Shown here: positions 1 through 64,000 of the stretch, in pieces
How the letters are laid out: each line of letters begins with the position of its first letter
Position numbering within the stretch: the stretch's first letter is position 1
NCBI GenBank assembly: GCA_016650125.1
Contig: JAENWT010000011.1
Span: 1-64,000, forward strand
Source of the DNA: Thermoleophilia bacterium
GTDB taxonomy: Bacteria; Actinomycetota; Thermoleophilia; Solirubrobacterales; 70-9
Reading direction: 5' to 3'
DNA: 64,000 nt
Position numbers and translations under genes: made by a program
The notes under the pieces: generated by a model
What the model was told of the DNA's origin: nothing
Databases searched by the model: none
The model's input: only the letters and a program-made list of their open reading frames with translations

Positions 1-126
1 ATTTGGGCTCAAGGGACAACCGCCGAGCTCCGGTGCCGCGGAATCAGGCCCCGCCGTGATCGATTGGCCTTGAATCGGTTCGTTGAACACCGATTCGGGT
101 GCCGGGACTCATATCGAACTTGGTTT

Positions 127-141
127 CGGTGGATTCAGGCT
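127..141. repeat. Isolated IS1380-type terminal inverted repeat
   Basis: The 15 bases CGGTGGATTCAGGCT match the right end of the complete insertion sequence at 6908-6926, including two bases outside its terminal repeat. No transposase accompanies it, so it is either the end of a second copy extending left of the window or a leftover end. Confidence 0.55.
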
Positions 142-232
142 AAGAGTCGGTTCACCTTGCGCTCTCCCTTGACGCGTTAGCAGCGGTTGTTCCCTTTAAG
201 TCGACAGTATTCGCACTCGATCGATCAGACGA

Positions 233-261
233 ACGACCGTCCCGGTGGGGCGGTCGTTCAA
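233..261. terminator. Strong 13-bp hairpin
   Basis: The arms GAACGACCGTCCC and GGGGCGGTCGTTC pair over 13 bp with one G-T position and a 3-nt loop. No clear T tract follows on either strand, so it may be a factor-dependent terminator or a processing or protection stem rather than a classical intrinsic terminator. Confidence 0.4.
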
Positions 262-596
262 TGGAGGAGAGAAGATAACTACAAACGTATCTTAGCATTA
301 TCTTAAGATTCCGTTCGTATTTCAAGCAACCGATCGCGTGCCAAACCAGCACTGATCGTGCCCCGGCATTAATTCTTGATCGTTGCCATGCTCATTGTCC
401 GGTCTCTTGTATTTGACGGCGTTCTCCCAGTTGTCGCCTGTCCAGGACTCGCGCCCAAGGGAACCTCGGTTTCATGTCGCTGGGCGAAACAAGTTTGTAT
501 CGGGAACCGAGGCGATCCTGCCTCTCTGAACGAAACTATGGCGACCGGCCTTGACACAGCAGGGCCACAGATAAACGACCCTCATCCCGACCTCGG

Positions 597-1512
597 TCAG
601 CCGCGTCTGGGTGCCCGCACCTTTTCGCCGGCACCAATTGCCTCCATCACGGTATGGGTCGAGTGCTCGTCGTGGTCGCCCAAGGTACGGGCATACCTCA
701 TCGTTGTCTCGACGCTCGAATGCCGGGCGTGACGACTGACCATCTCGATCGGCACACCCCCGTCGATCGCCAGAGAGACGAAGCTGTGGCGCAATCGGTG
801 TGGCCAGACAGCAGGTTGGACTCCGGCTTCTGAGGCCAGCTCAATCAGGGATCTTCTTGCCGAGTGACGGTCATAGTGCACAAGCCGACCGTCCTTCTTT
901 TTGCGGAGACAAAGAGCTCCGCGTTTTCGACCAGCAATCGCCTTCTCAACGGCCTCAGCCGGCTCGCTGGCCAGCGCCACCTCTTCGACCTTCTTGCCCT
1001 TCCCGAGCACCTTGACGTACATGCCGCGACGGTCCTCGCGTACATCCTTGGCCTGGAGGGCACAAACTTCGGAGACGCGAAGCCCATTTGCGAGCAACAA
1101 CAAGACCAACGCCCGGGTACCCGGATCGGTGTCGCGAGCGGCGAGAACAAGGCTCGTCGCGTCGTCTGCATCAGGGCCGAGGTCGACTCGGAACTTGTCG
1201 CGGATCCTGTCGTCGGCGTTGGCCGGACGGGTCTGCGGCGGCGGTAGGGGAATGTTTCCACCGGTGACGTGGAGATGGCCCCCTCAGCGATCGCCTGGTT
1301 GTAAAAGGACGAGACGGCGGCAAAGTGTCGTCGCGTCGTCGATCCCGAAAGCGCAGCTCGAGATTCTCGACATACGCCTTGAGATCCACCTGAGCCATCT
1401 CAAGTGGATCCATGCTTCGGACGTCAAGCGACCAAGTGAAAAAGCGTAGGAGATCTCGTTCATATCCGCTGTGGGTCTCAGCGGATCCGGTATCTCTTGT
1501 CGGGCGCTTCAT
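597..1512 (-). pseudogene. Tyrosine recombinase/integrase, two frameshifts
   Basis: The gene can be followed through three reading frames. An ATG at 1512 opens an N-terminal SAM-like (core-binding) segment (GYERDLLRFF, then DLKAYVENLELR) that runs to about 1325. A second frame (SSFYNQAIAEG, SPVETFPYRRR) covers about 1325-1240. A third carries the catalytic domain to the stop at 597. The catalytic set is visible: Arg in GLRVSEV, HRLRHSF (HxxR), the second His in SRHARHS and Tyr in MRYARTL. The two frameshifts, near 1325 and 1240, break the N-terminal half, so the gene is probably dead unless both are sequencing errors. A large inverted repeat sits just upstream of its start. It was probably the integrase of a lost mobile element. 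Confidence 0.85.
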
Positions 1513-1527
1513 CTCGAGTAGGGGAGG

Positions 1528-1573
1528 CCGTATCAAATGGACGAAAACGGGCGGTTTCGTCCGTTTGATACGG
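1528..1573. repeat. 19-bp inverted repeat upstream of integrase
   Basis: The arms at 1528-1546 and 1555-1573 (CCGTATCAAATGGACGAAA and its complement with one mismatch) enclose an 8-nt GC-rich loop. It sits 15 nt upstream of the integrase start on the - strand, where an operator, an excisionase/integrase arm site or an attenuating hairpin would lie. It has no T tract. Confidence 0.7.
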
Positions 1574-1654
1574 CTACCCCTCATTGCGCTGACAAGATAA
1601 CAGTCAGTCAACTGATTGATAAGTTGTGCGCTGCAACGGTACCCGTGCAAGACG

Positions 1655-1680
1655 AAAGCCGGGCCTTTCGGGCCGGCTTT
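1655..1680. terminator. Terminator of the secreted hydrolase gene
   Basis: AAAGCCGG and CCGGCTTT pair as the outer stem and the inner bases close on a TTTC loop. It lies about 35 nt beyond the stop of the - strand gene ending at 1716. The symmetric A and T runs on the two sides allow bidirectional use. Confidence 0.65.
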
Positions 1681-1715
1681 CTGTCGGTCAACTGTGCGCC
1701 GTGGCGCGACAGGAT

Positions 1716-4475
1716 TTACGGAGACAGTCCGTCAATGCCGTTCCAGCTGTTGGAGGTGCAGATCCCGCCAGCCGCAGGCAACGCGGTGGTGCAGGCGCCC
1801 AGGGTGCCGTCAGCCACGAAAGTGCGCTCATGTTCGAGGGCATCCGCTGCCTCGGCGGGGTAATGGTGCGGATCACCGCCGTAGCCCCATTCTGGCCGTG
1901 GTGGAACGTTTTGCAGCGGTTCCACAGCACTGCCTTGGCCGCTATGACCGTGGTACGAGGGCGGGCCACCGTCGTAGTAGACCATGTAGTTCTGACCCGG
2001 ATCGGTCGGGAATGAATCGACCGGGGGCAGGGCCTCGTAGTCTTCGTCCCAGGTGCGCGACGGGGCCAGGGTCGGGGAGTAACGCTTGACCCCGATCGTG
2101 CGGGCCTCGACTTCGGCCGCGAAGTTGCTGACCTGATGGTCACCGAGCGACAGCTGCAGCAGCACATGATGCGGAGGTGTGTTCTCCAGCGGGTTGTCGG
2201 TCATGTTTTCCGCGTATCCGTTGCCTTCGCCGCGATCCCACAGCAGCTGTACCAAGGAGAGCAGCAGCGGCCGTGAGGCCAGGTCAGGATAGTTCGAGTA
2301 GAGCCCCAGACCGGGCAGCTTGAAGTACTTGTCTGAGTCGACGCTGCGGCGCAGCAGGGTCGAGTAATTGATGCCCGGAACCCGGAGGATGTCCCGGTCG
2401 GTATCCGGTGAGATGGCGGTTACGGCGCCGCCCATGATGCCACCCTGACTGCTCCCGAAGTAGGTGCCGCGGGTGTCAGCCCCCTGCGAGGTGTCAATCG
2501 CCGGGCCGGGGGTGATCGGGGTGGTGCCGTTGTGGTCCATCTGGAAGGCGGGGTCGGTCGCCAGACCATCCGGATGATCCAGGGCGCGCTGGACCATCAG
2601 GAAGTTGAGAAAGCCCTGCTGCATCCGGTCGACCGCCTTGTTGAAGTTGGACATGTCGCCCAGGGACGCGATGATGGTCGACAGATCAAGCTCCGAGAAG
2701 CCATCGAAGTTGGCAGCACAGTAGGTGGAGTTGGTCGCGTTTGCGATCTGCTCGGTCGCGTTGATCTGACTGAGCGTGCCGAGCAGTCCGTGACCATAGG
2801 TTCCGGTACCGCCGGGAATGACTGTCCCGGTGTCGACTGTCGACTTCGGAATGATGCATCTGAACGGCACGTCCATCGTGTAGGACTCGTTCCAGGTCAG
2901 GTTGTCGTCGGCGTCGAAGCTGAACTTGGACCCCGGCGGGCACCCGTTCTGGTCCAGGTAGCAGGGCACGTTCTTGACGTAGCCGACCACTGTGCGCTGT
3001 GTCGTGGTCCCGTTCGGGACCGGTGAGGTGGCCGGGGCGTCCGGGTCGTAGTCGCCAGTTCCGGGATAGTTGTTGCCACAAGATGCCGCGGCCGTATCGC
3101 TGTAGTCGCAGTAGGCGAGCACATCGACGTTCGGGCTGTTGCCCTCGATCTTGCGATTCGCGAGGTTCGTGTCACCGAGGCGCGCAAAGGCGTCATCGCG
3201 GATCTCGGTCATGCGTCCGGTCAGGCTTTTCTCGGAGGCGACCGTGAAGTCCCAGGCCATGTAGAGGTCACTGCGACCGATGCCGGCTTTGTCGCTCAGG
3301 TCGTTGATCACCGATTCCATGTGTGGGCGGCGGTTTTCGACTATCTGCTGCTGGGTCGGTTCGTTGTCGCGGTAGACCTCGAATCCGGTGGGTGCGGGGA
3401 TCGTCTCTCCGTCAGCGTTTTTGAGGTTGCGGAAGGCAATGATGAAACGGTGGCCGGAGGCAAGGTTCTTCGCCGGGCGGATGATCAGGTTGACCGGACC
3501 GGTATTGCCCGGGTTCTGATTGATACCGCCGGCGCTGATCAAGTCCGGATCGCTGTTCGGATCCGGCCCGTCAGGTCCATACTTCGGGTCGACCGTGGTC
3601 GGGTTGGAATCGAGTTCGGCCCAGATCGGCTGACGCTCGCCAGTGGTGGCGTCAATCAGCACCACGGCCTGATTCGGATCCTTGTAGGCACCGATGTCAT
3701 TCAGCGGCACCAGGCCGCTCTTGGCAAAGGCGGCGGGATTATCGAGACCGGGAATCTTGATCAGGATCTCGTTGCCGGGGCTGAAGCCATCAGCCCGGTT
3801 GATGTCGGTGACCGACATGTGATCCGGATGGGCGTTGCCGGTATTGACCGGAGTTGAGTCGGCAGCCAGGTTCAGCCGCAGTCCCGTGTCGGTCGAAGAA
3901 TCGGGCTTGGTGTAGTAGTCGTCCGGGAAGGGCTGCAGGCAGATGCTGGTATCGAGGAAGTCGCAGTTCTGCGGGTTGTCGCCCAGGGGGACCTTCACAT
4001 ACGGGTCCACGCAGAGGCCGTCCTTCTTCTCCAGCCGTTTGGCCTGGGTGGCCTTGTGGTTCTTCTTGCCGTGCTTGGGCCTGGAGTACTTCGCAATGGC
4101 GGTGACTGTCTTGACACCGCATGTGGCGAGTTTTTCGCGCCCATGCTTGTTCATCGGGACTGAAATCCGTTTTGTCTTGGCTTTGTTGAACCGGACGCCG
4201 ATGTTGGCGAAACGGTTCGTCTTGCCACCCTGCTTGACCTTCACCCGCATAATGGTCGGGGCGGTTGCCCGAATCTTAAGGTTCAGCTTCTTGGTCTTGA
4301 GTAGCGCCGCCTGGTTCTTGGTCCTGACCTGAATCGTCACCTTGGCCCGTTTGCCGCCGTGCTTGCCGGCCGCAGCATTTCCTGCTGCGATTGAACCAAT
4401 GGCAAACAAAGCCAGCATCAAGACTGCCGCGACCGAACTCAGCCGACGGATGGACAACCCAGATCTAACAGACAT
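1716..4475 (-). CDS. Large secreted alpha/beta-hydrolase-like protein
   Basis: 919 aa. An N-terminal signal peptide (basic start, hydrophobic run to about residue 35 ending in AAGNAAAG) is followed by a Lys-rich beta domain (about residues 40-160) and a long region without recognisable repeats. Near residue 673 the motif GSSQGG looks like a nucleophile elbow (GxSxG), preceded by a Gly/Asp-rich strand. Near the C-terminus GDHQVS and HGHSGQG could supply the acid and the histidine. I infer a secreted hydrolase, perhaps an esterase or lipase, substrate unknown. The start is backed by a GAGGAG box about 10 nt upstream. A terminator follows at 1655-1680 and a palindrome lies at 4520-4537 upstream. 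The two flanking genes are an integrase relic and an IS, so it could be horizontally acquired, but its signal-peptide style matches the other secreted proteins in the window. Confidence 0.7.
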   Translation of the reverse strand: MSVRSGLSIRRLSSVAAVLMLALFAIGSIAAGNAAAGKHGGKRAKVTIQVRTKNQAALLKTKKLNLKIRATAPTIMRVKVKQGGKTNRFANIGVRFNKAKTKRISVPMNKHGREKLATCGVKTVTAIAKYSRPKHGKKNHKATQAKRLEKKDGLCVDPYVKVPLGDNPQNCDFLDTSICLQPFPDDYYTKPDSSTDTGLRLNLAADSTPVNTGNAHPDHMSVTDINRADGFSPGNEILIKIPGLDNPAAFAKSGLVPLNDIGAYKDPNQAVVLIDATTGERQPIWAELDSNPTTVDPKYGPDGPDPNSDPDLISAGGINQNPGNTGPVNLIIRPAKNLASGHRFIIAFRNLKNADGETIPAPTGFEVYRDNEPTQQQIVENRRPHMESVINDLSDKAGIGRSDLYMAWDFTVASEKSLTGRMTEIRDDAFARLGDTNLANRKIEGNSPNVDVLAYCDYSDTAAASCGNNYPGTGDYDPDAPATSPVPNGTTTQRTVVGYVKNVPCYLDQNGCPPGSKFSFDADDNLTWNESYTMDVPFRCIIPKSTVDTGTVIPGGTGTYGHGLLGTLSQINATEQIANATNSTYCAANFDGFSELDLSTIIASLGDMSNFNKAVDRMQQGFLNFLMVQRALDHPDGLATDPAFQMDHNGTTPITPGPAIDTSQGADTRGTYFGSSQGGIMGGAVTAISPDTDRDILRVPGINYSTLLRRSVDSDKYFKLPGLGLYSNYPDLASRPLLLSLVQLLWDRGEGNGYAENMTDNPLENTPPHHVLLQLSLGDHQVSNFAAEVEARTIGVKRYSPTLAPSRTWDEDYEALPPVDSFPTDPGQNYMVYYDGGPPSYHGHSGQGSAVEPLQNVPPRPEWGYGGDPHHYPAEAADALEHERTFVADGTLGACTTALPAAGGICTSNSWNGIDGLSP

Positions 4476-4519
4476 ATGCCCTGCTCCTCACATGTAAGAA
4501 TTTGGAAATCACCCACCAC

Positions 4520-4537
4520 AAGTGACAACAGTCACTT
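4520..4537. promoter_or_regulatory. Palindrome upstream of secreted hydrolase
   Basis: AAGTGAC-AACA-GTCACTT is a perfect 7-bp inverted repeat about 45 nt upstream of the hydrolase start, at a position suited to an operator over the promoter. A second, looser repeat (GCCTGTCA at 4567-4574, TGACAGGC at 4598-4605) lies further upstream. Both share a TGTCA/GTCAC theme, which suggests one dimeric regulator. I cannot name it. Confidence 0.45.
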
Positions 4538-5312
4538 CTAATGTTATCAGACGTGTCGTGCCAATCGCCTGTCATCCCCATAATTTGGTCAGAGCGCTGA
4601 CAGGCCATTGACCAACGAAAGACGAGGCTCCTGGTCCTCCTCCAAAAGAGATCACTCGCGTTTCTGGAATCCTTAGGTGCGAAGGATGATCGAATGTTCG
4701 AGGATCTCCGGGTCCGTGGCGAGGAACGTGGACAGGGACGGCGTCCCCCTCGCTCGCTCAACCTCGTTCGAGGATGTCGAGGAAGGCGGTTAGACAGCGG
4801 CGGTGATCCCTGGCAGCTGATCCATGGCCGCAGCCTCCGCGATCGACCACTCCAAAGCGCTCATCACTGTGGTCCGGGTACTTGCGAGCTCGTCATCGCC
4901 AAGTCACCTCGCCGTCGATCGCCGCGGCCAGGGGAATCGTGCCAGCCAAAAGCATCAAGGATCTCTCCATTCCGATGAAGCTCTCGAAGACGTCGACGGC
5001 TTTGCTTCGAACCCCGAAGGCGATTGAAGCCGAGCTCACCGGCCGCGGTCTGCGGTACAGAAAGTCAGCTGCGACGAGTACCGTGGCGTTATACTTGGCG
5101 GGAGCAGCACACATATCCCTTGCAAAAGGAGAGGAGGGGTCGAACGTCTGGTGGGCAGGCCACCGACCGGTGCACCGCAGTAAACCCAGTGGCTGTTGAC
5201 GAAGGAGTAGTCGACGTAGTCCAGCTGACCGAACGGATCGGCTGCCCAGAAGTAGCGCCCAGCCAGACCGAGCCCGGGTTTTACGGTACGTCGGCCGCGA
5301 AGCGCAGCTTAA
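4538..5312. other. Gene-free stretch left of the insertion sequence
   Basis: About 775 bases with only short overlapping ORFs on both strands and no recognisable domain. The ORFs around 4880-5200 (+) and 4893-5348 (-) have no plausible ribosome binding site and no motif I recognise. It is probably decayed coding sequence or leftover of an earlier insertion. Confidence 0.5.
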
Positions 5313-5329
5313 CCTGAATCCACCGTTTC
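5313..5329 (+). repeat. Left terminal inverted repeat of the IS
   Basis: CCTGAATCCACCGTTTC, the exact reverse complement of 6908-6924. Confidence 0.9.
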
Positions 5330-5418
5330 CATCCAATCCATTTAGCAAAATGACCTCCTGAAAGGGCTTGATAGCGACAGATTGCGCCTGTCGCGGCCCG
5401 AGTCAGGAGGTCACCCAA

Positions 5419-6726
5419 ATGGTGAAGCATTCGAGTCCGGTTCGCATTGAGAAGATCAAGCCTTGTTTCGACGATGCCCGGCTCGTAAGTGACGCCGGCC
5501 TGATCATCCCGGCCACTCTCGCCGAGCGCCTGGGATTGGCCAAGCTGATCAACGAAAAGCTCGACCTCGGATCCCGTCCCGGTGCCGTCCGCCCGGAGCG
5601 CAAAGCGATGACCCTGATCTACGCGATGCTGGCCGGAGCCGACTCGATCGATGATTGCGACCTGCTTCGCAGTGGCGCAACCGAAGCGGTCCTTGCCCAT
5701 AAGGCATTGGCACCTTCGACCCTCGGCACCTTCCTTCGCAGTATGAGCTTCGGTCACGTCCGCCAGTTGGAATCGATCAGTGGTGAACTACTCCGGCGCG
5801 CCTGGTCGGCAGGTGCCGGGCCGGTTGAGGGCGAGCGCCTGACGATCGATCTCGACTCCTTCGTCGGTCAGGTCCACGGCTACCAAAAGCAGGGCGCCGG
5901 CTTCGGCTACACCGGCGAGCGCGGCCTCCACCCGCTGCTGGCCACCCGGGCGGGTACCGGCGAGATCCTCGGGATCCGGCTGCGCGAAGGCTCGGCAAAC
6001 ACCCAGCGCGGTATCCAGCGCTTCCTCGAAGAGCTGATCCCAAGGGTCCGCCGGGCCGGAGCCACGGGCGAGATCCTGATCCGAGCCGATTCGGGTTTTT
6101 GGCGAGCGAAGACCTTCGAGCTACTGGAGGAGAAAGGCATCTCCTACTCGATCGGGGTCCGCCAGCAGGGCAAGGTCCCCGAGGCGATCGCCGAGATCCC
6201 GGAATCGGCCTGGCAAAGGCTTGAGGACTACCCCGAGCCCGGTCTGGCCGAAATCGCTGAGACCATCTGCTCCGGACGCCGGCTGATCGTTCGTCGGGTG
6301 CGGGAGCTATCTGACCAGCAGGAGCTCTTGCCGGGCTGGCGCCACCACGCCTTCATGACCAACCGCACCGAGGAGATCGGGGTGGTTGAAGCCGAACACC
6401 GAAAGCACGCGGTGATCGAGCTTGCGATCCGGGACCTCAAGGCCGGGGCTCTGGCTCACTTTCCCTCCGGGCACTTCTCGGCCAACTCGGCCTGGACCCA
6501 GTTCGCCGCCGTGGCCCATAACCTCGCCCGCTTCAGTCAGGTGATCGGATCTCCTGGCAGGACCTTGGCGACGCTGCCCACCTTCCAGCGCAAGCTGCTT
6601 CAGGTTCCCGGCCGGATCACCCGCTCGGCCCGGCAGACGGTGCTTCACCTGCCGGCTCGCTGGCCCTGGCGGATCGCCTTCATGGAGGCCCTCAGTCGGA
6701 TCAGGGCATTGCCAACTCTGGCCTGA
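5419..6726 (+). CDS. IS1380-family DDE transposase
   Basis: 435 aa, the usual size for this family. I chose the ATG at 5419 because AGGAGG sits 8 nt before it; an upstream TTG in frame has no such signal. The DDE elements are visible: the first Asp in the LTIDLDSF strand followed by the conserved HGYQKQGAG and GxHPLLA segment, the second Asp in IRADSGFW, and the catalytic Glu in the HAVIELAIRDLKAGAL helix. The reading frame is intact, so the element may be active. The only neighbouring trace of a relative is the lone end at 127-141. Confidence 0.93.
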   Translation: MVKHSSPVRIEKIKPCFDDARLVSDAGLIIPATLAERLGLAKLINEKLDLGSRPGAVRPERKAMTLIYAMLAGADSIDDCDLLRSGATEAVLAHKALAPSTLGTFLRSMSFGHVRQLESISGELLRRAWSAGAGPVEGERLTIDLDSFVGQVHGYQKQGAGFGYTGERGLHPLLATRAGTGEILGIRLREGSANTQRGIQRFLEELIPRVRRAGATGEILIRADSGFWRAKTFELLEEKGISYSIGVRQQGKVPEAIAEIPESAWQRLEDYPEPGLAEIAETICSGRRLIVRRVRELSDQQELLPGWRHHAFMTNRTEEIGVVEAEHRKHAVIELAIRDLKAGALAHFPSGHFSANSAWTQFAAVAHNLARFSQVIGSPGRTLATLPTFQRKLLQVPGRITRSARQTVLHLPARWPWRIAFMEALSRIRALPTLA

Positions 6727-6894
6727 TCCGCCATCCCGAGATCGATGAGCTTCACTTGCGCGGCAGGTGATCACCCCTGCCCGGATTCGGGTCGAATGAA
6801 CGCAGGATCAATTGAAGAGCGCGTCATCTGGCCGGTCGGCCACCAACCAGGAGGTCGATCGCCGCCTCACGGGCCCCTCTTCGCCCCGATCTGG

Positions 6895-7293
6895 TCATCT
6901 TGACTTTGAAACGGTGGATTCAGGCTTAGTACGAGGCAGGCCTCGCTTCAGTATTTCGGCGAGCACCACGGCCTGGTTGTATTTTTCGTCCTTGGCCGAA
7001 TAGACGAGGGTCAGGCGACCCTTCCTGCCCCATCCACGGAGTTCCTTCAGATCTTCCCTGCGTTCACGCAATTCATCGATGTAGCGTTCCCTGAACCGGT
7101 CGAACTTCTCCGGATCGTGGTCGAACCACTTGCGAAGTTCAATGCTTGGTGCAAGCTCCTTCTCCCAGGTATCGACATTTGCCACACGCTTTGAAACTCC
7201 CCTCGGCCAGATCCGATCGACCAGAACCCGTCGGCCATCTTCACTTCCGACTGGCTCGTAGGCTCTTTTGATGCCGATGTCGAGCTTGGCCAT
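6895..7293 (-). CDS. YeaO-like DUF488 protein with an IS-derived tail
   Basis: 132 aa, slightly longer than the usual 115-120. The family core is complete: GIKRAYEP near the start, the VDRIWPRGVSK signature, LRKWFDHDPEKF and LTLVYSAKDEKYNQA near the end. The biochemical role of the family is not established; some annotations suggest a uroporphyrin-III-methyltransferase-like or nucleic-acid-related role. The last roughly nine residues and the stop at 6895 are encoded by the terminal repeat and inner edge of the IS, which inserted at the 3' end of the gene. The natural C-terminus seems barely affected, so the protein is probably functional. Confidence 0.85.
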   Translation of the reverse strand: MAKLDIGIKRAYEPVGSEDGRRVLVDRIWPRGVSKRVANVDTWEKELAPSIELRKWFDHDPEKFDRFRERYIDELRERREDLKELRGWGRKGRLTLVYSAKDEKYNQAVVLAEILKRGLPRTKPESTVSKSR

Positions 7294-7348
7294 GGTTCGA
7301 TCCTAACTGACCGGAATCGTTTACATGACCTATGTGAAAATTCTTTTC

Positions 7349-9650
<2,302 letters not shown>

Positions 9651-9868
9651 GCCTGAAGAATGTCGTCCGTAAGCGGCTCCGACACGACAAGATCAAAGTA
9701 TCGATGTTCTGGAGTGGCACCGGGCGATCGGTGCCTGCCAGCATCGCTGCAACTACTTCCGGATACAGGAGCGGCGGCAGGCCGTCTCCGGGCATACCTG
9801 ACCGCGCTTTCGCATGGTCGAGCCCCGTGTTCGTGGGCCGATACCATGGGGAAAAGCAAGGAGCAGGC

Positions 9869-11068
9869 GTGGACGATAGAACTCAAGCGGCATCAGTCTG
9901 GATGGCGACGACGCCAAAGACCGACTATGCGTTTCTCTCAGAGGACCTGACGGTCGACGTGGTTGTAGTCGGTGCGGGCATTGCCGGCGTGTCTGTCGCA
10001 TATCGGCTAAAAGAGCTTGGAAAGCGCGTTGTTCTGGTCGAATCCGGTCGGATCGTCGAAGGATCGACGGGTAAGACAACGGCTAAGGTCAGCTCACTGC
10101 ACGGGCTCATCTACACCACACTTACCAAGAACTTTACGGACGAAGGCGCGCGTATCTACGGTGAAGCCAACGAAGCGGCAATCGATGAGATCGAGAGGCT
10201 GATCAAAGAGCACGAGATCGACTGTGACTTCTCGCGTCTCGACTCTTATACCTATGCTCAAGATGAATCGGGGACGGCTAAGGTTCGGCGGGAGGCTGAG
10301 ATCGCTGAGCGGCTGGGACTTCCGGCCGGCTATACAGACGAAGTGCCACTACCGTATCCGACCTATGGTGCTGTCAAGTTCAGTGATCAGGCTCAGTTTC
10401 ATGTTCGCAAGTACTTGCTGGCCTTGGCGGAAAGGATCGACGGTGACGGTAGCTTCGTGTTCGAGAACACAAAAGCGCTTGACATCAGTACCGATGGCGA
10501 TTCGCCTCGGCTGATGACCGAGCGGGGCACGATTACTGCTACAGATATCGTGGTCACCACCCACGAGCCGTTTTACGATCCCGACGACGACTACGCCGAT
10601 CTCTTCACGTTCTGGGACTACGCGCTGGGAGTGCTGATCACGCAGGAAGCGCCACCGGGCGAGTTCTTCAGCACCGGATCCGAACCGCATTCGATCCGGA
10701 CTCAAACGACCGAAGACGGTGACATCGTGATTATCGGTGGCAAGAGCGAGGCAGAGGCGACAGCCGACTCCGACGATGACGCCTACGACTTGGTCGAAGT
10801 GGATTATTCCGACAAGCTGGAGATTGAGCGGGTCGTCTACAAATGGAACACCTACGACTTGGCGACCAGCGACGGCGCGTCATACATCGGTCAGCTCTCG
10901 AAGAATCAGGCGCACGTTTACGTCGCCACCGGTTTCAATGGCTGGGGGATGACCAACGGTGTTGTGGCAGGCATGTTGCTCGGTGACCGGCTCACCGGCA
11001 AGGAGAATCCCTGGGCTGACTTCTTCGACAAGTTCACCCGCGAAAAGTATGCGAAGGACAGCCGGTAG
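9869..11068 (+). CDS. FAD-dependent oxidoreductase, YhfW-like without Rieske domain
   Basis: 399 aa from a GTG at 9869 preceded by AAGGAG. The ORF extends upstream but has no better start. VDVVVVGAGIAGVSVAYRL is the N-terminal FAD-binding fold. GSTGKTTAKVSSLHGLIY closely resembles the segment typical of the DAO-type FAD proteins fused to a C-terminal Rieske [2Fe-2S] domain (Bacillus YhfW). Near the end VYVATGFNGWGMTNGV is the second FAD-contact motif. The Rieske domain, normally another 80-100 residues with CxH and CxxH, is missing, so electron transfer must use another partner or none. The substrate is unknown. The next gene on the other strand is a Nfu scaffold; a large inverted repeat separates the two. 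Confidence 0.8.
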   Translation: MDDRTQAASVWMATTPKTDYAFLSEDLTVDVVVVGAGIAGVSVAYRLKELGKRVVLVESGRIVEGSTGKTTAKVSSLHGLIYTTLTKNFTDEGARIYGEANEAAIDEIERLIKEHEIDCDFSRLDSYTYAQDESGTAKVRREAEIAERLGLPAGYTDEVPLPYPTYGAVKFSDQAQFHVRKYLLALAERIDGDGSFVFENTKALDISTDGDSPRLMTERGTITATDIVVTTHEPFYDPDDDYADLFTFWDYALGVLITQEAPPGEFFSTGSEPHSIRTQTTEDGDIVIIGGKSEAEATADSDDDAYDLVEVDYSDKLEIERVVYKWNTYDLATSDGASYIGQLSKNQAHVYVATGFNGWGMTNGVVAGMLLGDRLTGKENPWADFFDKFTREKYAKDSR

Positions 11069-11120
11069 TGCATTGAAGTTTCAAGGGCCATGATCGAGTT
11101 CGTTCTGGTCTGCGAGACCC

Positions 11121-11182
11121 TTGGAACTCCCCCGCTTCCGCGGACATGGTGATCTTCCCCCGGAAAAGCGGGGGAGTTCCAA
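11121..11182. terminator. 17-bp perfect inverted repeat between convergent genes
   Basis: The arms at 11121-11137 (TTGGAACTCCCCCGCTT) and 11166-11182 are perfect complements with a 28-nt spacer, part of which (CCG and CGG) can extend the stem past a bulge. It lies between the ends of the FAD oxidoreductase (+) and nfu (-) genes, which suits a bidirectional terminator, although the arms are unusually long and lack a T tract. Confidence 0.6.
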
Positions 11183-11222
11183 CCCTACTCAGTCGCTGGG
11201 CTCAGTCTGAAATTCAGACGGC

Positions 11223-11921
11223 CTACTTTTTAGCGGGTTCGAAGTAGGGGTTGGTACCAACGGCGTGGTCGGTCACGTCGATCACCCGGACGATCTCGGG
11301 CACCGTCTCTATGATCGCGACCTCAATCCCCTGGCTGAGAGTTACGGTGGCCATCCCGCAGCCCTGACAGCCGCCGCCCAGCCGCAGGTAGGCGGCGTCG
11401 TCTTCGACAGCCACCAGCTCGGCATGGCCGCCGTGCGCGGCAATGGATGGGTTCACTTGCTGTTCGAGCACCTGGATCACCCTTTGAGCAACGTCACCGC
11501 TCAAGTCGGCTGGCGGCCGGGCTTCAATCGGCGGGCTTGCGGGTGCCGCCGTCGGGCTCATCATGGGAAGCGCGGTTGGAGGTGCCTTCGGGGCCGGAGG
11601 CTTGTTGGGATTCACAACCGTGAAGCCGCTCTGTTCAGGGTGATCCGACCAGTCGATCGTAGCGCCCCGGAGCTTCTTGACACTCGATTCCGGCACTACG
11701 ACCGCCAGATCACCGTGGTGCTCCACCTCGGCATCAGGGCTAGCGCTACGTAAGCCGTTCAGAAAGATTTTGTAGACGTACTTGTCGCCCGAAGCACCGC
11801 TCACCTCCACCCACAGTGCCTCATCCTCGGGATCATCGGACTGAGAGCGAAATCCCATGACCTTTTCGATCGCCTGCTCGGTGATCGCCAGCAGTGGCTC
11901 GTCTGTGTGTTCGAAAGTCAT
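11223..11921 (-). CDS. Nfu-type Fe-S cluster scaffold/carrier
   Basis: 232 aa. The N-terminal 100 residues resemble an A-type/HesB-like (NfuA N-terminal) fold. A Pro/Ala-rich linker at about 115-150 follows, then a NifU C-terminal domain (VIQVLEQQVNPSIAAHGGHAEL) with the Fe-S-binding CxxC in GGGCQGCGMA. This layout is that of NfuA, which binds a [4Fe-4S] cluster across a dimer and passes it to client enzymes, including radical SAM proteins. It is transcribed divergently from the ATP-grasp and radical SAM genes, 62 bp between starts, which suggests it services that cluster. I see no SD box. Fe-S chemistry is known for the family; the link to the radical SAM neighbour is inference. Confidence 0.88.
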   Translation of the reverse strand: MTFEHTDEPLLAITEQAIEKVMGFRSQSDDPEDEALWVEVSGASGDKYVYKIFLNGLRSASPDAEVEHHGDLAVVVPESSVKKLRGATIDWSDHPEQSGFTVVNPNKPPAPKAPPTALPMMSPTAAPASPPIEARPPADLSGDVAQRVIQVLEQQVNPSIAAHGGHAELVAVEDDAAYLRLGGGCQGCGMATVTLSQGIEVAIIETVPEIVRVIDVTDHAVGTNPYFEPAKK

Positions 11922-11971
11922 CTGATACCCGTCTGACCGACCGCTCGTGGATGTATTTGGCTGACGCTACC

Positions 11972-11977
11972 TATGAT
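11972..11977 (+). promoter_or_regulatory. -10 element, leaderless start of ATP-grasp gene
   Basis: TATGAT ends exactly 6 nt before the GTG at 11984, the geometry of leaderless actinobacterial transcripts. No SD box is present. Confidence 0.55.
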
Positions 11978-11983
11978 ACGCCT

Positions 11984-13213
11984 GTGCCCCGCATCCTCTT
12001 GCTGCTGCCCACCGCGACTTACCGCGCGAACGATTTTCTGGCTGCGGCGCGGAAGCTTGAAGTCGACGTGGTTGTCGCCTCCGAACAACCCCAGACGATG
12101 GCGGAAATGATGGGAGATCGTTCTCTACTCGTGGACTTTGACCGTCCGGAGACCAGCGCCGACGCAATCGCGAGACGAGCGAAGGAGGTGCCGCTTGACG
12201 CTGTGGTGGGAGTGGACGAGCAGGGCGTACTCGTTGCGGCGCTCGCCGCAACGCGACTCGGGCTTATCGGTAATCCGCCCGAGGCGGTGGCTGCAACCAC
12301 CAACAAGATCACCATGCGCAAGGCATTCTCGGCCGCGGAGCTCCCCCAACCTGCACACCGCATCGCCGGAACTGACGTAAATGTGGCCCGGCTCGCTGGC
12401 GAAGTTGGGTTTCCCTGCGTGGTCAAGCCCATTTCAATGTCGGCGAGCCGCGGGGTTATTCGTGCTGACGATCCGTCGGCCGCCCTTGTTGCGGCCCTTC
12501 GGATCCGGCAGATTCTCGCCGATGCCGGCCAGGACAAGGATGCGCCGCTGCTGATCGAGCGTTACGTCCCGGGCGTCGAGGTGGCCGTCGAAGGCCTTTT
12601 GCGGGGCGGCGTCCTTGAAACCCTCGCGATCTTTGACAAGCCGGACCCGCTTGACGGCCCCTACTTCGAGGAGAGCATCTACGTAACCCCCTCACGCCTG
12701 CCCACCGAGACTCTCGACGCCATCAGCCAGTTGACGGCCTCAGCCGCCGCCGCGCTAGGACTCCTCGAGGGACCGGTCCACGCCGAAGTACGAATCGACT
12801 CGGACCGCTTGTGGATTCTCGAACTCGCGGCCCGCTCGATCGGCGGGCTCTGCTCGCGCTCCCTGCGCACCCGACTGGGCCTGAGCCTTGAGGAGCTCAT
12901 CCTGCGCCATGCTCTCGGGATGCCGCTGTATGATCGTGGACAGGAGAGTGAAGCTTCCGGGGTGATGATGCTCCCGATCCCGAAGGCCGGCGCGCTTAGA
13001 GAGGTGCGCGGGCAGGCTTACGCGCGGGCAACGCCAGGCGTGGACGAGCTTGACATCTCGATCCCGATCGGCAGGACGGTACGAACACTGCCTGAAGCCG
13101 ACCGCTATCTCGGCTTCCTCTTTGCTCACGGCAAGACTCCGGAAGCGGTCGAGCACACCCTTCGCAGCGCCCACGGGGAGCTCGAGATCGTGATCGACGA
13201 CCCTTCTGAATAA
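11984..13213 (+). CDS. ATP-grasp carboxylate-amine/thiol ligase-like protein
   Basis: 409 aa starting at GTG 11984, chosen because a -10 hexamer lies 6 nt upstream. The order is that of the ATP-grasp superfamily: an N-terminal preATP-grasp region with RILLLLPTATYRANDFL and a DAVVGVDEQGVL strand, then GLIGNPPEAVAATTNKITMR. The ATP-grasp fold has VVKPISMSASRGV (Lys for ATP phosphates), LLIERYVPGVEVAVEG, and near residues 285-300 HAEVRIDSDRLWILELAARSIGG (Mg/ATP acidic and Asn-like positions). Such enzymes join a carboxylate to an amine or thiol through an acylphosphate. It is followed within 30 nt by the radical SAM gene on the same strand, so they probably act together. The substrate is unknown. 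Confidence 0.85.
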   Translation: MPRILLLLPTATYRANDFLAAARKLEVDVVVASEQPQTMAEMMGDRSLLVDFDRPETSADAIARRAKEVPLDAVVGVDEQGVLVAALAATRLGLIGNPPEAVAATTNKITMRKAFSAAELPQPAHRIAGTDVNVARLAGEVGFPCVVKPISMSASRGVIRADDPSAALVAALRIRQILADAGQDKDAPLLIERYVPGVEVAVEGLLRGGVLETLAIFDKPDPLDGPYFEESIYVTPSRLPTETLDAISQLTASAAAALGLLEGPVHAEVRIDSDRLWILELAARSIGGLCSRSLRTRLGLSLEELILRHALGMPLYDRGQESEASGVMMLPIPKAGALREVRGQAYARATPGVDELDISIPIGRTVRTLPEADRYLGFLFAHGKTPEAVEHTLRSAHGELEIVIDDPSE

Positions 13214-13227
13214 AAGTGGTCAAACGC

Positions 13228-13233
13228 TATCCT
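13228..13233 (+). promoter_or_regulatory. -10 element, leaderless start of radical SAM gene
   Basis: TATCCT is followed by 6 nt and then ATG 13240, the same geometry as in front of the preceding gene. It could give an internal promoter in addition to read-through. Confidence 0.4.
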
Positions 13234-13239
13234 TGGCCT

Positions 13240-14643
13240 ATGCGGGTTCTTTTGATCTCTACTTACGAACTTGGTCACCAGCCACTGCAGTTGGCCTCGC
13301 CGACGGCTGCCCTGGAAGCCGCAGGACATCAGGTTCGAACGACTGACCTCTCTGTCGAACAGCTTGATTCGGCTAAAATCGAGTGGGCCGAGGCGCTCGG
13401 AGTGTCGGTCCCGATGCACACTGCGATGCGATTGGCGATTGGCGCAGCCAAACAGATCCGAGCGCTCCGGCCGGAGCTGCCGATCTGCTTTTACGGTCTC
13501 TACGCGGCGGTCACCGACGATCTGATCGGCAGCGGAACAGTGGACCGCCTGATCGCGGGCGAGTATGAGCCGGAGCTTCTGGAGTGGATTGGGAGCCTCG
13601 GTGACTCTTCGGTGCTGCCGCAAGCGGCCAGCTCGATAGACCTTGGACGAAACGGGTTTCAAACTCCGAACCGGGACAATCTGGCTCCCCTGGGGCGTTA
13701 CGCCCGGCTGGAGCGAGACGGCGAAGAGCTTCTCGCGGGATACGTCGAGGCGAGCCACGGTTGCGTCCACAAATGCAGGCACTGCCCCGTGCCGGTCGTC
13801 TACGACGGCCGGATCCGAATCGTCGAAAGCTCGGTGGTACTGGCGGACATCGCCCAGCTGGTGGCGGCGGGAGCAAAACACATCACCTTCGGCGACCCGG
13901 ACTTCCTGAACGGCGTCAAGCATTCCCTGAACGTGGCACGCGAGCTTCACCAACTCTTTCCCGAGGTCACTTTCGACATCACGACCAAGGTCGAGCACAT
14001 CCTCGAACAGCGAGAGATCTGGTCCGAACTCAGCGAGTGTGGCTGTCTTTTCGTGGTCTCGGCGTTTGAGTCGATGAACCCTGAGATCCTCGAGTATCTC
14101 GACAAGGGCCACTCCGCAGAAGAGGCAGTCCAGGCGGTGGCCCTGCTGCGCGAGCACGGGATCGAAATCCGTCCCTCGTGGCTGCCTTTCACACCGTGGG
14201 CCACCCCGCAGGACATCCTTGAGATGTTCGATTTCATCATTGCCAACGAGATGGTGGGCAATGTGGATCCGGTTCATTACACGATCCGTCTGCTCGTTCC
14301 CAAGGGCTCGCTGCTGCTTGATCGCCCTGAGATCGCGCCCTATCTTGGCGACTATGACCAGGACCGTCTCACATACGAGTGGCGGGCCGGTGATCCTGAA
14401 CTGGACATGCTGCACGCCGAACTTGCCGGGATCGTCGAGGCCGACGTCGCAGCAGAGACTGACAGCGTGTCCACTTTCAAGACTCTCTACCGGGCAGTCG
14501 CCGAAGCCGCGGGTCGCTCGACCGATCTTCCTGACCTCGGTGATGTCGAGTCGCGGCCGCGACTCACCGAGGCATGGTTTTGCTGCGCCGAACCCACCGA
14601 CATCCAGCTCGCTTCAGTAGCTGGTAGCGAACCGGCGATTTAG
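13240..14643 (+). CDS. B12-binding-type radical SAM protein with CCAEP tail
   Basis: 467 aa from ATG 13240; a GTG 24 nt upstream is also in frame. Residues 1-125 look like a cobalamin-binding Rossmann-like domain, though the DxHxxG lower-ligand motif is not evident. The radical SAM core starts at GCVHKCRHC, cysteines 175, 179 and 182 (CxxxCxxC) that hold the [4Fe-4S] cluster. FGDPDFLNG and FDITTKVEHIL are later core strands. The tail near residues 446-453 reads FCCAEP (C448, C449), encoded by TGC TGC at 14581. I recall a family defined by a CUAEP or CCAEP tail in which the first residue can be selenocysteine; this member is the cysteine form. Family chemistry is unknown to me. Neighbours (ATP-grasp, Nfu, DsrE and a flavin reductase) point to a redox or sulfur-handling pathway. 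Confidence 0.88.
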   Translation: MRVLLISTYELGHQPLQLASPTAALEAAGHQVRTTDLSVEQLDSAKIEWAEALGVSVPMHTAMRLAIGAAKQIRALRPELPICFYGLYAAVTDDLIGSGTVDRLIAGEYEPELLEWIGSLGDSSVLPQAASSIDLGRNGFQTPNRDNLAPLGRYARLERDGEELLAGYVEASHGCVHKCRHCPVPVVYDGRIRIVESSVVLADIAQLVAAGAKHITFGDPDFLNGVKHSLNVARELHQLFPEVTFDITTKVEHILEQREIWSELSECGCLFVVSAFESMNPEILEYLDKGHSAEEAVQAVALLREHGIEIRPSWLPFTPWATPQDILEMFDFIIANEMVGNVDPVHYTIRLLVPKGSLLLDRPEIAPYLGDYDQDRLTYEWRAGDPELDMLHAELAGIVEADVAAETDSVSTFKTLYRAVAEAAGRSTDLPDLGDVESRPRLTEAWFCCAEPTDIQLASVAGSEPAI

Positions 14644-14672
14644 CGGACTCCACCGAGCTCCGAATCTTCCAG

Positions 14673-15038
14673 CTAGAGCGTGATCACGTGGTCAGGGGGA
14701 TTCCCTGCCAGCGCACCGTAGAGATCCGGAAAGCAGCCGACCTGTACCCCGGGGACGGTGTTGACAGGACGGCAATCCCCTGGCTCACCTTCTGCAAGTT
14801 CACGCTCGATCGCACAACGATCGCAGAGCATCAACATGATCCCCTGCTTCTCGGCTACATCGGCGAGGCGCGTGCCGACGGGATCGCCGGCACGCAGCAG
14901 AAACGTGTTGTCGTCGAAAAAGAACATTCCGACCACTTCGACCCCATGGGTTCCCCCCTCAAGCTGTGGCAGGATCATCTTGCCTAACTTGTAGCTTGCT
15001 GTGTGCCCGGATGTGGAGAAGATGTAGGCGACTTTCAC
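14673..15038 (-). CDS. DsrE-family protein (SaoD/DsrE-like)
   Basis: 121 aa, GTG start. VAYIFSTSGHTASYKLGKMILPQLE is the opening of the DsrE/DsrF-like fold, a small sulfur-relay family. Four cysteines (in MLCDRCAIE, PGDCR and VGCFPD) could form a reactive pair and a metal site. I recall a named subgroup, SaoD/DsrE, that goes with selenium- and Cys-Cys-containing proteins; assignment to it is tentative. It converges on the CCAEP radical SAM gene and follows the flavin reductase and adenosyltransferase remnant on the same strand. Confidence 0.78.
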   Translation of the reverse strand: MKVAYIFSTSGHTASYKLGKMILPQLEGGTHGVEVVGMFFFDDNTFLLRAGDPVGTRLADVAEKQGIMLMLCDRCAIERELAEGEPGDCRPVNTVPGVQVGCFPDLYGALAGNPPDHVITL

Positions 15039-15048
15039 GCATCGCAGT

Positions 15049-15195
15049 CTAGCTTGGGGTAACGGGTGTCGAGGCGACCCTCAGCTCCGCTTCAATATGT
15101 TGAAGTCCCTGGCGTCGCCCCCCGAAGAGCATCCCGGTGCTTCCGTCGTCGCCGGTCTTTGTGTAGACCTTGGGAACATCTTCGTCAGGGGTCAT
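15049..15195 (-). pseudogene. Cobalamin adenosyltransferase (PduO-type) N-terminal remnant
   Basis: 48 codons starting at an ATG that overlaps the stop of the flavin reductase gene. VYTKTGDDGSTGMLFGGRR is the canonical ATP-binding N-terminus of ATP:cob(I)alamin adenosyltransferase; the family is about 190 aa. After GGRR the sequence no longer resembles the family and stops at 15049. It is either a deletion remnant or a short retained peptide. The position between the reductase, which could make cob(I)alamin, and a B12-type radical SAM locus is suggestive. Confidence 0.75.
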
Positions 15196-15967
15196 CTGGA
15201 CCGCCCTCCTCAGCTGCAGCGGTAGTCCGGGGTCGTGGCTCGACGAAAAACGGCTCGGTTCGTATTCGGGAGCGATCCGCCCCGCAACGCTCTGCCGCAG
15301 CAGTGCAGGAAGAAACAAATCCCGGACCCCCGGCGATATAGATCTCGTACCCGGCCAGATCGCCGCTGAGATCTTCGAGCAGCCCCGGGACCCGGCCCTG
15401 TGGGCCCGGACCTTTGCCGCGGGTGAGGGTACGGATGAATCGAAAACCGGGATAGGCCTCTCTCCACTCTTCAAACCGGTCACGGTCCAGGACGTCGTCT
15501 TCGGTACGCGCCGAGAAGACCAGCGTTCGGGGCCGGTCCGGATCGTCTTCAAATCCCGCTTCAAGAAGGGCTCTGGCCGGCGCCAGACCCGAGCCTGCCG
15601 TCAGGTAAAGGACCGGCCCACCCTTCTCCTTTTCAGCAGTGAAAGTGCCGTAGGGGCCAGAGACTGAAAACTGGTCGCCAGGGCCCAGTTCCTCGTGGAT
15701 CCAGGACGTGAGTTGGCCCTCCGGGACCAGGGTGACCAGAAACGTGAGCGAACCGTCCCGGCGAGGCGAATTGGCGATGGAATAGGACCGCGGCTCGAGC
15801 TGGTGTTCAACGTCCTCAAGCAGCACATACTGGCCGGGAAGGAATTCGAGCGGGTCATGATCGCCTGGTTCCGTGACGATCTCGACGATCGACTTTGAGA
15901 CCGGATTGACCTCGGCAACTTCGAAGATCAGGTCACTGCGGATCCTGGAGTAATCAACCAGCGGCAT
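15185..15967 (-). CDS. FNR-type flavin oxidoreductase
   Basis: 260 aa with the ferredoxin-NADP reductase fold. RSYS at about residues 60-63 binds FAD, GPYGTF at about 104-109 and GSGLAP at 125-130 mark the FAD/NAD(P) interface, and IAGGPGFVSSC at about 211-221 carries the C-terminal nucleotide motif with a Cys typical of active members. It lacks a fused 2Fe-2S ferredoxin, so it would pass electrons from NAD(P)H to a separate carrier such as a flavodoxin, ferredoxin or flavin. It heads a - strand operon with the adenosyltransferase remnant and the DsrE gene. It could reduce the radical SAM cluster or cobalamin; this is inference. Confidence 0.87.
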   Translation of the reverse strand: MPLVDYSRIRSDLIFEVAEVNPVSKSIVEIVTEPGDHDPLEFLPGQYVLLEDVEHQLEPRSYSIANSPRRDGSLTFLVTLVPEGQLTSWIHEELGPGDQFSVSGPYGTFTAEKEKGGPVLYLTAGSGLAPARALLEAGFEDDPDRPRTLVFSARTEDDVLDRDRFEEWREAYPGFRFIRTLTRGKGPGPQGRVPGLLEDLSGDLAGYEIYIAGGPGFVSSCTAAAERCGADRSRIRTEPFFVEPRPRTTAAAEEGGPDDP

Positions 15968-16002
15968 GCCTTCAGGCTATCGAGACCGTTACCAGCTGCA
16001 AT

Positions 16003-16539
16003 TCAGTCGTCTTCAGGTGGATAGGTAATCTGTCCCGCCGAGTCGATCACGGCAAAGCTCGTTAGCTCGTGCGGGGTGATCCGGCCATCGGAGCCGATGT
16101 GAAACAGGCTGTGTCCGGCGGTGAGAAGACGGTCCGAAACAAGCCGTCGATGGCATCGCCACCAGAGGGCCTCCGAACACATCATCGCGGTCGGTCCATC
16201 CCCGGCGAGCGCGAGTAGTTCCTTCAACCCCGTCCTGAACCCCGCCGTCATCGTGTAGTCGGCGTAGCCCCTAAACGAGTCATTTCGCCAGCCGCCGTTG
16301 GGCGAGTCCTTATCGGTTTTTCGCCAGCCACCGAGATCTGGCAGATGCCGATAGCTGACATCGCGTTCCGGCATTGAAACTGCCAGCGCATCGGTGTGAA
16401 ACTGCGGATTGCGGCGTGACTTCGGAACCGTACGGATGTCAACCAGGTTTTCGATTCCCTGCGACTTGAGCAACTCGACGAACGCCTCAAGTGAGTGGGT
16501 CGAATGACCGATGCTCCATACCCTTACCTCATGAGGCAT
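16003..16539 (-). CDS. DUF488-family protein
   Basis: 178 aa. VWSIGHSTHSLEAFVELL and LVDIRTVPKSRRNPQF are the family hallmark; YRHLPDLGG and MCSEALWWRCHRRL (Cys and His) follow near the middle and C-terminal half. The family is widespread and its function is not firmly known; the C-terminal Cys/His cluster may bind a metal or be catalytic. It is a different subgroup from the YeaO-like DUF488 at 6895-7293. The gene is 36 bp from the flavin reductase start on the same strand. Confidence 0.85.
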   Translation of the reverse strand: MPHEVRVWSIGHSTHSLEAFVELLKSQGIENLVDIRTVPKSRRNPQFHTDALAVSMPERDVSYRHLPDLGGWRKTDKDSPNGGWRNDSFRGYADYTMTAGFRTGLKELLALAGDGPTAMMCSEALWWRCHRRLVSDRLLTAGHSLFHIGSDGRITPHELTSFAVIDSAGQITYPPEDD

Positions 16540-16558
16540 TCGACCAGGGAGAAACGTA

Positions 16559-16597
16559 GTCGCCGACTGGCGACCTGAAGCCGACCGGCGGGTCGGC
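16559..16597. repeat. Two adjacent short hairpins
   Basis: GTCGCC-GACT-GGCGAC (16559-16574) and GCCGACC-GGCG-GGTCGGC (16580-16597) are perfect stems placed back to back upstream of the DUF488 gene and downstream of padR. Confidence 0.5.
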
Positions 16598-16642
16598 GAA
16601 AGTCAAGAAGAAGATCCGCCTCGTAAAGAAATAACCAGACGG

Positions 16643-16669
16643 AGGGGCGGATCAACTGGATCCGCCCCT
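16643..16669 (-). terminator. Terminator of padR
   Basis: AGGGGCGGATC and GATCCGCCCCT form an 11-bp perfect stem with a 5-nt loop, 27 nt beyond the padR stop. On the - strand a T-rich run follows. An upstream GATCCGCC (about 16613) could pair with the same arm, so an alternative fold exists. Confidence 0.75.
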
Positions 16670-16695
16670 TCGATGACCATCTGAACGCTTTTGCG

Positions 16696-17382
16696 TCAGT
16701 CGTCGGTTTTTTCCGACCCGGCATCGGGGTCGTCGCCGGCCAGGAGGCGATAGAGGCTCTTACGGGCCTCCTCGACGATCTCCCGGGCCCGGGTCAGCTG
16801 CTCGGCGTCGCCGGTCTGCGCGACCTGCATCGCGGCCACGGCCAGCGACTTCGAGGCTTCGCGCAGTTCGGCGAGCTCGGAGGACGCGCCGTCGCCGACG
16901 GTCTTCCAGGGCGTGCCCATCTGCTCACGGTTGGCTTCGACGTGGGCCGTGCCTTCGTCGGTCAGCGTGAACGCCTTGCTGCCTTCGTGCTCGGTCGGCT
17001 GGATCAGTCCTTCGTCTTCGAGCTGGGCCAGCGCCGGGTAAACCGAACCGGGGCTCGGGCGCCAGACACCCCCACTCCGCTCTTCGATCTCCTGCATCAG
17101 GTTGTAGCCGTTGCGCGGCTCTTCGTCGAGCAACAGCAGTGTCGCGAGGCGGATGTCACCGCGCCGCGCCCGCCGGCCACGGCGTCCACGGCCTCGCGAA
17201 CCCGGGCCACCATGGCCGCGGGGTCCTCCCCGGCCTCGGCGTCCCCGGGAGCCGCGTTCGCGATCCTCCTGGTCGTCGCTGCTCATCAAGGCGATGAAAT
17301 CGGGAAGGAAAGTGCGGGCATCAGTGTGATCCTGCTTGTTTCGTCCACAGTGGTGTGGAACTTCAATACTGGCACCGTACAT
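16696..17382 (-). CDS. PadR-family transcriptional regulator
   Basis: 228 aa from an ATG at 17382 with AGGGAG 6 nt upstream; an alternative ATG at 17286 would give 196 aa. A long Gly/Arg-rich low-complexity segment (about residues 45-75, 30 aa) precedes the winged helix (GDIRLATLLLL, GYNLMQEIEERSGGVWRPSPGSVYPALAQLEDEGL). The C-terminal helix REIVEEARKSLYRLL is the dimerisation part. PadR proteins repress genes and often themselves. The divergent upstream region holds a palindrome at 17413-17441, a likely self-operator. The Gly/Arg-rich segment may bind RNA or DNA nonspecifically; it is unusual for a regulator of this size. Confidence 0.88.
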   Translation of the reverse strand: MYGASIEVPHHCGRNKQDHTDARTFLPDFIALMSSDDQEDRERGSRGRRGRGGPRGHGGPGSRGRGRRGRRARRGDIRLATLLLLDEEPRNGYNLMQEIEERSGGVWRPSPGSVYPALAQLEDEGLIQPTEHEGSKAFTLTDEGTAHVEANREQMGTPWKTVGDGASSELAELREASKSLAVAAMQVAQTGDAEQLTRAREIVEEARKSLYRLLAGDDPDAGSEKTDD

Positions 17383-17412
17383 ATGGTGCTCCCTTCAAAT
17401 AGAACTTGTTTA

Positions 17413-17441
17413 CGAACATCACGATATATCGCGACTGTTCG
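17413..17441. promoter_or_regulatory. Likely PadR operator
   Basis: CGAACA and TGTTCG flank CGATATATCG, giving nested dyads over 29 bp about 30 nt upstream of the PadR start. The AT core with flanking GC steps resembles PadR operators (ATATATCGCGATATAT type). Confidence 0.5.
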
Positions 17442-17495
17442 TTTGTCAAGCCTTATTCACGTCAGGCTTCGACCGGAACTCGCCCTTTGCGTTGG

Positions 17496-18545
17496 TCAAG
17501 CCAGAAACGAAACCACCCTGTTTTCTTCCGAGCTGATTCGTGCGGCCTCGAGAACACGCATTACCAGGAGGCTTTCACGGGGGTCGACGGGTGGCGGAAC
17601 ACCGTGCAGGACCCAGCCGACGACCTGGGCGTAGAACTCCTCGTAAGCCCCACGCTCGAGGTCAAGTGACTCGACCACCGCGTCCGCGCCGAGCACCAGA
17701 TGCCCGGGTCCTCCCAGGCCGTACCCGGGTGAATCCGGGCGCATGCCGGACCCAAGCTGTGCCTCTTGGGGATCAAGGCCCTCTATCGATGCCCCGCCTC
17801 CCAGACCGGTAAGTCGAAAGCGCGATCCCGAGAGCGGGGCCACCTTGCCCATGAACAGGTGCGAGCGCTCACCGCCGGCGTGCTCGAGTGCGACGAAGAC
17901 GTCGTCGTCCGCCTGGGCACCGGGTCGACGCCGGTCGACTTCGGCATAGACATGAACCGGGGGTCCGAAGAGGACGATCGCCTGGTCGATCAGGTGCGCT
18001 CCGAGGTCCGCCAGTTGCCCTCCCCCGGCCGCCGGGTCACTACTCTCTCGCCAGCCCTCTTCAAGTTCGGGCCTGAACCGCTCGAATCGCGACTCGAATC
18101 GCGTGATCTGACCGAGACGACCTTCGTTCAGGAGCTTGCGGATCGTCAGAAAGTCTCCGTCCCAGCGCCGATTCTGAAAGACGGTGACTCGACCTCCCGC
18201 TGCGATGACTCGTTCGGCTTCTGCCACGGTAGAAGCGAATGGCTTGTCAATGACAACGGGCGTGTCGTGCTCGATCGAAGCCAGCCCGAGCTCTGCGTGA
18301 AAGCGGTTCGGCGCGGCAACGACGAGAAGATCGATGTTTCCCCAGAGGTCATCCACGGACTCGGCTATCGACGCATCGGGGTACCTGGACTTCACCCTCT
18401 CCGCGCGCTCGGCGTTGCTGGTCACGACGCTGCTGACTTCCAGGCCAGCAGTCGCATCGATCAAAGGCGCGTGGAAGACCTCGCCGGCCAGCCCGAAACC
18501 CGCGATGCCAACGCGAAGCGGAGCAGCTGTCGAGCCTGGGGGCAT
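17496..18545 (-). CDS. Gfo/Idh/MocA-family oxidoreductase
   Basis: 349 aa. RVGIAGFGLAGEVFHAPLI is the Rossmann fold for NAD(P). VVIDKPFASTVAEAERVI carries the DKP/EKP motif with the catalytic Lys, and LADLGAHLIDQAIVLFG is the conserved His/Asp region. These enzymes oxidise or reduce sugar or cyclitol hydroxyls. The substrate cannot be told from sequence. It stands alone between padR and the secreted protein gene, with its start 47 nt from the next gene. Confidence 0.88.
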   Translation of the reverse strand: MPPGSTAAPLRVGIAGFGLAGEVFHAPLIDATAGLEVSSVVTSNAERAERVKSRYPDASIAESVDDLWGNIDLLVVAAPNRFHAELGLASIEHDTPVVIDKPFASTVAEAERVIAAGGRVTVFQNRRWDGDFLTIRKLLNEGRLGQITRFESRFERFRPELEEGWRESSDPAAGGGQLADLGAHLIDQAIVLFGPPVHVYAEVDRRRPGAQADDDVFVALEHAGGERSHLFMGKVAPLSGSRFRLTGLGGGASIEGLDPQEAQLGSGMRPDSPGYGLGGPGHLVLGADAVVESLDLERGAYEEFYAQVVGWVLHGVPPPVDPRESLLVMRVLEAARISSEENRVVSFLA

Positions 18546-18592
18546 GGAACCAGACTAGCCCCGCTCGACCGCCTCAGCCAGGGTTCACGAAG

Positions 18593-19414
18593 TCAGCAGC
18601 CCTTGTCGTCGTCCTTCTTGACCATGAACCCGTACATCGAGAAGTAGGAGATGTTGTTGGACCGCTGGAAGACCATGCGCAGAGGTCCGCCCCGGTCTCC
18701 GGGAGCCTTCCCCGGAAGGTTCGGCGTGCAGAAGTGCGGGCCACTCGTCGTCGCTCGAGCGTCGCGAATCGGGAAGGCCTCGTCACGGAATCCATTCGTG
18801 CTCCCCTCGAGAAAGGCATCGCCGTTGTAATAGGCAAATCCCCGCAATGACTCCCTGGTTGCTCCGTTCCAGTGGACGTTGCCCGAGGAATTCGTCCGCC
18901 AGGCGGACGGGCCACCGACGACACCCCCATCACAACTGGCTGAAGGGGCCTGAATATTCGGGCATCCGGTCGAAGACCCGAGCCTGAGCGCCGTCTTGAG
19001 TCCGCTACCGACCGAGCAGATGCCGAGCGCGAGGCTGGGACACGGAGGCGCCGGGGTGTCGCCGACCGGCGTCACCTTGATCGACTTACTCGAGCCCGGC
19101 TTGCATCCGGCTTTCGGATTGGCCTTGGCGTAGACCTTGCCCTTGGGGCTTCCGTAGATCGACCACTGCCAGGCGCCACCGTTCTTTCTCGTGCGGGTAC
19201 TGGCGACCTTCGGGTCCTTGCCGGCCTTCTTCCTGAAGACCGAGATGCCGCGACGTGCGGCACAACGAGTCGGCTTGCTGCTGTTCACGTAACCGTAGAC
19301 CGAGGGGATGCTCTTGATCGAGACCTTGGTCGTTCCGGGCTTGGCTGCGTGAGCAGCCGGAGCGAGCCCTACGAGCAAGATGAGCGGAATTGCGAATGCG
19401 AGGCACTTCTTCAT
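18593..19414 (-). CDS. Secreted protein of unknown function
   Basis: 273 aa. A signal peptide MKKCLAFAIPLILLVGLAPAAHA is followed by a Lys-rich beta-like region with paired cysteines (TRCAAR, AGCKPG), then a Cys-rich central stretch, and a C-terminal region with aromatic/Gly repeats ending in KKDDDKGC. A clear SD box (GGGAGAAATCA) precedes the ATG. I recognise no domain. The N-terminal 100 residues share the basic, TKVSIKS-like style of other secreted proteins in the window. Confidence 0.75.
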   Translation of the reverse strand: MKKCLAFAIPLILLVGLAPAAHAAKPGTTKVSIKSIPSVYGYVNSSKPTRCAARRGISVFRKKAGKDPKVASTRTRKNGGAWQWSIYGSPKGKVYAKANPKAGCKPGSSKSIKVTPVGDTPAPPCPSLALGICSVGSGLKTALRLGSSTGCPNIQAPSASCDGGVVGGPSAWRTNSSGNVHWNGATRESLRGFAYYNGDAFLEGSTNGFRDEAFPIRDARATTSGPHFCTPNLPGKAPGDRGGPLRMVFQRSNNISYFSMYGFMVKKDDDKGC

Positions 19415-19483
19415 TGATTTCTCCCTGACCGTACGGTGTTTGGTAAGTCTACCCGATGAGTATAACCGCCGTCTCCGGATAGT

Positions 19484-19912
19484 TCAATCAGAACCGAGAA
19501 GCTGCTCCGCCATCGTCGCCTGATCGAAGTAGACGCGCTCGCAGACGATCTTCTCGCCGCCCGGTTCGAACAGGAAGAAAGCGCACATGCGGCACCGGAA
19601 CGACTTGCCGGTGGGCTGGATGCCGCGCAGTTCGCCTTTCATCGTTCCCAGTAGGTCGAACTCGACGACCACCGCGTTCTCGGCGGCATACATCTCGACG
19701 TTCTCGTTGCGCTGGTCCGGGAATGCCGCGCGCGACGTCTCGTAGTACCCGGCGACCTCATCCGGCCCGTCGAAGACATCGCCGGTCGGGATGATCTCGT
19801 AGCGCGGGTGGTCGAAGGTCTCGAGCGTGTCGTCGAAGCGCAGCTCGTTCTCCGAGTCCATGTGTTCCTGAACGAGCGCGAGACGTCGCCGGTTGAGTTC
19901 GGACTGTTCCAT
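19484..19912 (-). CDS. SnoaL/NTF2-like protein
   Basis: 142 aa. LRFDDTLETFDHPRYEIIPTGDVFDGPDEVAGYYE and VEMYAAENAVVVEFDLLGTMKGEL are the curved-sheet NTF2/SnoaL pattern with a ligand pocket. These small proteins include polyketide cyclases and hydratases, but many have no known role. It is a single gene 55 bp from the lipase ORF's upstream region on the other strand. Confidence 0.75.
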   Translation of the reverse strand: MEQSELNRRRLALVQEHMDSENELRFDDTLETFDHPRYEIIPTGDVFDGPDEVAGYYETSRAAFPDQRNENVEMYAAENAVVVEFDLLGTMKGELRGIQPTGKSFRCRMCAFFLFEPGGEKIVCERVYFDQATMAEQLLGSD

Positions 19913-20144
19913 TCGCTCAAACTACCAGCGCAGTCGGTGTCGAACCAGCGGTTAGGGTCAGGCCAAGATGAAAGACCTGTGCCTCACCCACATCGGTGGT
20001 CCCACCGTCCTGATCGGAGCCGGTGTGACCGGGGCAACTTCCGGCATCCACAAGTGTTGTAGCAGTGCCAATAGAAAGCCACAGGAGGTCAAGAGAGGCC
20101 ATACTGTCGCTGTTCCACGTCCCGCATCAGACAGGAGAGGTCCT

Positions 20145-21395
20145 TTGATCGTTCAGCTGAACCGTGTTCAGACTTTGCTTGCTGTTTTCGCCGCTGTACT
20201 CGCGGCCGTTTTCTTCGCAGCCTTCATGACCGCCGGCATGGCCGACGCCAAGCCGAAGAACAAGCCGAAAAAGTCCAAGATCGTCAAGGGCCCGGCTGGT
20301 CTCGCGTTCTACAACAAGAAGCCGAAGAAAATGCCGAAGCAGCATGGTCGTCTCATCTGGCAGAGGAATGCCACCGGAGTCGTGTCGCTCAAGTCGGCGT
20401 CCTCGACCAAGACGATCCTCTACACGTCAAAGACTCCCGCCGGCAAGATGGTGACCGTCTCGGGCACCGTCAGCGTGCCGAAGGGCAAGGCGCCGCAGGG
20501 CGGCTGGCCGGTCATCACCTACGGACACGGCACCACCGGCATCGCCGACAAGTGTGCGCCTTCACGGAATCGTGCCAACGGTCCGGCGACAAGCTACATC
20601 TCGTACACGGACCCGATCCAGAACTCATGGCTCAAGGCCGGATACGCGGTTCTGCGGACCGACTACCAGGGTCTCGGCACGCCGGGGCTCCATGCCTTCC
20701 TGATCGGGAAGGCCGAGGGTCGCGGAGTGCTCGACATCGTTCGTGCCGCCCGTGACCTGAACCCGAAGATCTCGAAGAAGTATGTGATCGCCGGTCATTC
20801 GCAGGGTGGACACGCCGCGCTCTTCGCAGCCGGTGAAGCCGCCAAGTGGGTCCCCGAGCTCAAGCTCAAGGGAACGGTCGCGTTCGCGCCCGCTTCGCAC
20901 ATGAAGGAAGAGGCCTCGCTGCTTCCCGCGCTGACCTCCCCGAGTTCGCTGACCGCACTGGCTGCGATGATCGTCAAGGGTGCCGATTCGGTCTCGACCG
21001 TAATTGAGCCGAACGCGCTGTTGTCGGATCCGGTTCTCGAGTTCTACCCGGACACCGAAACCGAATGCCTGTCCCGCCTTGGCCAAGCGGACAACCTCGG
21101 TGGCATCGCTCCTTCGACCCTGATTCGCGAAGGGGCCGACACGGGACCTCTGTTCGACCTGCTGGAAGAGCAGAATCCCGACGTCAAGACAGATGCTCCG
21201 ATTCTGCTGGCACAGGGCACCGCCGACACCACCACGTTCCAGTTCCTGACCGACGATCTCAACGACGAGCTCGTTGCTCTGGGCGACGACATCGATTACA
21301 ACCTCTACGAGGGTGCTGATCACGGCGGAGTTCTCGACGCGGCGACGGACGACGTCACCACGTTCCTGAACAACCGGCTGCCTTCGGGCCGCTAG
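20145..21395 (+). CDS. Secreted lipase/esterase (secretory lipase family)
   Basis: 416 aa from a TTG at 20145, chosen because AGGAGAGG lies just upstream and the signal peptide then begins at once (LLAVFAAVLAAVFFAAF, ending ADA). After a Lys-rich linker comes GWPVITYGHGTTGIADKCAPS (oxyanion region), LRTDYQGLGTPG, and the nucleophile GHSQGG with Ser at about residue 219. ADHGGVLDAATDD near the end is the His box. The domain resembles fungal-type secretory lipases also common in actinobacteria. It is followed by two strong terminators. The protein should hydrolyse lipids or esters outside the cell. Confidence 0.88.
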   Translation: MIVQLNRVQTLLAVFAAVLAAVFFAAFMTAGMADAKPKNKPKKSKIVKGPAGLAFYNKKPKKMPKQHGRLIWQRNATGVVSLKSASSTKTILYTSKTPAGKMVTVSGTVSVPKGKAPQGGWPVITYGHGTTGIADKCAPSRNRANGPATSYISYTDPIQNSWLKAGYAVLRTDYQGLGTPGLHAFLIGKAEGRGVLDIVRAARDLNPKISKKYVIAGHSQGGHAALFAAGEAAKWVPELKLKGTVAFAPASHMKEEASLLPALTSPSSLTALAAMIVKGADSVSTVIEPNALLSDPVLEFYPDTETECLSRLGQADNLGGIAPSTLIREGADTGPLFDLLEEQNPDVKTDAPILLAQGTADTTTFQFLTDDLNDELVALGDDIDYNLYEGADHGGVLDAATDDVTTFLNNRLPSGR

Positions 21396-21412
21396 ATCTC
21401 TCCGATCCTCCG

Positions 21413-21448
21413 GTAAACCGCGGCGGCTTCACGGCCGTCGCGGTTTAC
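21413..21448 (+). terminator. Lipase terminator 1
   Basis: GTAAACCGCGGCGGC and GCCGTCGCGGTTTAC pair over 15 bp with one G-T, 18 nt beyond the lipase stop. A short T run follows. Confidence 0.7.
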
Positions 21449-21473
21449 GGGGTTCCTTCATCTCGCAGGATCG

Positions 21474-21500
21474 GCCGGCCATTTGGCCGGCTTTCTGCTG
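21474..21500 (+). terminator. Lipase terminator 2
   Basis: GCCGGCC-ATTT-GGCCGGC followed by TTTCTG; a classical intrinsic terminator, doubling the first. Confidence 0.75.
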
Positions 21501-21582
21501 TCGTTTACACCCCGAATGAAAGGAAATTCCGGGATCGTGTCGATTTCCGGTCTGCCTGATGCAGTTCTTGACAAGGCCCGGT

Positions 21583-21849
21583 TCAGCTCAGGTCGCCGGC
21601 CCCGCGGAACTCGCCGGAGCCGGTTCCGTGGCGGGTGACCTTGACGATGATCTCGCCGGTGCGACCGTCCTCAAGTGTGATGCGGGCCTTGCCCGCGATC
21701 GGCTCGTTGTCGGCGGCCTCGTCGTATCGACCCCACCACGACGGCACGCCGAAACCGGCGTCGGTACCGTCGTAGATCGAAGCCGTCACGTCCGCGACTT
21801 TGCCATCCTGTTCAATCGACGCAGTGCCGTTGTCGAGTATCTCTGCCAT
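21583..21849 (-). CDS. Small conserved-looking hypothetical protein
   Basis: 88 aa from ATG 21849; a TTG two codons upstream is also possible. The sequence alternates polar and hydrophobic residues (ILDNGTASIEQDGKVADVTASIY, then TGEIIVKVTRHGTGSGEFRGAG), suggesting a small beta-barrel. I do not recognise the family. It lies alone between the lipase terminators and the sigma factor promoter. Confidence 0.55.
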   Translation of the reverse strand: MAEILDNGTASIEQDGKVADVTASIYDGTDAGFGVPSWWGRYDEAADNEPIAGKARITLEDGRTGEIIVKVTRHGTGSGEFRGAGDLS

Positions 21850-21994
21850 TGGCAAAGCTTATCCCCCGGCAGGGTTCCTGACCTCCTGATTCGCCCGCTC
21901 GGCAAGTGGGCACAGATTCGTGTGGATCAAGTCAGCGAAGATTGATCTGATTGCGCCTCTCACGAACGAGGAACTGGCAGCGTCATCAACTGTG

Positions 21995-22465
21995 ATGAAA
22001 CCATTCGAATACATCGTGGAGGTCCACGGTCCCGCGGTCTTCCGGTTCCTGACCGGCAGGGTCGGGCCCGACCGGGCGGAGGACTGTTTTCAGGAGACCA
22101 TGCTCGCTGCCCTTCGGGGATACGGCGAGGTCAGGGAGCCGAAAGCCGTCAAGTCCTGGCTGTTCATTATCGCCACCCGCAAGTCGATCGATGCATACCG
22201 GAGTGCCGGTCGCCAGCCCGTGCCCGACGGATCGGTCGAAGAGGCACCTGACCCTTCCGCTTTGGCACAGCCAGGTGACAGCGACGTCTGGTCCGTGGTC
22301 GGCCAGCTGCCGGAGAAGCAAGCGCTGGCGGTCGAGCTGCGTTACCGGGCCGGCCTGTCCCATCGGGAGGTCGGCCAGGTGATGGAGATCTCGGAGTCGG
22401 CGGCCCGCCGGAACGTCTTCGAAGGGCTGAAGCGCCTGCGCGAAGGAGCCGAATCATGGACCTGA
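21995..22465 (+). CDS. ECF-type RNA polymerase sigma factor
   Basis: 156 aa from ATG 21995; upstream in-frame starts exist back to 21920. Region 2 is clear (VFRFLTGRVGPDRAEDCFQETMLAALRGY, then VKSWLFIIATRKSIDAYR). Region 4 reads LPEKQALAVELRYRAGLSHREVGQVMEISESAARRNVFEGLKRLR, the -35-binding helix-turn-helix. It is followed after 36 bp by ogt on the same strand. There is no anti-sigma gene beside it, so control may pass through the Ogt protein. Confidence 0.9.
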   Translation: MKPFEYIVEVHGPAVFRFLTGRVGPDRAEDCFQETMLAALRGYGEVREPKAVKSWLFIIATRKSIDAYRSAGRQPVPDGSVEEAPDPSALAQPGDSDVWSVVGQLPEKQALAVELRYRAGLSHREVGQVMEISESAARRNVFEGLKRLREGAESWT

Positions 22466-22501
22466 TCTCACGAATTCTTTCGACTGACCGTCTGAGAGGA
22501 C

Positions 22502-23140
22502 ATGAGTATGAATAAGAACGAAACCAGGCAGGTAGAAGCGATGCTCCAGGAAAACAGTGAAGGCGCACCGGAAGACTGGGATCGCATTCGTAGTGGTTTC
22601 ACCAAGCGGGCCGCGAAGGAAGGCCTGATCGATGTCGCCTACGAGATCCACGAGTCTCCGTACGGACCGCTGGTGATCGGGGCGACCGGCGCCGGTCTTG
22701 TCCGGGTCGCGCTCTCGGTCGAGAACGAAGCCGCCGTGCTCGATGACCTGGCCCGTCGGATCTCCGGCCGGATCCTCAGGGCTGACCGCCCGCAGATCAC
22801 CAAGGCGCGCGAGCAGCTCGACCAGTACTTCGACGGCAAACGGAAGAAGTTCAGGTTGAAGCTCGACTGGCAACTCGCCCACGGGTTCCGGCGGGAGGTC
22901 CTGGCCGTGACCAGTGCGATCCCCTACGGAAAGACCAGTAGCTATAGCGAGGTGGCGGTCGAGGCCGGCAGCCCGAAGGCGGTCAGGGCAGCCGGGTCGG
23001 CACTCGCGACCAACCCGCTCCCGATCGTCGTGCCCTGCCACCGGGTGCTGAAGTCCGACGGGCAGGTCGGCTCGTACCTCGGCGGCAGCTCTATGAAGAA
23101 GGAGCTCCTCGAGATGGAGAAGGCGCGCGTCTCAGCGTGA
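22502..23140 (+). CDS. ogt: O6-alkylguanine-DNA methyltransferase (Ogt)
   Basis: 212 aa; the usual length is about 165-180, so it has an added N-terminal segment of about 40 aa. The active-site motif VVPCHRVL places the acceptor Cys at about residue 179; IPYGKTSSYSEVA and QVGSYLGG are the neighbouring conserved blocks. Ogt transfers an alkyl group from O6-guanine to that Cys, a suicide reaction. The extra N-terminus (EDWDRIRSGFTKRAAKEG) is not a known sensor but could contact the ECF sigma factor encoded just upstream. GAGAGGAC precedes the ATG. It overlaps the end of the convergent acyl-CoA dehydrogenase gene by 9 bp. Confidence 0.92.
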   Translation: MSMNKNETRQVEAMLQENSEGAPEDWDRIRSGFTKRAAKEGLIDVAYEIHESPYGPLVIGATGAGLVRVALSVENEAAVLDDLARRISGRILRADRPQITKAREQLDQYFDGKRKKFRLKLDWQLAHGFRREVLAVTSAIPYGKTSSYSEVAVEAGSPKAVRAAGSALATNPLPIVVPCHRVLKSDGQVGSYLGGSSMKKELLEMEKARVSA

Positions 23141-24139
23141 CCCGGATGCCGCCGCGGCGATCGCCGTGAGCCTGGCCCGGTGGGTCTTGGTTCCACCGAG
23201 GTAGGCCGCATCCAGCTGCGCCCTTTTGTAGAACCAGTGGACGTTGGCTTCCCAGGTGAAACCGATGCCGCCGTGGGCCTGGATCGCCGAAGCGGTGACC
23301 TCCACCCCGGCCTTCGACGCGGAGCTCTTGGCAAGGGCAGACGCCTCAGCGAGCAGGGTCCGGTCGGCATCGGCCGCCCAGGCGGCGTAATACGTGACCG
23401 AACGGGCGCCTTCGGTGTGGAGAAGCATCTGCGCTGCGCGGTGCTGAACGGCCTGAAATGACCCGACCGGATGTCCGAACTGCTTGCGGTCCTTGACGTA
23501 TTCCACGGTCATCTCGAGGGCCCGGGTGCAGACTCCGACGAGCTCGGCCGAAGTGATCACCGCGGCGAGCGCCAGGGCTGCGGACGCGTCTCCGGGAAGG
23601 GCATCTCCGCCCTCACCGAGACCGACCGTGCCATAGCGGCGGGTCGGGTCGATCGTCACGTCTTCGACCACGTCGGCATCTCCCGTCGCGACCACGGTGC
23701 CGGTGGCCCCGTCTTCTGAAATCACGACGATCACATCCGAGTCCGGCGCGTCGGGGAAGGTCTGGCCTTCGATTCCGAAGGAACCGGTGATCTCACCCGA
23801 TGCAAGCTTCGGCAGCCATTCGTCCTTCTGCTCGTCGCTGCCGGCTTCCTGAATCGCCAGGCCGCAGGCGGCGGTGGCGAGCAGTGGTGAATTGGCGAGG
23901 GCGTAACCACTCTCCTCGAGCAGGGTCGCCAGTTCGAGCACACCCAGTCCGCCGCCGCCGTGCTCCTCGGAGATCGCGACCCCGGGCCAGCCGAGTTCGA
24001 CCAGCTCGGTCCAGAGCGACTCTTCATAAGTAGCTGCCTCGGCGGCGCTACGCACCCGTTCGACGGTCGAGCGCTTGCCGAGAAGATCCTTGGCCGTGCG
24101 CTTGATCTCGTGCTGGTCTTCGGTGAAATCGAATTCCAT
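23132..24139 (-). CDS. Acyl-CoA dehydrogenase, second subunit type
   Basis: 335 aa. The fold of acyl-CoA dehydrogenases is visible: helical N-terminus (EDQHEIKRTAKDLLGKRSTVERVR), GWPGVAISEEHGGGGLGVLEL, a beta domain, then FGHPVGSFQAVQHRAAQML and SAIQAHGGIGFTWEANVHWFYKRAQ. It lacks the CIEGGT-type catalytic-Glu motif and resembles the partner subunit of heterotetrameric acyl-CoA dehydrogenases. It starts 6 nt after the stop of the other subunit. Products act in acyl-CoA oxidation, perhaps of branched or steroid side-chain acids. Confidence 0.88.
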   Translation of the reverse strand: MEFDFTEDQHEIKRTAKDLLGKRSTVERVRSAAEAATYEESLWTELVELGWPGVAISEEHGGGGLGVLELATLLEESGYALANSPLLATAACGLAIQEAGSDEQKDEWLPKLASGEITGSFGIEGQTFPDAPDSDVIVVISEDGATGTVVATGDADVVEDVTIDPTRRYGTVGLGEGGDALPGDASAALALAAVITSAELVGVCTRALEMTVEYVKDRKQFGHPVGSFQAVQHRAAQMLLHTEGARSVTYYAAWAADADRTLLAEASALAKSSASKAGVEVTASAIQAHGGIGFTWEANVHWFYKRAQLDAAYLGGTKTHRARLTAIAAAASGSR

Positions 24140-24145
24140 GTCTGC

Positions 24146-25282
24146 CTACTTCCTCGGGAGTCCCATGACTCGCTCGGCGATGATGTTCTTGAGGATCTCG
24201 GTGGTGCCACCCTCGATCGAGTTCCCACGGGCCCGCAGCAGTTCGTAGGCCCACGGGTTGTCCTTGTGGAGGGCCTGAGGGCCGACGATGTCGACGGCGA
24301 GCTGGGTCATCATCTGATTGGTCTCCGACCAGAGCCATTTGGTCAGCGATCCCTCGGGACCGGGCTGGCCGTACTTCGTGATCGTGCTCAGGCCGCGGTA
24401 GGCGGTCAGGCGCAAAGTCTCGGTCCGCTCGAGCATGTCGCCGAGTGACTGGCCGATGACCGGGTCATCGATCGAACCGTTGGCGACGGCTTCCGCGACC
24501 AGCTTGTCGAGCAACTGGCGGAGCCTGACCTGGAGGAAAAAGCCGAGTCCTGAACGCTCGTTCATGAGCGTGGTCAGGGCGACGATCCAGCCGTTGCCTT
24601 CCTCACCCAGCATGTTCTCGTGCGGGATCCGGGCCTCTTCGATGAAGAGTTCGTTGAATTCGGCCTCGCCCGTGATCTGCACCAGGGGGCGAACCTGAAC
24701 GGCCTCCTGCTCCATATCCATCAGGAAGTAAGAAAGCCCCTTGTGCTTCGAGGCCTCGGGGTCAGTGCGCGCCACGAGCATGCACCACTTCGAGAACTGG
24801 GCGCCGCTGGTCCAGACCTTCTGTCCGGTGACGACCCAATCGTCGCCGTCGCGAACGGCGCGGGTTTTTACCGCGGCGAGGTCGGAGCCCGCCTCCGGCT
24901 CGCTGAATCCCTGGCACCAGATCTCCTCGGCCGAGAGGATCGGCGTCAGGTACCTGTCCTTCTGCTCGGGGGTGCCCCAGGCCATGATCGTCGGCCCGGC
25001 CAGCAACAGGCCGAGGACGTTCGCGGGCAGCGGGGCTCCGGCCCGGCCCATCTCTTCGAAGAAGATCGCGGATTCCATGAGCGTCGCGTCGCGCCCGCCG
25101 TACTCCTGCGGCCAGTGGACCGCGGCCCACCCGGAGTCATAAAGACTCCGCTGCCAGCCGGTGCGAAAAGCGAAAATCGCGTCTTCGTCGCCACGAGGTT
25201 CTTCGCCGGGACTGTTCTCCGCGAGCCATTCGCGGAGTTCGTCACGGAACTCGACTTCATCCTTCGAGAAGGTCAGGTCCAT
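24146..25282 (-). CDS. Acyl-CoA dehydrogenase, catalytic type
   Basis: 378 aa. WAAVHWPQEYGGRDAT, CQGFSEPEAGSDLAAVKTRAVRDGDDWVVTGQKVWTSGAQ (FAD and substrate contact) and the C-terminal RGNSIEGGTTEILKNIIAERVMGLP are family signatures. It lies 10 bp after the SDR and 6 nt before the second subunit, forming an SDR-dehydrogenase-dehydrogenase operon. Together they could oxidise an acyl-CoA and then the hydroxy or keto product. Confidence 0.9.
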   Translation of the reverse strand: MDLTFSKDEVEFRDELREWLAENSPGEEPRGDEDAIFAFRTGWQRSLYDSGWAAVHWPQEYGGRDATLMESAIFFEEMGRAGAPLPANVLGLLLAGPTIMAWGTPEQKDRYLTPILSAEEIWCQGFSEPEAGSDLAAVKTRAVRDGDDWVVTGQKVWTSGAQFSKWCMLVARTDPEASKHKGLSYFLMDMEQEAVQVRPLVQITGEAEFNELFIEEARIPHENMLGEEGNGWIVALTTLMNERSGLGFFLQVRLRQLLDKLVAEAVANGSIDDPVIGQSLGDMLERTETLRLTAYRGLSTITKYGQPGPEGSLTKWLWSETNQMMTQLAVDIVGPQALHKDNPWAYELLRARGNSIEGGTTEILKNIIAERVMGLPRK

Positions 25283-25293
25283 GGCGAATGAGT

Positions 25294-26136
25294 CTATTGA
25301 TCGATGCCGCCTTTGATTCTCTCCGAATACTCGGTCCGGGCCGAGTGGTCGATCTCGGTGTAGACGCGGTCCATGCCGATCAGCTTGTTCATGCGGATCG
25401 CCACCTTCGGTGGAAGGATCGACATCAGACGGACGTAGCCGCCGGTCGAGCGCGGCACCGAGACCCGCGGCTTGCCGGTTTCGATCGCACCGGCAATCGC
25501 CGCGGCCAGTACTTCGGGCTTGACCAGCCGGACCAGTGGCGCGCTGCGGGTGCCGACCATCATGTCGGTCTCTACCGGGCCCGGCATGACCACGGTGAAC
25601 GAGATCCCGGAATCCTCCTGCTCCGCGCGGATTCCTTCGGTGAAGCCCACCACGCCGAACTTGGAGGCCGAGTACGCCGCCAGACCGGCAACACCGAGAA
25701 CGCCGGCCAGTGAAGCGACGTTGATCACGGCGCCCCGGCCGCGCGGCTTCATTTTCTCGACCGCGGCAAGCGTTCCGTAGATCACGCCTTTCAGGTTGAC
25801 GTCGATCGTCCGTTCGATCACCTGTATCTCCTGGTCGGTCACCTGGGGCGCGGTCATCGCGATACCGGCGTTGTTGATCATCACGTCGATCGGGCCGAGG
25901 TCGGTTTCGACCCTGTCGATGAAAGCATTGAATGCGAGCCGGTCAGAAACGTCAAGCTGGTAACCCCGGCAATCCGCTCCCAACTCATTGGCGAGTGCCT
26001 CGGCTGGGCCACCGTCGATGTCGGCGATCGCAACGCGCGCGCCCTGACCGGCGAGAAGTCGCGCCGTCGCGGCACCGATCCCGCGGGCGGCGCCAGTGAT
26101 CACGACTACCGGGTTCGACCTGTTTCCCACGCTCAT
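25294..26136 (-). CDS. Short-chain dehydrogenase/reductase
   Basis: 280 aa. VVITGAARGIGAATARLL (TGxxxGIG), NNAGIA, the Ser before, and YSASKFGVVGF (YxxxK) are complete classical SDR motifs. It is probably the hydroxyacyl- or sterol-type oxidase partner of the two acyl-CoA dehydrogenases that follow. Confidence 0.9.
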   Translation of the reverse strand: MSVGNRSNPVVVITGAARGIGAATARLLAGQGARVAIADIDGGPAEALANELGADCRGYQLDVSDRLAFNAFIDRVETDLGPIDVMINNAGIAMTAPQVTDQEIQVIERTIDVNLKGVIYGTLAAVEKMKPRGRGAVINVASLAGVLGVAGLAAYSASKFGVVGFTEGIRAEQEDSGISFTVVMPGPVETDMMVGTRSAPLVRLVKPEVLAAAIAGAIETGKPRVSVPRSTGGYVRLMSILPPKVAIRMNKLIGMDRVYTEIDHSARTEYSERIKGGIDQ

Positions 26137-26156
26137 GCGGGGATCATCCCAGACAT

Positions 26157-28400
26157 CTAGCCGGCGTTACGCAATTCGACCAGATTGGCCAGGTCTTCGT
26201 TCGAAAGCTCGGTCAGCGCCGATTCGCCCGAGCTGACGATCGCGTCGGCCAGTTCACGCTTGGTCTCGTGGATCGAGGCGATGCGGTCCTCGATCGTTCC
26301 TTCGGCGATCAGGCGATGAACCTGGACCGCGCTGGTCTGGCCGATGCGGTGCGCCCGGTCGGTCGCCTGCTCTTCGACGGCCGGGTTCCACCAGCGGTCG
26401 AAGTGGATCACGTGGTCGGCCCTGGTCAGGTTGAGTCCGGTGCCGGCTGCCTTCAGCGAGAGCAGGAAGACCGAGGTGTCGCCGTCCTGAAAGCGGTCGA
26501 CCATCTTTTCGCGCTGGGCCACCGGGGTCCCGCCGTGGAGCAGCTGGTTGCCGATCTCGCGCTCGTCGAGGTGGCGCTTGAGCAGCTTCGCCATGGCCAC
26601 GTACTGCGTGAAGACCAGCACCGCTCCGTCTTCGGCCAGGATCGTGTCCAGCAGCTCATCCAGCAGCTCGAGCTTGCCGGAGCGCTCGACAAGCGGCGTG
26701 TTCTCTTCCTTGAGGTACTGCGCCGGGTGGTTGCAGATCTGCTTGAGCGAAGTCAGCAGCTTCAGCACCAGGCCGCGCCGGTTGATGCCGTCGCTGGTGC
26801 GGATCTGGATCATGTTCTCCTTGACCGCGCGCTCGTACAGCTTGATCTGCTCGCTGGTCAGGCCGACCGGTTGGTCGGTGACTGTCTTGGGCGGCAGCTC
26901 CGGGGCGATGCCGGGATCGGACTTACGGCGGCGCAGCAGGAAGGGCCGCACCAGCTTGGAGAGCATCTTGGTGGTCGACGCCTTCATCTCGAGCTCGATC
27001 GGATCCCCCCACTTCTTGCGGAAGGATCCGTGGGTTCCGAGCAGGCCCGGGGTCGTCCAGTCGAGGATGGCCCAGAGCTCTGAAAGGTTGTTCTCCACCG
27101 GGGTGCCGGTAAGCGCAACGCGTGACCGGGCCGGGATCGTCCGCAGCGCCTTGGCGCCGGCCGAGCGTGGGTTCTTGACGTGCTGGGCCTCGTCGGCCAC
27201 CAGCAGTCCCCACTTGACCGATTCGAAATACTCGGCGTCAAGTCGCATCGTGCCGTATGTCGTGAGCACGAAGCCGTCCTCGACCCCGTCCAGGGTCCGG
27301 CCTCCGCCGTGATAACGGCGGACCTTCTCGCCCGGCGCGAAGCGGTGGATCTCCCGCTCCCAGTTGCCGAGGAGCGAGGCCGGGCAGACGACGAGCGTCG
27401 GGCCGCCGGTGGTCGGGTTCAGTTTGCGGTGCAGGTGGAGGGCGATCAGCATCACCGTCTTGCCGAGTCCCATGTCGTCGGCCAGGCAGCCACCGAGGCC
27501 GAGTGAGGTCATCCGGTGGAGCCATCGCAATCCTTCGACCTGGTACTCACGCAGCGTCGCGGTGAGAGTCTCTGGCTGATGGATGAGCTCACCCCGGTCG
27601 TTGCCGGTGATCTGCTCGCGCAAAGCAGCAACCCAGCCGCTGGCCTTGACCTCGACCGTGCGGCCGTCGACCACGGTGCTGCCGGTCAGCGCCACGCTCA
27701 AGGCGTCGATCGCGGTCAGCGGCTTCAGGTCCGGCATGAGGGCTCGCTGGGCCTGGACCGGTGGCACCAGGACCCACTTGCCGCGCAGCCAGGCGACCGG
27801 GCGCCCGGAACGGACCAGTACTTCAGTTTCTTCATCAGAAAGCGGAGTGCCTTCGAGCGAGAGCTGCCACGAGAAACCCTGGAGCGCGGCGTCGTTGAAG
27901 ACGTCGGGCACGCTCTGGCTCAATCCCCCGGTCATGCCGACCACGACCCGCGCGTCCAGCGAGTTGTTCATCTCGGGATCCCAGGCGACCGAGACACCCG
28001 AGTGCTCCAGCCGCTCCGCTGCGCCATCGAGCAGTTCCCCCACTTCAGCGTCGCTGATCTCGAGCTGATCGGGTACGTCGGCCTCGAGCAGCCGGCGGAG
28101 CGGCGGCCATGCCGCGGCGGCCATGCCGACGCCGAGCGTGGTATCGATCCGGCCGCGGGAGCCGAACTTCTCCTTGTCTTCATTCCAGACTTCGCTCACG
28201 TCGTAATAGACGTCGGCCTCGCCGGGCAGATGGGCCTGGACCACGATCTCAAACGGGTCAGTGCCGTAATCGCCGCCCGGTACCTCGATCCGCAGGCGGA
28301 CCGAAGCGTCCGGCCGATCCTTTTTGCCGCCCAGCCGACCGGCCCCACCTTTCGATTTGGCTCTGCGGCGAGATTTAGGTGGTGAGGGGGTCGGAGACAA
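26157..28400 (-). CDS. SNF2-family DNA-dependent ATPase
   Basis: 747 aa from a TTG at 28400; the start is uncertain. From about residue 140 comes the SNF2-associated (DUF3670-like) region, then the ATPase core: LADDMGLGKTVMLIALHLHR (Walker A), LVADEAQHVKNP (DEAQ box), LTGTPVENNLSELW, FLLRRRKSDP, and the C-terminal helicase lobe ending QATDRAHRIGQTSAVQVHRL. It couples ATP hydrolysis to moving along DNA; the bacterial role is not known. It is short at the N-terminus compared with relatives near 950-1,000 aa. A better-placed ATG at 28413 with AAAAGGGA reads only 12 codons before a stop, so the 5' end may be frameshifted. Confidence 0.85.
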   Translation of the reverse strand: MSPTPSPPKSRRRAKSKGGAGRLGGKKDRPDASVRLRIEVPGGDYGTDPFEIVVQAHLPGEADVYYDVSEVWNEDKEKFGSRGRIDTTLGVGMAAAAWPPLRRLLEADVPDQLEISDAEVGELLDGAAERLEHSGVSVAWDPEMNNSLDARVVVGMTGGLSQSVPDVFNDAALQGFSWQLSLEGTPLSDEETEVLVRSGRPVAWLRGKWVLVPPVQAQRALMPDLKPLTAIDALSVALTGSTVVDGRTVEVKASGWVAALREQITGNDRGELIHQPETLTATLREYQVEGLRWLHRMTSLGLGGCLADDMGLGKTVMLIALHLHRKLNPTTGGPTLVVCPASLLGNWEREIHRFAPGEKVRRYHGGGRTLDGVEDGFVLTTYGTMRLDAEYFESVKWGLLVADEAQHVKNPRSAGAKALRTIPARSRVALTGTPVENNLSELWAILDWTTPGLLGTHGSFRKKWGDPIELEMKASTTKMLSKLVRPFLLRRRKSDPGIAPELPPKTVTDQPVGLTSEQIKLYERAVKENMIQIRTSDGINRRGLVLKLLTSLKQICNHPAQYLKEENTPLVERSGKLELLDELLDTILAEDGAVLVFTQYVAMAKLLKRHLDEREIGNQLLHGGTPVAQREKMVDRFQDGDTSVFLLSLKAAGTGLNLTRADHVIHFDRWWNPAVEEQATDRAHRIGQTSAVQVHRLIAEGTIEDRIASIHETKRELADAIVSSGESALTELSNEDLANLVELRNAG

Positions 28401-28450
28401 AGTGGCCGAGCATTGTATCCCTTTTAACTCTCGGCCTTCTTGTGGCCTTC

Positions 28451-29137
28451 TTATTCCGGCTTTGGAGACCCACTGGTGCCGGTCACCCGCTTCAGGTCGA
28501 GACCCTCGCGTTTCAGCATCAGATACGTCAGCCAGAGCGTCAGCGCGAAGATCGGAAGACCCATCACCGTCTTCGCGATTCCCAGTGCGACCAGCGAACT
28601 GGTCAGGTAGAGCGGCAACTGGACGAGCAGGCGAACCAGGAACATGCCGACCCACAGCCAGCTGGCGCGGCTGAACAGTCGGACCCGCTCGGGATCCTTG
28701 CGCCAGGTCATGCCGTCACCCATCAACGGTCCGACGAAAACGCCGATCAGTGGCCATCTGATCAGGATCGAAACGGCGTAGGCGATCGCGTAACCCGCGT
28801 TGAATAACAGACCCGGCAGGAAGAAGTCTTCAGCCTTGCCGGTCCTGGTCGCGATGAAGCCGGCGATTAGCACCCCGATGAAACCACCTGCAGCGTACTT
28901 CGCTGATTCACCGCGAATCAGGCGGTACCCGGCAATGAGGGCTCCCAGACCGATAGCGGCGATAGTGGCCAGCTGAAGGTCGGAGCCGCCCAATGTGTAT
29001 ACGGCAATGAAGACGAGACCCGGCAGGCTCGAGTCGGCGATCCCCTGCGGGCCGCCCATCTCGCTCAGAAGATCGCGCTCTTCCTCTTCGTCGAGCTCGA
29101 CTTCTTCGTCTTCGAGTGTGTGGTGTCCACCGGTCAC
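28451..29137 (-). CDS. DUF3159-family membrane protein
   Basis: 228 aa. An acidic N-terminus (EDEEVELDEEEERDLL) precedes about five or six membrane segments (IAVYTLGG, AAIGLGALIAGY, AAGGFIGVLIAGF, WPLIGVFVGPLMGD, WLWVGMFLVRLL). DUF3159 is an actinobacterial family of unknown role. It ends 37 nt before the SNF2 gene, sharing its operon direction. Confidence 0.85.
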   Translation of the reverse strand: MTGGHHTLEDEEVELDEEEERDLLSEMGGPQGIADSSLPGLVFIAVYTLGGSDLQLATIAAIGLGALIAGYRLIRGESAKYAAGGFIGVLIAGFIATRTGKAEDFFLPGLLFNAGYAIAYAVSILIRWPLIGVFVGPLMGDGMTWRKDPERVRLFSRASWLWVGMFLVRLLVQLPLYLTSSLVALGIAKTVMGLPIFALTLWLTYLMLKREGLDLKRVTGTSGSPKPE

Positions 29138-29174
29138 GCGGCCGATTGTCCCGGAACCGCGGTCCGACTGCGGT

Positions 29175-29930
29175 TCAGGCAGCCGGGGCGATCGGCAGCG
29201 GAGCCGAGATGTCCGTCACTTCGGCGACCGGGACCGGCACGATGGGCCAGGCGCCTTCGATCTGCTCGCTCCGGCCTTTCGACTCGAAATAGGTCTGGAG
29301 TTCGATCGCCTGTGTCGACGCCCATTCGATCTGGCGTTCGTGAAGCTCGAGCAGGTCGAACTGCTGGAGTTCCGCGGTGACGTTTGCCAGCTTCCAGGCG
29401 AGCCGGGCTGCTGCCAGGGCGTCCGCGTCGGCCGTGTGGGCATCGTCGAGGGCGATTCCATACGACTCGCAGAGGACGCTCAACGTGCGTTTGCCGGAGC
29501 GGTACATGTTGTAGTTCTTATCCAGCACGTAGGGATCGATCACCAGCATCGCTTCCGGCCCGCCGATCATGTCGACCAGCGGCTCAAGTCCATAGCGGCG
29601 GGCCTCGCGGTCGAGGATGGTCAGGTCGAAGCGCGCGTTGAAGGCGATGATCGGGATATCCTGCGCGAGCTGCTCGGCGAGGACCAGGGTGATCTCCTGG
29701 ACCGCCTGCTCTGCCGACTGACCTTCGGAACGGGCCTTTTCGGTCGTGATGCGATGGACCGCGGTCGCTTCGGCGGGAATCTCGACGCCGGGATCGACCA
29801 GCCAGTTTCGGCTCACGGTGTCGCTCCCGTTGCCGACCAGGCTTACGGAAGCGGTCACGATGCGGTCGTTCTCCGTATCGGTACCCGTGGTTTCTATGTC
29901 AAAGGCGGCGAGGCGCCCGGCGTGCCAACT
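29175..29930 (-). CDS. DEDDh 3'-5' exonuclease (DnaQ-like)
   Basis: 251 aa. AAFDIETTGTD (first Asp-Glu), NARFDLTILDREARRYGL (Asp), and HTADADALAAARL (His and final Asp) are the DEDDh catalytic set. The ATG at 29930 is chosen because relatives begin MSWHxG; a longer in-frame start exists at 30029. This family trims nucleic acids 3' to 5'. It ends just before the DUF3159 gene. Confidence 0.88.
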   Translation of the reverse strand, partial: SWHAGRLAAFDIETTGTDTENDRIVTASVSLVGNGSDTVSRNWLVDPGVEIPAEATAVHRITTEKARSEGQSAEQAVQEITLVLAEQLAQDIPIIAFNARFDLTILDREARRYGLEPLVDMIGGPEAMLVIDPYVLDKNYNMYRSGKRTLSVLCESYGIALDDAHTADADALAAARLAWKLANVTAELQQFDLLELHERQIEWASTQAIELQTYFESKGRSEQIEGAWPIVPVPVAEVTDISAPLPIAPAA

Positions 29931-30038
29931 CATGAAACCAAAGTTACCGGGGGTTTCGGACACCAATTCCGGCCACGCCGTCTTGCCCGGCAAACCCTTA
30001 TTGCGTCTGAAAAGTAGCCCTGTGGCCACTGACGCGCT

Positions 30039-30965
30039 TCAGCAGCCGTCGATAGTCAGTGGCTCGCTCGATGGCGCGTGGTCGACCTGAAGCGTCGTGT
30101 GATCGATCTCGAAGCGGTCGTGGAGCATGGCTTCGAGGTCACGCCGGGCGCCGTGACAGTCGGCATCGGCACCGACCAGTACATGAGCGGATAGCGTCGG
30201 AAAACCCGAGGTGATCTGCCAGACGTGCAGGTCGTGGATCTGCTCGATCGTCGGCATCGAAGCCATCGCCATGCCGATCTCCTCCGAGTCCATCCCTTCC
30301 GGCGTGGATTCGAGCAGCACGTCCACCGACTCACGCAGCACCGACCAGGCACTGGCGGCGATCAGCAGTGAGATCAGAATCGAGACGATCGCGTCAGCCG
30401 CTTCCCAGCCCGTCAACAGGATGATGCCGGCGGCGAGGATCACGCCGACCGATCCCGCGACGTCGGCAGCGACGTGCCGGAGCGCGGCCTTCACGTTCAG
30501 GCTGTCGCCGCCGGCCCGGTAGAGCACCCAGGCGGCAATCAGATTGATCAGCAATCCGAGAACGGCGATCGCCAGCATGCCGCCACCGAGGATTTCCACA
30601 GGTCCGCTCAGCCGGTGGATCGCTTCGATTATCACCCAGACCGAAACCCCGACCAGCAGGACACCGTTCACGAGGGCCGCGAGGATCTCGGCGCGTTTGT
30701 AGCCGAAGGTGCGCTTCGAAGTCGCGGGGCGGGCGGCAAGCATGACCGCGCCGAGGGCGAGGAAGAGCGAAAAGCTGTCGGAGAGCATGTGGCCGGCGTC
30801 GGCCAGCAGCGCGAGGCTGCCGGTGACCAGTCCACCGGCGGCCTCGACCACCATGAAAGTCGCGGTGAGACCGGCCGCGATCAGCAGCGCGCGGCGATCG
30901 GTGCCGCGATACGCGCCGGGCCCGTGGCTGTGCGAGTGGTCGTGATCGTGGTCGTGTGACTCCAT
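30039..30965 (-). CDS. Cation diffusion facilitator (Zn/Cd/Co efflux)
   Basis: 308 aa. The N-terminus is His-rich (HDHDHDHSHSHG). Six membrane segments follow, with HMLSDSFSLFLALG in the second and a HVAADVAGSVGV motif in TM5 supplying the zinc-site His and Asp. The C-terminal cytoplasmic domain ends in a ferredoxin-like fold (IHDLHVWQITSGFPTLSAHVLV). It exchanges metal for protons at the membrane and protects from excess zinc or cobalt. It diverges from the YdcF-like gene by 49 bp. Confidence 0.92.
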   Translation of the reverse strand: MESHDHDHDHSHSHGPGAYRGTDRRALLIAAGLTATFMVVEAAGGLVTGSLALLADAGHMLSDSFSLFLALGAVMLAARPATSKRTFGYKRAEILAALVNGVLLVGVSVWVIIEAIHRLSGPVEILGGGMLAIAVLGLLINLIAAWVLYRAGGDSLNVKAALRHVAADVAGSVGVILAAGIILLTGWEAADAIVSILISLLIAASAWSVLRESVDVLLESTPEGMDSEEIGMAMASMPTIEQIHDLHVWQITSGFPTLSAHVLVGADADCHGARRDLEAMLHDRFEIDHTTLQVDHAPSSEPLTIDGC

Positions 30966-31002
30966 GCGTTTTCCAGTCTACGAATACAGCTGCCACCGCT
31001 GA

Positions 31003-31008
31003 TAAGTT
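31003..31008 (+). promoter_or_regulatory. -10 element, leaderless start of YdcF-like gene
   Basis: TAAGTT, then 6 nt, then the TTG at 31015. It follows the same spacing rule as the other leaderless genes. Confidence 0.4.
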
Positions 31009-31014
31009 GACCCC

Positions 31015-31752
31015 TTGTCAACTCGAGGCCGAGCCCGAACCTTCGCCCGCCGCCACCGACGGCTCCTCATCGCCGGTAGCGCGGTATTCGCTACCGGAGC
31101 AGTGCTCGTGGCCGAGGCCAACGCCTGGGTCCTGATCAAGGGTGACGCACCGACTTTCTCCGAGGCCGAAGCGGCTCCTCACGCCGAAACGGCGATCGTG
31201 CTGGGAGCGCTCGTCGAGCCCGACGGAGACATGTCGAAGATGCTCTCGGACCGGGTGAATCAGGCCGCCGCCCTCTGGAAGGCGGGCAAGGTCGAGAAGA
31301 TCCTCGTAAGCGGTGATCACGGCCAATGGAAGTACGACGAGCCGGACACGATGAGGAACGCGCTGGTCGCCGAAGGGGTTCCGGGGAAAGACGTCTTCAC
31401 TGACCATGCGGGCTTCAACACGAGGGCATCGATGGTCCGGGCACATGACGTTTTCAAGGTGTCCGACGCCCTCGTCGTGACCCAGGGCTTTCACATGAAG
31501 AGGGCTCTGTACCTGGCCGATGCCGCCGGCCTCGATGCTGAAGGCGTCACTTCCGACCTCCATACCTATGGCGCTCAGAGCCTGAAGAGTTCGATCCGCG
31601 AAGTCGCGTCGAGAGTGAAGGCCGTTGGAGATGTGGTCTTCGGCAGCGACGTCATGGGAGGCCCGGACGTCCCGATCGAAGGCAAGGCTTCGGCAAGCAG
31701 AGGCCCCGCCCCACCGCCCGGTACTCCGGCGGCCGGGGCCCCTGATGGCTGA
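31015..31752 (+). CDS. YdcF/SanA-like membrane-anchored protein (DUF218)
   Basis: 245 aa. One N-terminal membrane segment (LLIAGSAVFATGAVLVAEA) after a basic start, then the DUF218 fold: AIVLGALVEPDG, SDRVNQAAALWKAGKVEKILVSGDHG, NTRASMVRAHDVF, ALVVTQGFHMKRALYLA. The E. coli homologues SanA and ElyC act in envelope barrier/peptidoglycan precursor control. The C-terminus is Pro/Ala-rich. TTG is the only start that fits. It is followed by nhaA after 23 nt. Confidence 0.82.
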   Translation: MSTRGRARTFARRHRRLLIAGSAVFATGAVLVAEANAWVLIKGDAPTFSEAEAAPHAETAIVLGALVEPDGDMSKMLSDRVNQAAALWKAGKVEKILVSGDHGQWKYDEPDTMRNALVAEGVPGKDVFTDHAGFNTRASMVRAHDVFKVSDALVVTQGFHMKRALYLADAAGLDAEGVTSDLHTYGAQSLKSSIREVASRVKAVGDVVFGSDVMGGPDVPIEGKASASRGPAPPPGTPAAGAPDG

Positions 31753-31775
31753 AGGTCTCTCAGGATCGCCTGATC

Positions 31776-32987
31776 GTGGATAACCCGATCACAGATCCCG
31801 ACGTCAGCTGGAAGGACGCCGGCTCTGACTTCATCCGCAGCGAGGTTTCGGGAGGCGTGGTCCTCCTGGTTGCGGCTGTGGCCGCGGTCATCTGGGCCAA
31901 CGCGCCGTTCGGCGATACCTACGAATCGTTCTGGCACTCGACGCTGACCATCGGCGTCGGCAACTTCTCGATCTCCGAAGATCTTCAGCACTGGGTCAAC
32001 GACGCCCTGATGGTGATCTTCTTCTTCGTAGTGGGCCTTGAGATCAAGCGGGAACTAATCGTGGGCGAGTTGAACGACCGGGCCAAGGCGACTCTGCCGA
32101 TCATCGCCGCAGCCGGCGGCGTGGCCCTGCCGGCGCTGATCTTTCTCGCCCTGAATGCCACCGGCAACGGCGTTGACGGCTGGGCGATCCCGATGGCTAC
32201 CGACATCGCTTTCGCGGTGGCAGTGCTGGCCCTGCTCGGTGATCGGATCCCCTCCGGAGTTCGGCTGCTCCTCCTGAGCATTGCCATCGTCGACGACATC
32301 TTCGCGATCACAGTGATCGCGTTCTTCTACACCGACGGGATCAGCTTTGCCTGGCTGGCCCTTGGCGTCGGCTCCCTGGGTGGCATTGCCCTCATGCGCC
32401 GATTCGGTGTATCACGAATTGCCCTTTACGCCATGGTCGGACTGGTCGTCTGGCTGGGTTTCTTCGAATCGGGTGTCCACGCGACCATCGCCGGGGTGCT
32501 GCTCGGCCTGATGACCCCGGCGCGGCCGGTCGAGGGCCGCAAGCGGGTCCTGGAGGACCTCGAACACGGACTCCACCCCTATAGCAGCCTGATAATCGTT
32601 CCGCTGTTTGCCCTGGCCAATGCTGGCATCGTCATCAATGCGACGATCGCTGGCGATGCAGTGGCCAGTTCGGTCTTCTGGGGCATCGCACTCGGCTTGA
32701 TCCTGGGCAAACTCTTCGGCATCAGCTTGGCGACCTTCGCGGCTGAACGGTTTGGCCTCGGAAAGGTGCCCGAGGGGGTCGAGACCGCCCACATCTGGGG
32801 CATCGCGGCTCTGGGCGGCATCGGTTTCACCGTTTCCCTCTTCATTTCCGGGCTCGCCTATGACGTGCCGGAAACGGTTGACGTCGCGAAGATGGGGATA
32901 TTTGCAGCGTCGCTGATCAGTGCCGTACTCGGATCGATCCTGCTGACCAGGCGGACCAGCCCACCGCCCGCCGATCCAGAAGGCTGA
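31776..32987 (+). CDS. nhaA: Na+/H+ antiporter NhaA
   Basis: 403 aa, about the usual size. It has twelve membrane segments, the family core ATDIAFAVAVLALLGDR and the SIAIVDDIFAITVIAFFYT motif whose two adjacent Asp bind the ion (DD of TM5), and LALANAGI. The N-terminal extension (DNPITDPDVSWKDAGSDF) is normal for actinobacteria. It exports sodium in exchange for protons. The start is GTG 31776. Confidence 0.94.
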   Translation: MDNPITDPDVSWKDAGSDFIRSEVSGGVVLLVAAVAAVIWANAPFGDTYESFWHSTLTIGVGNFSISEDLQHWVNDALMVIFFFVVGLEIKRELIVGELNDRAKATLPIIAAAGGVALPALIFLALNATGNGVDGWAIPMATDIAFAVAVLALLGDRIPSGVRLLLLSIAIVDDIFAITVIAFFYTDGISFAWLALGVGSLGGIALMRRFGVSRIALYAMVGLVVWLGFFESGVHATIAGVLLGLMTPARPVEGRKRVLEDLEHGLHPYSSLIIVPLFALANAGIVINATIAGDAVASSVFWGIALGLILGKLFGISLATFAAERFGLGKVPEGVETAHIWGIAALGGIGFTVSLFISGLAYDVPETVDVAKMGIFAASLISAVLGSILLTRRTSPPPADPEG

Positions 32988-32988
32988 T

Positions 32989-34569
32989 TCAGGTTTCGAG
33001 GGCGCGGCCGGCGGAGACGTCGGGGTCGGGACCCATCCCTGGTGAGACGTGGCTCGGCGGGCCCTCGGGACCGCTGTCAGCGGGTTCGACGTTGCCGGTG
33101 TGGATCTCCGGGCCCGTCGGAATGCCTTCCAGTTGGTCCAGATAACGGTCAACCATGCGTGCGCACTGGCGTCCTTCGTTGATCGCCCAGACGATCAGCG
33201 ACTGGCCGCGGCGGGCGTCACCCGCGGCGAACACGCCGGGGACTGAAGTCTCGTAGGTGCCGGCCTTGATGTTGCCGCGCCCGTCCTTGTCGACACCCAG
33301 ACGATCGAGCAGCTCCTGCTCCGGATGGAGGAATCCCATTGCCAGCAGGACGAGGTCGGCCTCGATCTCGAAGCCCGTTCCCTCTACCGGACCGAAGGGC
33401 GGTGCTTCTTCGGCGCGGGCGGCGTGAAGTGTCTTGACCTGACCGTTCTCGCCGCTCAGGTGTGTCGTTGTAATCGAGAAGTCCTGCTCGCCCCTGTCGA
33501 CACGCAGAGCCTCCTCCATCGCGTAGGAAAGGCGGTACTTCTGGGGCCAGAGCGGCCAAGGGGTGCGGTCGTCGGGCCGGGACTCCGGCGGTTCGGGGAG
33601 CAGCTCGAGCTGGACCACCTGCTTCGCTCCTTCACGGATCGAATTACCAACGCAGTCGGCTCCGGTGTCGCCGCCGCCGATGACCACGACGTTCTTGCCC
33701 GCGGCCGTGATGTTCCCGGCGGGAGGCGGTGTGGCCAGGGGCTTCGGTCCGACCTCGGTCGCCAGCCAGCGGTTCCGGATGTAGAGATAGTCCATCGCGA
33801 AGTGGACCCCGTCGAGTTCGCGCCCGGGAACCGGCAGGTCGCGCGGGACCCGGGATCCGGTGGAAAGGACGACGGCGTCGTAGCTGGAGTTCAGTTCTTC
33901 GACCGTGATGTCGACGCCGACGTCGACGCCGCACTTGACCACGACCCCTTCGTGGATCAGCTGCTGGACCCGGCGCTCGACCACGGTCTTCTCGATCTTG
34001 AAGTCGGGTACGCCGAAGCGGACCAGGCCTCCGGCGGCTTCGTCGCGCTCGTAGAGGACCACGGAATGACCGGCGCGGCGGAGCTGCTGGGCGGCCGCCA
34101 TTCCCGCGGGCCCGGCGCCGACGACGGCTACGGTGCGCAGGGTCTCACGCTTCGGCGGGCGCGGGCGGATCCAGCCTTCCTTCCAGGCGCGGTCGACGAT
34201 GGTCTGCTCGATTTGCTTGATCGTCACCGCTTCGTTCTCGCGGATCTCCAGCACACAGGCGGCTTCGCAGGGGGCTGGGCACAGGCGTCCGGTGAACTCG
34301 GGGAAGTTGTTGGTGGCGTGAAGCTGACGGATTGCGTCCTGCCAGCGGCCGTGGTAGACAAGGTCGTTCCAGTCGGGGATCAGGTTGCCGAGCGGGCAGC
34401 CGTTGTGGCAGAACGGGACGCCGCAGTCCATACAGCGGGCGCCCTGGTCCGAGAGCTCTTCGTCGCTCCGCGTCTCGACGAACTCGCCGTAGTCGTTGAC
34501 ACGTTCACCCGCGTCCCGATACGGGATACCGACGCGATGGATCTCGAGGAATCCGCCAAGCTTGCCCAT
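32989..34569 (-). CDS. gltD: Glutamate synthase small subunit
   Basis: 526 aa; typical members are about 480, the extra being a C-terminal tail after residue 480. Cysteines in [16 protein letters not shown] and [12 protein letters not shown] hold two [4Fe-4S] clusters. [22 protein letters not shown] binds FAD, and [18 protein letters not shown] binds NADPH. It delivers electrons to GltB in NADPH-dependent conversion of 2-oxoglutarate and glutamine to two glutamates. It is 2 nt after gltB. Confidence 0.95.
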
Positions 34570-34571
34570 GG

Positions 34572-39155
<4,584 letters not shown>

Positions 39156-39341
39156 TTTTTGCGCTTCCAGTGCCGGCGCGGGCTATACGGGTGGTCGGAA
39201 TGGGGTGGTTTCAGCGGTGAAAACCGCCATCCGGCCGGAGCCAGTCCACCTGTTCACGATACCGGAGGCAAGCCGGTTTTACCTGTTCCGCCGTCCAAAT
39301 CTTCGAACGGGCATCTGGATCAGCTGCGAGACGGACCCGCC

Positions 39342-40199
39342 TCAGCCCGCCTTGGAGGCTTTCTCCTGGTATTCGGCGCGTCCTGCGGTGTCGACTTTGG
39401 TGAGGACTTCGTCGGCCTTGAAAGCCCGCAGGAAGAAGTCCCGGCCACCGGCCGGCAGGAGCGCGATCGGTGAGGTCAGGAGCCTCGTGAACCGCGGCAG
39501 ATAGACCTCGCTCTCGCCCCTTGCGATGGCTCGGGTGATCGCGTCGGCCACCTCTTCCGGCTTCAGCAGATCGACGCCGCGAGCCTGGCTCAGTCCGGCG
39601 CCGAGTTCCGTGTCCACGGCTGCGGGCATGACGCAGGTGACCCCCACTCCGGTGTTGTGGAGCTCGTTGCGAACTGCGTCACAAAGGCCGACCACGGCGA
39701 ACTTCGTCGCGCAGTAGGTCGCGCCACCGGGAAAGCCCGCCTTGCCTGCCTGCGAGGCGATGTTCACGATTCGTCCGCGTCGGCGCGGCTTCATCAGTTT
39801 CATCGCGATCTTGGTGCCGTTGATGACTCCGGTGAGGTTGACTGCGATCTCGGTCGCCGTGACCGCAGCGGTCTCTTCGTCGAGCGGACCGAGGATCATC
39901 ACGCCGGCGTTGTTGATCAGGGCGCTGATCGGTCCGACTTCGGTTTCGGCACGTTCGGCGAAAGCTTCGAAGGACTCGATGTCGGTCACGTCAACGCGGC
40001 CGCCGATGTTACCCGGGCCGAGGTCGTCAGCCAACTGCTCGGCTGCGGCGTGATCGAGGTCACCGAGTGCAACACGTGCCCCGGCACGTACCAGCGCCCG
40101 GGCCGTAGCCGAGCCGATTCCACCAGCTCCACCGGTGATCAGCACTACTTCTCCATTCAGCGGACGCTCAAGTTCACTCACGGTCTCTCCTTCGGTCAT
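39342..40199 (-). CDS. Short-chain dehydrogenase/reductase
   Basis: 285 aa. VVLITGGAGGIGSATARAL (TGxxxGIG), INNAGVMIL and YCATKFAVVGLCD (YxxxK) are complete. The C-terminal quarter resembles sterol/retinol-type SDRs (PRFTRLLTSPIALLPAGG). Substrate unknown. It diverges from ccdA by 35 bp. The upstream side of its coding strand has GAGGGG as a possible SD. Confidence 0.88.
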   Translation of the reverse strand: MTEGETVSELERPLNGEVVLITGGAGGIGSATARALVRAGARVALGDLDHAAAEQLADDLGPGNIGGRVDVTDIESFEAFAERAETEVGPISALINNAGVMILGPLDEETAAVTATEIAVNLTGVINGTKIAMKLMKPRRRGRIVNIASQAGKAGFPGGATYCATKFAVVGLCDAVRNELHNTGVGVTCVMPAAVDTELGAGLSQARGVDLLKPEEVADAITRAIARGESEVYLPRFTRLLTSPIALLPAGGRDFFLRAFKADEVLTKVDTAGRAEYQEKASKAG

Positions 40200-40234
40200 C
40201 GGGCTCGTCCCCTCAATCTACCGCCGCAGCAGCG

Positions 40235-41029
40235 GTGCCCGGACCGTCGCCCGACTACGCTTTGTCTCCCTTGGACCTCCTGGCCACCACAGACCCCGCC
40301 GCCGGAGTCGGATTGTTCGCGGCCCTCCTTGCGGGTTTGGTCTCCTTCCTCTCCCCCTGCGTCCTGCCGCTGGTGCCCGGCTACCTGTCGGCGGTCTCCG
40401 GGATCTCGCCCGACGAGCTAGACGACGCCGGCTGGAGGAAGGTGCTCGTTCCGAGCCTCTTCTTCTGCGCCAGCTTCTCGACGATCTTCATCCTGCTCGG
40501 TCTGACCGCGACCAAGATCGGCTCGACCCTGAGCGACCACCGGGAGCTGCTCGACAAGATCGCGGCGGCGCTGATCATCCTGATGGGCATCCTCTTCGTG
40601 GCCTCGTTCTTCGTGCTGAAGCTCAACCGCGAGTGGCACTTCGACGCTCTCATGGCCCGGGCCGGCAAGGGCGGGCCGATCGTCGCCGGCGCCGCTTTCG
40701 CCGTCGCCTGGACCCCCTGCATCGGGCCAACCCTCGGAGCGATCCTCTCAGCGGCATCGCTCACCGATTCGGCCGCGCGCGGAGCCCTGCTCCTGGCTGT
40801 CTATTCGGCCGGTCTGGCGATACCGTTCCTGTTGGCTGCCGTTGCCTTCAACCGGATGACCACGGCCTTCGCGGTGGTGAAGCGCCATTACAACGTGATC
40901 ATCGCAATCGGAGGAGTGATCCTGATCACGATGGGAGTACTGATCTGGACGGGAGAGTTCTACCGGATCAACATCGAGGTCCAACAGTGGCTAACGGACC
41001 TGGGAGTCGATTTCTGGAACGACGTTTGA
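40235..41029 (+). CDS. ccdA: Cytochrome c biogenesis protein CcdA
   Basis: 264 aa, six membrane segments plus a short N-terminus. The redox cysteines lie in LSPCVLPLVPGYLSAVSG and TPCIGPTLGAILS. CcdA passes electrons from cytosolic thioredoxin across the membrane to periplasmic or extracytoplasmic thiol proteins for cytochrome c maturation. No ResA/ResB genes are next to it here. GTG start. Confidence 0.92.
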   Translation: MPGPSPDYALSPLDLLATTDPAAGVGLFAALLAGLVSFLSPCVLPLVPGYLSAVSGISPDELDDAGWRKVLVPSLFFCASFSTIFILLGLTATKIGSTLSDHRELLDKIAAALIILMGILFVASFFVLKLNREWHFDALMARAGKGGPIVAGAAFAVAWTPCIGPTLGAILSAASLTDSAARGALLLAVYSAGLAIPFLLAAVAFNRMTTAFAVVKRHYNVIIAIGGVILITMGVLIWTGEFYRINIEVQQWLTDLGVDFWNDV

Positions 41030-41039
41030 CCCGGCCAGG

Positions 41040-41096
41040 GATTCTTTGCCGCGTTCAGTGCATATAGGACCAAAACGCGGCACAGAATCGTTTTGG
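41040..41096. promoter_or_regulatory. Overlapping alternative hairpins
   Basis: The arms 41040-41055 and 41074-41089 (GATTCTTTGCCGCGTT, one mismatch) form one 16-bp stem. CCAAAACG (41070-41077) and CGTTTTGG (41089-41096) form a competing stem ending in a T-rich run. The two cannot coexist. It lies between convergent ccdA and a small gene, so a terminator is the plain reading. Confidence 0.5.
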
Positions 41097-41157
41097 CCAG
41101 GCACGGCAGGCCGCATCCTGGACAGGGGTACCCGGACCGCGCCCCACGGCAGCCCGA

Positions 41158-41460
41158 CTAGTTGTTGATGTTCGGCGCAGCGGGGACCGGGACTGAGATC
41201 TCCTGCTCCTGGCCAATCGCCTCAGTCACTTCTTCCTCGAGGCTTTCGCCGTCCATGTCCCTTGAGCAGATGATTCGGAACCGGCCGGTTCCGAGATCCG
41301 GGTCGCCGACGATCGGCAATCCCCGGATCTCTTCCCAGCCGAGGCGTTCGATCTCGAAAGGATTCATCCGCACCTCAGCCGCCGGATAAGCGCAGCTGGT
41401 GTTGTGCTGATCAATGGCCTTGGAAATAGCCTCAAGGTTCTTGGATTCGGGGGAAGCCAT
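41158..41460 (-). CDS. Small hypothetical protein
   Basis: 100 aa from ATG 41460; an upstream start gives 107 aa. MNPFEIERLGWEEIRGLPIVGDPDLGTGRFRIICSRD and a C-terminal acidic/Gln segment are visible, with Cys in TSCAYP and IICS. I do not recognise the fold. It is separated from the rlpA-like gene by a clear terminator. Confidence 0.5.
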   Translation of the reverse strand: MASPESKNLEAISKAIDQHNTSCAYPAAEVRMNPFEIERLGWEEIRGLPIVGDPDLGTGRFRIICSRDMDGESLEEEVTEAIGQEQEISVPVPAAPNINN

Positions 41461-41515
41461 AAATCGATTATGCCAGTCCACTCCCCTTGTATTCCAGGGC
41501 GTCCAGAAAATCGAA

Positions 41516-41545
41516 CACCTGATTTGCCCGAAGGCAAATCAGGTG
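41516..41545 (-). terminator. Terminator of the rlpA-like gene
   Basis: CACCTGATTTGCC-CGAA-GGCAAATCAGGTG, a perfect 13-bp stem with a tetraloop, followed on the - strand by TTCGATTTTCT. It lies about 100 nt beyond the stop at 41643. Confidence 0.8.
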
Positions 41546-41642
41546 CTTGATGCAGAACTGCGATAGCGGAGAGAGGGCAAAAACACGAGGCTTGTTCTCC
41601 TGGTCGTGTTTTGCCCGCCCCCGCGGTAGACCGCTTCGCGGC

Positions 41643-42542
41643 CTACTTGTTGGTCCAGATTGTGCCAACTCCGCCGAAGCCCAGCTTGTTCTTCACGGCT
41701 TCAGTGAGGTCGTAGTCCCTGCCGGCCACGTAGGGGCCGCGGTCGATGACCGGGGCGACCACGGTGTGACCGTGGTAACGGATGGTCACCTTGGTGCCAC
41801 ACGGCAGCGTCTTGTTGGCGACGCCGATCGTGCTCGGGGTCAGCGTGCCGCCGCAGGCGACACCGTTGCCGTACAGGCCAGGGCCGTAGTACGAGGCACC
41901 GGACGGGCGCAGTCCGTAGACCTTGAACCGATGGCTCTCGTCACCGATTGCTTCGGAGTTGTTCGCGCTGAACACACGCACGCGGTAGGTGCCCGAGGTC
42001 TTCGGGCGCCAACTGGCCGCGAAGCCACCGTGGCGCTTGGTCGTGGTGCGGATGGTCTCGCCCGCGCCCTTGATCACGATCTTGATCCGGCGGACGCCGC
42101 GCGGCTTGACGATGCCGCGGATACCCAGCTTGTCGCCGAGCTTCACGTAACGGTGGACACCGCGGACCTTGAGCGTGCTGCGGACCTTGAGCGTGCGCGG
42201 TGGTGATTCTTCACCGGCAGGCGTGCTGACCTTGAGTCCGCCGCTTGAACGGGCAGTCACGGCGGTCGAGTACAGGCCGCGCTCATCGGTGGTGATCTTC
42301 TTCAGGTGGTCCCAGGACTCGGTCCCGGCATCACGGAAGAGCAGATTTACCGTCTTGCGTCCGGTCGAGCCGCTGTTGCCGCGCACCTTGACCGGGCTGC
42401 CGACGCTTGCCTGCTTCGGAGCGACCTTGACCTTCAGGGTCGTCGCCGGCTTGGCGGCAGAAGCCGTCGAGGCGAGCGCGCTTATCGAGAAAACGGCGCA
42501 GAGCATCAGAAAAGCGGACCTCAGGGTCCTTGTCGAAATCAT
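41643..42542 (-). CDS. Secreted RlpA-like double-psi beta-barrel protein
   Basis: 299 aa. Signal peptide (FLMLCAVFSISALASTASA), then Ig-like/SH3-like basic beta regions to about residue 205, then a double-psi beta-barrel with SYYGPGLYGNGVACGGTLTPSTIG and VIDRGPYVAGRDYDLT. The catalytic Asp of RlpA-type enzymes is present (DRGP). RlpA proteins cut naked peptidoglycan glycans; this may help remodel the cell wall. An SD (AAAGGAGA) precedes the ATG and a c-di-AMP riboswitch fills the leader. Confidence 0.85.
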   Translation of the reverse strand: MISTRTLRSAFLMLCAVFSISALASTASAAKPATTLKVKVAPKQASVGSPVKVRGNSGSTGRKTVNLLFRDAGTESWDHLKKITTDERGLYSTAVTARSSGGLKVSTPAGEESPPRTLKVRSTLKVRGVHRYVKLGDKLGIRGIVKPRGVRRIKIVIKGAGETIRTTTKRHGGFAASWRPKTSGTYRVRVFSANNSEAIGDESHRFKVYGLRPSGASYYGPGLYGNGVACGGTLTPSTIGVANKTLPCGTKVTIRYHGHTVVAPVIDRGPYVAGRDYDLTEAVKNKLGFGGVGTIWTNK

Positions 42543-42551
42543 CAGTTGTTT

Positions 42552-42705
42552 CTCCTTTGTTCGCCTGCGGGGTTAGCTGTCGGACTCACGAGCTGTGGCT
42601 GCCCGTTATCAGCGGATCACCGCTGAATTCGCCCCGTGCCTCCGCTCCATTGATCAGCGGCTGCGTCTGGGTCCCCCGCCCGCCAGAATTGTTAGTGGCG
42701 GTTCG
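42552..42705 (-). promoter_or_regulatory. c-di-AMP (ydaO-type) riboswitch
   Basis: The leader of the rlpA-like gene contains, in order on the - strand, GCCACTAACAATT, GGGGGACCCAG, GGGGCGAATT, GGGCAGCC and CCGACAGCTAACCCCGCAGGC, ending 18 nt before the ATG. These are the conserved blocks of the ydaO motif, including the near-invariant 3' segment. The class binds c-di-AMP and is known to control cell-wall hydrolase and Rpf genes in actinobacteria, usually turning expression off when c-di-AMP is high. Confidence 0.85.
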
Positions 42706-42832
42706 GCGTTATGTGAGTGTTCTGTTAGGAAGCAACAGTGAAGAGGTTCCGGAGTACCGGCGGTGTGAGCAGGCTCACATGCCCGTTTGCAGCAATTAAT
42801 CACCCGTGGGGCGATTTTCGGAATGAAGCGGT

Positions 42833-42838
42833 GATAAT
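42833..42838 (+). promoter_or_regulatory. -10 element, leaderless start of nadE
   Basis: GATAAT, then 6 nt, then GTG 42845; preceded by T to give TGATAAT. No SD box. Confidence 0.5.
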
Positions 42839-42844
42839 TCCCCC

Positions 42845-44455
42845 GTGGCCACGATTCCCCGTACAGCCCTCGCTCAGATCAACCCCACGGTCGGCGATCT
42901 GGACGGCAACGCGGCGCTGGTCGCGGACTGGATCGAGAAGGCCAAGACAGCCGGAGCCGAGCTGGTGGTCTTCCCCGAACTCTGCATGACCGGCTATCCG
43001 GCGGAGGATCTCTATCTGAGGCCCGATTTCATCCGCGCCAACGCACTCCAGGTGGCAGAGCTCGCCGCCGGGGTCGAAGGAATCACCGCGGTGGTCGGAT
43101 TCGCCAATCCGGTGACCGACCCGGTCGGCGTGGCGATCGCCGCCAATGCGGCCGCGGTGCTCGAGGACGGGAAGGTGCGAGCCGTCTACCACAAGCGCCT
43201 GCTTCCGAACTACGGGGTCTTCGACGAGTTCAGGACCTTCCGCGACGGGGCGGATCCTCTGATGGGCGAAGTGGCCGGCAGCATCGTCGGCCTCACCATC
43301 TGCGAGGACTGCTGGGACCCCAAGTCGCCGGTGGCGCAGCGGCTGGCGCCGGGCGCCGATTTGATCGTCAACCTCTCGGCTTCGCCCTATCACCGGGGCA
43401 AGGCCGGCCAGCGGGAGGAGATCTTCCGGCAGGTAGCGATCCGTGAGAACCGCCACGTGGCGATGGTCAACACGGTCGGCGGCCAGGACGAACTGATCTT
43501 CGACGGCGGCAGCGTTCTGATCGCACCCGACGGCACGGTCCTCTCGCGTGCCGGCCAGTTCACCGAAGACCTGTTGATCTGCGACCGGGCGACTGAACCT
43601 TCACCGTGGATGGAAGACCTCGACGAGGTCTACACCGCCCTGGTCACCGGCCTCCGTGACTACGTCACCAAGAACGGGTTCGCGCACGTCGGCATCGGCC
43701 TCTCTGGCGGGATCGATTCGGCCCTGGTCGCCGCGCTCGCCACTGACGCGCTCGGGTCCGACCGAGTTACCTGTGTGGTGATGCCTTCTCGGCATTCCGC
43801 GGTTGGCACGCAGAACGACGCCCGTGAGATGGCGGCGAGGCTCGGAACCGAGATGATCGAGATCCCGATCGCCGGCCCGATGGCCGCCTATGACGAACTG
43901 CTCGGAGACGATGCAACAGGGGTCGCCGCCGAGAACCTCCAGGCGCGCATCCGCGGCAACCTGCTGATGGCTCTCTCGAACAGCCGTGGCTGGCTGGTCC
44001 TGACGACTGCGAACAAGAGCGAGACCTCGGTCGGCTATTCGACGCTCTATGGCGATCTGGCCGGCGGCCTGGCGCCGATCAAGGACGTGCCGAAAACCCT
44101 CGTCTACGATCTCTGCCGCTATCGCAACAGGATGTCGCCGGTGATCCCCGAGGACATCATCGTCCGCCCGCCCTCCGCCGAGCTGCGGCCCGATCAGAAG
44201 GATTCGGATTCACTGCCCGGCTACGAGGTGCTTGACCGCATCCTCCGGCTATATGTCGAAGAGGACCAGGGACCAGCCGAGATCGTCGCCGCGGGTGAGC
44301 CCGCTGACATCGTTGCCGAAATCGTGGCGATGGTCGATCGGGCCGAATACAAACGGCGCCAGTCTCCCCCGGGACTGCGGATCACCACCAAAGGCTTCGG
44401 GCGCGACCGTCGCATGCCGATCACGAATCAATACCGGCCCTGGCACGCCGACTGA
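42845..44455 (+). CDS. nadE: Glutamine-dependent NAD+ synthetase
   Basis: 536 aa in two domains. The N-terminal nitrilase fold has FPELCMTGYPAEDLYL (Glu), YHKRLLPNYGVFDE (Lys) and LTICEDCWDP (nucleophile Cys) for glutamine hydrolysis. The C-terminal NAD synthase has the PP-loop SGGIDSALVAAL. It converts nicotinic acid adenine dinucleotide to NAD+ using ATP and glutamine. It diverges from the riboswitch-controlled rlpA gene; the two share the 300-bp intergenic region. Confidence 0.95.
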   Translation: MATIPRTALAQINPTVGDLDGNAALVADWIEKAKTAGAELVVFPELCMTGYPAEDLYLRPDFIRANALQVAELAAGVEGITAVVGFANPVTDPVGVAIAANAAAVLEDGKVRAVYHKRLLPNYGVFDEFRTFRDGADPLMGEVAGSIVGLTICEDCWDPKSPVAQRLAPGADLIVNLSASPYHRGKAGQREEIFRQVAIRENRHVAMVNTVGGQDELIFDGGSVLIAPDGTVLSRAGQFTEDLLICDRATEPSPWMEDLDEVYTALVTGLRDYVTKNGFAHVGIGLSGGIDSALVAALATDALGSDRVTCVVMPSRHSAVGTQNDAREMAARLGTEMIEIPIAGPMAAYDELLGDDATGVAAENLQARIRGNLLMALSNSRGWLVLTTANKSETSVGYSTLYGDLAGGLAPIKDVPKTLVYDLCRYRNRMSPVIPEDIIVRPPSAELRPDQKDSDSLPGYEVLDRILRLYVEEDQGPAEIVAAGEPADIVAEIVAMVDRAEYKRRQSPPGLRITTKGFGRDRRMPITNQYRPWHAD

Positions 44456-44474
44456 CCCTTGTTGTCGGGTCCGG

Positions 44475-44903
44475 CTACTCCTTGACGAGGAAGCCGAGGT
44501 CGACGCCCTCGGGTGCATCACGAATCGCCATCGTCATTTGCGCCATGGCGCAGGTGCGGCCTTCGAAGTCCCGGATCGTGGCGCGCCAGACCCAGGTCAT
44601 GCGTCCCCGATGGACGGCTTCAGCCTCGACTTCGATTCCGCCACTCGATACCGGTCGCAGCAGGTTCACCGAGATGCTCTGTCCCATGGCCACGCGGTTG
44701 TCGGTCACCACTGCGGTCGCGGTCGCCATCGAGCAGAGACTCTCGACCATCGAAGCCATGACTCCGCCGTGCATGATTCCCATCGGCTGGCGGTGCTCGT
44801 CCTTCATCGGCAGGCGGACAACCGCCTTGTCCGGGTCTGACGACACCCATTCGGTCCCGAGCAGGAGGTCGAAGGGCGAGTCGGGAAGGGTCACGTCGGG
44901 CAT
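44475..44903 (-). CDS. PaaI-type hotdog-fold thioesterase
   Basis: 142 aa. QPMGIMHGGVMASMVESLCSMAT is the helix-plus-His motif, and VAMGQSISVNLLRPV with VEAEAVHRGRMTWVWRATI completes the fold. It hydrolyses aryl or acyl-CoA thioesters. It has no SD, and GATTAT (44910-44915) lies 6 nt before the ATG, suggesting a leaderless message. It faces a gene whose ATG is only 35 bp away. Confidence 0.85.
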   Translation of the reverse strand: MPDVTLPDSPFDLLLGTEWVSSDPDKAVVRLPMKDEHRQPMGIMHGGVMASMVESLCSMATATAVVTDNRVAMGQSISVNLLRPVSSGGIEVEAEAVHRGRMTWVWRATIRDFEGRTCAMAQMTMAIRDAPEGVDLGFLVKE

Positions 44904-44924
44904 CTGCCGATAATCATAAACCCA

Positions 44925-44930
44925 TAGAGT
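44925..44930 (+). promoter_or_regulatory. -10 element for the HTH membrane protein
   Basis: TAGAGT, with 8 nt to ATG 44939. It overlaps the divergent promoter region of the thioesterase. Confidence 0.35.
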
Positions 44931-44938
44931 TTCGGCGG

Positions 44939-45973
44939 ATGGCCCTTAGTGAGGACAGTCGGACCCTGCTCCAGCTCCTGCTCGGACGCGGCAAGTCCTA
45001 CAACGACATTTCCGGACTGCTCGGGATCGATGAGTCCGAGGTGCGTGACCGTGCCCACCAGGCGCTCACAGAAATCAACGGCAGCGACCCCGACACCGAC
45101 GTCAACCTGACCGACTACCTGCTCGGCCAGAGCGATCCGATCGCCCGGGCCGACGTCGCCCGGGAGCTGGCTGACAACCCGGAGGCAGCCGACACCGCCT
45201 CGAGCCTGTCCGACCAACTGCGGCTCCTCGTACCCGGCGCGGACCTGCCCAAGGTGGCCGGCGGCAAGGTCACCCCCGCCAAACGCGGTCTCACCTCACG
45301 ATCCGCCCCGTCAAAGCGCAGCCGCCCCGCCAAGTCCGATGGCGAATCCCGGTCAGGCGTACCCCTGACCGGTTCGCAGAGGCGCATGATCGCGGGTCTG
45401 CTTTTCGCGGCCCTGCTCGTCACCGTGCTTATCCTTTTCCTGAGCGGCGCTATCGGCGGCGGCGATGACGATTCGGGCAAGACGCCTGCCGACGCCGAAA
45501 GCGTTCAGGCAATCCTCCAACCGGTCGGCAGCCAGACCGGCACGGGCAAGGTCCAGCTCGGACAGACCCAAGACCAGTTTGCCGCGCGTCTCGAGTTCAC
45601 CGAGTTGGCTCCGAGTGAGGACAACAGCAGCTACGTCCTCTGGGCCGATGGTTCCGTCGGTTCTTTCCCACTTGATGAAACAGAAGTCAAAAAAGACGGG
45701 ACGATCAGCAAGACGATCCTGATCCCTGCCGTTGTGCTTTGCTCGATCGCGACCGACATCTTTCCGGACTTCAAGCTGTCCCGGCTTGACGCGTCCGAGC
45801 GGCAGGACGTGCTCGCCCAGACGAACCAAGCGGTCTCAGGAAAGCTCGACAGCCTGCCGGATTACAAGGGTAAGACAGTGTTCGAGGGCCCCGTTTCGAT
45901 GGACCAGTCGCTCAAGGACTCGGTCTCGGCAACGTGTACGGCGCCGCAGTCGACCGGAACTACCCAGCCTTAA
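44939..45973 (+). CDS. Membrane-anchored HTH protein with extracytoplasmic RskA-like domain
   Basis: 344 aa. Residues 1-65 look like a sigma-70 region-4 type helix-turn-helix (TLLQLLLGRGKSYNDISGLLGIDESEVRDRAHQAL). A Lys/Arg/Ser-rich linker leads to a single membrane segment (MIAGLLFAALLVTVLILFLSG). The outside part has an anti-sigma-K-like beta domain (SYVLWADGSVGSFPLDETEVKKDGT) with a Cys in VLCSIA and an alpha tail. No sigma-like region 2 exists. This order, HTH inside and sensor outside, suggests a one-component membrane regulator or an anti-sigma-like protein binding a sigma factor. Its target is unknown. Confidence 0.75.
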   Translation: MALSEDSRTLLQLLLGRGKSYNDISGLLGIDESEVRDRAHQALTEINGSDPDTDVNLTDYLLGQSDPIARADVARELADNPEAADTASSLSDQLRLLVPGADLPKVAGGKVTPAKRGLTSRSAPSKRSRPAKSDGESRSGVPLTGSQRRMIAGLLFAALLVTVLILFLSGAIGGGDDDSGKTPADAESVQAILQPVGSQTGTGKVQLGQTQDQFAARLEFTELAPSEDNSSYVLWADGSVGSFPLDETEVKKDGTISKTILIPAVVLCSIATDIFPDFKLSRLDASERQDVLAQTNQAVSGKLDSLPDYKGKTVFEGPVSMDQSLKDSVSATCTAPQSTGTTQP

Positions 45974-47600
45974 CCGGCACGAGCTTGCCCGGATTCATGA
46001 TCCCGGCGGGATCCAGCCGTTCCTTGATTCCGGCGAGTGCCTCGATGCCGAGCTCCCCTATCTCACCCGCCAGATAAGGCGTGTGGTCGCGGCCGGTGGC
46101 GTGATGGTGGGACAGCGTGCCGCCCAGTGACCGGATCGCCTTGCAGGCGGCGGCCTTGACCGGCGGCCAGGCTGCGGCGCCGCCGTCCCGGCCGGGTGAC
46201 GAGATCACGGTGAAGTAGAGGGAGGCGCCGTCGCGGTAGGCGTGCGAGAGGTGGCACATGACCACGCCTTTCATTCCCTGGGCCGCCATCTCGCTTTCGA
46301 GGGCGTCCTTGACCCCGCGGTAGAGCGCGGGATGGGCGCTCCATTGCTGCGCGGTTTCCAGGGTCTCGACCAGGGCCCCGTGGTCGAGCAGGGTTTCACG
46401 CAGGTAGGGGCCGTGGAACCGGCCCTTCTGCCAGCCTTTGCCTGCGGACTGGCCGAGGTAGACCGCTCCGCCCTTCCTCAGGGCTTTTGCCGTATCGGCG
46501 CGTTGAACCCGAACCCGGTCGGACGTGCCTTCGAAGCCGGCGATCATGAGGGCACCGTCGGAGCGCCCTCGCACCTTCAGGTACCGCCGGAACAGATCCC
46601 CGGTAACCCCTCCGGGTGCGGACATAGTCAGTGAAGTGGCCGTCTCGTCCTCGTCGGAGACCCGCGCGATGGTCGGCAGGCGGTCGTCCTGGGCGAGGCG
46701 GCGGATGATCTCGTTGCCTTCGGCGAAGCTGCCGGCGATCCAGGCCTCGTAACGGGTGGCAACCGGCACCGGGCGGATGCGCACGTCGACGTCGGGGATC
46801 ACCCCGAAGATCCCCTCCGAGCCGATCACCAGTTCCCGCAGGGCCGGGCCGATCGCCGTATGCGGAGTATCCAGGGTCGAGAGCTCTCCGGCAGGCGTCG
46901 CGAGCCGGACGGAGCTGACCAGTGAATCGAACCGGCCGTAGCCGCTCGATGACTGGCCGGCCGACCTGGTTGCGGCAAAGCCGCCGACCGTCGCGTATTC
47001 AAAGGACTGGGGATAGTGGCCGATCGTGAAACCGCTGGCCGCGAGCAGAGCTTCAGCTTCCGGGCCGCGCAGGCCGGCTCCCACCCGGGCGGTCAATGAT
47101 CTTTCGTCGACTTCGACCGAGTTAAGATTCACGGTGTCGAGGCTGATCACCCGGTCGAACGAGCCCTTGTCAGGAGCGATGCCGCCGACGACGCTGGTAC
47201 CGCCGCCGAACGGAACCACGCCGATGCCGAGCCTTGAGCAGGCTTCGAGCAGCGGCACGATCGCGTCAGAGGTGGGGATGACCACGACCGCGTCGGGAGC
47301 CTGGCTGATCCGGCCCGAGCGTTTTTCGAGCAGGTCCAGATAGCTCTGACCGGCCGCGTGACGGATCCGGTCTTCATGGCCGGTGAGCACGTTGCCCGGA
47401 CCGGCGATCCTCGAAATCTCATCCGGGATGACCTCAGCGTCGGGGATCGAGACCGATTCAAGCGGCGGCACTTCAGCCGATTCCGGCGGCAGGATTTCGC
47501 GCCCGTTGAGCATCGCTTCGGCTGCCGGAGAGAGCTCGGCCTCCTCGTCGGCCCTGCCCCAGCCCCACCACCGCGTGTCGCGGCGCGGCTCCGCGGTCAT
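45960..47600 (-). CDS. FAD-linked oxidase, alkyl-DHAP synthase-like
   Basis: 546 aa. FAD_binding_4 domain with VPFGGGTSVVGGI and TVGGFAATRSAGQSSSGYGRFDSLV binds FAD by a PP-loop. The C-terminal half has LSHHHATGRDHTPYLAGEIGE, close to the HHH motif of alkyldihydroxyacetonephosphate synthase, the ether-lipid enzyme. D-lactate or glycolate oxidase is the alternative. It is co-transcribed after SRPBCC with an ATGA overlap (47597-47600). Confidence 0.85.
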   Translation of the reverse strand: MTAEPRRDTRWWGWGRADEEAELSPAAEAMLNGREILPPESAEVPPLESVSIPDAEVIPDEISRIAGPGNVLTGHEDRIRHAAGQSYLDLLEKRSGRISQAPDAVVVIPTSDAIVPLLEACSRLGIGVVPFGGGTSVVGGIAPDKGSFDRVISLDTVNLNSVEVDERSLTARVGAGLRGPEAEALLAASGFTIGHYPQSFEYATVGGFAATRSAGQSSSGYGRFDSLVSSVRLATPAGELSTLDTPHTAIGPALRELVIGSEGIFGVIPDVDVRIRPVPVATRYEAWIAGSFAEGNEIIRRLAQDDRLPTIARVSDEDETATSLTMSAPGGVTGDLFRRYLKVRGRSDGALMIAGFEGTSDRVRVQRADTAKALRKGGAVYLGQSAGKGWQKGRFHGPYLRETLLDHGALVETLETAQQWSAHPALYRGVKDALESEMAAQGMKGVVMCHLSHAYRDGASLYFTVISSPGRDGGAAAWPPVKAAACKAIRSLGGTLSHHHATGRDHTPYLAGEIGELGIEALAGIKERLDPAGIMNPGKLVPVKAG

Positions 47601-48082
47601 TGGCCGTCGCCTTCACTTGAGGCTGCCGGTTCTTCAAAAACGGTGCCCAGGGCGGCAAGTGCCTGATCGAGCATCTGCTTCTGGGTCTTTCTCATCATGA
47701 AACCGGCCAGGCGCGCGCTGCCGCGCAGCGTATGGCTGGCGGTGAGGGTGATTTCCGTGCCGCCATTGCCCGGGCTGAGCCGGACCTCGGTCGTCTGGTT
47801 CTGCAGGTGCTCTTCGAACGGCGTGCCGCTCAGCTCGTGCTCCCACATGTAGCGCTCGGGCCGGGTCGCGCCGACACAGCGGTAATCCATCCGGAGCTTG
47901 CGTCCGGAGTCCGCGGCGAGCACGTTCGTCCACTGGGTCCGTGTTGTGCCGGGCTTGCCGTCCATGTTTTCGACCCGGGTGACGCGGGGCCACCAGTCCG
48001 TGAGACGGCGCGGGTCACTGATCACGTCGTAGACGCTGTCGGGATCGGCGGGCAGGACTTGTCTACGGCTGACGCTGGGCAC
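47597..48082 (-). CDS. SRPBCC (polyketide-cyclase-like) protein
   Basis: 161 aa. LPADPDSVYDVISDPRRLTDWWPRVTRVE is the start of the START/SRPBCC fold; GNGGTEITLTASHTLRGSARLAG continues it, with a C-terminal helix. It would hold a hydrophobic ligand. It sits 8 nt after ftsR and overlaps the FAD oxidase start, hinting at lipid-related work. Confidence 0.83.
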   Translation of the reverse strand: MPSVSRRQVLPADPDSVYDVISDPRRLTDWWPRVTRVENMDGKPGTTRTQWTNVLAADSGRKLRMDYRCVGATRPERYMWEHELSGTPFEEHLQNQTTEVRLSPGNGGTEITLTASHTLRGSARLAGFMMRKTQKQMLDQALAALGTVFEEPAASSEGDGQ

Positions 48083-48090
48083 GGCGGCGA

Positions 48091-48840
48091 TCAGGTGTCG
48101 GCGAGCCGGCGCAGATCGCGCACCAGGAGCGCGTGTTTCAGTTCGCTCAGCACCGAAGCCATGCGTTCCAGGCTCTCGACCGCTTCCTTGCGGCGTTGCG
48201 GGTTGCGTGAGATCAGCTTGGGTGCGAGCAGCGCTTCGATCAACTGCACTTCACGGTCGGCCGAAGTCTTGAAAACTTTGAGGTTGCGGGCCGCGACGCC
48301 GGACCGGGCGAGCTCGTTGCCGGCCCGCACGATTTCCATGTCGGTCTCGTCGAAGACGTCCGCGCCACCATCCTTCTTCGGGGCGACCAGCCCGAAGTCG
48401 GCAAGCTCGCGCACGAATTCGGGGCGGGCCCCGGTTTCCTCGATCACTTCGTCGAGCGTGAAGCGCGAGCTGCTGGTGCCGACGAGCTTGGCCCGCCGGG
48501 CAGTGTTCGACTGCGAAGAACTGCTGCTGCCGAGGCCGCTGAGCGAAGGCCCGGAGGCCAGCTCCTGGCGGATCACCCTGAGCGGCAGGAATTCGTCGCG
48601 CTGAAGCCGGAGGATCGTGCGCAGCCGGTCGACATCCGCCTGGCTGTAAAGGCGGTATCCGCCCTGGGTGCGTCGCGGGGTGACCAGCTTCTGATCCTCT
48701 AGATAACGGATCTTGGAGATCGATACGTCGTCGAATTCCTTGCTCAGCACCTTGGCGACGGCGCCGATGGTCAGGGCCTTGCGCGGCCGGACCGGGCCGG
48801 CCGGCGGCACATCGCTCATCTGGTCCGCGGAAATGGTCAC
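48091..48840 (-). CDS. ftsR: MerR-family regulator, FtsR type
   Basis: 249 aa. The MerR helix-turn-helix (LTIGAVAKVLSKEFDDVSISKIRYLEDQKLVTPRRTQGGYRLYSQADVDRLRTILRLQRDEFLPLRVIRQEL) closely matches FtsR, which activates ftsZ in corynebacteria, here with a longer C-terminal region. The GTG start overlaps the garA stop by one base (TAGTG). The garA-ftsR pair is conserved in actinobacteria. Confidence 0.88.
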   Translation of the reverse strand: MTISADQMSDVPPAGPVRPRKALTIGAVAKVLSKEFDDVSISKIRYLEDQKLVTPRRTQGGYRLYSQADVDRLRTILRLQRDEFLPLRVIRQELASGPSLSGLGSSSSSQSNTARRAKLVGTSSSRFTLDEVIEETGARPEFVRELADFGLVAPKKDGGADVFDETDMEIVRAGNELARSGVAARNLKVFKTSADREVQLIEALLAPKLISRNPQRRKEAVESLERMASVLSELKHALLVRDLRRLADT

Positions 48841-49319
48841 TATTTCTCCAGGTAACTGAGTTTGTACTTGCCGACCTGGATCTCGTCGCCGTCTTCGAGC
48901 CGCTGCGACTCGATGCGGCTGCGATTTACGTAGGTCCCGTTCAGCGAGCCGAGGTCGTCGATATAGGTGCCGTCACCGCGGGTGACGAGCAGCGCGTGGT
49001 TGCGCGACACGGTCACGTCGTCCAGGAATACGCCGGCGTCAGGACTGCGCCCGATCGCGATCCGGTCCTCGTTCATCGGGAAACTCTCGCCGGCACGCCC
49101 ACCGCCACTGCGGATGACCAGCGCGGCGCCGGTCCGTTCGACTTCGGTCTCGATGTCGACCGCGGCGATCTCGCCGGTCTCGCCCACCTGGTAGGTGGTC
49201 GTCGAAGGCTGCTCTTCAGCCCCTTCGCGCGGACCGATGAAAGTGCCGCACTTCTGGCAGTAGTTCGCGGCTTCGGCATTGACGAATCCACACTCGGGAC
49301 AATGAGACGTAGACGGCAT
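48840..49319 (-). CDS. garA: GarA-like FHA protein with N-terminal zinc ribbon
   Basis: 159 aa from ATG 49319, placed 7 nt after TATAAT (49327-49332) as a leaderless message. Residues 5-22 have CPECGFVNAEAANYCQKCG, a zinc ribbon. A linker EEQPSTTTYQVGETG recalls the ETTSVF phospho-threonine motif of GarA/OdhI, though the residues differ. The FHA core reads IAIGRSPDAGVFLDDVTVSRNHALL and DLGSLNGTYVNRSRI. In mycobacteria GarA binds 2-oxoglutarate dehydrogenase, GDH and GOGAT and is switched by Ser/Thr kinases. The zinc ribbon is a variation. Confidence 0.88.
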   Translation of the reverse strand: MPSTSHCPECGFVNAEAANYCQKCGTFIGPREGAEEQPSTTTYQVGETGEIAAVDIETEVERTGAALVIRSGGGRAGESFPMNEDRIAIGRSPDAGVFLDDVTVSRNHALLVTRGDGTYIDDLGSLNGTYVNRSRIESQRLEDGDEIQVGKYKLSYLEK

Positions 49320-49326
49320 GCGCCCC

Positions 49327-49332
49327 ATTATA
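49327..49332 (-). promoter_or_regulatory. -10 element (TATAAT) of garA
   Basis: Perfect TATAAT, 7 nt before ATG 49319. It lies at the very edge of the 216-bp direct repeat, so garA keeps its native promoter despite the island insertion. Confidence 0.6.
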
Positions 49333-49545
49333 GGGGCAGGACCTAACCTTCAACTATGGCTTTACGGTTGGGCCGAATCTCTCGCCTGATGGATCTGGTC
49401 CCGCCCCACCCGGGCATAGAGCCAGGTGGCGAGGAACGCCATGACCACGCCGATCACCAGCAGCGTGTTCGGGAACCACCCGGGCCAGATCATCGCGAAG
49501 AACAGCGCCGACATCACCGGGAAGACCGCCATGCGGCCGAGCCAG
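49330..49545 (-). repeat. Left 216-bp direct repeat
   Basis: Matches 58502-58717 with only four mismatches. It covers the last 62 codons of pgsA, its stop and the downstream 32 bp joining garA. Confidence 0.9.
49362..49545 (-). pseudogene. Displaced 3' end of pgsA
   Basis: The open frame keeps the C-terminal codons of PgsA (LGRMAVFPVMSALFF to RDSAQP and stop) with no start. It is the original 3' end, left next to garA, while the intact gene now ends in the right-hand copy. Confidence 0.85.
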
Positions 49546-49689
49546 AACCCCTACTTACGAACACTCGCGAACGCCTGTGTGCCCCTGTAAATGTTCCCGC
49601 TTCTTCGAAGTGGCGACGCAGCTCACTTCCAATGATTCGGTATTCATTCTCTACCGCTCCGGCGTACCGGCTGTGGCGCGCGATCCGGC

Positions 49690-51768
49690 CTAGAACGAGG
49701 CCAGCCCCCAGCCCCAGACGATCTTGTCCCCCGCGTCGGCCTTGACCGTGTTGCTGCGCTTCTCGGGGCCGGTGGTGATCGTGTTCTTGTCGCCGTTCTT
49801 GGCGTCGAGGACGTTGAGCCCCTCGCGACCGAGCAGGGTCGATTTGCCCTGCTGGCGGGGTAGCCGCTTCCCGAGAATCAACCAGTCATCGAACGCTGTC
49901 CCCTCGAGCTTCTCGACGTCGCCCGCGATCTCGGTCCGGCTCGGGCACGCGCGGGTTCGCCATTCGGCGTGTCCCTTCGCCAGGTTGGCCTTCACACCCG
50001 ACCCCGCCCCGGCGAACACGACGCTGTCGGGGTCGTCCCCACCTTGGAGTCGTGCTCCAAGACAAGGGTTGGTGACCCGGAGTCCGTCCGGTCCGGGCCC
50101 GCCGTCTACTGTGACCGCGTCGTTAGCGTAAATCACGTCGAGGTTTCCGCCACCGCGGAGGATGCTGCCGGCGCTTCCATCCCCAGTAACCCGGCCGCTT
50201 CGATCGTTGATGGCTTCGGTTGAGATGAAGTCTTTGCTCGGTCCGCCCTGGATGAAGTTCTTGCCCGCGCCGCCGTCGAGGGTCGTGGTGAGGTTGGCCG
50301 GGATGGTCGTTTCGAGCTTGATCCGGTCATCGCCGAGCCCGCCGTAGACCATCATGCCGGTGAGCCGGTTGATGTCCGCGGGACACTTGATGACCGTCGC
50401 GGCGGGATTCGACGGCGTACAGAGGCCGGCCGGGACCGCACCTGCGGCGACCGAAACGATGTATTGATCCGCCTTCTGGTCATATCCGATCGAGATTGTG
50501 TCTATCGACGGGGTTCCGAGGACGGTCAGGATGCCGCCCTCCTCGATGCTGACCACCACGTGATCACCGACCTCGTCGGGAGTGTTTTCAAAGCAGCTCT
50601 TTACGACGGCGAACCCGATACACGCGTCGCTACCGAGCCCGCCATCGACCACATCACCATCCGCCATGTCCTGTGTGAGGTCTGTCCCCGGTTCGACGAT
50701 CCGAGCAAAGTCGTCACCGACGAGCACGTCGTCACCCAAGCCCCCATGAATCTCGTTGCGCTGACCAGCCACCCCCGAAATCTCGTCGCTGAAACTGGAG
50801 CCGATCACGTTCTCGATCCCGGCCAGCTCGTACCGACTGAACCCTTGGGAATATCCGGCGGCCAGCCTAACCTTGACTCCGACGTTCCACCGGAAGGGGT
50901 TGGAGGCAGGCATCAATGCCTCGTACGAGATCGTGTCGCTCCCCGAACCGCCTTCAACGCTCGTCCTACCTCGACCACTTCCGACCATCAGATCATCGCC
51001 CTTCCCCATCCGGATCTTCTTGATCCCGGAATTGAAGATCGCCACATCATCCTTTGGTGTGCCGTTCATCCAGTCGTCACCTTCGCCACCATCGAGGTAG
51101 GCGGGCCCGAGATTGTTCGGCCGGTCGGCGTTGAGGTGATCGTTGCCTTTCTCCCCGAACAGCTGCTCCAGCTTGCCGGACGGACTGACGCCTCCGTTCG
51201 AGTACATGAAGTCGCTGCCATTCCCGCCATGCAGCTCAGAGACCGCTGAGCCGAGGCTGCTGATTCGATCCGAGCCTTCCTCCCCGAACAGCAGGTTGCC
51301 GACCCCGGATGTGTCCGTGATCCGATCGTTCCCGCCGGCACCTCGGATCTCGTCCGCGCCCGGGCCACCCACCAGGGTGTCATGACCCTTCGCTCCGAAA
51401 GCCCGATCATCACCGGCTCCTGCCTCCACACGATTGCGATTGCTGCTCTCCTGGAGCCGGATGACATCGTCACCCGCCCCGGTCGAGACCCAGGCGCGGC
51501 CCTTGCCGGCCCACACCACTTGGCGACCCTTCCCCGCGCAGATTCTCGTGAAGGCCTTGGCCCGAACCCTGACGCCCGCCCGCAGCCAGAGCACGTCGCC
51601 GGCCTTCATCTTGGTCCGGAGCTGCCCCGGACCGGTTACCCGATTCACCTCCTTGCCGAAGCAACGCTTCGAGGCAGACGCCGACGAATGCGTCACAACG
51701 ATCGCGAGCATCATCCCCGCCATCGCCAGAACGAAGCATGTTTTCCCTAGCCCGACGTCCCCGTCCAT
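49690..51768 (-). CDS. Secreted protein with RTX-like calcium-binding repeats
   Basis: 692 aa. A signal peptide (CFVLAMAGMMLAIVVTHSSASAS) is followed by many hemolysin-type nonapeptide repeats of the GGxGxDxUx kind: GAGDDVIRLQ, GGPGADEIRGAGGNDRITD, FGEEGSDRISS, GGNGSDFMYS, GGEGDDWMNG, GGSGSDTISYE, GGLGDDVLVGDD and GGLGDDRIKL. Such repeats form calcium-binding beta-rolls. No enzyme domain is seen. It is the last gene of the island's cargo row. Confidence 0.85.
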   Translation of the reverse strand: MDGDVGLGKTCFVLAMAGMMLAIVVTHSSASASKRCFGKEVNRVTGPGQLRTKMKAGDVLWLRAGVRVRAKAFTRICAGKGRQVVWAGKGRAWVSTGAGDDVIRLQESSNRNRVEAGAGDDRAFGAKGHDTLVGGPGADEIRGAGGNDRITDTSGVGNLLFGEEGSDRISSLGSAVSELHGGNGSDFMYSNGGVSPSGKLEQLFGEKGNDHLNADRPNNLGPAYLDGGEGDDWMNGTPKDDVAIFNSGIKKIRMGKGDDLMVGSGRGRTSVEGGSGSDTISYEALMPASNPFRWNVGVKVRLAAGYSQGFSRYELAGIENVIGSSFSDEISGVAGQRNEIHGGLGDDVLVGDDFARIVEPGTDLTQDMADGDVVDGGLGSDACIGFAVVKSCFENTPDEVGDHVVVSIEEGGILTVLGTPSIDTISIGYDQKADQYIVSVAAGAVPAGLCTPSNPAATVIKCPADINRLTGMMVYGGLGDDRIKLETTIPANLTTTLDGGAGKNFIQGGPSKDFISTEAINDRSGRVTGDGSAGSILRGGGNLDVIYANDAVTVDGGPGPDGLRVTNPCLGARLQGGDDPDSVVFAGAGSGVKANLAKGHAEWRTRACPSRTEIAGDVEKLEGTAFDDWLILGKRLPRQQGKSTLLGREGLNVLDAKNGDKNTITTGPEKRSNTVKADAGDKIVWGWGLASF

Positions 51769-51832
51769 GTCATCAGCCTAAACGGGCTGACCATTCGTGT
51801 TCACGAACTCGCACGTCATTCCCACCGGTTCC

Positions 51833-52813
51833 CTACCTGACCTTGATCGTTGCCCGGGCGCTTTTCGCGGCGACACCCGCTGTGGCCTTGAACCTGAGGG
51901 TAACCTTCCGGCCCTGCCTGGCCTTCCTCTTGACCCTAACCCGGAACTTCCGTCTCGCGGACTCACCCGCGCGTAGTTTGCCGGTGGCACGGCACCACTT
52001 CCTGACCTTGACCAGCTTCTTCGATGCCTTGACGCAGATATTGACTCTCCTGGTCGCCGCTCTACCAATGTTCTCGATTCTCACGGTGAACACAGCCTTC
52101 TTGCCACGCTTCAGCACCCTGTTCTCGGGGGTCACCTTGAGATATCCGAGCTTTGCCTTGTCGATCACGCAGTTCGGGGGCATACCGGTCGTACCCGCGG
52201 GACAATCCCCCTCTACCGGACCCCCGGTGATGTGAAGCGAATCATCCGCCAGGTCGAGATAGCCGACGGTGCCCAGGCTGCTTTCGAACTTGATGTGGGC
52301 GTCCCATACACGGGCCGAACCCTTATCCCCCAACGGCGCCCAGGTTATACGCACCGGACCGGAACGCGGTACCAGAGCTCGATGAAACCTCGTGGTGGCG
52401 CTTGGCAACCTGTTTCTCACGATGAGAAAGTAGCCGGTATTGGGGTTCTTGCGGTAAGCGCCAGCGCACACGATAGTCGCGAGGTAATACTTTCCCTTTA
52501 CCCCAGCCGCACTCCATACATTTGTGTGAGTCATCGGGATACGTGAAGAACCGCAACCGCCCTCTTCGATCCTCCCCGGCTCTGGCGGCGCAGGAGGCGG
52601 CTCATAGCCGACCTCTTCTGTTCGGCCGCCCTGCTGCTCCACAACCTTCTCCCGCTCCACGGCCGTCATCACCGTGCCGGCTGTGCCGGGCGCGACCCCT
52701 GCTATGGAAGACCCCTGCCCTTGTGAGTGATCCGATGGCAAGCTCAGGGCGAGAGCGGCGATGCAAATCACCAGACCAGCGGCAATAGTGCTGAACATCC
52801 AGATACGCATCAT
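51833..52813 (-). CDS. Secreted protein with C-terminal NEW3/CARDB-like domain
   Basis: 326 aa from ATG 52813, which overlaps the stop of the upstream gene as ATGA and has GGAGG just ahead. A signal/anchor (MMRIWMFSTIAAGLVICIAALALS) precedes a linker rich in Pro and Glu, then a Cys-containing domain (residues 90-225). The C-terminal 100 residues (LGYLKVTPENRVLKRGKKAVFTVRIENIGRAA) are an Ig-like CARDB/NEW3 repeat. Translational coupling suggests co-regulation with the giant protein. Confidence 0.75.
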   Translation of the reverse strand: MMRIWMFSTIAAGLVICIAALALSLPSDHSQGQGSSIAGVAPGTAGTVMTAVEREKVVEQQGGRTEEVGYEPPPAPPEPGRIEEGGCGSSRIPMTHTNVWSAAGVKGKYYLATIVCAGAYRKNPNTGYFLIVRNRLPSATTRFHRALVPRSGPVRITWAPLGDKGSARVWDAHIKFESSLGTVGYLDLADDSLHITGGPVEGDCPAGTTGMPPNCVIDKAKLGYLKVTPENRVLKRGKKAVFTVRIENIGRAATRRVNICVKASKKLVKVRKWCRATGKLRAGESARRKFRVRVKRKARQGRKVTLRFKATAGVAAKSARATIKVR

Positions 52814-55800
52814 GGAATTCCTCCAGACCATGCGCAATCGAACTGAACAAGTTCGCGTTCCAGGTTCGGAGCTACATACTTGTGGAAGGAACTCCATGCC
52901 CACTCCGCGTTAGCTCGAAAATCGGTGGAGCATTCTTGCCCCGGGGCGGCATGCTGAAAAGTGACCCCACCGAAACGGAACTTGAAGTGGTTTTCGAGCA
53001 TGTAGTTCTTGACGGCTAGCCAGTCGCGAATGCTCTTTTTCTTGTAAATCTCCGGAAGTGCCTTGATCATGTAGCTAGGGCTTTCCTCTGGCCAACCCTG
53101 AGAAGCGTGAGCCACATCCTCCAGAGTCCAGGGATCCCAGCACTCCTGCTCGAGACGGCACCCTCCGGCGGTGCCATAGTCGAATGCCGGGAACGGTCCG
53201 CTCGCCATACCGCGGGCCATGCTCAGAGCCAGGTCAGGCACACTCCAGCTGGTCTCGGTATCCATCGCGACTCCATAGGCGATATTGGTCACGTTTGGCT
53301 TTGCCTTTTTGACCGATCCAATCGTTGCGTTCAGCATCTTTCCGGCGATTTTTGCGTTATCAAGAAGCAATGAATTTAATTCCGCACCTGACGGGGGATT
53401 GCTGTGATTTCTGACGAGATGGGAGGCTATTCCGTCGTTGGACATTCCAAGCACCAGACGCATCTTCTGGCCGCCTGTGGGCGGCGGAGAGCAGTCGCGA
53501 TAGCCGTTGACGGCTTCTTCCAACGCCTGCTTGATCTTCTGTTTCGAGACGAACACGTTGCCGCCCAGCCAATTCAAAGCGCCAAAGACTCCCGGGTCTT
53601 CACTGTAATCTCGGCTGGCTGGGCCGAAGTCGACGATCATGTTCCTTGCCCTCTTCCCCTTGAGCTCATTCTCAAGTGACTCGGAAAAGTCACACCCCCA
53701 CGTGCCCAATACGGCCGGAAGGGCAGAGGGAAACTCCCATGAGGCATGGTGAGCTACGACGTGCTTCGGCGCCTTGGCCTTGAAGTCGTCAAACGTCGGC
53801 ATGACCAGCTGCCTCGCGCCGGCCGGAACGTCGACGGTGATCGTGTCTCCGTTCGAAACCGTCCAGGCGGCATCCGTGACCGTTCCGTCGTCGGCGACGC
53901 CATAAGGGGCCGCGATGACGCTGTATACGAATTCGTCGAGTTCATCTTCTGCGGATCCAAGTTGAAAAGTGCCTTCGGCCAGTTGGACGGAGACGTCACC
54001 AATGCTGTCGATGTTCTCGGCGTCCTCGTCACGGTCGGGAACGGTCAGCCCCCGCGGCTCTTGAGCGGGATCGATGATCGCCAAACCACCATTGCTCAGT
54101 TCGCGGAGCTCCAGCCCGTCCTCGATGCCGAGCTTCCAACTCAGCGCCGACGGTGCCTGGACACCTCGGAGATGGGCGACCGCGGCCACACCCGTCGCGG
54201 TGGGTCGAACCGCCAAATCGGTGTCCGTAGCCACATTCGGGAACGCGGCCGCATCAACGAACATGTCCGTACTGTTCGGATCGTCGGGATCCGGCCCCTC
54301 GTGGGACACAGTCGCCGCCGAGCTTTCATCAGAGGTGGTCTGCATGGGCATGAGGCAGAATTCGCCGTCGATCCCAAACCCCCCGGCCGCTCCGCTACCG
54401 ACCGTCGAGTCCGCGAGCGACCCCTCTGAGATGAAGGGAGCACCCTCGTTCGGCAGCACTACCCAATAGGGATTGAGTTCTTGATCCGATTCCGGATCGG
54501 TGGCTGGAATCGAAGGCGCGGTCACACTCGTTGCAAACCCACCCACGGCCTGAGTTTCGGTCAGGATGTCGTGGCTCGTCTGTTGGGTCGGCGTCACCGC
54601 CGGGCAGTTGTCGACAGGAGGGTCCGGGGTGACGTTTATCTCGTAGGTCGTTCGAGCTGTGTTGCCGGCGGCATCTGACGCCAGAATCGTCACCTCATGA
54701 GCGCCTTCCGACCAGTCTGTTTGGTCATAGGTATATCCCGTCTGATAGGTAGAGGGACAGCCGGACGTGCACGACGGGGACTGTGTGTAATCGACTTCTC
54801 CGTCAACCAACACCTGGACTTGGGCTACCCCCGTGTCCTCATCGCGCGAATCATCGATGTCGATTGTCGCACCCGCGGTATCGCCCGTCAGCAACGCGTC
54901 AGCGGAGTCCGGCAAGTCGCCGGTGACGGTCAGGATCGGATTGACCGCGTCCAGCACAAGAGTGCCCGACTTGGTGCCCACGTTCCCGAGAGCATCGGTA
55001 GCGGTCAGTTCGTACGTTCGCTCACCCTCAGTCTCCTCCGAGGTGAAATACGCGTCCAGCTCATCCGCGAGCGTGCAAGCCCCGTTCGGACAGGATTGCG
55101 TGACTTCGTCTTGCACATCTCCGTCGAGCGCGAGCGTGATTCTCACCGCACCGCTCCCCGGATCGGCGGCGGTCACGTCGGATAGGACTCCTCGGCCCGC
55201 CGTAGCTGACGACGTTTGATCGAGCGGTGCCGTCGCCGAGATAGAGGGACCCTGTGTATCCACTACGAACGAACGCGATGCGGGGCCGGGGTGGCTCGAG
55301 CCCGGGCCGTACCAGTTTCTCACGTAAAAAGTGTGGGCGCCGTCGGAGAGGGCGCCCGATGTGAAGCCGCCTGGGTTGCACGTGACCCAAGAACCGTTGT
55401 CCAGCTTGCACTTGAAAGCGGAACCGCTGGTCGTCGAGGTGTAGGTAAACGTCGGAGTCGGGTCCGCGGTGTAACCACCTGGGCCGCCAGTGATCGAGGT
55501 GGTGCCTTCTGGTCCACCGAGGTAAACGGTGGCCGTAGAGATCTTCTGGTGGCTGTGCGGCAGACCGGTTTGATCTCCCAGCTGGTCCTTGGCGGTTGCC
55601 GTCACTCCCAGGGGGCCCTCGTCGAATTGGCTGGTTGAGAGGGCAAGGCCAGCCTGGAGCGGACAGCTGCCCGTAGCCGGCGCACACCCCTGCGACTGGT
55701 TGAAGACCTGGGTTCCGTCGACCGATACGAGCAAGCTCTTGACACCAGAGCGCCGCGCCGAGGCCGGTGTGGTGCTGCCGTCGGTTGCTGCCACGTTCAA

Positions 55801-57815
55801 GTTGTTGCCGGTGCCGCCGGTGGCGCCGCCGGTGATGGCGATCTGGGGCGGGGAGCGATCGATCCGAACATCGAAGTCCTTGGCCGCCTGATGGATGAAG
55901 CCCCACCAGTCGTCCTGGTGGGCCCACCAAAGCGGATCCCAGGCCCATCCTTGCGCCACCGTCACGCCTTCACCGAAGTTGGCAAGTGAGTAAGTGGTCG
56001 GCGAGCTCGTATAGTTCGAAGGACAGGGTGATGATGCGGTGGCCGAGCAGGTCGGTGCCGAGCCGGTCACAAGCTCATGACTTCCATCCCAGCTCCCACC
56101 CGCCTTCGGGTAGTAGACCGCCGTGCCAGAGACCCCGAGGCCAGGATCTGAAGCGCCCACGCCGACGGTGGCGTTGCCGGTCGAGTCGACCCACGCGAAG
56201 GTGCCGTCTGGGGCGGGAGTTCCGTGGGTGATCGCTCCGACCGTCGGCGCCTCGGGATCAGACAGGGAGACCGATGCGCCCTGGAAAAATAACGCGCGGT
56301 TGCAGTAGTTGGGATAGGTCTGGTTCGTACTTATTTGGGGTGTCCCGACGCCCGAAACGACCACGTCGTACGGGTGACCGAGATCGGCGGAATTGGGCGT
56401 GGTGGTCTTTGACGCCGAAGTCACCGGTGGGCCGAAGGTGCTGAGGCTTCGCCAAGCTGCGGGCGCCGTTCTGCGATAGATGCCGACGTAGGCATGCGGC
56501 TCGGCGAACTGAGTGCCGGTGAGACCGCAGGAGTCTGAATAGCTCAGCGGGGCAAAAGTAGCGGTCCTTACGAAGGTGCTATCTCCCGGCGGGTAATACA
56601 ACCACTGTCCCCAGGTCGAATTCTTGTAGCCGCAGTTCCCAGGAGCCTGGACAATCGCACCGTAGTACCAGCCCCACGTGAACTGGCAGCCCGAGGTGTT
56701 TCCTGTGTTGTCCGCGGCGAATCCCCAGCCGGTGGCGGGCTGCCCGAGCCCCAGTTGTAGGTGTCGATGACGGGGTCGGTATATATCGGCATCGCATAAT
56801 CGCCGTCCTTGAAGTCGGTTACGACCGAGATGGTGTTTCCCGAGACGACCAGATGCGATGGGACGTCTTGACCCTGGGCATCGGTCGAGAAGGGGGGCAG
56901 GACACGCGCGATCACGTCTTGGCTGTCGTGAGCCTCGACCGAGCCATCGTCGTTCTTGGTCAAGGAAGCCCCAGCGGGCAGGTTGAGGGCGAGATCATAG
57001 GAGTTCGCCGCAGCGGGGGAGCGGATAAGTGAGGCCACATCAACTCCGGCCGAGATCGGCGAAAGGATCAGGTCCTGATCGGTCCCTGCGCCCTGCGGGA
57101 ACAGTTCGCTTTGGCCGTCGAAGAGGCGACCCGTTGTCGATGTGTCCGCTCCGGCAGGGCCAACCGAAAACGTCAGATCGGAGCCGAGGTGGACAGGGTC
57201 ATCAGATTGCTTGGGCAGGGCAATGTCAACGAGGCCGTTGTTGGTTATGAACTGATCGCGTTCGCTGTGGAGCGTTAGATCGACAGGCGCAAGTTGTCCG
57301 TCGTCACCCTCGGTGCGGAGCGGAACCGTCGAGTCGATCACTTCCGGTCTACCGTCATTGGAGACAAGCGCCGCGGTAGCGCTGTAGAGCTTCTCGACAT
57401 CGACTTCGCGAAGAGCGCGAACCGGATCCCGGTTGAGTGCCGAGAGCTGGTCACCGAACTTCTTCTGTAGTAGGTCGGTTATCGCGGAGGCAGAATCGGA
57501 GCCTGCATAGGCGTTCTGGGACTGCTTCCGAGCTTTTGCTGCCTGCGGTGAGTCGAGATACTGCTCGCGCCGACGATCTTCCTCCTGTTCAGCTTGCCAG
57601 GCCTCGCCGGCGAGGCCGTTGGCCTCTGCGCCGGGGACATCAGACGGTCCGATTCCGTCGGGCAGCGGCGGCGGGCTCTGATCGGCGGCTGTCGCGGCGA
57701 CGACGCAGCTCAGGCAGAGGATGAGCATCAAGCCGAGTGCCGAGATCGCCCGAAAACTGACGATCGTTCGAACCGAACTGTCACCACGACGCCGGTACCA
57801 CTGGACGATGGACAC
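52810..57815 (-). pseudogene. Giant secreted Ig-repeat protein, one frameshift
   Basis: GTG 57815 opens a signal peptide (LGLMLILCLSCVVAATAA) and an N-terminal region (VDVEKLYSATAALV, VDSTVPLRTEGDDG, DLTLHSERDQFITNNG, HLGSDLTF) that is common in large Solirubrobacterales secreted proteins. After YNWGSGSP the frame is lost; the other frame resumes at once with TGWGFAADNTGN and continues to the stop at 52810. The join lies at 56731-56745. Later parts include several bacterial Ig-like segments (PSISATAPLDQTSSAT, ILTVTGDLPDSAD) and an unusual C-terminal domain of about 300 aa (LVLGMSNDGIASHLVRNH to ERELVQFDCAWSGG). The restored product would be about 1,670 aa. A single missing base would suffice, so it may be a real mutation or an assembly error. 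Confidence 0.8.
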
Positions 57816-58146
57816 TGCTTACCCCCCCGGTAACTTCTGATCTCTGCTTCGGACTCGCAGGCGGCTGAACTGCGAGGCTGGGAAGCCTTCGACCCGTCTT
57901 TGGTCGCTGAGAGACTGAATGGCGAAAGTACTACTCATCAATTCGAATATCAAGCAAACGATTGGGAAACGCCAAACATTCGCGACATCTCGATGACAGA
58001 TCAATGCTCAACTCGGGATCTGAACAGCGATCGCCGGACGTAAGTTCGGTTCCTGTCACGGGAGTGGCTCTGCAAGCCGATGTCATCACCGGTGAGAGTG
58101 TTCACCCGTCGTGAATGGGGCGAAACCGCCCGATTCCGCACTTGAT
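57816..58146. other. Intergenic: promoter region of giant secreted protein
   Basis: 331 bases with no gene. On the - strand it would contain the promoter. TTACC-GGGGG-GGTAA overlaps the SD region just before GTG 57815 and could hide it. A hairpin GGGGCG-AAAC-CGCCC at about 58117-58131 follows the integrase fragment and may terminate it. Confidence 0.5.
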
Positions 58147-58503
58147 TCAGCCATCGGCCCCGAGTTTTGCCAACAATTCATCCTCTTCGAGCTCGTTGAC
58201 CGCCCCGGCCAGGGCACCCCGAACCGCCGGCGATAGTCGCTCGAAGAAGTCAAGCCCGAATCCCTTTCGGTCAAGCTGCTCCAGGCGCTCCTTGCGGGCC
58301 AAACTGTCCTTCTCCCGCGCGAGAGCGATCGCGTCCCGCACTTGGCCGGCGCGCTCAGGGTCCGCGAACTTCAGGTAGCGCTGAGTAGTGGTCAGATTCT
58401 GGTGACCGAGCTGCTCCTGGACGGTGGGTAGCAGAGCGCCTCCTCGAAGCAGTCTGACCGCGTAGGAGTGTCGTAGTGCATGCGGAGTCACTGTGACACT
58501 CAT
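58147..58503 (-). pseudogene. Tyrosine recombinase, C-terminal fragment
   Basis: 118 aa. [18 protein letters not shown] (HxLRH), [20 protein letters not shown] (second His and nucleophile Tyr) are the end of the catalytic domain, followed by a helical tail ([20 protein letters not shown]). The usual first 200 or so residues are absent. The first base of the ATG codon sits at 58503 and the repeat begins at 58502, so the gene is cut precisely at the repeat boundary. Confidence 0.85.
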
Positions 58504-58717
58504 AGGGGCAGAACCTAACCTTCAACTATGGCTTTACGGTTGGGCCGAATCTCTCGCCTGATGGATCTGGTCCCGCCCCACCCGGGCATAGAGCCAGGTG
58601 GCAAGGAACGCCATGACCACGCCGATCACCAGCAGCGTGTTCGGGAACCAGCCGGGCCAGATCATCGCGAAGAACAGCGCCGACATGACCGGGAAGACCG
58701 CCATGCGGCCGAGCCAG
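58502..58717 (-). repeat. Right 216-bp direct repeat (within pgsA)
   Basis: The copy that belongs to the intact pgsA. The four differences from the left copy are mostly silent or third-position. Confidence 0.9.
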
Positions 58718-59181
58718 TTGACTTCGATGTCGACGCCGTGCTTGAGGCCCCAGCGGGCAAACATCACGGTGATCAGTTCCCGCAGTGCCAACAGCACCAG
58801 CAGCCAGCGGGGCAGCAGTTCGAAGTTCCAGCAGACAACGGCGCCGGAGAGGATCGTCAGGCGGTCGACCACCGGGTCGAGCAGGGCGCCGAGCCGGCTG
58901 TACTGGCCGGTGACCCGGGCCAGCAGTCCGTCGAGGTAGTCGCCGGCGGCGATGCACCAGAAGATCCCGGCGGCCAGCCAGGACACGCCGTCGTCACTGG
59001 AAAAGGCCACGTAGAGGAACACCGGGATCGCCAGCAGCCGGATGAAGCCGACCAGGTTCGGCAGGGTGAACGGGTTGAGCGGCTGGCCGCTGCGGGTCTC
59101 GGTCGGTTCCGGCCCGGTGCGGTCGAGCCCGAAGAGGCGGCGGATCCTGCCAGTCCCGAAGGGTGCAGCGTCACCACTCAT
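58534..59181 (-). CDS. pgsA: CDP-diacylglycerol--glycerol-3-phosphate 3-phosphatidyltransferase-type
   Basis: 215 aa. The CDP-alcohol phosphatidyltransferase motif is complete (GDYLDGLLARVTGQYSRLGALLDPVVDR), with its Asp residues. Four or five membrane segments are visible (IRLLAIPVFLYV, WLAAGIFWCIAAG, WLLVLLALREL, PVMSALFFAMIW, LLVIGVVMAFLATWLY). It makes phosphatidylglycerol phosphate, or an analogous lipid. A 37-aa polar N-terminal extension is present. The last 62 codons lie in the direct repeat. It starts 2 nt after proS on the same strand. Confidence 0.9.
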   Translation of the reverse strand: MSGDAAPFGTGRIRRLFGLDRTGPEPTETRSGQPLNPFTLPNLVGFIRLLAIPVFLYVAFSSDDGVSWLAAGIFWCIAAGDYLDGLLARVTGQYSRLGALLDPVVDRLTILSGAVVCWNFELLPRWLLVLLALRELITVMFARWGLKHGVDIEVNWLGRMAVFPVMSALFFAMIWPGWFPNTLLVIGVVMAFLATWLYARVGRDQIHQARDSAQP

Positions 59182-59183
59182 GT

Positions 59184-60869
59184 TCAGGCGAGCGCCAGTG
59201 AAAGCTCGACGATGGCTTCGGCTCCGCCTTCGACGGGAATCCGGTGCACTTCTCCCGACATGCGCTCCGAGGCCTCGTAGATTCCGTCGGCCAGGCCGCG
59301 GCGCCCGACCACCACCCGCAAGGGGCAGCCGATCAGCTCGGCGTCGGTCAGCTTCTGGCCGGGCCCGGCATCGCGGTCGTCGTAGATGACTTCCAGTCCG
59401 GCCGCCAGGAGTTCGTCGTAGAGCTCGTCCGACTTCTCCCGCTCAGGATCCGTTTCTTTGGCGAGCGAGACCAGATGGACCTGCCAGGGTGCGAGCGACG
59501 GCGGCCAGCGCAGACCGTTTTCGTCACCGAACTGCTCGGCCGCCGCGGCGACGATGCGGGCCGGCCCGATGCCGTAGCTGCCCATGACGATCGGTTTCTC
59601 CTTGCCATCTTCGTCGAGGAAGGTGGCACCCAGTGGCTCGCTGTAACGGGTGCCGAGCTTGAAGATGTTGGCGACTTCGATCGCCGGTTCGAAACTGATC
59701 TCGTGGCCGTCTTCCGTGGTGTCTCCGGGGACGATCATCCGGATGTCGAGTTCTTCGAACTGGAAATCCCGGCCCGGCTCCACACCGCGGAGGTGTTGGT
59801 CAGGCTGGTTGGCGCCCGTCACCAGACCACCTCCGGTGATTGCTGAATCCTTGACGATCCTCACGTCGGCGCCGACCGGACCGATGAAACCGGGTGGTCC
59901 GACCTCCGCGGCGATCTCGTCCTCCTTGGCGGGCCGCGAGGCCACACCGAGGTTGTTGGCGAGCTTCACGGTGTTCAGCTGATGGTCGCCCCGGACCAGG
60001 ACGAGGATGAATTCGCCCTCGTCGGTCACGACCGGCACCGCCTTGATCAGGCTTCCGGGATCGACCCCGAGTTCGCGGCTGACGTCTTCGACCGTCTTCA
60101 GGCCGGGAGTGTCGACCGCTTCCGGCGCGGACAGCTCGGGCGGCCGCTCGAATGGTTGGGGAATGGCTGACGCGACCTCTACGTTTGCGGCGTATCCGTG
60201 CGCCAGCGCGACCGTGTCTTCGCCGGCGGCGCACGGCGCCATGTACTCGTGCGCGCCGATTCCGCCCATCATGCCGACGTCGCTCTCGACCCGGTACCAG
60301 CGCAGGCCGGTCCGGTCGAAGATCCGGTCGTACGCCTCGATGCAGAGGTTGTAACTGACGTCGAGGCCTTCGTAATCGCGGTCGAAGCTGTAGGCGTCCT
60401 TCATCACGAACTCGCGAGTCCGGAGGATGCCGGCGCGCGGGCGCGGTTCGTCCCTTTCCTTGACCTGAAACTGGTAGACGATCTGTGGCAGATCACGGTA
60501 GGAACGGACTTCGTTCGCCATGTGCCCGGTGACGCATTCTTCGTGGGTCATCGCCAGGACCATCGGCGATCCCTTGCGGTCTTCGAGCTTGAAGAGCTCG
60601 TCGATGTCGTAGCGGCCGGTCTTCTTCCAGGGATCGGCCGGCTGCATGATCGGCATGAGCATCTCCTGGGCGCCGATGCCATCCATTTCCTGGCGGATGA
60701 TCTCTTCGACCTTGCGGTGGCTGCGCCACCCGGCAGGAAGGTAAGTCCATAGTCCCGCGCCCATCTGCCGGACCATGCCCGCCCGCACGAGCAGCTTGTG
60801 GCTGATCGCCTCGGCGTCGGCCGGCGGATCCTTGACTGTAGGCAGGAGGGTTCGGGAAATCCGGGCCAT
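59184..60869 (-). CDS. proS: Prolyl-tRNA synthetase
   Basis: 561 aa, bacterial type. Class II motifs are seen in the N-terminal catalytic part (LLVRAGMVRQMGAGLWTYLPAGWR, EIIRQEMDGIGAQEMLMP, REFVMKDAYSFDRDYEGL), with an editing INS domain (about residues 235-385: LGVDPGSLIKAVPVV, VLVRGDHQLNTVKLANNLG) and motif 3 near MGSYGIGPARIVAA. The C-terminal anticodon domain starts at WQVHLVSL. It charges tRNA-Pro and hydrolyses mischarged Ala. Confidence 0.96.
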   Translation of the reverse strand: MARISRTLLPTVKDPPADAEAISHKLLVRAGMVRQMGAGLWTYLPAGWRSHRKVEEIIRQEMDGIGAQEMLMPIMQPADPWKKTGRYDIDELFKLEDRKGSPMVLAMTHEECVTGHMANEVRSYRDLPQIVYQFQVKERDEPRPRAGILRTREFVMKDAYSFDRDYEGLDVSYNLCIEAYDRIFDRTGLRWYRVESDVGMMGGIGAHEYMAPCAAGEDTVALAHGYAANVEVASAIPQPFERPPELSAPEAVDTPGLKTVEDVSRELGVDPGSLIKAVPVVTDEGEFILVLVRGDHQLNTVKLANNLGVASRPAKEDEIAAEVGPPGFIGPVGADVRIVKDSAITGGGLVTGANQPDQHLRGVEPGRDFQFEELDIRMIVPGDTTEDGHEISFEPAIEVANIFKLGTRYSEPLGATFLDEDGKEKPIVMGSYGIGPARIVAAAAEQFGDENGLRWPPSLAPWQVHLVSLAKETDPEREKSDELYDELLAAGLEVIYDDRDAGPGQKLTDAELIGCPLRVVVGRRGLADGIYEASERMSGEVHRIPVEGGAEAIVELSLALA

Positions 60870-60881
60870 CGAACCCGTAAC

Positions 60882-61757
60882 TTATCTGTCTGCGATCTCT
60901 GCCATCGCCACCCGGTAGAAGTCTGGGGCGCCCTCGGCACCGCTGATGCCGGGGTTCTGCCGGAGTGCCTCGGCGGTCGACAGGTCCCAAACGAGTCTGA
61001 ATCCCCGCTCCGCAAGAAACCCGTCTATTTCTTCCGGGTCGAGTCCGTATCGGAAGGGCTCCCCCACCTTTGCAACCTGAGTGCTCCAAGGTGGTTCGCT
61101 TTCGCCCTTCTCGTTCCGTTCGAGCAGGGAGACGTCGACGTAAGTGAAGACGATCCGGCTTCCGGGCGCGCCGCTCGAAGAAACCCACTCGAGCGTCTGG
61201 TCCACCGCCTCCGGAGTGAGATAGCTGAGAACCCCCTCCCAGACGTAGACGGACTTCAGCCCGGACACGAAGCCACCCAGCGTCAGCGGTGCCCCGACCC
61301 CTTTCTCCAGCAGATCGAAGGGGACGTACTTGACGTTTCCGGGAAGCCTGCCAACCCGCTTCGCCAGTCGTTCCACCTTCCGCTCCTGGGTTGGTGGCTG
61401 ATCGAGCTCGAATACCGGAACCGTCCTGGCCGCCGGTAGACGCAGGCCCCGTGTGTCGTATCCGGCCCCGAGGATCGCCAGCTGCTCCGCTCCGGCTTCG
61501 AGCGCTTCGGTCACGGCGTCGTCGATCAGCTTGGTCCGGATGACCGTCATCGGGCGCGATCCGGGCCAGTTCCTGTCGATGTAGTGGCAGACCAGCCTCT
61601 GCCCGCCGGGCAGACCGGCAAGCCGTGCCCCGAGGGCCAGCTTTCCGCTGAGAAAGGCTAAGGCGTAAGGATCATCGAACAACCGGTCGGCCGGTGAACG
61701 AGCCGACTCGACGGCCCGGAACAATGCCACGTACTCGGCCGTGCGACTGACGGCCAA
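60882..61757 (-). CDS. SAM-dependent methyltransferase, LCM/PPM type
   Basis: 291 aa. QLAILGAGYDTRGLRL is the SAM-binding loop, VPVFELDQPPTQERKVERL and YVWEGVLSYLTPEAVDQTLEW match the leucine carboxyl methyltransferase-like family common in mycobacteria. Substrate unknown. It lies 3 nt before ispG's stop and 12 nt after proS, likely one operon. Confidence 0.88.
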   Translation of the reverse strand: MAVSRTAEYVALFRAVESARSPADRLFDDPYALAFLSGKLALGARLAGLPGGQRLVCHYIDRNWPGSRPMTVIRTKLIDDAVTEALEAGAEQLAILGAGYDTRGLRLPAARTVPVFELDQPPTQERKVERLAKRVGRLPGNVKYVPFDLLEKGVGAPLTLGGFVSGLKSVYVWEGVLSYLTPEAVDQTLEWVSSSGAPGSRIVFTYVDVSLLERNEKGESEPPWSTQVAKVGEPFRYGLDPEEIDGFLAERGFRLVWDLSTAEALRQNPGISGAEGAPDFYRVAMAEIADR

Positions 61758-61760
61758 GGC

Positions 61761-63017
61761 TCAGGCCCGGGTGAAGCGTCTGCCGGCGGTCGGCGAAACC
61801 TGCTCGTCGACCAGGAGCTTGTCGTTCTCCGCCTTCTGCGAAGCCTCGCGCTCCATCGCGGCGATCTTCTCCGGAGTCAGGTCGCCGGCGTTCTCTTCTT
61901 CGATCCTGGCGACCCACGCGGCGCCTTCGGCCGATTCGCGTTCATCGAATTCGACCTTGCCGCCGCGGTCGAGGGAGAGGTCGATCTCCTTGAAGAGCGC
62001 GTCGACCAGTTCTTCGGTCGCAACCTTCTTGATCGCCTTGCCGCCGGCGAATACGACGCCTTCGTTCTTGGCGCCGGCAATGCCGAAGTCGGCGTGCTTG
62101 GCCTCACCGATGCCATTGACGGCGCAGCCCAGTACGGCGACTTCGATCGGCTCGTCGTAAGACTCAAGGCGTCGTTCGACCTCCATCGTGACCGCGTCCA
62201 TGTCGAACTGGAGACGACCGCAGGTCGGACAGGCGATCAGTACCGGTCCACGCTCGCGCAACTGGAGGGCCTTGAGGATCTCCCAGGCGACCTTGACCTC
62301 TTCCTCCGCGTGGAAGGTCGAGAGGCTGATTCGGATCGTGTCGCCGACCCCGTCGGCCAGCAGGGTGCCGAGACCGACGGCCGATTTCAGCGATCCCGAC
62401 CACTTGGTACCGGCTTCGGTGATGCCGAGGTGGATCGGGTAGGGGATCTTCTCGGCGAGCAGGCGGTTGGCGGCGATCGTGTTCGGCACGTTGGTCGACT
62501 TGATCGACACCTTGAAGTTTGTGAAGTCGAGTGATTCCATCAGCTCGACGAACTCGACGCCCGCGGTGACCAGGGCTTCAACCGAGTTCTCGCGCTCGAG
62601 CTCATGAAGGTGCTTCGGCAAAGACCCGGAGTTCACACCGATCCGCATGGGCGTGTCCCGCTTGTTGGCCAGCAGGGCCACTTCGGCCACCTTGTCGCGG
62701 CCGCCGATGTTTCCGGGATTGAGCCGGATGCAGTCGGCGCCGGCCTCGATCGCCTTCAGGGCGAGGGTGTGGTTGAAATGGATGTCCGCGATCACCGGGA
62801 TCGGCGACTTCTTGACGATCGTCTTGAGCGCCTCGATGTCCTTGTCCCTCGGAACGGCCACCCGGACGATGTCGGCGCCGGCTTCGGCGACCCGCTCGAT
62901 CTGTTCCATGGTCGCCGAGAGGTTGGCCGTCTCGGTCTTGGTCATCGTCTGGACGGCGACGGGCGCGCCACCGCCGATCGGAACCCGGCCCACGAATATC
63001 TGTCTTTTCGAACTCAC
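61761..63017 (-). CDS. ispG: 4-hydroxy-3-methylbut-2-enyl-diphosphate synthase (IspG/GcpE)
   Basis: 418 aa. VQTMTKTETANLSATMEQIERVAEAG opens the TIM barrel; RLNPGNIGGRDK binds substrate. The iron-sulfur site uses Cys in LIACPTCGRL and VAVLGCAVNGIGE. This is the sixth enzyme of the MEP isoprenoid route. About 50 residues at the C-terminus (GGKVEFDERESAEGAAW and on) go beyond the usual end; they are hydrophilic and may be helical. Confidence 0.95.
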   Translation of the reverse strand: MSSKRQIFVGRVPIGGGAPVAVQTMTKTETANLSATMEQIERVAEAGADIVRVAVPRDKDIEALKTIVKKSPIPVIADIHFNHTLALKAIEAGADCIRLNPGNIGGRDKVAEVALLANKRDTPMRIGVNSGSLPKHLHELERENSVEALVTAGVEFVELMESLDFTNFKVSIKSTNVPNTIAANRLLAEKIPYPIHLGITEAGTKWSGSLKSAVGLGTLLADGVGDTIRISLSTFHAEEEVKVAWEILKALQLRERGPVLIACPTCGRLQFDMDAVTMEVERRLESYDEPIEVAVLGCAVNGIGEAKHADFGIAGAKNEGVVFAGGKAIKKVATEELVDALFKEIDLSLDRGGKVEFDERESAEGAAWVARIEEENAGDLTPEKIAAMEREASQKAENDKLLVDEQVSPTAGRRFTRA

Positions 63018-63048
63018 TACCTGTTCAGGGTACCGGAGGCGGCTCTTG

Positions 63049-64000
63049 CTACCGCCCGGCCCAGGCCTCCAGGACCCAGCCCAGATCCTCGCTGGAAACG
63101 GCCGGGTCGAGGATCAGGCGGCTCGCATCCGGTTCCTGAAGGCGGCCACGGATGCGCCGGGCCGCGGTAGTGAAGCTTCTCTGGACGGCGCCGGGCTCCT
63201 TGCGGGGCAGAATGCCGCGATCCATGCGGGCTTCCTGCTCGTGGATCAGATCGAATCCGAGTGCATTGCTGCCGTTTGCCCATTCGATCCCGAGATTGCA
63301 TGCCGCCTCAAAGTCGATTCCATCGAGGATGTTGCCGGCTCGCCGCAGCGAGGTCTGAGCGTGGGCGACCTGAGTCACTGCCAGCACGGGGTAGTAGGCG
63401 GCCGCCTCACCCCTCTGCGGATCCACCAGTCCCGGCCAGGCGCCGTCGTCTCGCTGAATCGCGAGCAGTGCGCTTGCCAGGTTGACAGCTCGGTCTCCGA
63501 CCAGCTCAACGTGTCCGGCCTGAACCAGCTGGGAAAGCGCGTTGAGGGCGTGGAACTGGCTGCCGACGGGAGTGACCACCCCACGTCGGCGGCGGTGCAC
63601 GTCCTTGAGGAAACCGGAGGCCTCGATGCAACGCCCGACCAGCTCGGTTGCGGCATCGTCGAGTAGCTGGGACAGACCGGCTTCATCGCCAAAACGCACA
63701 CTGGCTTCGGTCAGCCCGGAGACGATCCACGAGAGCTCGTCGAGGGTCACCAGGTCCAGCCGCTTGTGGATCCGACGCAGCATCAGGCCGTGAATCTCCG
63801 AAACGGCTCCGCCGTCACCCCTCGATTCAGCCCAGAGGGCGAGTCCGAGGTCGCCCGGGGTGACTTCCTCGCCGCCGAGGTCGCCTAATACCCGCGTGCG
63901 CAGCGATCCGGTCGAGAACGGATGCTCGACCTCATTCTGGTCGGCCCGCAGCAGGCCGAGCAGGACGACGGCGCCGGCCCTGAGGGTCGTCGACGGCGCC
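63049..64000 (-). CDS. Partial gene running off the window
   Basis: The frame from the stop at 63049 is open to base 64000, so the start lies beyond the edge; at least 317 aa. Repeated patterns such as VGRCIEASGFLKDV, GRAVNLASALLAIQRDDGAWPGLVDPQRGE, YYPVLAVTQVAHAQ and GIEWANGSNALGFDL suggest an alpha/alpha barrel (toroid) as in glycosidase or terpene-cyclase-like repeats. No catalytic motif is certain. It ends 31 nt from ispG's start on the same strand. Confidence 0.6.
   Translation of the reverse strand, partial: APSTTLRAGAVVLLGLLRADQNEVEHPFSTGSLRTRVLGDLGGEEVTPGDLGLALWAESRGDGGAVSEIHGLMLRRIHKRLDLVTLDELSWIVSGLTEASVRFGDEAGLSQLLDDAATELVGRCIEASGFLKDVHRRRRGVVTPVGSQFHALNALSQLVQAGHVELVGDRAVNLASALLAIQRDDGAWPGLVDPQRGEAAAYYPVLAVTQVAHAQTSLRRAGNILDGIDFEAACNLGIEWANGSNALGFDLIHEQEARMDRGILPRKEPGAVQRSFTTAARRIRGRLQEPDASRLILDPAVSSEDLGWVLEAWAGR

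What the first reader, a model, noticed from the sequence alone, without database searches (positions are those of the whole stretch)
11223..15967. CCAEP radical SAM, ATP-grasp, DsrE, Nfu and flavin reductase gathered in one locus
Within 4.8 kb lie an Fe-S carrier (Nfu), an ATP-grasp ligase, a radical SAM protein with CCAEP tail, a DsrE-type sulfur protein, a cobalamin adenosyltransferase relic and an FNR reductase. Each is a plausible part of one pathway: cluster delivery, radical chemistry, electron supply, sulfur handling and amide or thioester bond formation. I know of no described pathway with this set. It is the strongest candidate in this window for an undescribed system.
Basis: partly seen in the sequence, partly recalled or inferred. 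Interest (0 to 1): 0.8.

Follow-up and report, generated by a model that had tools for sequence, protein, structure and literature searches.

The report
ArsL-like radical enzyme with peptide ligase
Three neighbouring bacterial genes (an iron-sulfur carrier, an amino-acid-joining enzyme and a radical enzyme related to the one that makes the arsenic antibiotic arsinothricin) turn up together in genomes from many bacterial phyla, pointing to an undescribed pathway that probably makes an unusual amino acid and links it into a small peptide.

Summary
The genes are real, but only three form a conserved module. The radical SAM protein (13240-14643) scores above the cut-off of NCBIfam NF040546 (CUAEP/CCAEP tail); in relatives the second tail cysteine is often selenocysteine. 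[quoted passage not shown] about 38 conserved residues are shared by the two and not by other B12-type radical SAMs. The ATP-grasp (11984-13213) is an L-amino acid ligase by profile and predicted fold; its nearest solved relative, BL00235, makes Met-Gly. Co-occurrence is strong: among 396 genomes of the phylum, 22 of 23 with the radical SAM carry this ligase against 10 of 373 without (p ~ 2e-27); in other phyla it is almost always present even when unlinked. Nfu sits next to the ligase, even where the radical SAM is absent. DsrE is a partial associate; the FNR reductase and adenosyltransferase relic are not part of it. No arsenic genes lie near 80 family loci. ArsL loci on plasmids also carry an ATP-grasp (5 of 6 read), of a different ligase clade. 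Best reading: ACP transfer to a soft acceptor, then dipeptide formation. Pairing is shown; chemistry and acceptor are inferred.

The parts
11223..11921 (-). Nfu-type Fe-S carrier (A-type-like N-terminal region + NifU domain with CxxC)
   Evidence: PF01106 E 5.5e-21; NfuA model matches only the C-terminal part, 93 bits, below its cut-off; adjacent to the ATP-grasp in most relatives
11922..11983 (.). 62-base gap between the divergent starts of nfu and the ATP-grasp gene; likely shared promoter region (inference)
   Evidence: ATP-grasp start taken at GTG 11984, matching homologues in alignment A3; sequence
11984..13213 (+). ATP-grasp enzyme, L-amino acid ligase type (ORF open from 11894)
   Evidence: PF13535, PF18603 LAL_C2, PF18130; profile vs 3VOT BL00235 full length E 3.4e-65; AF2 model pLDDT 91.8, Foldseek best 3VOT E 1e-31, TM 0.78/0.84
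13240..14643 (+). CUAEP/CCAEP-tail radical SAM protein (467 aa), ArsL-like
   Evidence: NF040546 564.3 bits, cut-off 500; ArsL model NF040542 282 bits, cut-off 450; AF2 model pLDDT 92.8
13762..13785 (+). CX3CX2C motif for the radical SAM [4Fe-4S] cluster (C175, C179, C182)
   Evidence: invariant in alignments A1 and A2
14581..14595 (+). CCAEP tail (C448-C449-A-E-P); C449 is selenocysteine (TGA) in many relatives
   Evidence: alignment A1; TGA and selA presence agree
14673..15038 (-). DsrE-family protein of the DsrE_rel_ELSE (SaoD-related) type; accessory
   Evidence: NF040913 194.5 bits, cut-off 152; SaoD model 121.7 bits, cut-off 169; 5 of 80 loci; enriched with the radical SAM, p 6e-7
15049..15198 (-). 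Short remnant resembling the N-terminus of a PduO-type cobalamin adenosyltransferase; not part of the module
   Evidence: no family match; intact copy at G000:C3:152443-152961; 79% identity over 39 bases only
15185..15967 (-). FNR-type FAD/NAD(P) reductase; bystander
   Evidence: PF00970, PF00175; not conserved beside the radical SAM

Best explanation
A small conserved biosynthetic module. (1) The Nfu protein delivers an Fe-S cluster to the radical SAM enzyme. [quoted passage not shown] X may be arsenic, selenium, antimony, sulfur or another soft element. (3) The ATP-grasp, an L-amino acid ligase, joins this amino acid to a second amino acid to give a dipeptide. Shown here: gene identity, families, co-occurrence, linkage, fold of the two enzymes, kinship to ArsL, Cys/Sec exchange in the tail. 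Inferred: the ACP chemistry, the acceptor, the role of the tail, the peptide product and its biological use.
For: Radical SAM over the NF040546 cut-off, next best model ArsL. Tree puts CUAEP and ArsL together against other B12-type radical SAMs (support 0.967), and about 38 residues are shared by the two and not by those others, e.g. E10, Q14, P15, Y154, H214, D221, T248, H253, W320, R350, W381, D389. ArsL transfers ACP to As(III) (PMC8552651; in vitro work cited in PMC12159101). ATP-grasp is LAL-type by full-length profile and fold; BL00235 makes Met-Gly and Met-Met (PMC6920838). Co-occurrence 22/23 vs 10/373, p 2e-27; 25 of 27 further genomes with no ligase near the radical SAM still encode it. 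Nfu beside the ligase or the radical SAM across phyla; in the Ignavibacteriales MAG L094 the radical SAM and Nfu follow sufD-sufS-(f58, sufU-like by position)-sufT-A-type. Plasmid ArsL loci also carry an ATP-grasp, 5 of 6 read, and phosphonate clusters use LALs to join an unusual amino acid to others (PMC11867202). Sec in the tail tracks selA, 13 of 14 genomes with TGA.
Against: The ArsL-linked ATP-grasps are a different LAL clade (23-26% identity, nearer to phosphonate-cluster ligases), so the parallel is not orthology. No arsenic genes lie within 10 kb in 80 loci, apart from one weak ArsR and one weak MFS match. The Nfu/ATP-grasp pair also exists in genomes with no CUAEP radical SAM (10 sampled genomes have the ligase alone), so the ligase must have a use without it. 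ACP chemistry cannot be read from sequence. No transporter or resistance gene is consistently linked.
Confidence: 0.42

Rival explanations
1. The module is a sulfur/Fe-S system: the radical SAM is a sulfur- or selenium-inserting enzyme whose tail cysteines bind an auxiliary cluster or a persulfide, Nfu repairs that cluster as NfuA does for lipoyl synthase, and the ATP-grasp makes a thiol dipeptide used in Fe-S handling.
For: Nfu is the tightest neighbour of the ATP-grasp, even without the radical SAM; SUF genes beside it in Ignavibacteriales; LipA and LipB beside it in MAGs labelled Chloroflexi; DsrE in the window locus.
Against: Only five cysteines are conserved and three belong to CX3CX2C, leaving two for a cluster; closest family is ArsL, not a sulfurtransferase.
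Confidence: 0.25
2. It is simply an arsenical pathway: the CCAEP enzyme makes hydroxyarsinothricin or a close relative and the ligase makes an arsenical dipeptide.
For: Kinship to ArsL and ATP-grasp genes in ArsL loci.
Against: No arsM, arsN1, arsQ, arsC or arsR pattern near 80 loci; tail differs from RCCLKC; ArsL cut-off not reached.
Confidence: 0.18
3. The radical SAM and the ATP-grasp act in separate pathways and co-occur only because both need Fe-S supply or share ecology or lateral transfer.
For: The ATP-grasp occurs without the radical SAM in 10 sampled genomes; in some genomes the two genes are far apart.
Against: Radical SAM without the ligase is very rare (1 of 23; 2 of 27), and operon-like adjacency recurs across several phyla.
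Confidence: 0.15

Closest known systems
CUAEP/CCAEP-tail radical SAM (seleno)protein, NCBIfam NF040546
   Same: Over the cut-off (564 vs 500 bits), same tail and core motif
   Different: Nothing; it is a member. The family has a name but I found no described function, and no paper in the held library names the tail
ArsL, arsinothricin radical SAM (NF040542)
   Same: Same overall architecture, CX3CX2C, about 38 family-specific residues, vicinal cysteines at the C-terminus, often an ATP-grasp nearby
   Different: Tail RCCLKC against CCAEP or CUAEP; about 50 more residues before the tail; not in ars operons; score below the ArsL cut-off
L-amino acid ligases BL00235 (3VOT) and BacD (3VMM)
   Same: Full-length profile match to BL00235, LAL_C2 domain, fold, E-x-(G/A)-A-R active-site signature
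   Different: 23% identity to BL00235; substrates unknown; linked to Nfu and a radical SAM gene
Phosphonopeptide pathways with ATP-grasp ligases (phosphonoalamide PnaB/PnaC, rhizocticin type)
   Same: Logic: make an unusual amino acid, then join it with LAL-type ligases
   Different: Warhead made by PEP mutase chemistry, not radical SAM
SAO (Sec-assisted organometal) system protein SaoD
   Same: The DsrE gene is of a SaoD-related family
   Different: SaoD cut-off not reached (121.7 vs 169 bits); no other Sao genes tested here

Membership tests
CUAEP/CCAEP-tail radical SAM (NF040546) | Score over the curated cut-off of 500 bits | tested here: met
   564.3 bits
CUAEP/CCAEP-tail radical SAM (NF040546) | C-[C/U]-A-E-P C-terminal motif and CX3CX2C | tested here: met
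   alignments A1 and A2
ArsL (NF040542) | Score over the curated cut-off of 450 bits | tested here: not met
   282 bits
ArsL (NF040542) | RCCLKC tail | tested here: not met
   window ends in CCAEP plus 15 residues; four ArsL sequences end RCCLKC
ArsL (NF040542) | ACP transfer from SAM to As(III) | not testable with these tools
   needs enzymology
Arsinothricin gene cluster | arsQ, arsM, arsN1 or other ars genes nearby | tested here: not met
   no match to these genes in 80 loci; one weak ArsR and one weak MFS match in L065
L-amino acid ligase | ATP-grasp fold with LAL C-terminal domain, full length | tested here: met
   PF18603 E 2.4e-15; 3VOT E 3.4e-65; Foldseek best hits 3VOT, then 3WNZ and 3VMM
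L-amino acid ligase | ATP-dependent dipeptide synthesis | not testable with these tools
   needs enzymology
NfuA | Score over the TIGR03341 cut-off | tested here: not met
   93 vs 269 bits, C-terminal part only
Nfu (NifU-domain carrier) | NifU domain with CxxC | tested here: met
   PF01106; CQGC
DsrE_rel_ELSE (NF040913) | Score over the cut-off of 152 bits | tested here: met
   194.5 bits
RiPP pathway | Precursor peptide gene in the operon | tested here: not met
   gaps of 62, 26 and 29 bases between the four genes leave no room there; wider flanks not searched

The most novel reading that the evidence does not exclude
A pathway spread over many phyla builds, from SAM and a soft element outside any ars context (selenium, arsenic or antimony), a carbon-metalloid or carbon-selenium amino acid and locks it into a dipeptide, a class of natural product or protective metabolite not yet seen, with an often selenocysteine-tailed ACP transferase as its key enzyme.
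Probability: 0.25. Interest if true: 0.85.

Novelty: new variant of a known kind. Interest (0 to 1): 0.6.

Why it matters
If right, ACP-transfer radical chemistry, so far shown for arsinothricin and diphthamide, would be far more widespread than thought, would use selenocysteine in many hosts, and would feed a ligase, giving a directly testable route to new element-containing peptides. It also gives a functional handle on an NCBIfam family that has only a name, and it shows that many ArsL loci on plasmids carry an ATP-grasp gene, suggesting arsenical peptides.

Tried and rejected
FNR reductase as electron donor of the module: not conserved. Adenosyltransferase relic as a part: about 20 residues, absent in relatives, intact gene elsewhere. 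Arsenic cluster: no ars genes in 80 loci. Orthology of the CUAEP-linked and ArsL-linked ligases: rejected by the tree, although two of its rows (L031, L050) were badly framed and should be ignored. RiPP precursor: no room in the operon. LipA/LipB/AceE linkage in the Chloroflexi-labelled MAGs: lineage-specific, not taken as core. DUF169 (17 loci): recurrent neighbour, no held paper explains it. Distance of the tail to the active site: not measurable, model coordinates are not released. Neighbours of solo DsrE genes: unreadable in short GC-rich loci. Haft and Gwadz 2023 and Haft and Tolstoy 2025, which may discuss these families, are not held.
Full report
What is there. Nfu 11223-11921 (-), ATP-grasp 11984-13213 (+, start by homology), radical SAM 13240-14643 (+), DsrE 14673-15038 (-), FNR reductase 15185-15967 (-). 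The gap between the divergent nfu and ATP-grasp starts is 62 bases, between ATP-grasp and radical SAM 26, between radical SAM and DsrE 29. The adenosyltransferase 'relic' is a stretch of about 20 residues; an intact gene is elsewhere.

The radical SAM protein is a full member of NCBIfam NF040546 (564 bits, cut-off 500); the next model is ArsL, 282 bits, below its own cut-off of 450. In relatives of the same phylum most copies carry a TGA at the second position of the tail, read as selenocysteine; 13 of the 14 genomes with such a TGA encode SelA, while the window genome, with CCAEP, does not. A tree with four ArsL proteins from plasmids and seven other B12-type radical SAMs joins CUAEP and ArsL (0.967), with ArsL monophyletic (0.995) and CUAEP weakly so (0.218). 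About 38 positions are invariant or nearly so in CUAEP, invariant in ArsL, and different in the other radical SAMs. The structure model is confident (pLDDT 92.8) and its best solved match is AprD4 (TM 0.66); I could not measure where the tail lies.

The ATP-grasp is an L-amino acid ligase by domain content (LAL_C2), by a full-length profile match to BL00235 (E 3.4e-65) and by predicted fold (3VOT first, TM 0.78/0.84). BL00235 makes Met-Gly and Met-Met (PMC6920838). A product of ACP transfer would be a 2-amino-4-X-butanoate, shaped like methionine or glutamate; that the nearest solved ligase takes methionine fits, but is not proof.

Co-occurrence. In 396 genomes of the window's phylum (Actinomycetota, inferred from named relatives), 23 have the radical SAM (strong matches), 32 the ATP-grasp, 22 both; Fisher p 2e-27. 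Genomes are related by descent, so this p is too small, but the adjacency recurs with rearranged order in Actinomycetota, Chloroflexota-labelled, Rokubacteria, Planctomycetota, Ignavibacteriales, KSB1 and Acidobacteriota MAGs. Of the named loci without the ligase nearby, 27 genomes were searched and 25 encode it elsewhere (L073, which already had it nearby, was also in that search). Nfu is beside the ligase in most loci, including those where the radical SAM is elsewhere or absent; in Poribacteria it is beside the radical SAM instead. Ten sampled genomes have the ligase without the radical SAM; this is unexplained and is the main weakness of the joint-pathway reading. In the window's own family and order, the 12 other genomes sampled and listed have neither gene, so the pair has been gained or kept together.

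DsrE of this type is in 17 of 396 genomes, 8 of them with the radical SAM (p 6e-7), and adjacent in the window, G140 and G236. It is an accessory at best. Its family is related to SaoD of the Sec-assisted organometal system, a weak hint of metal(loid) chemistry.

ArsL comparison. Of six plasmid ArsL (RCCLKC) loci read, five have an annotated ATP-grasp within 5 kb, with arsM, arsN1 or arsR genes. These ligases form a clade with ligases of a Priestia plasmid cluster that has a PEP-mutase-family gene, i.e. phosphonate-type, not with the CUAEP-linked ligases. So an ACP-type radical SAM has been paired with an amino acid ligase at least twice, if this is not coincidence. In phosphonoalamide biosynthesis two ATP-grasp ligases join phosphonoalanine into peptides (PMC11867202).

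Mechanism. Shown: identity, linkage, co-occurrence, folds, kinship. Inferred: ACP radical transfer, an acceptor held by the tail Cys-Cys/Sec, dipeptide formation. The acceptor is not settled; absence of ars genes speaks against a simple copy of arsinothricin biosynthesis. The strongest rival is a sulfur or Fe-S role, favoured by the Nfu, SUF and LipA neighbours.

Novelty. The radical SAM family is named in NCBIfam. I found no paper in the held library on the family or the module, but two likely sources are not held. I rate it a new variant of a known kind: ArsL-like radical chemistry plus LAL, outside the arsenic context.

Noticed in passing
window 7909-9650: A glutamate dehydrogenase fragment (profile positions 120-359 of 445) and a pyridine-nucleotide oxidoreductase lacking its N-terminal half meet head to head near 8740: a deletion, inversion or assembly misjoin.
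   Followed up: partly
window 5368-6726: IS1380-family transposase, 320 bits, close to the broken gdhA.
   Followed up: no
L113, L114, L115, L191, L192: Plasmid ArsL/RCCLKC loci in Alicyclobacillus, Priestia, Pantoea and Klebsiella carry an ATP-grasp gene, often with a GTP-binding protein and aquaporin: possible arsenical peptide clusters.
   Followed up: partly
L160-L163 and other loci: The divergent Nfu/ATP-grasp pair occurs in genomes without any CUAEP radical SAM; its partner there is unknown.
   Followed up: partly
L039-L048, L053, L057, L082 and others: A DUF169 (COG2043) gene recurs within about 2 kb of the radical SAM in 17 loci; function unknown.
   Followed up: partly
L197:548-9236: Priestia megaterium plasmid cluster with PEP mutase family protein, TPP enzyme halves, two ATP-grasps and ornithine carbamoyltransferase: rhizocticin-like phosphonate cluster.
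   Followed up: no
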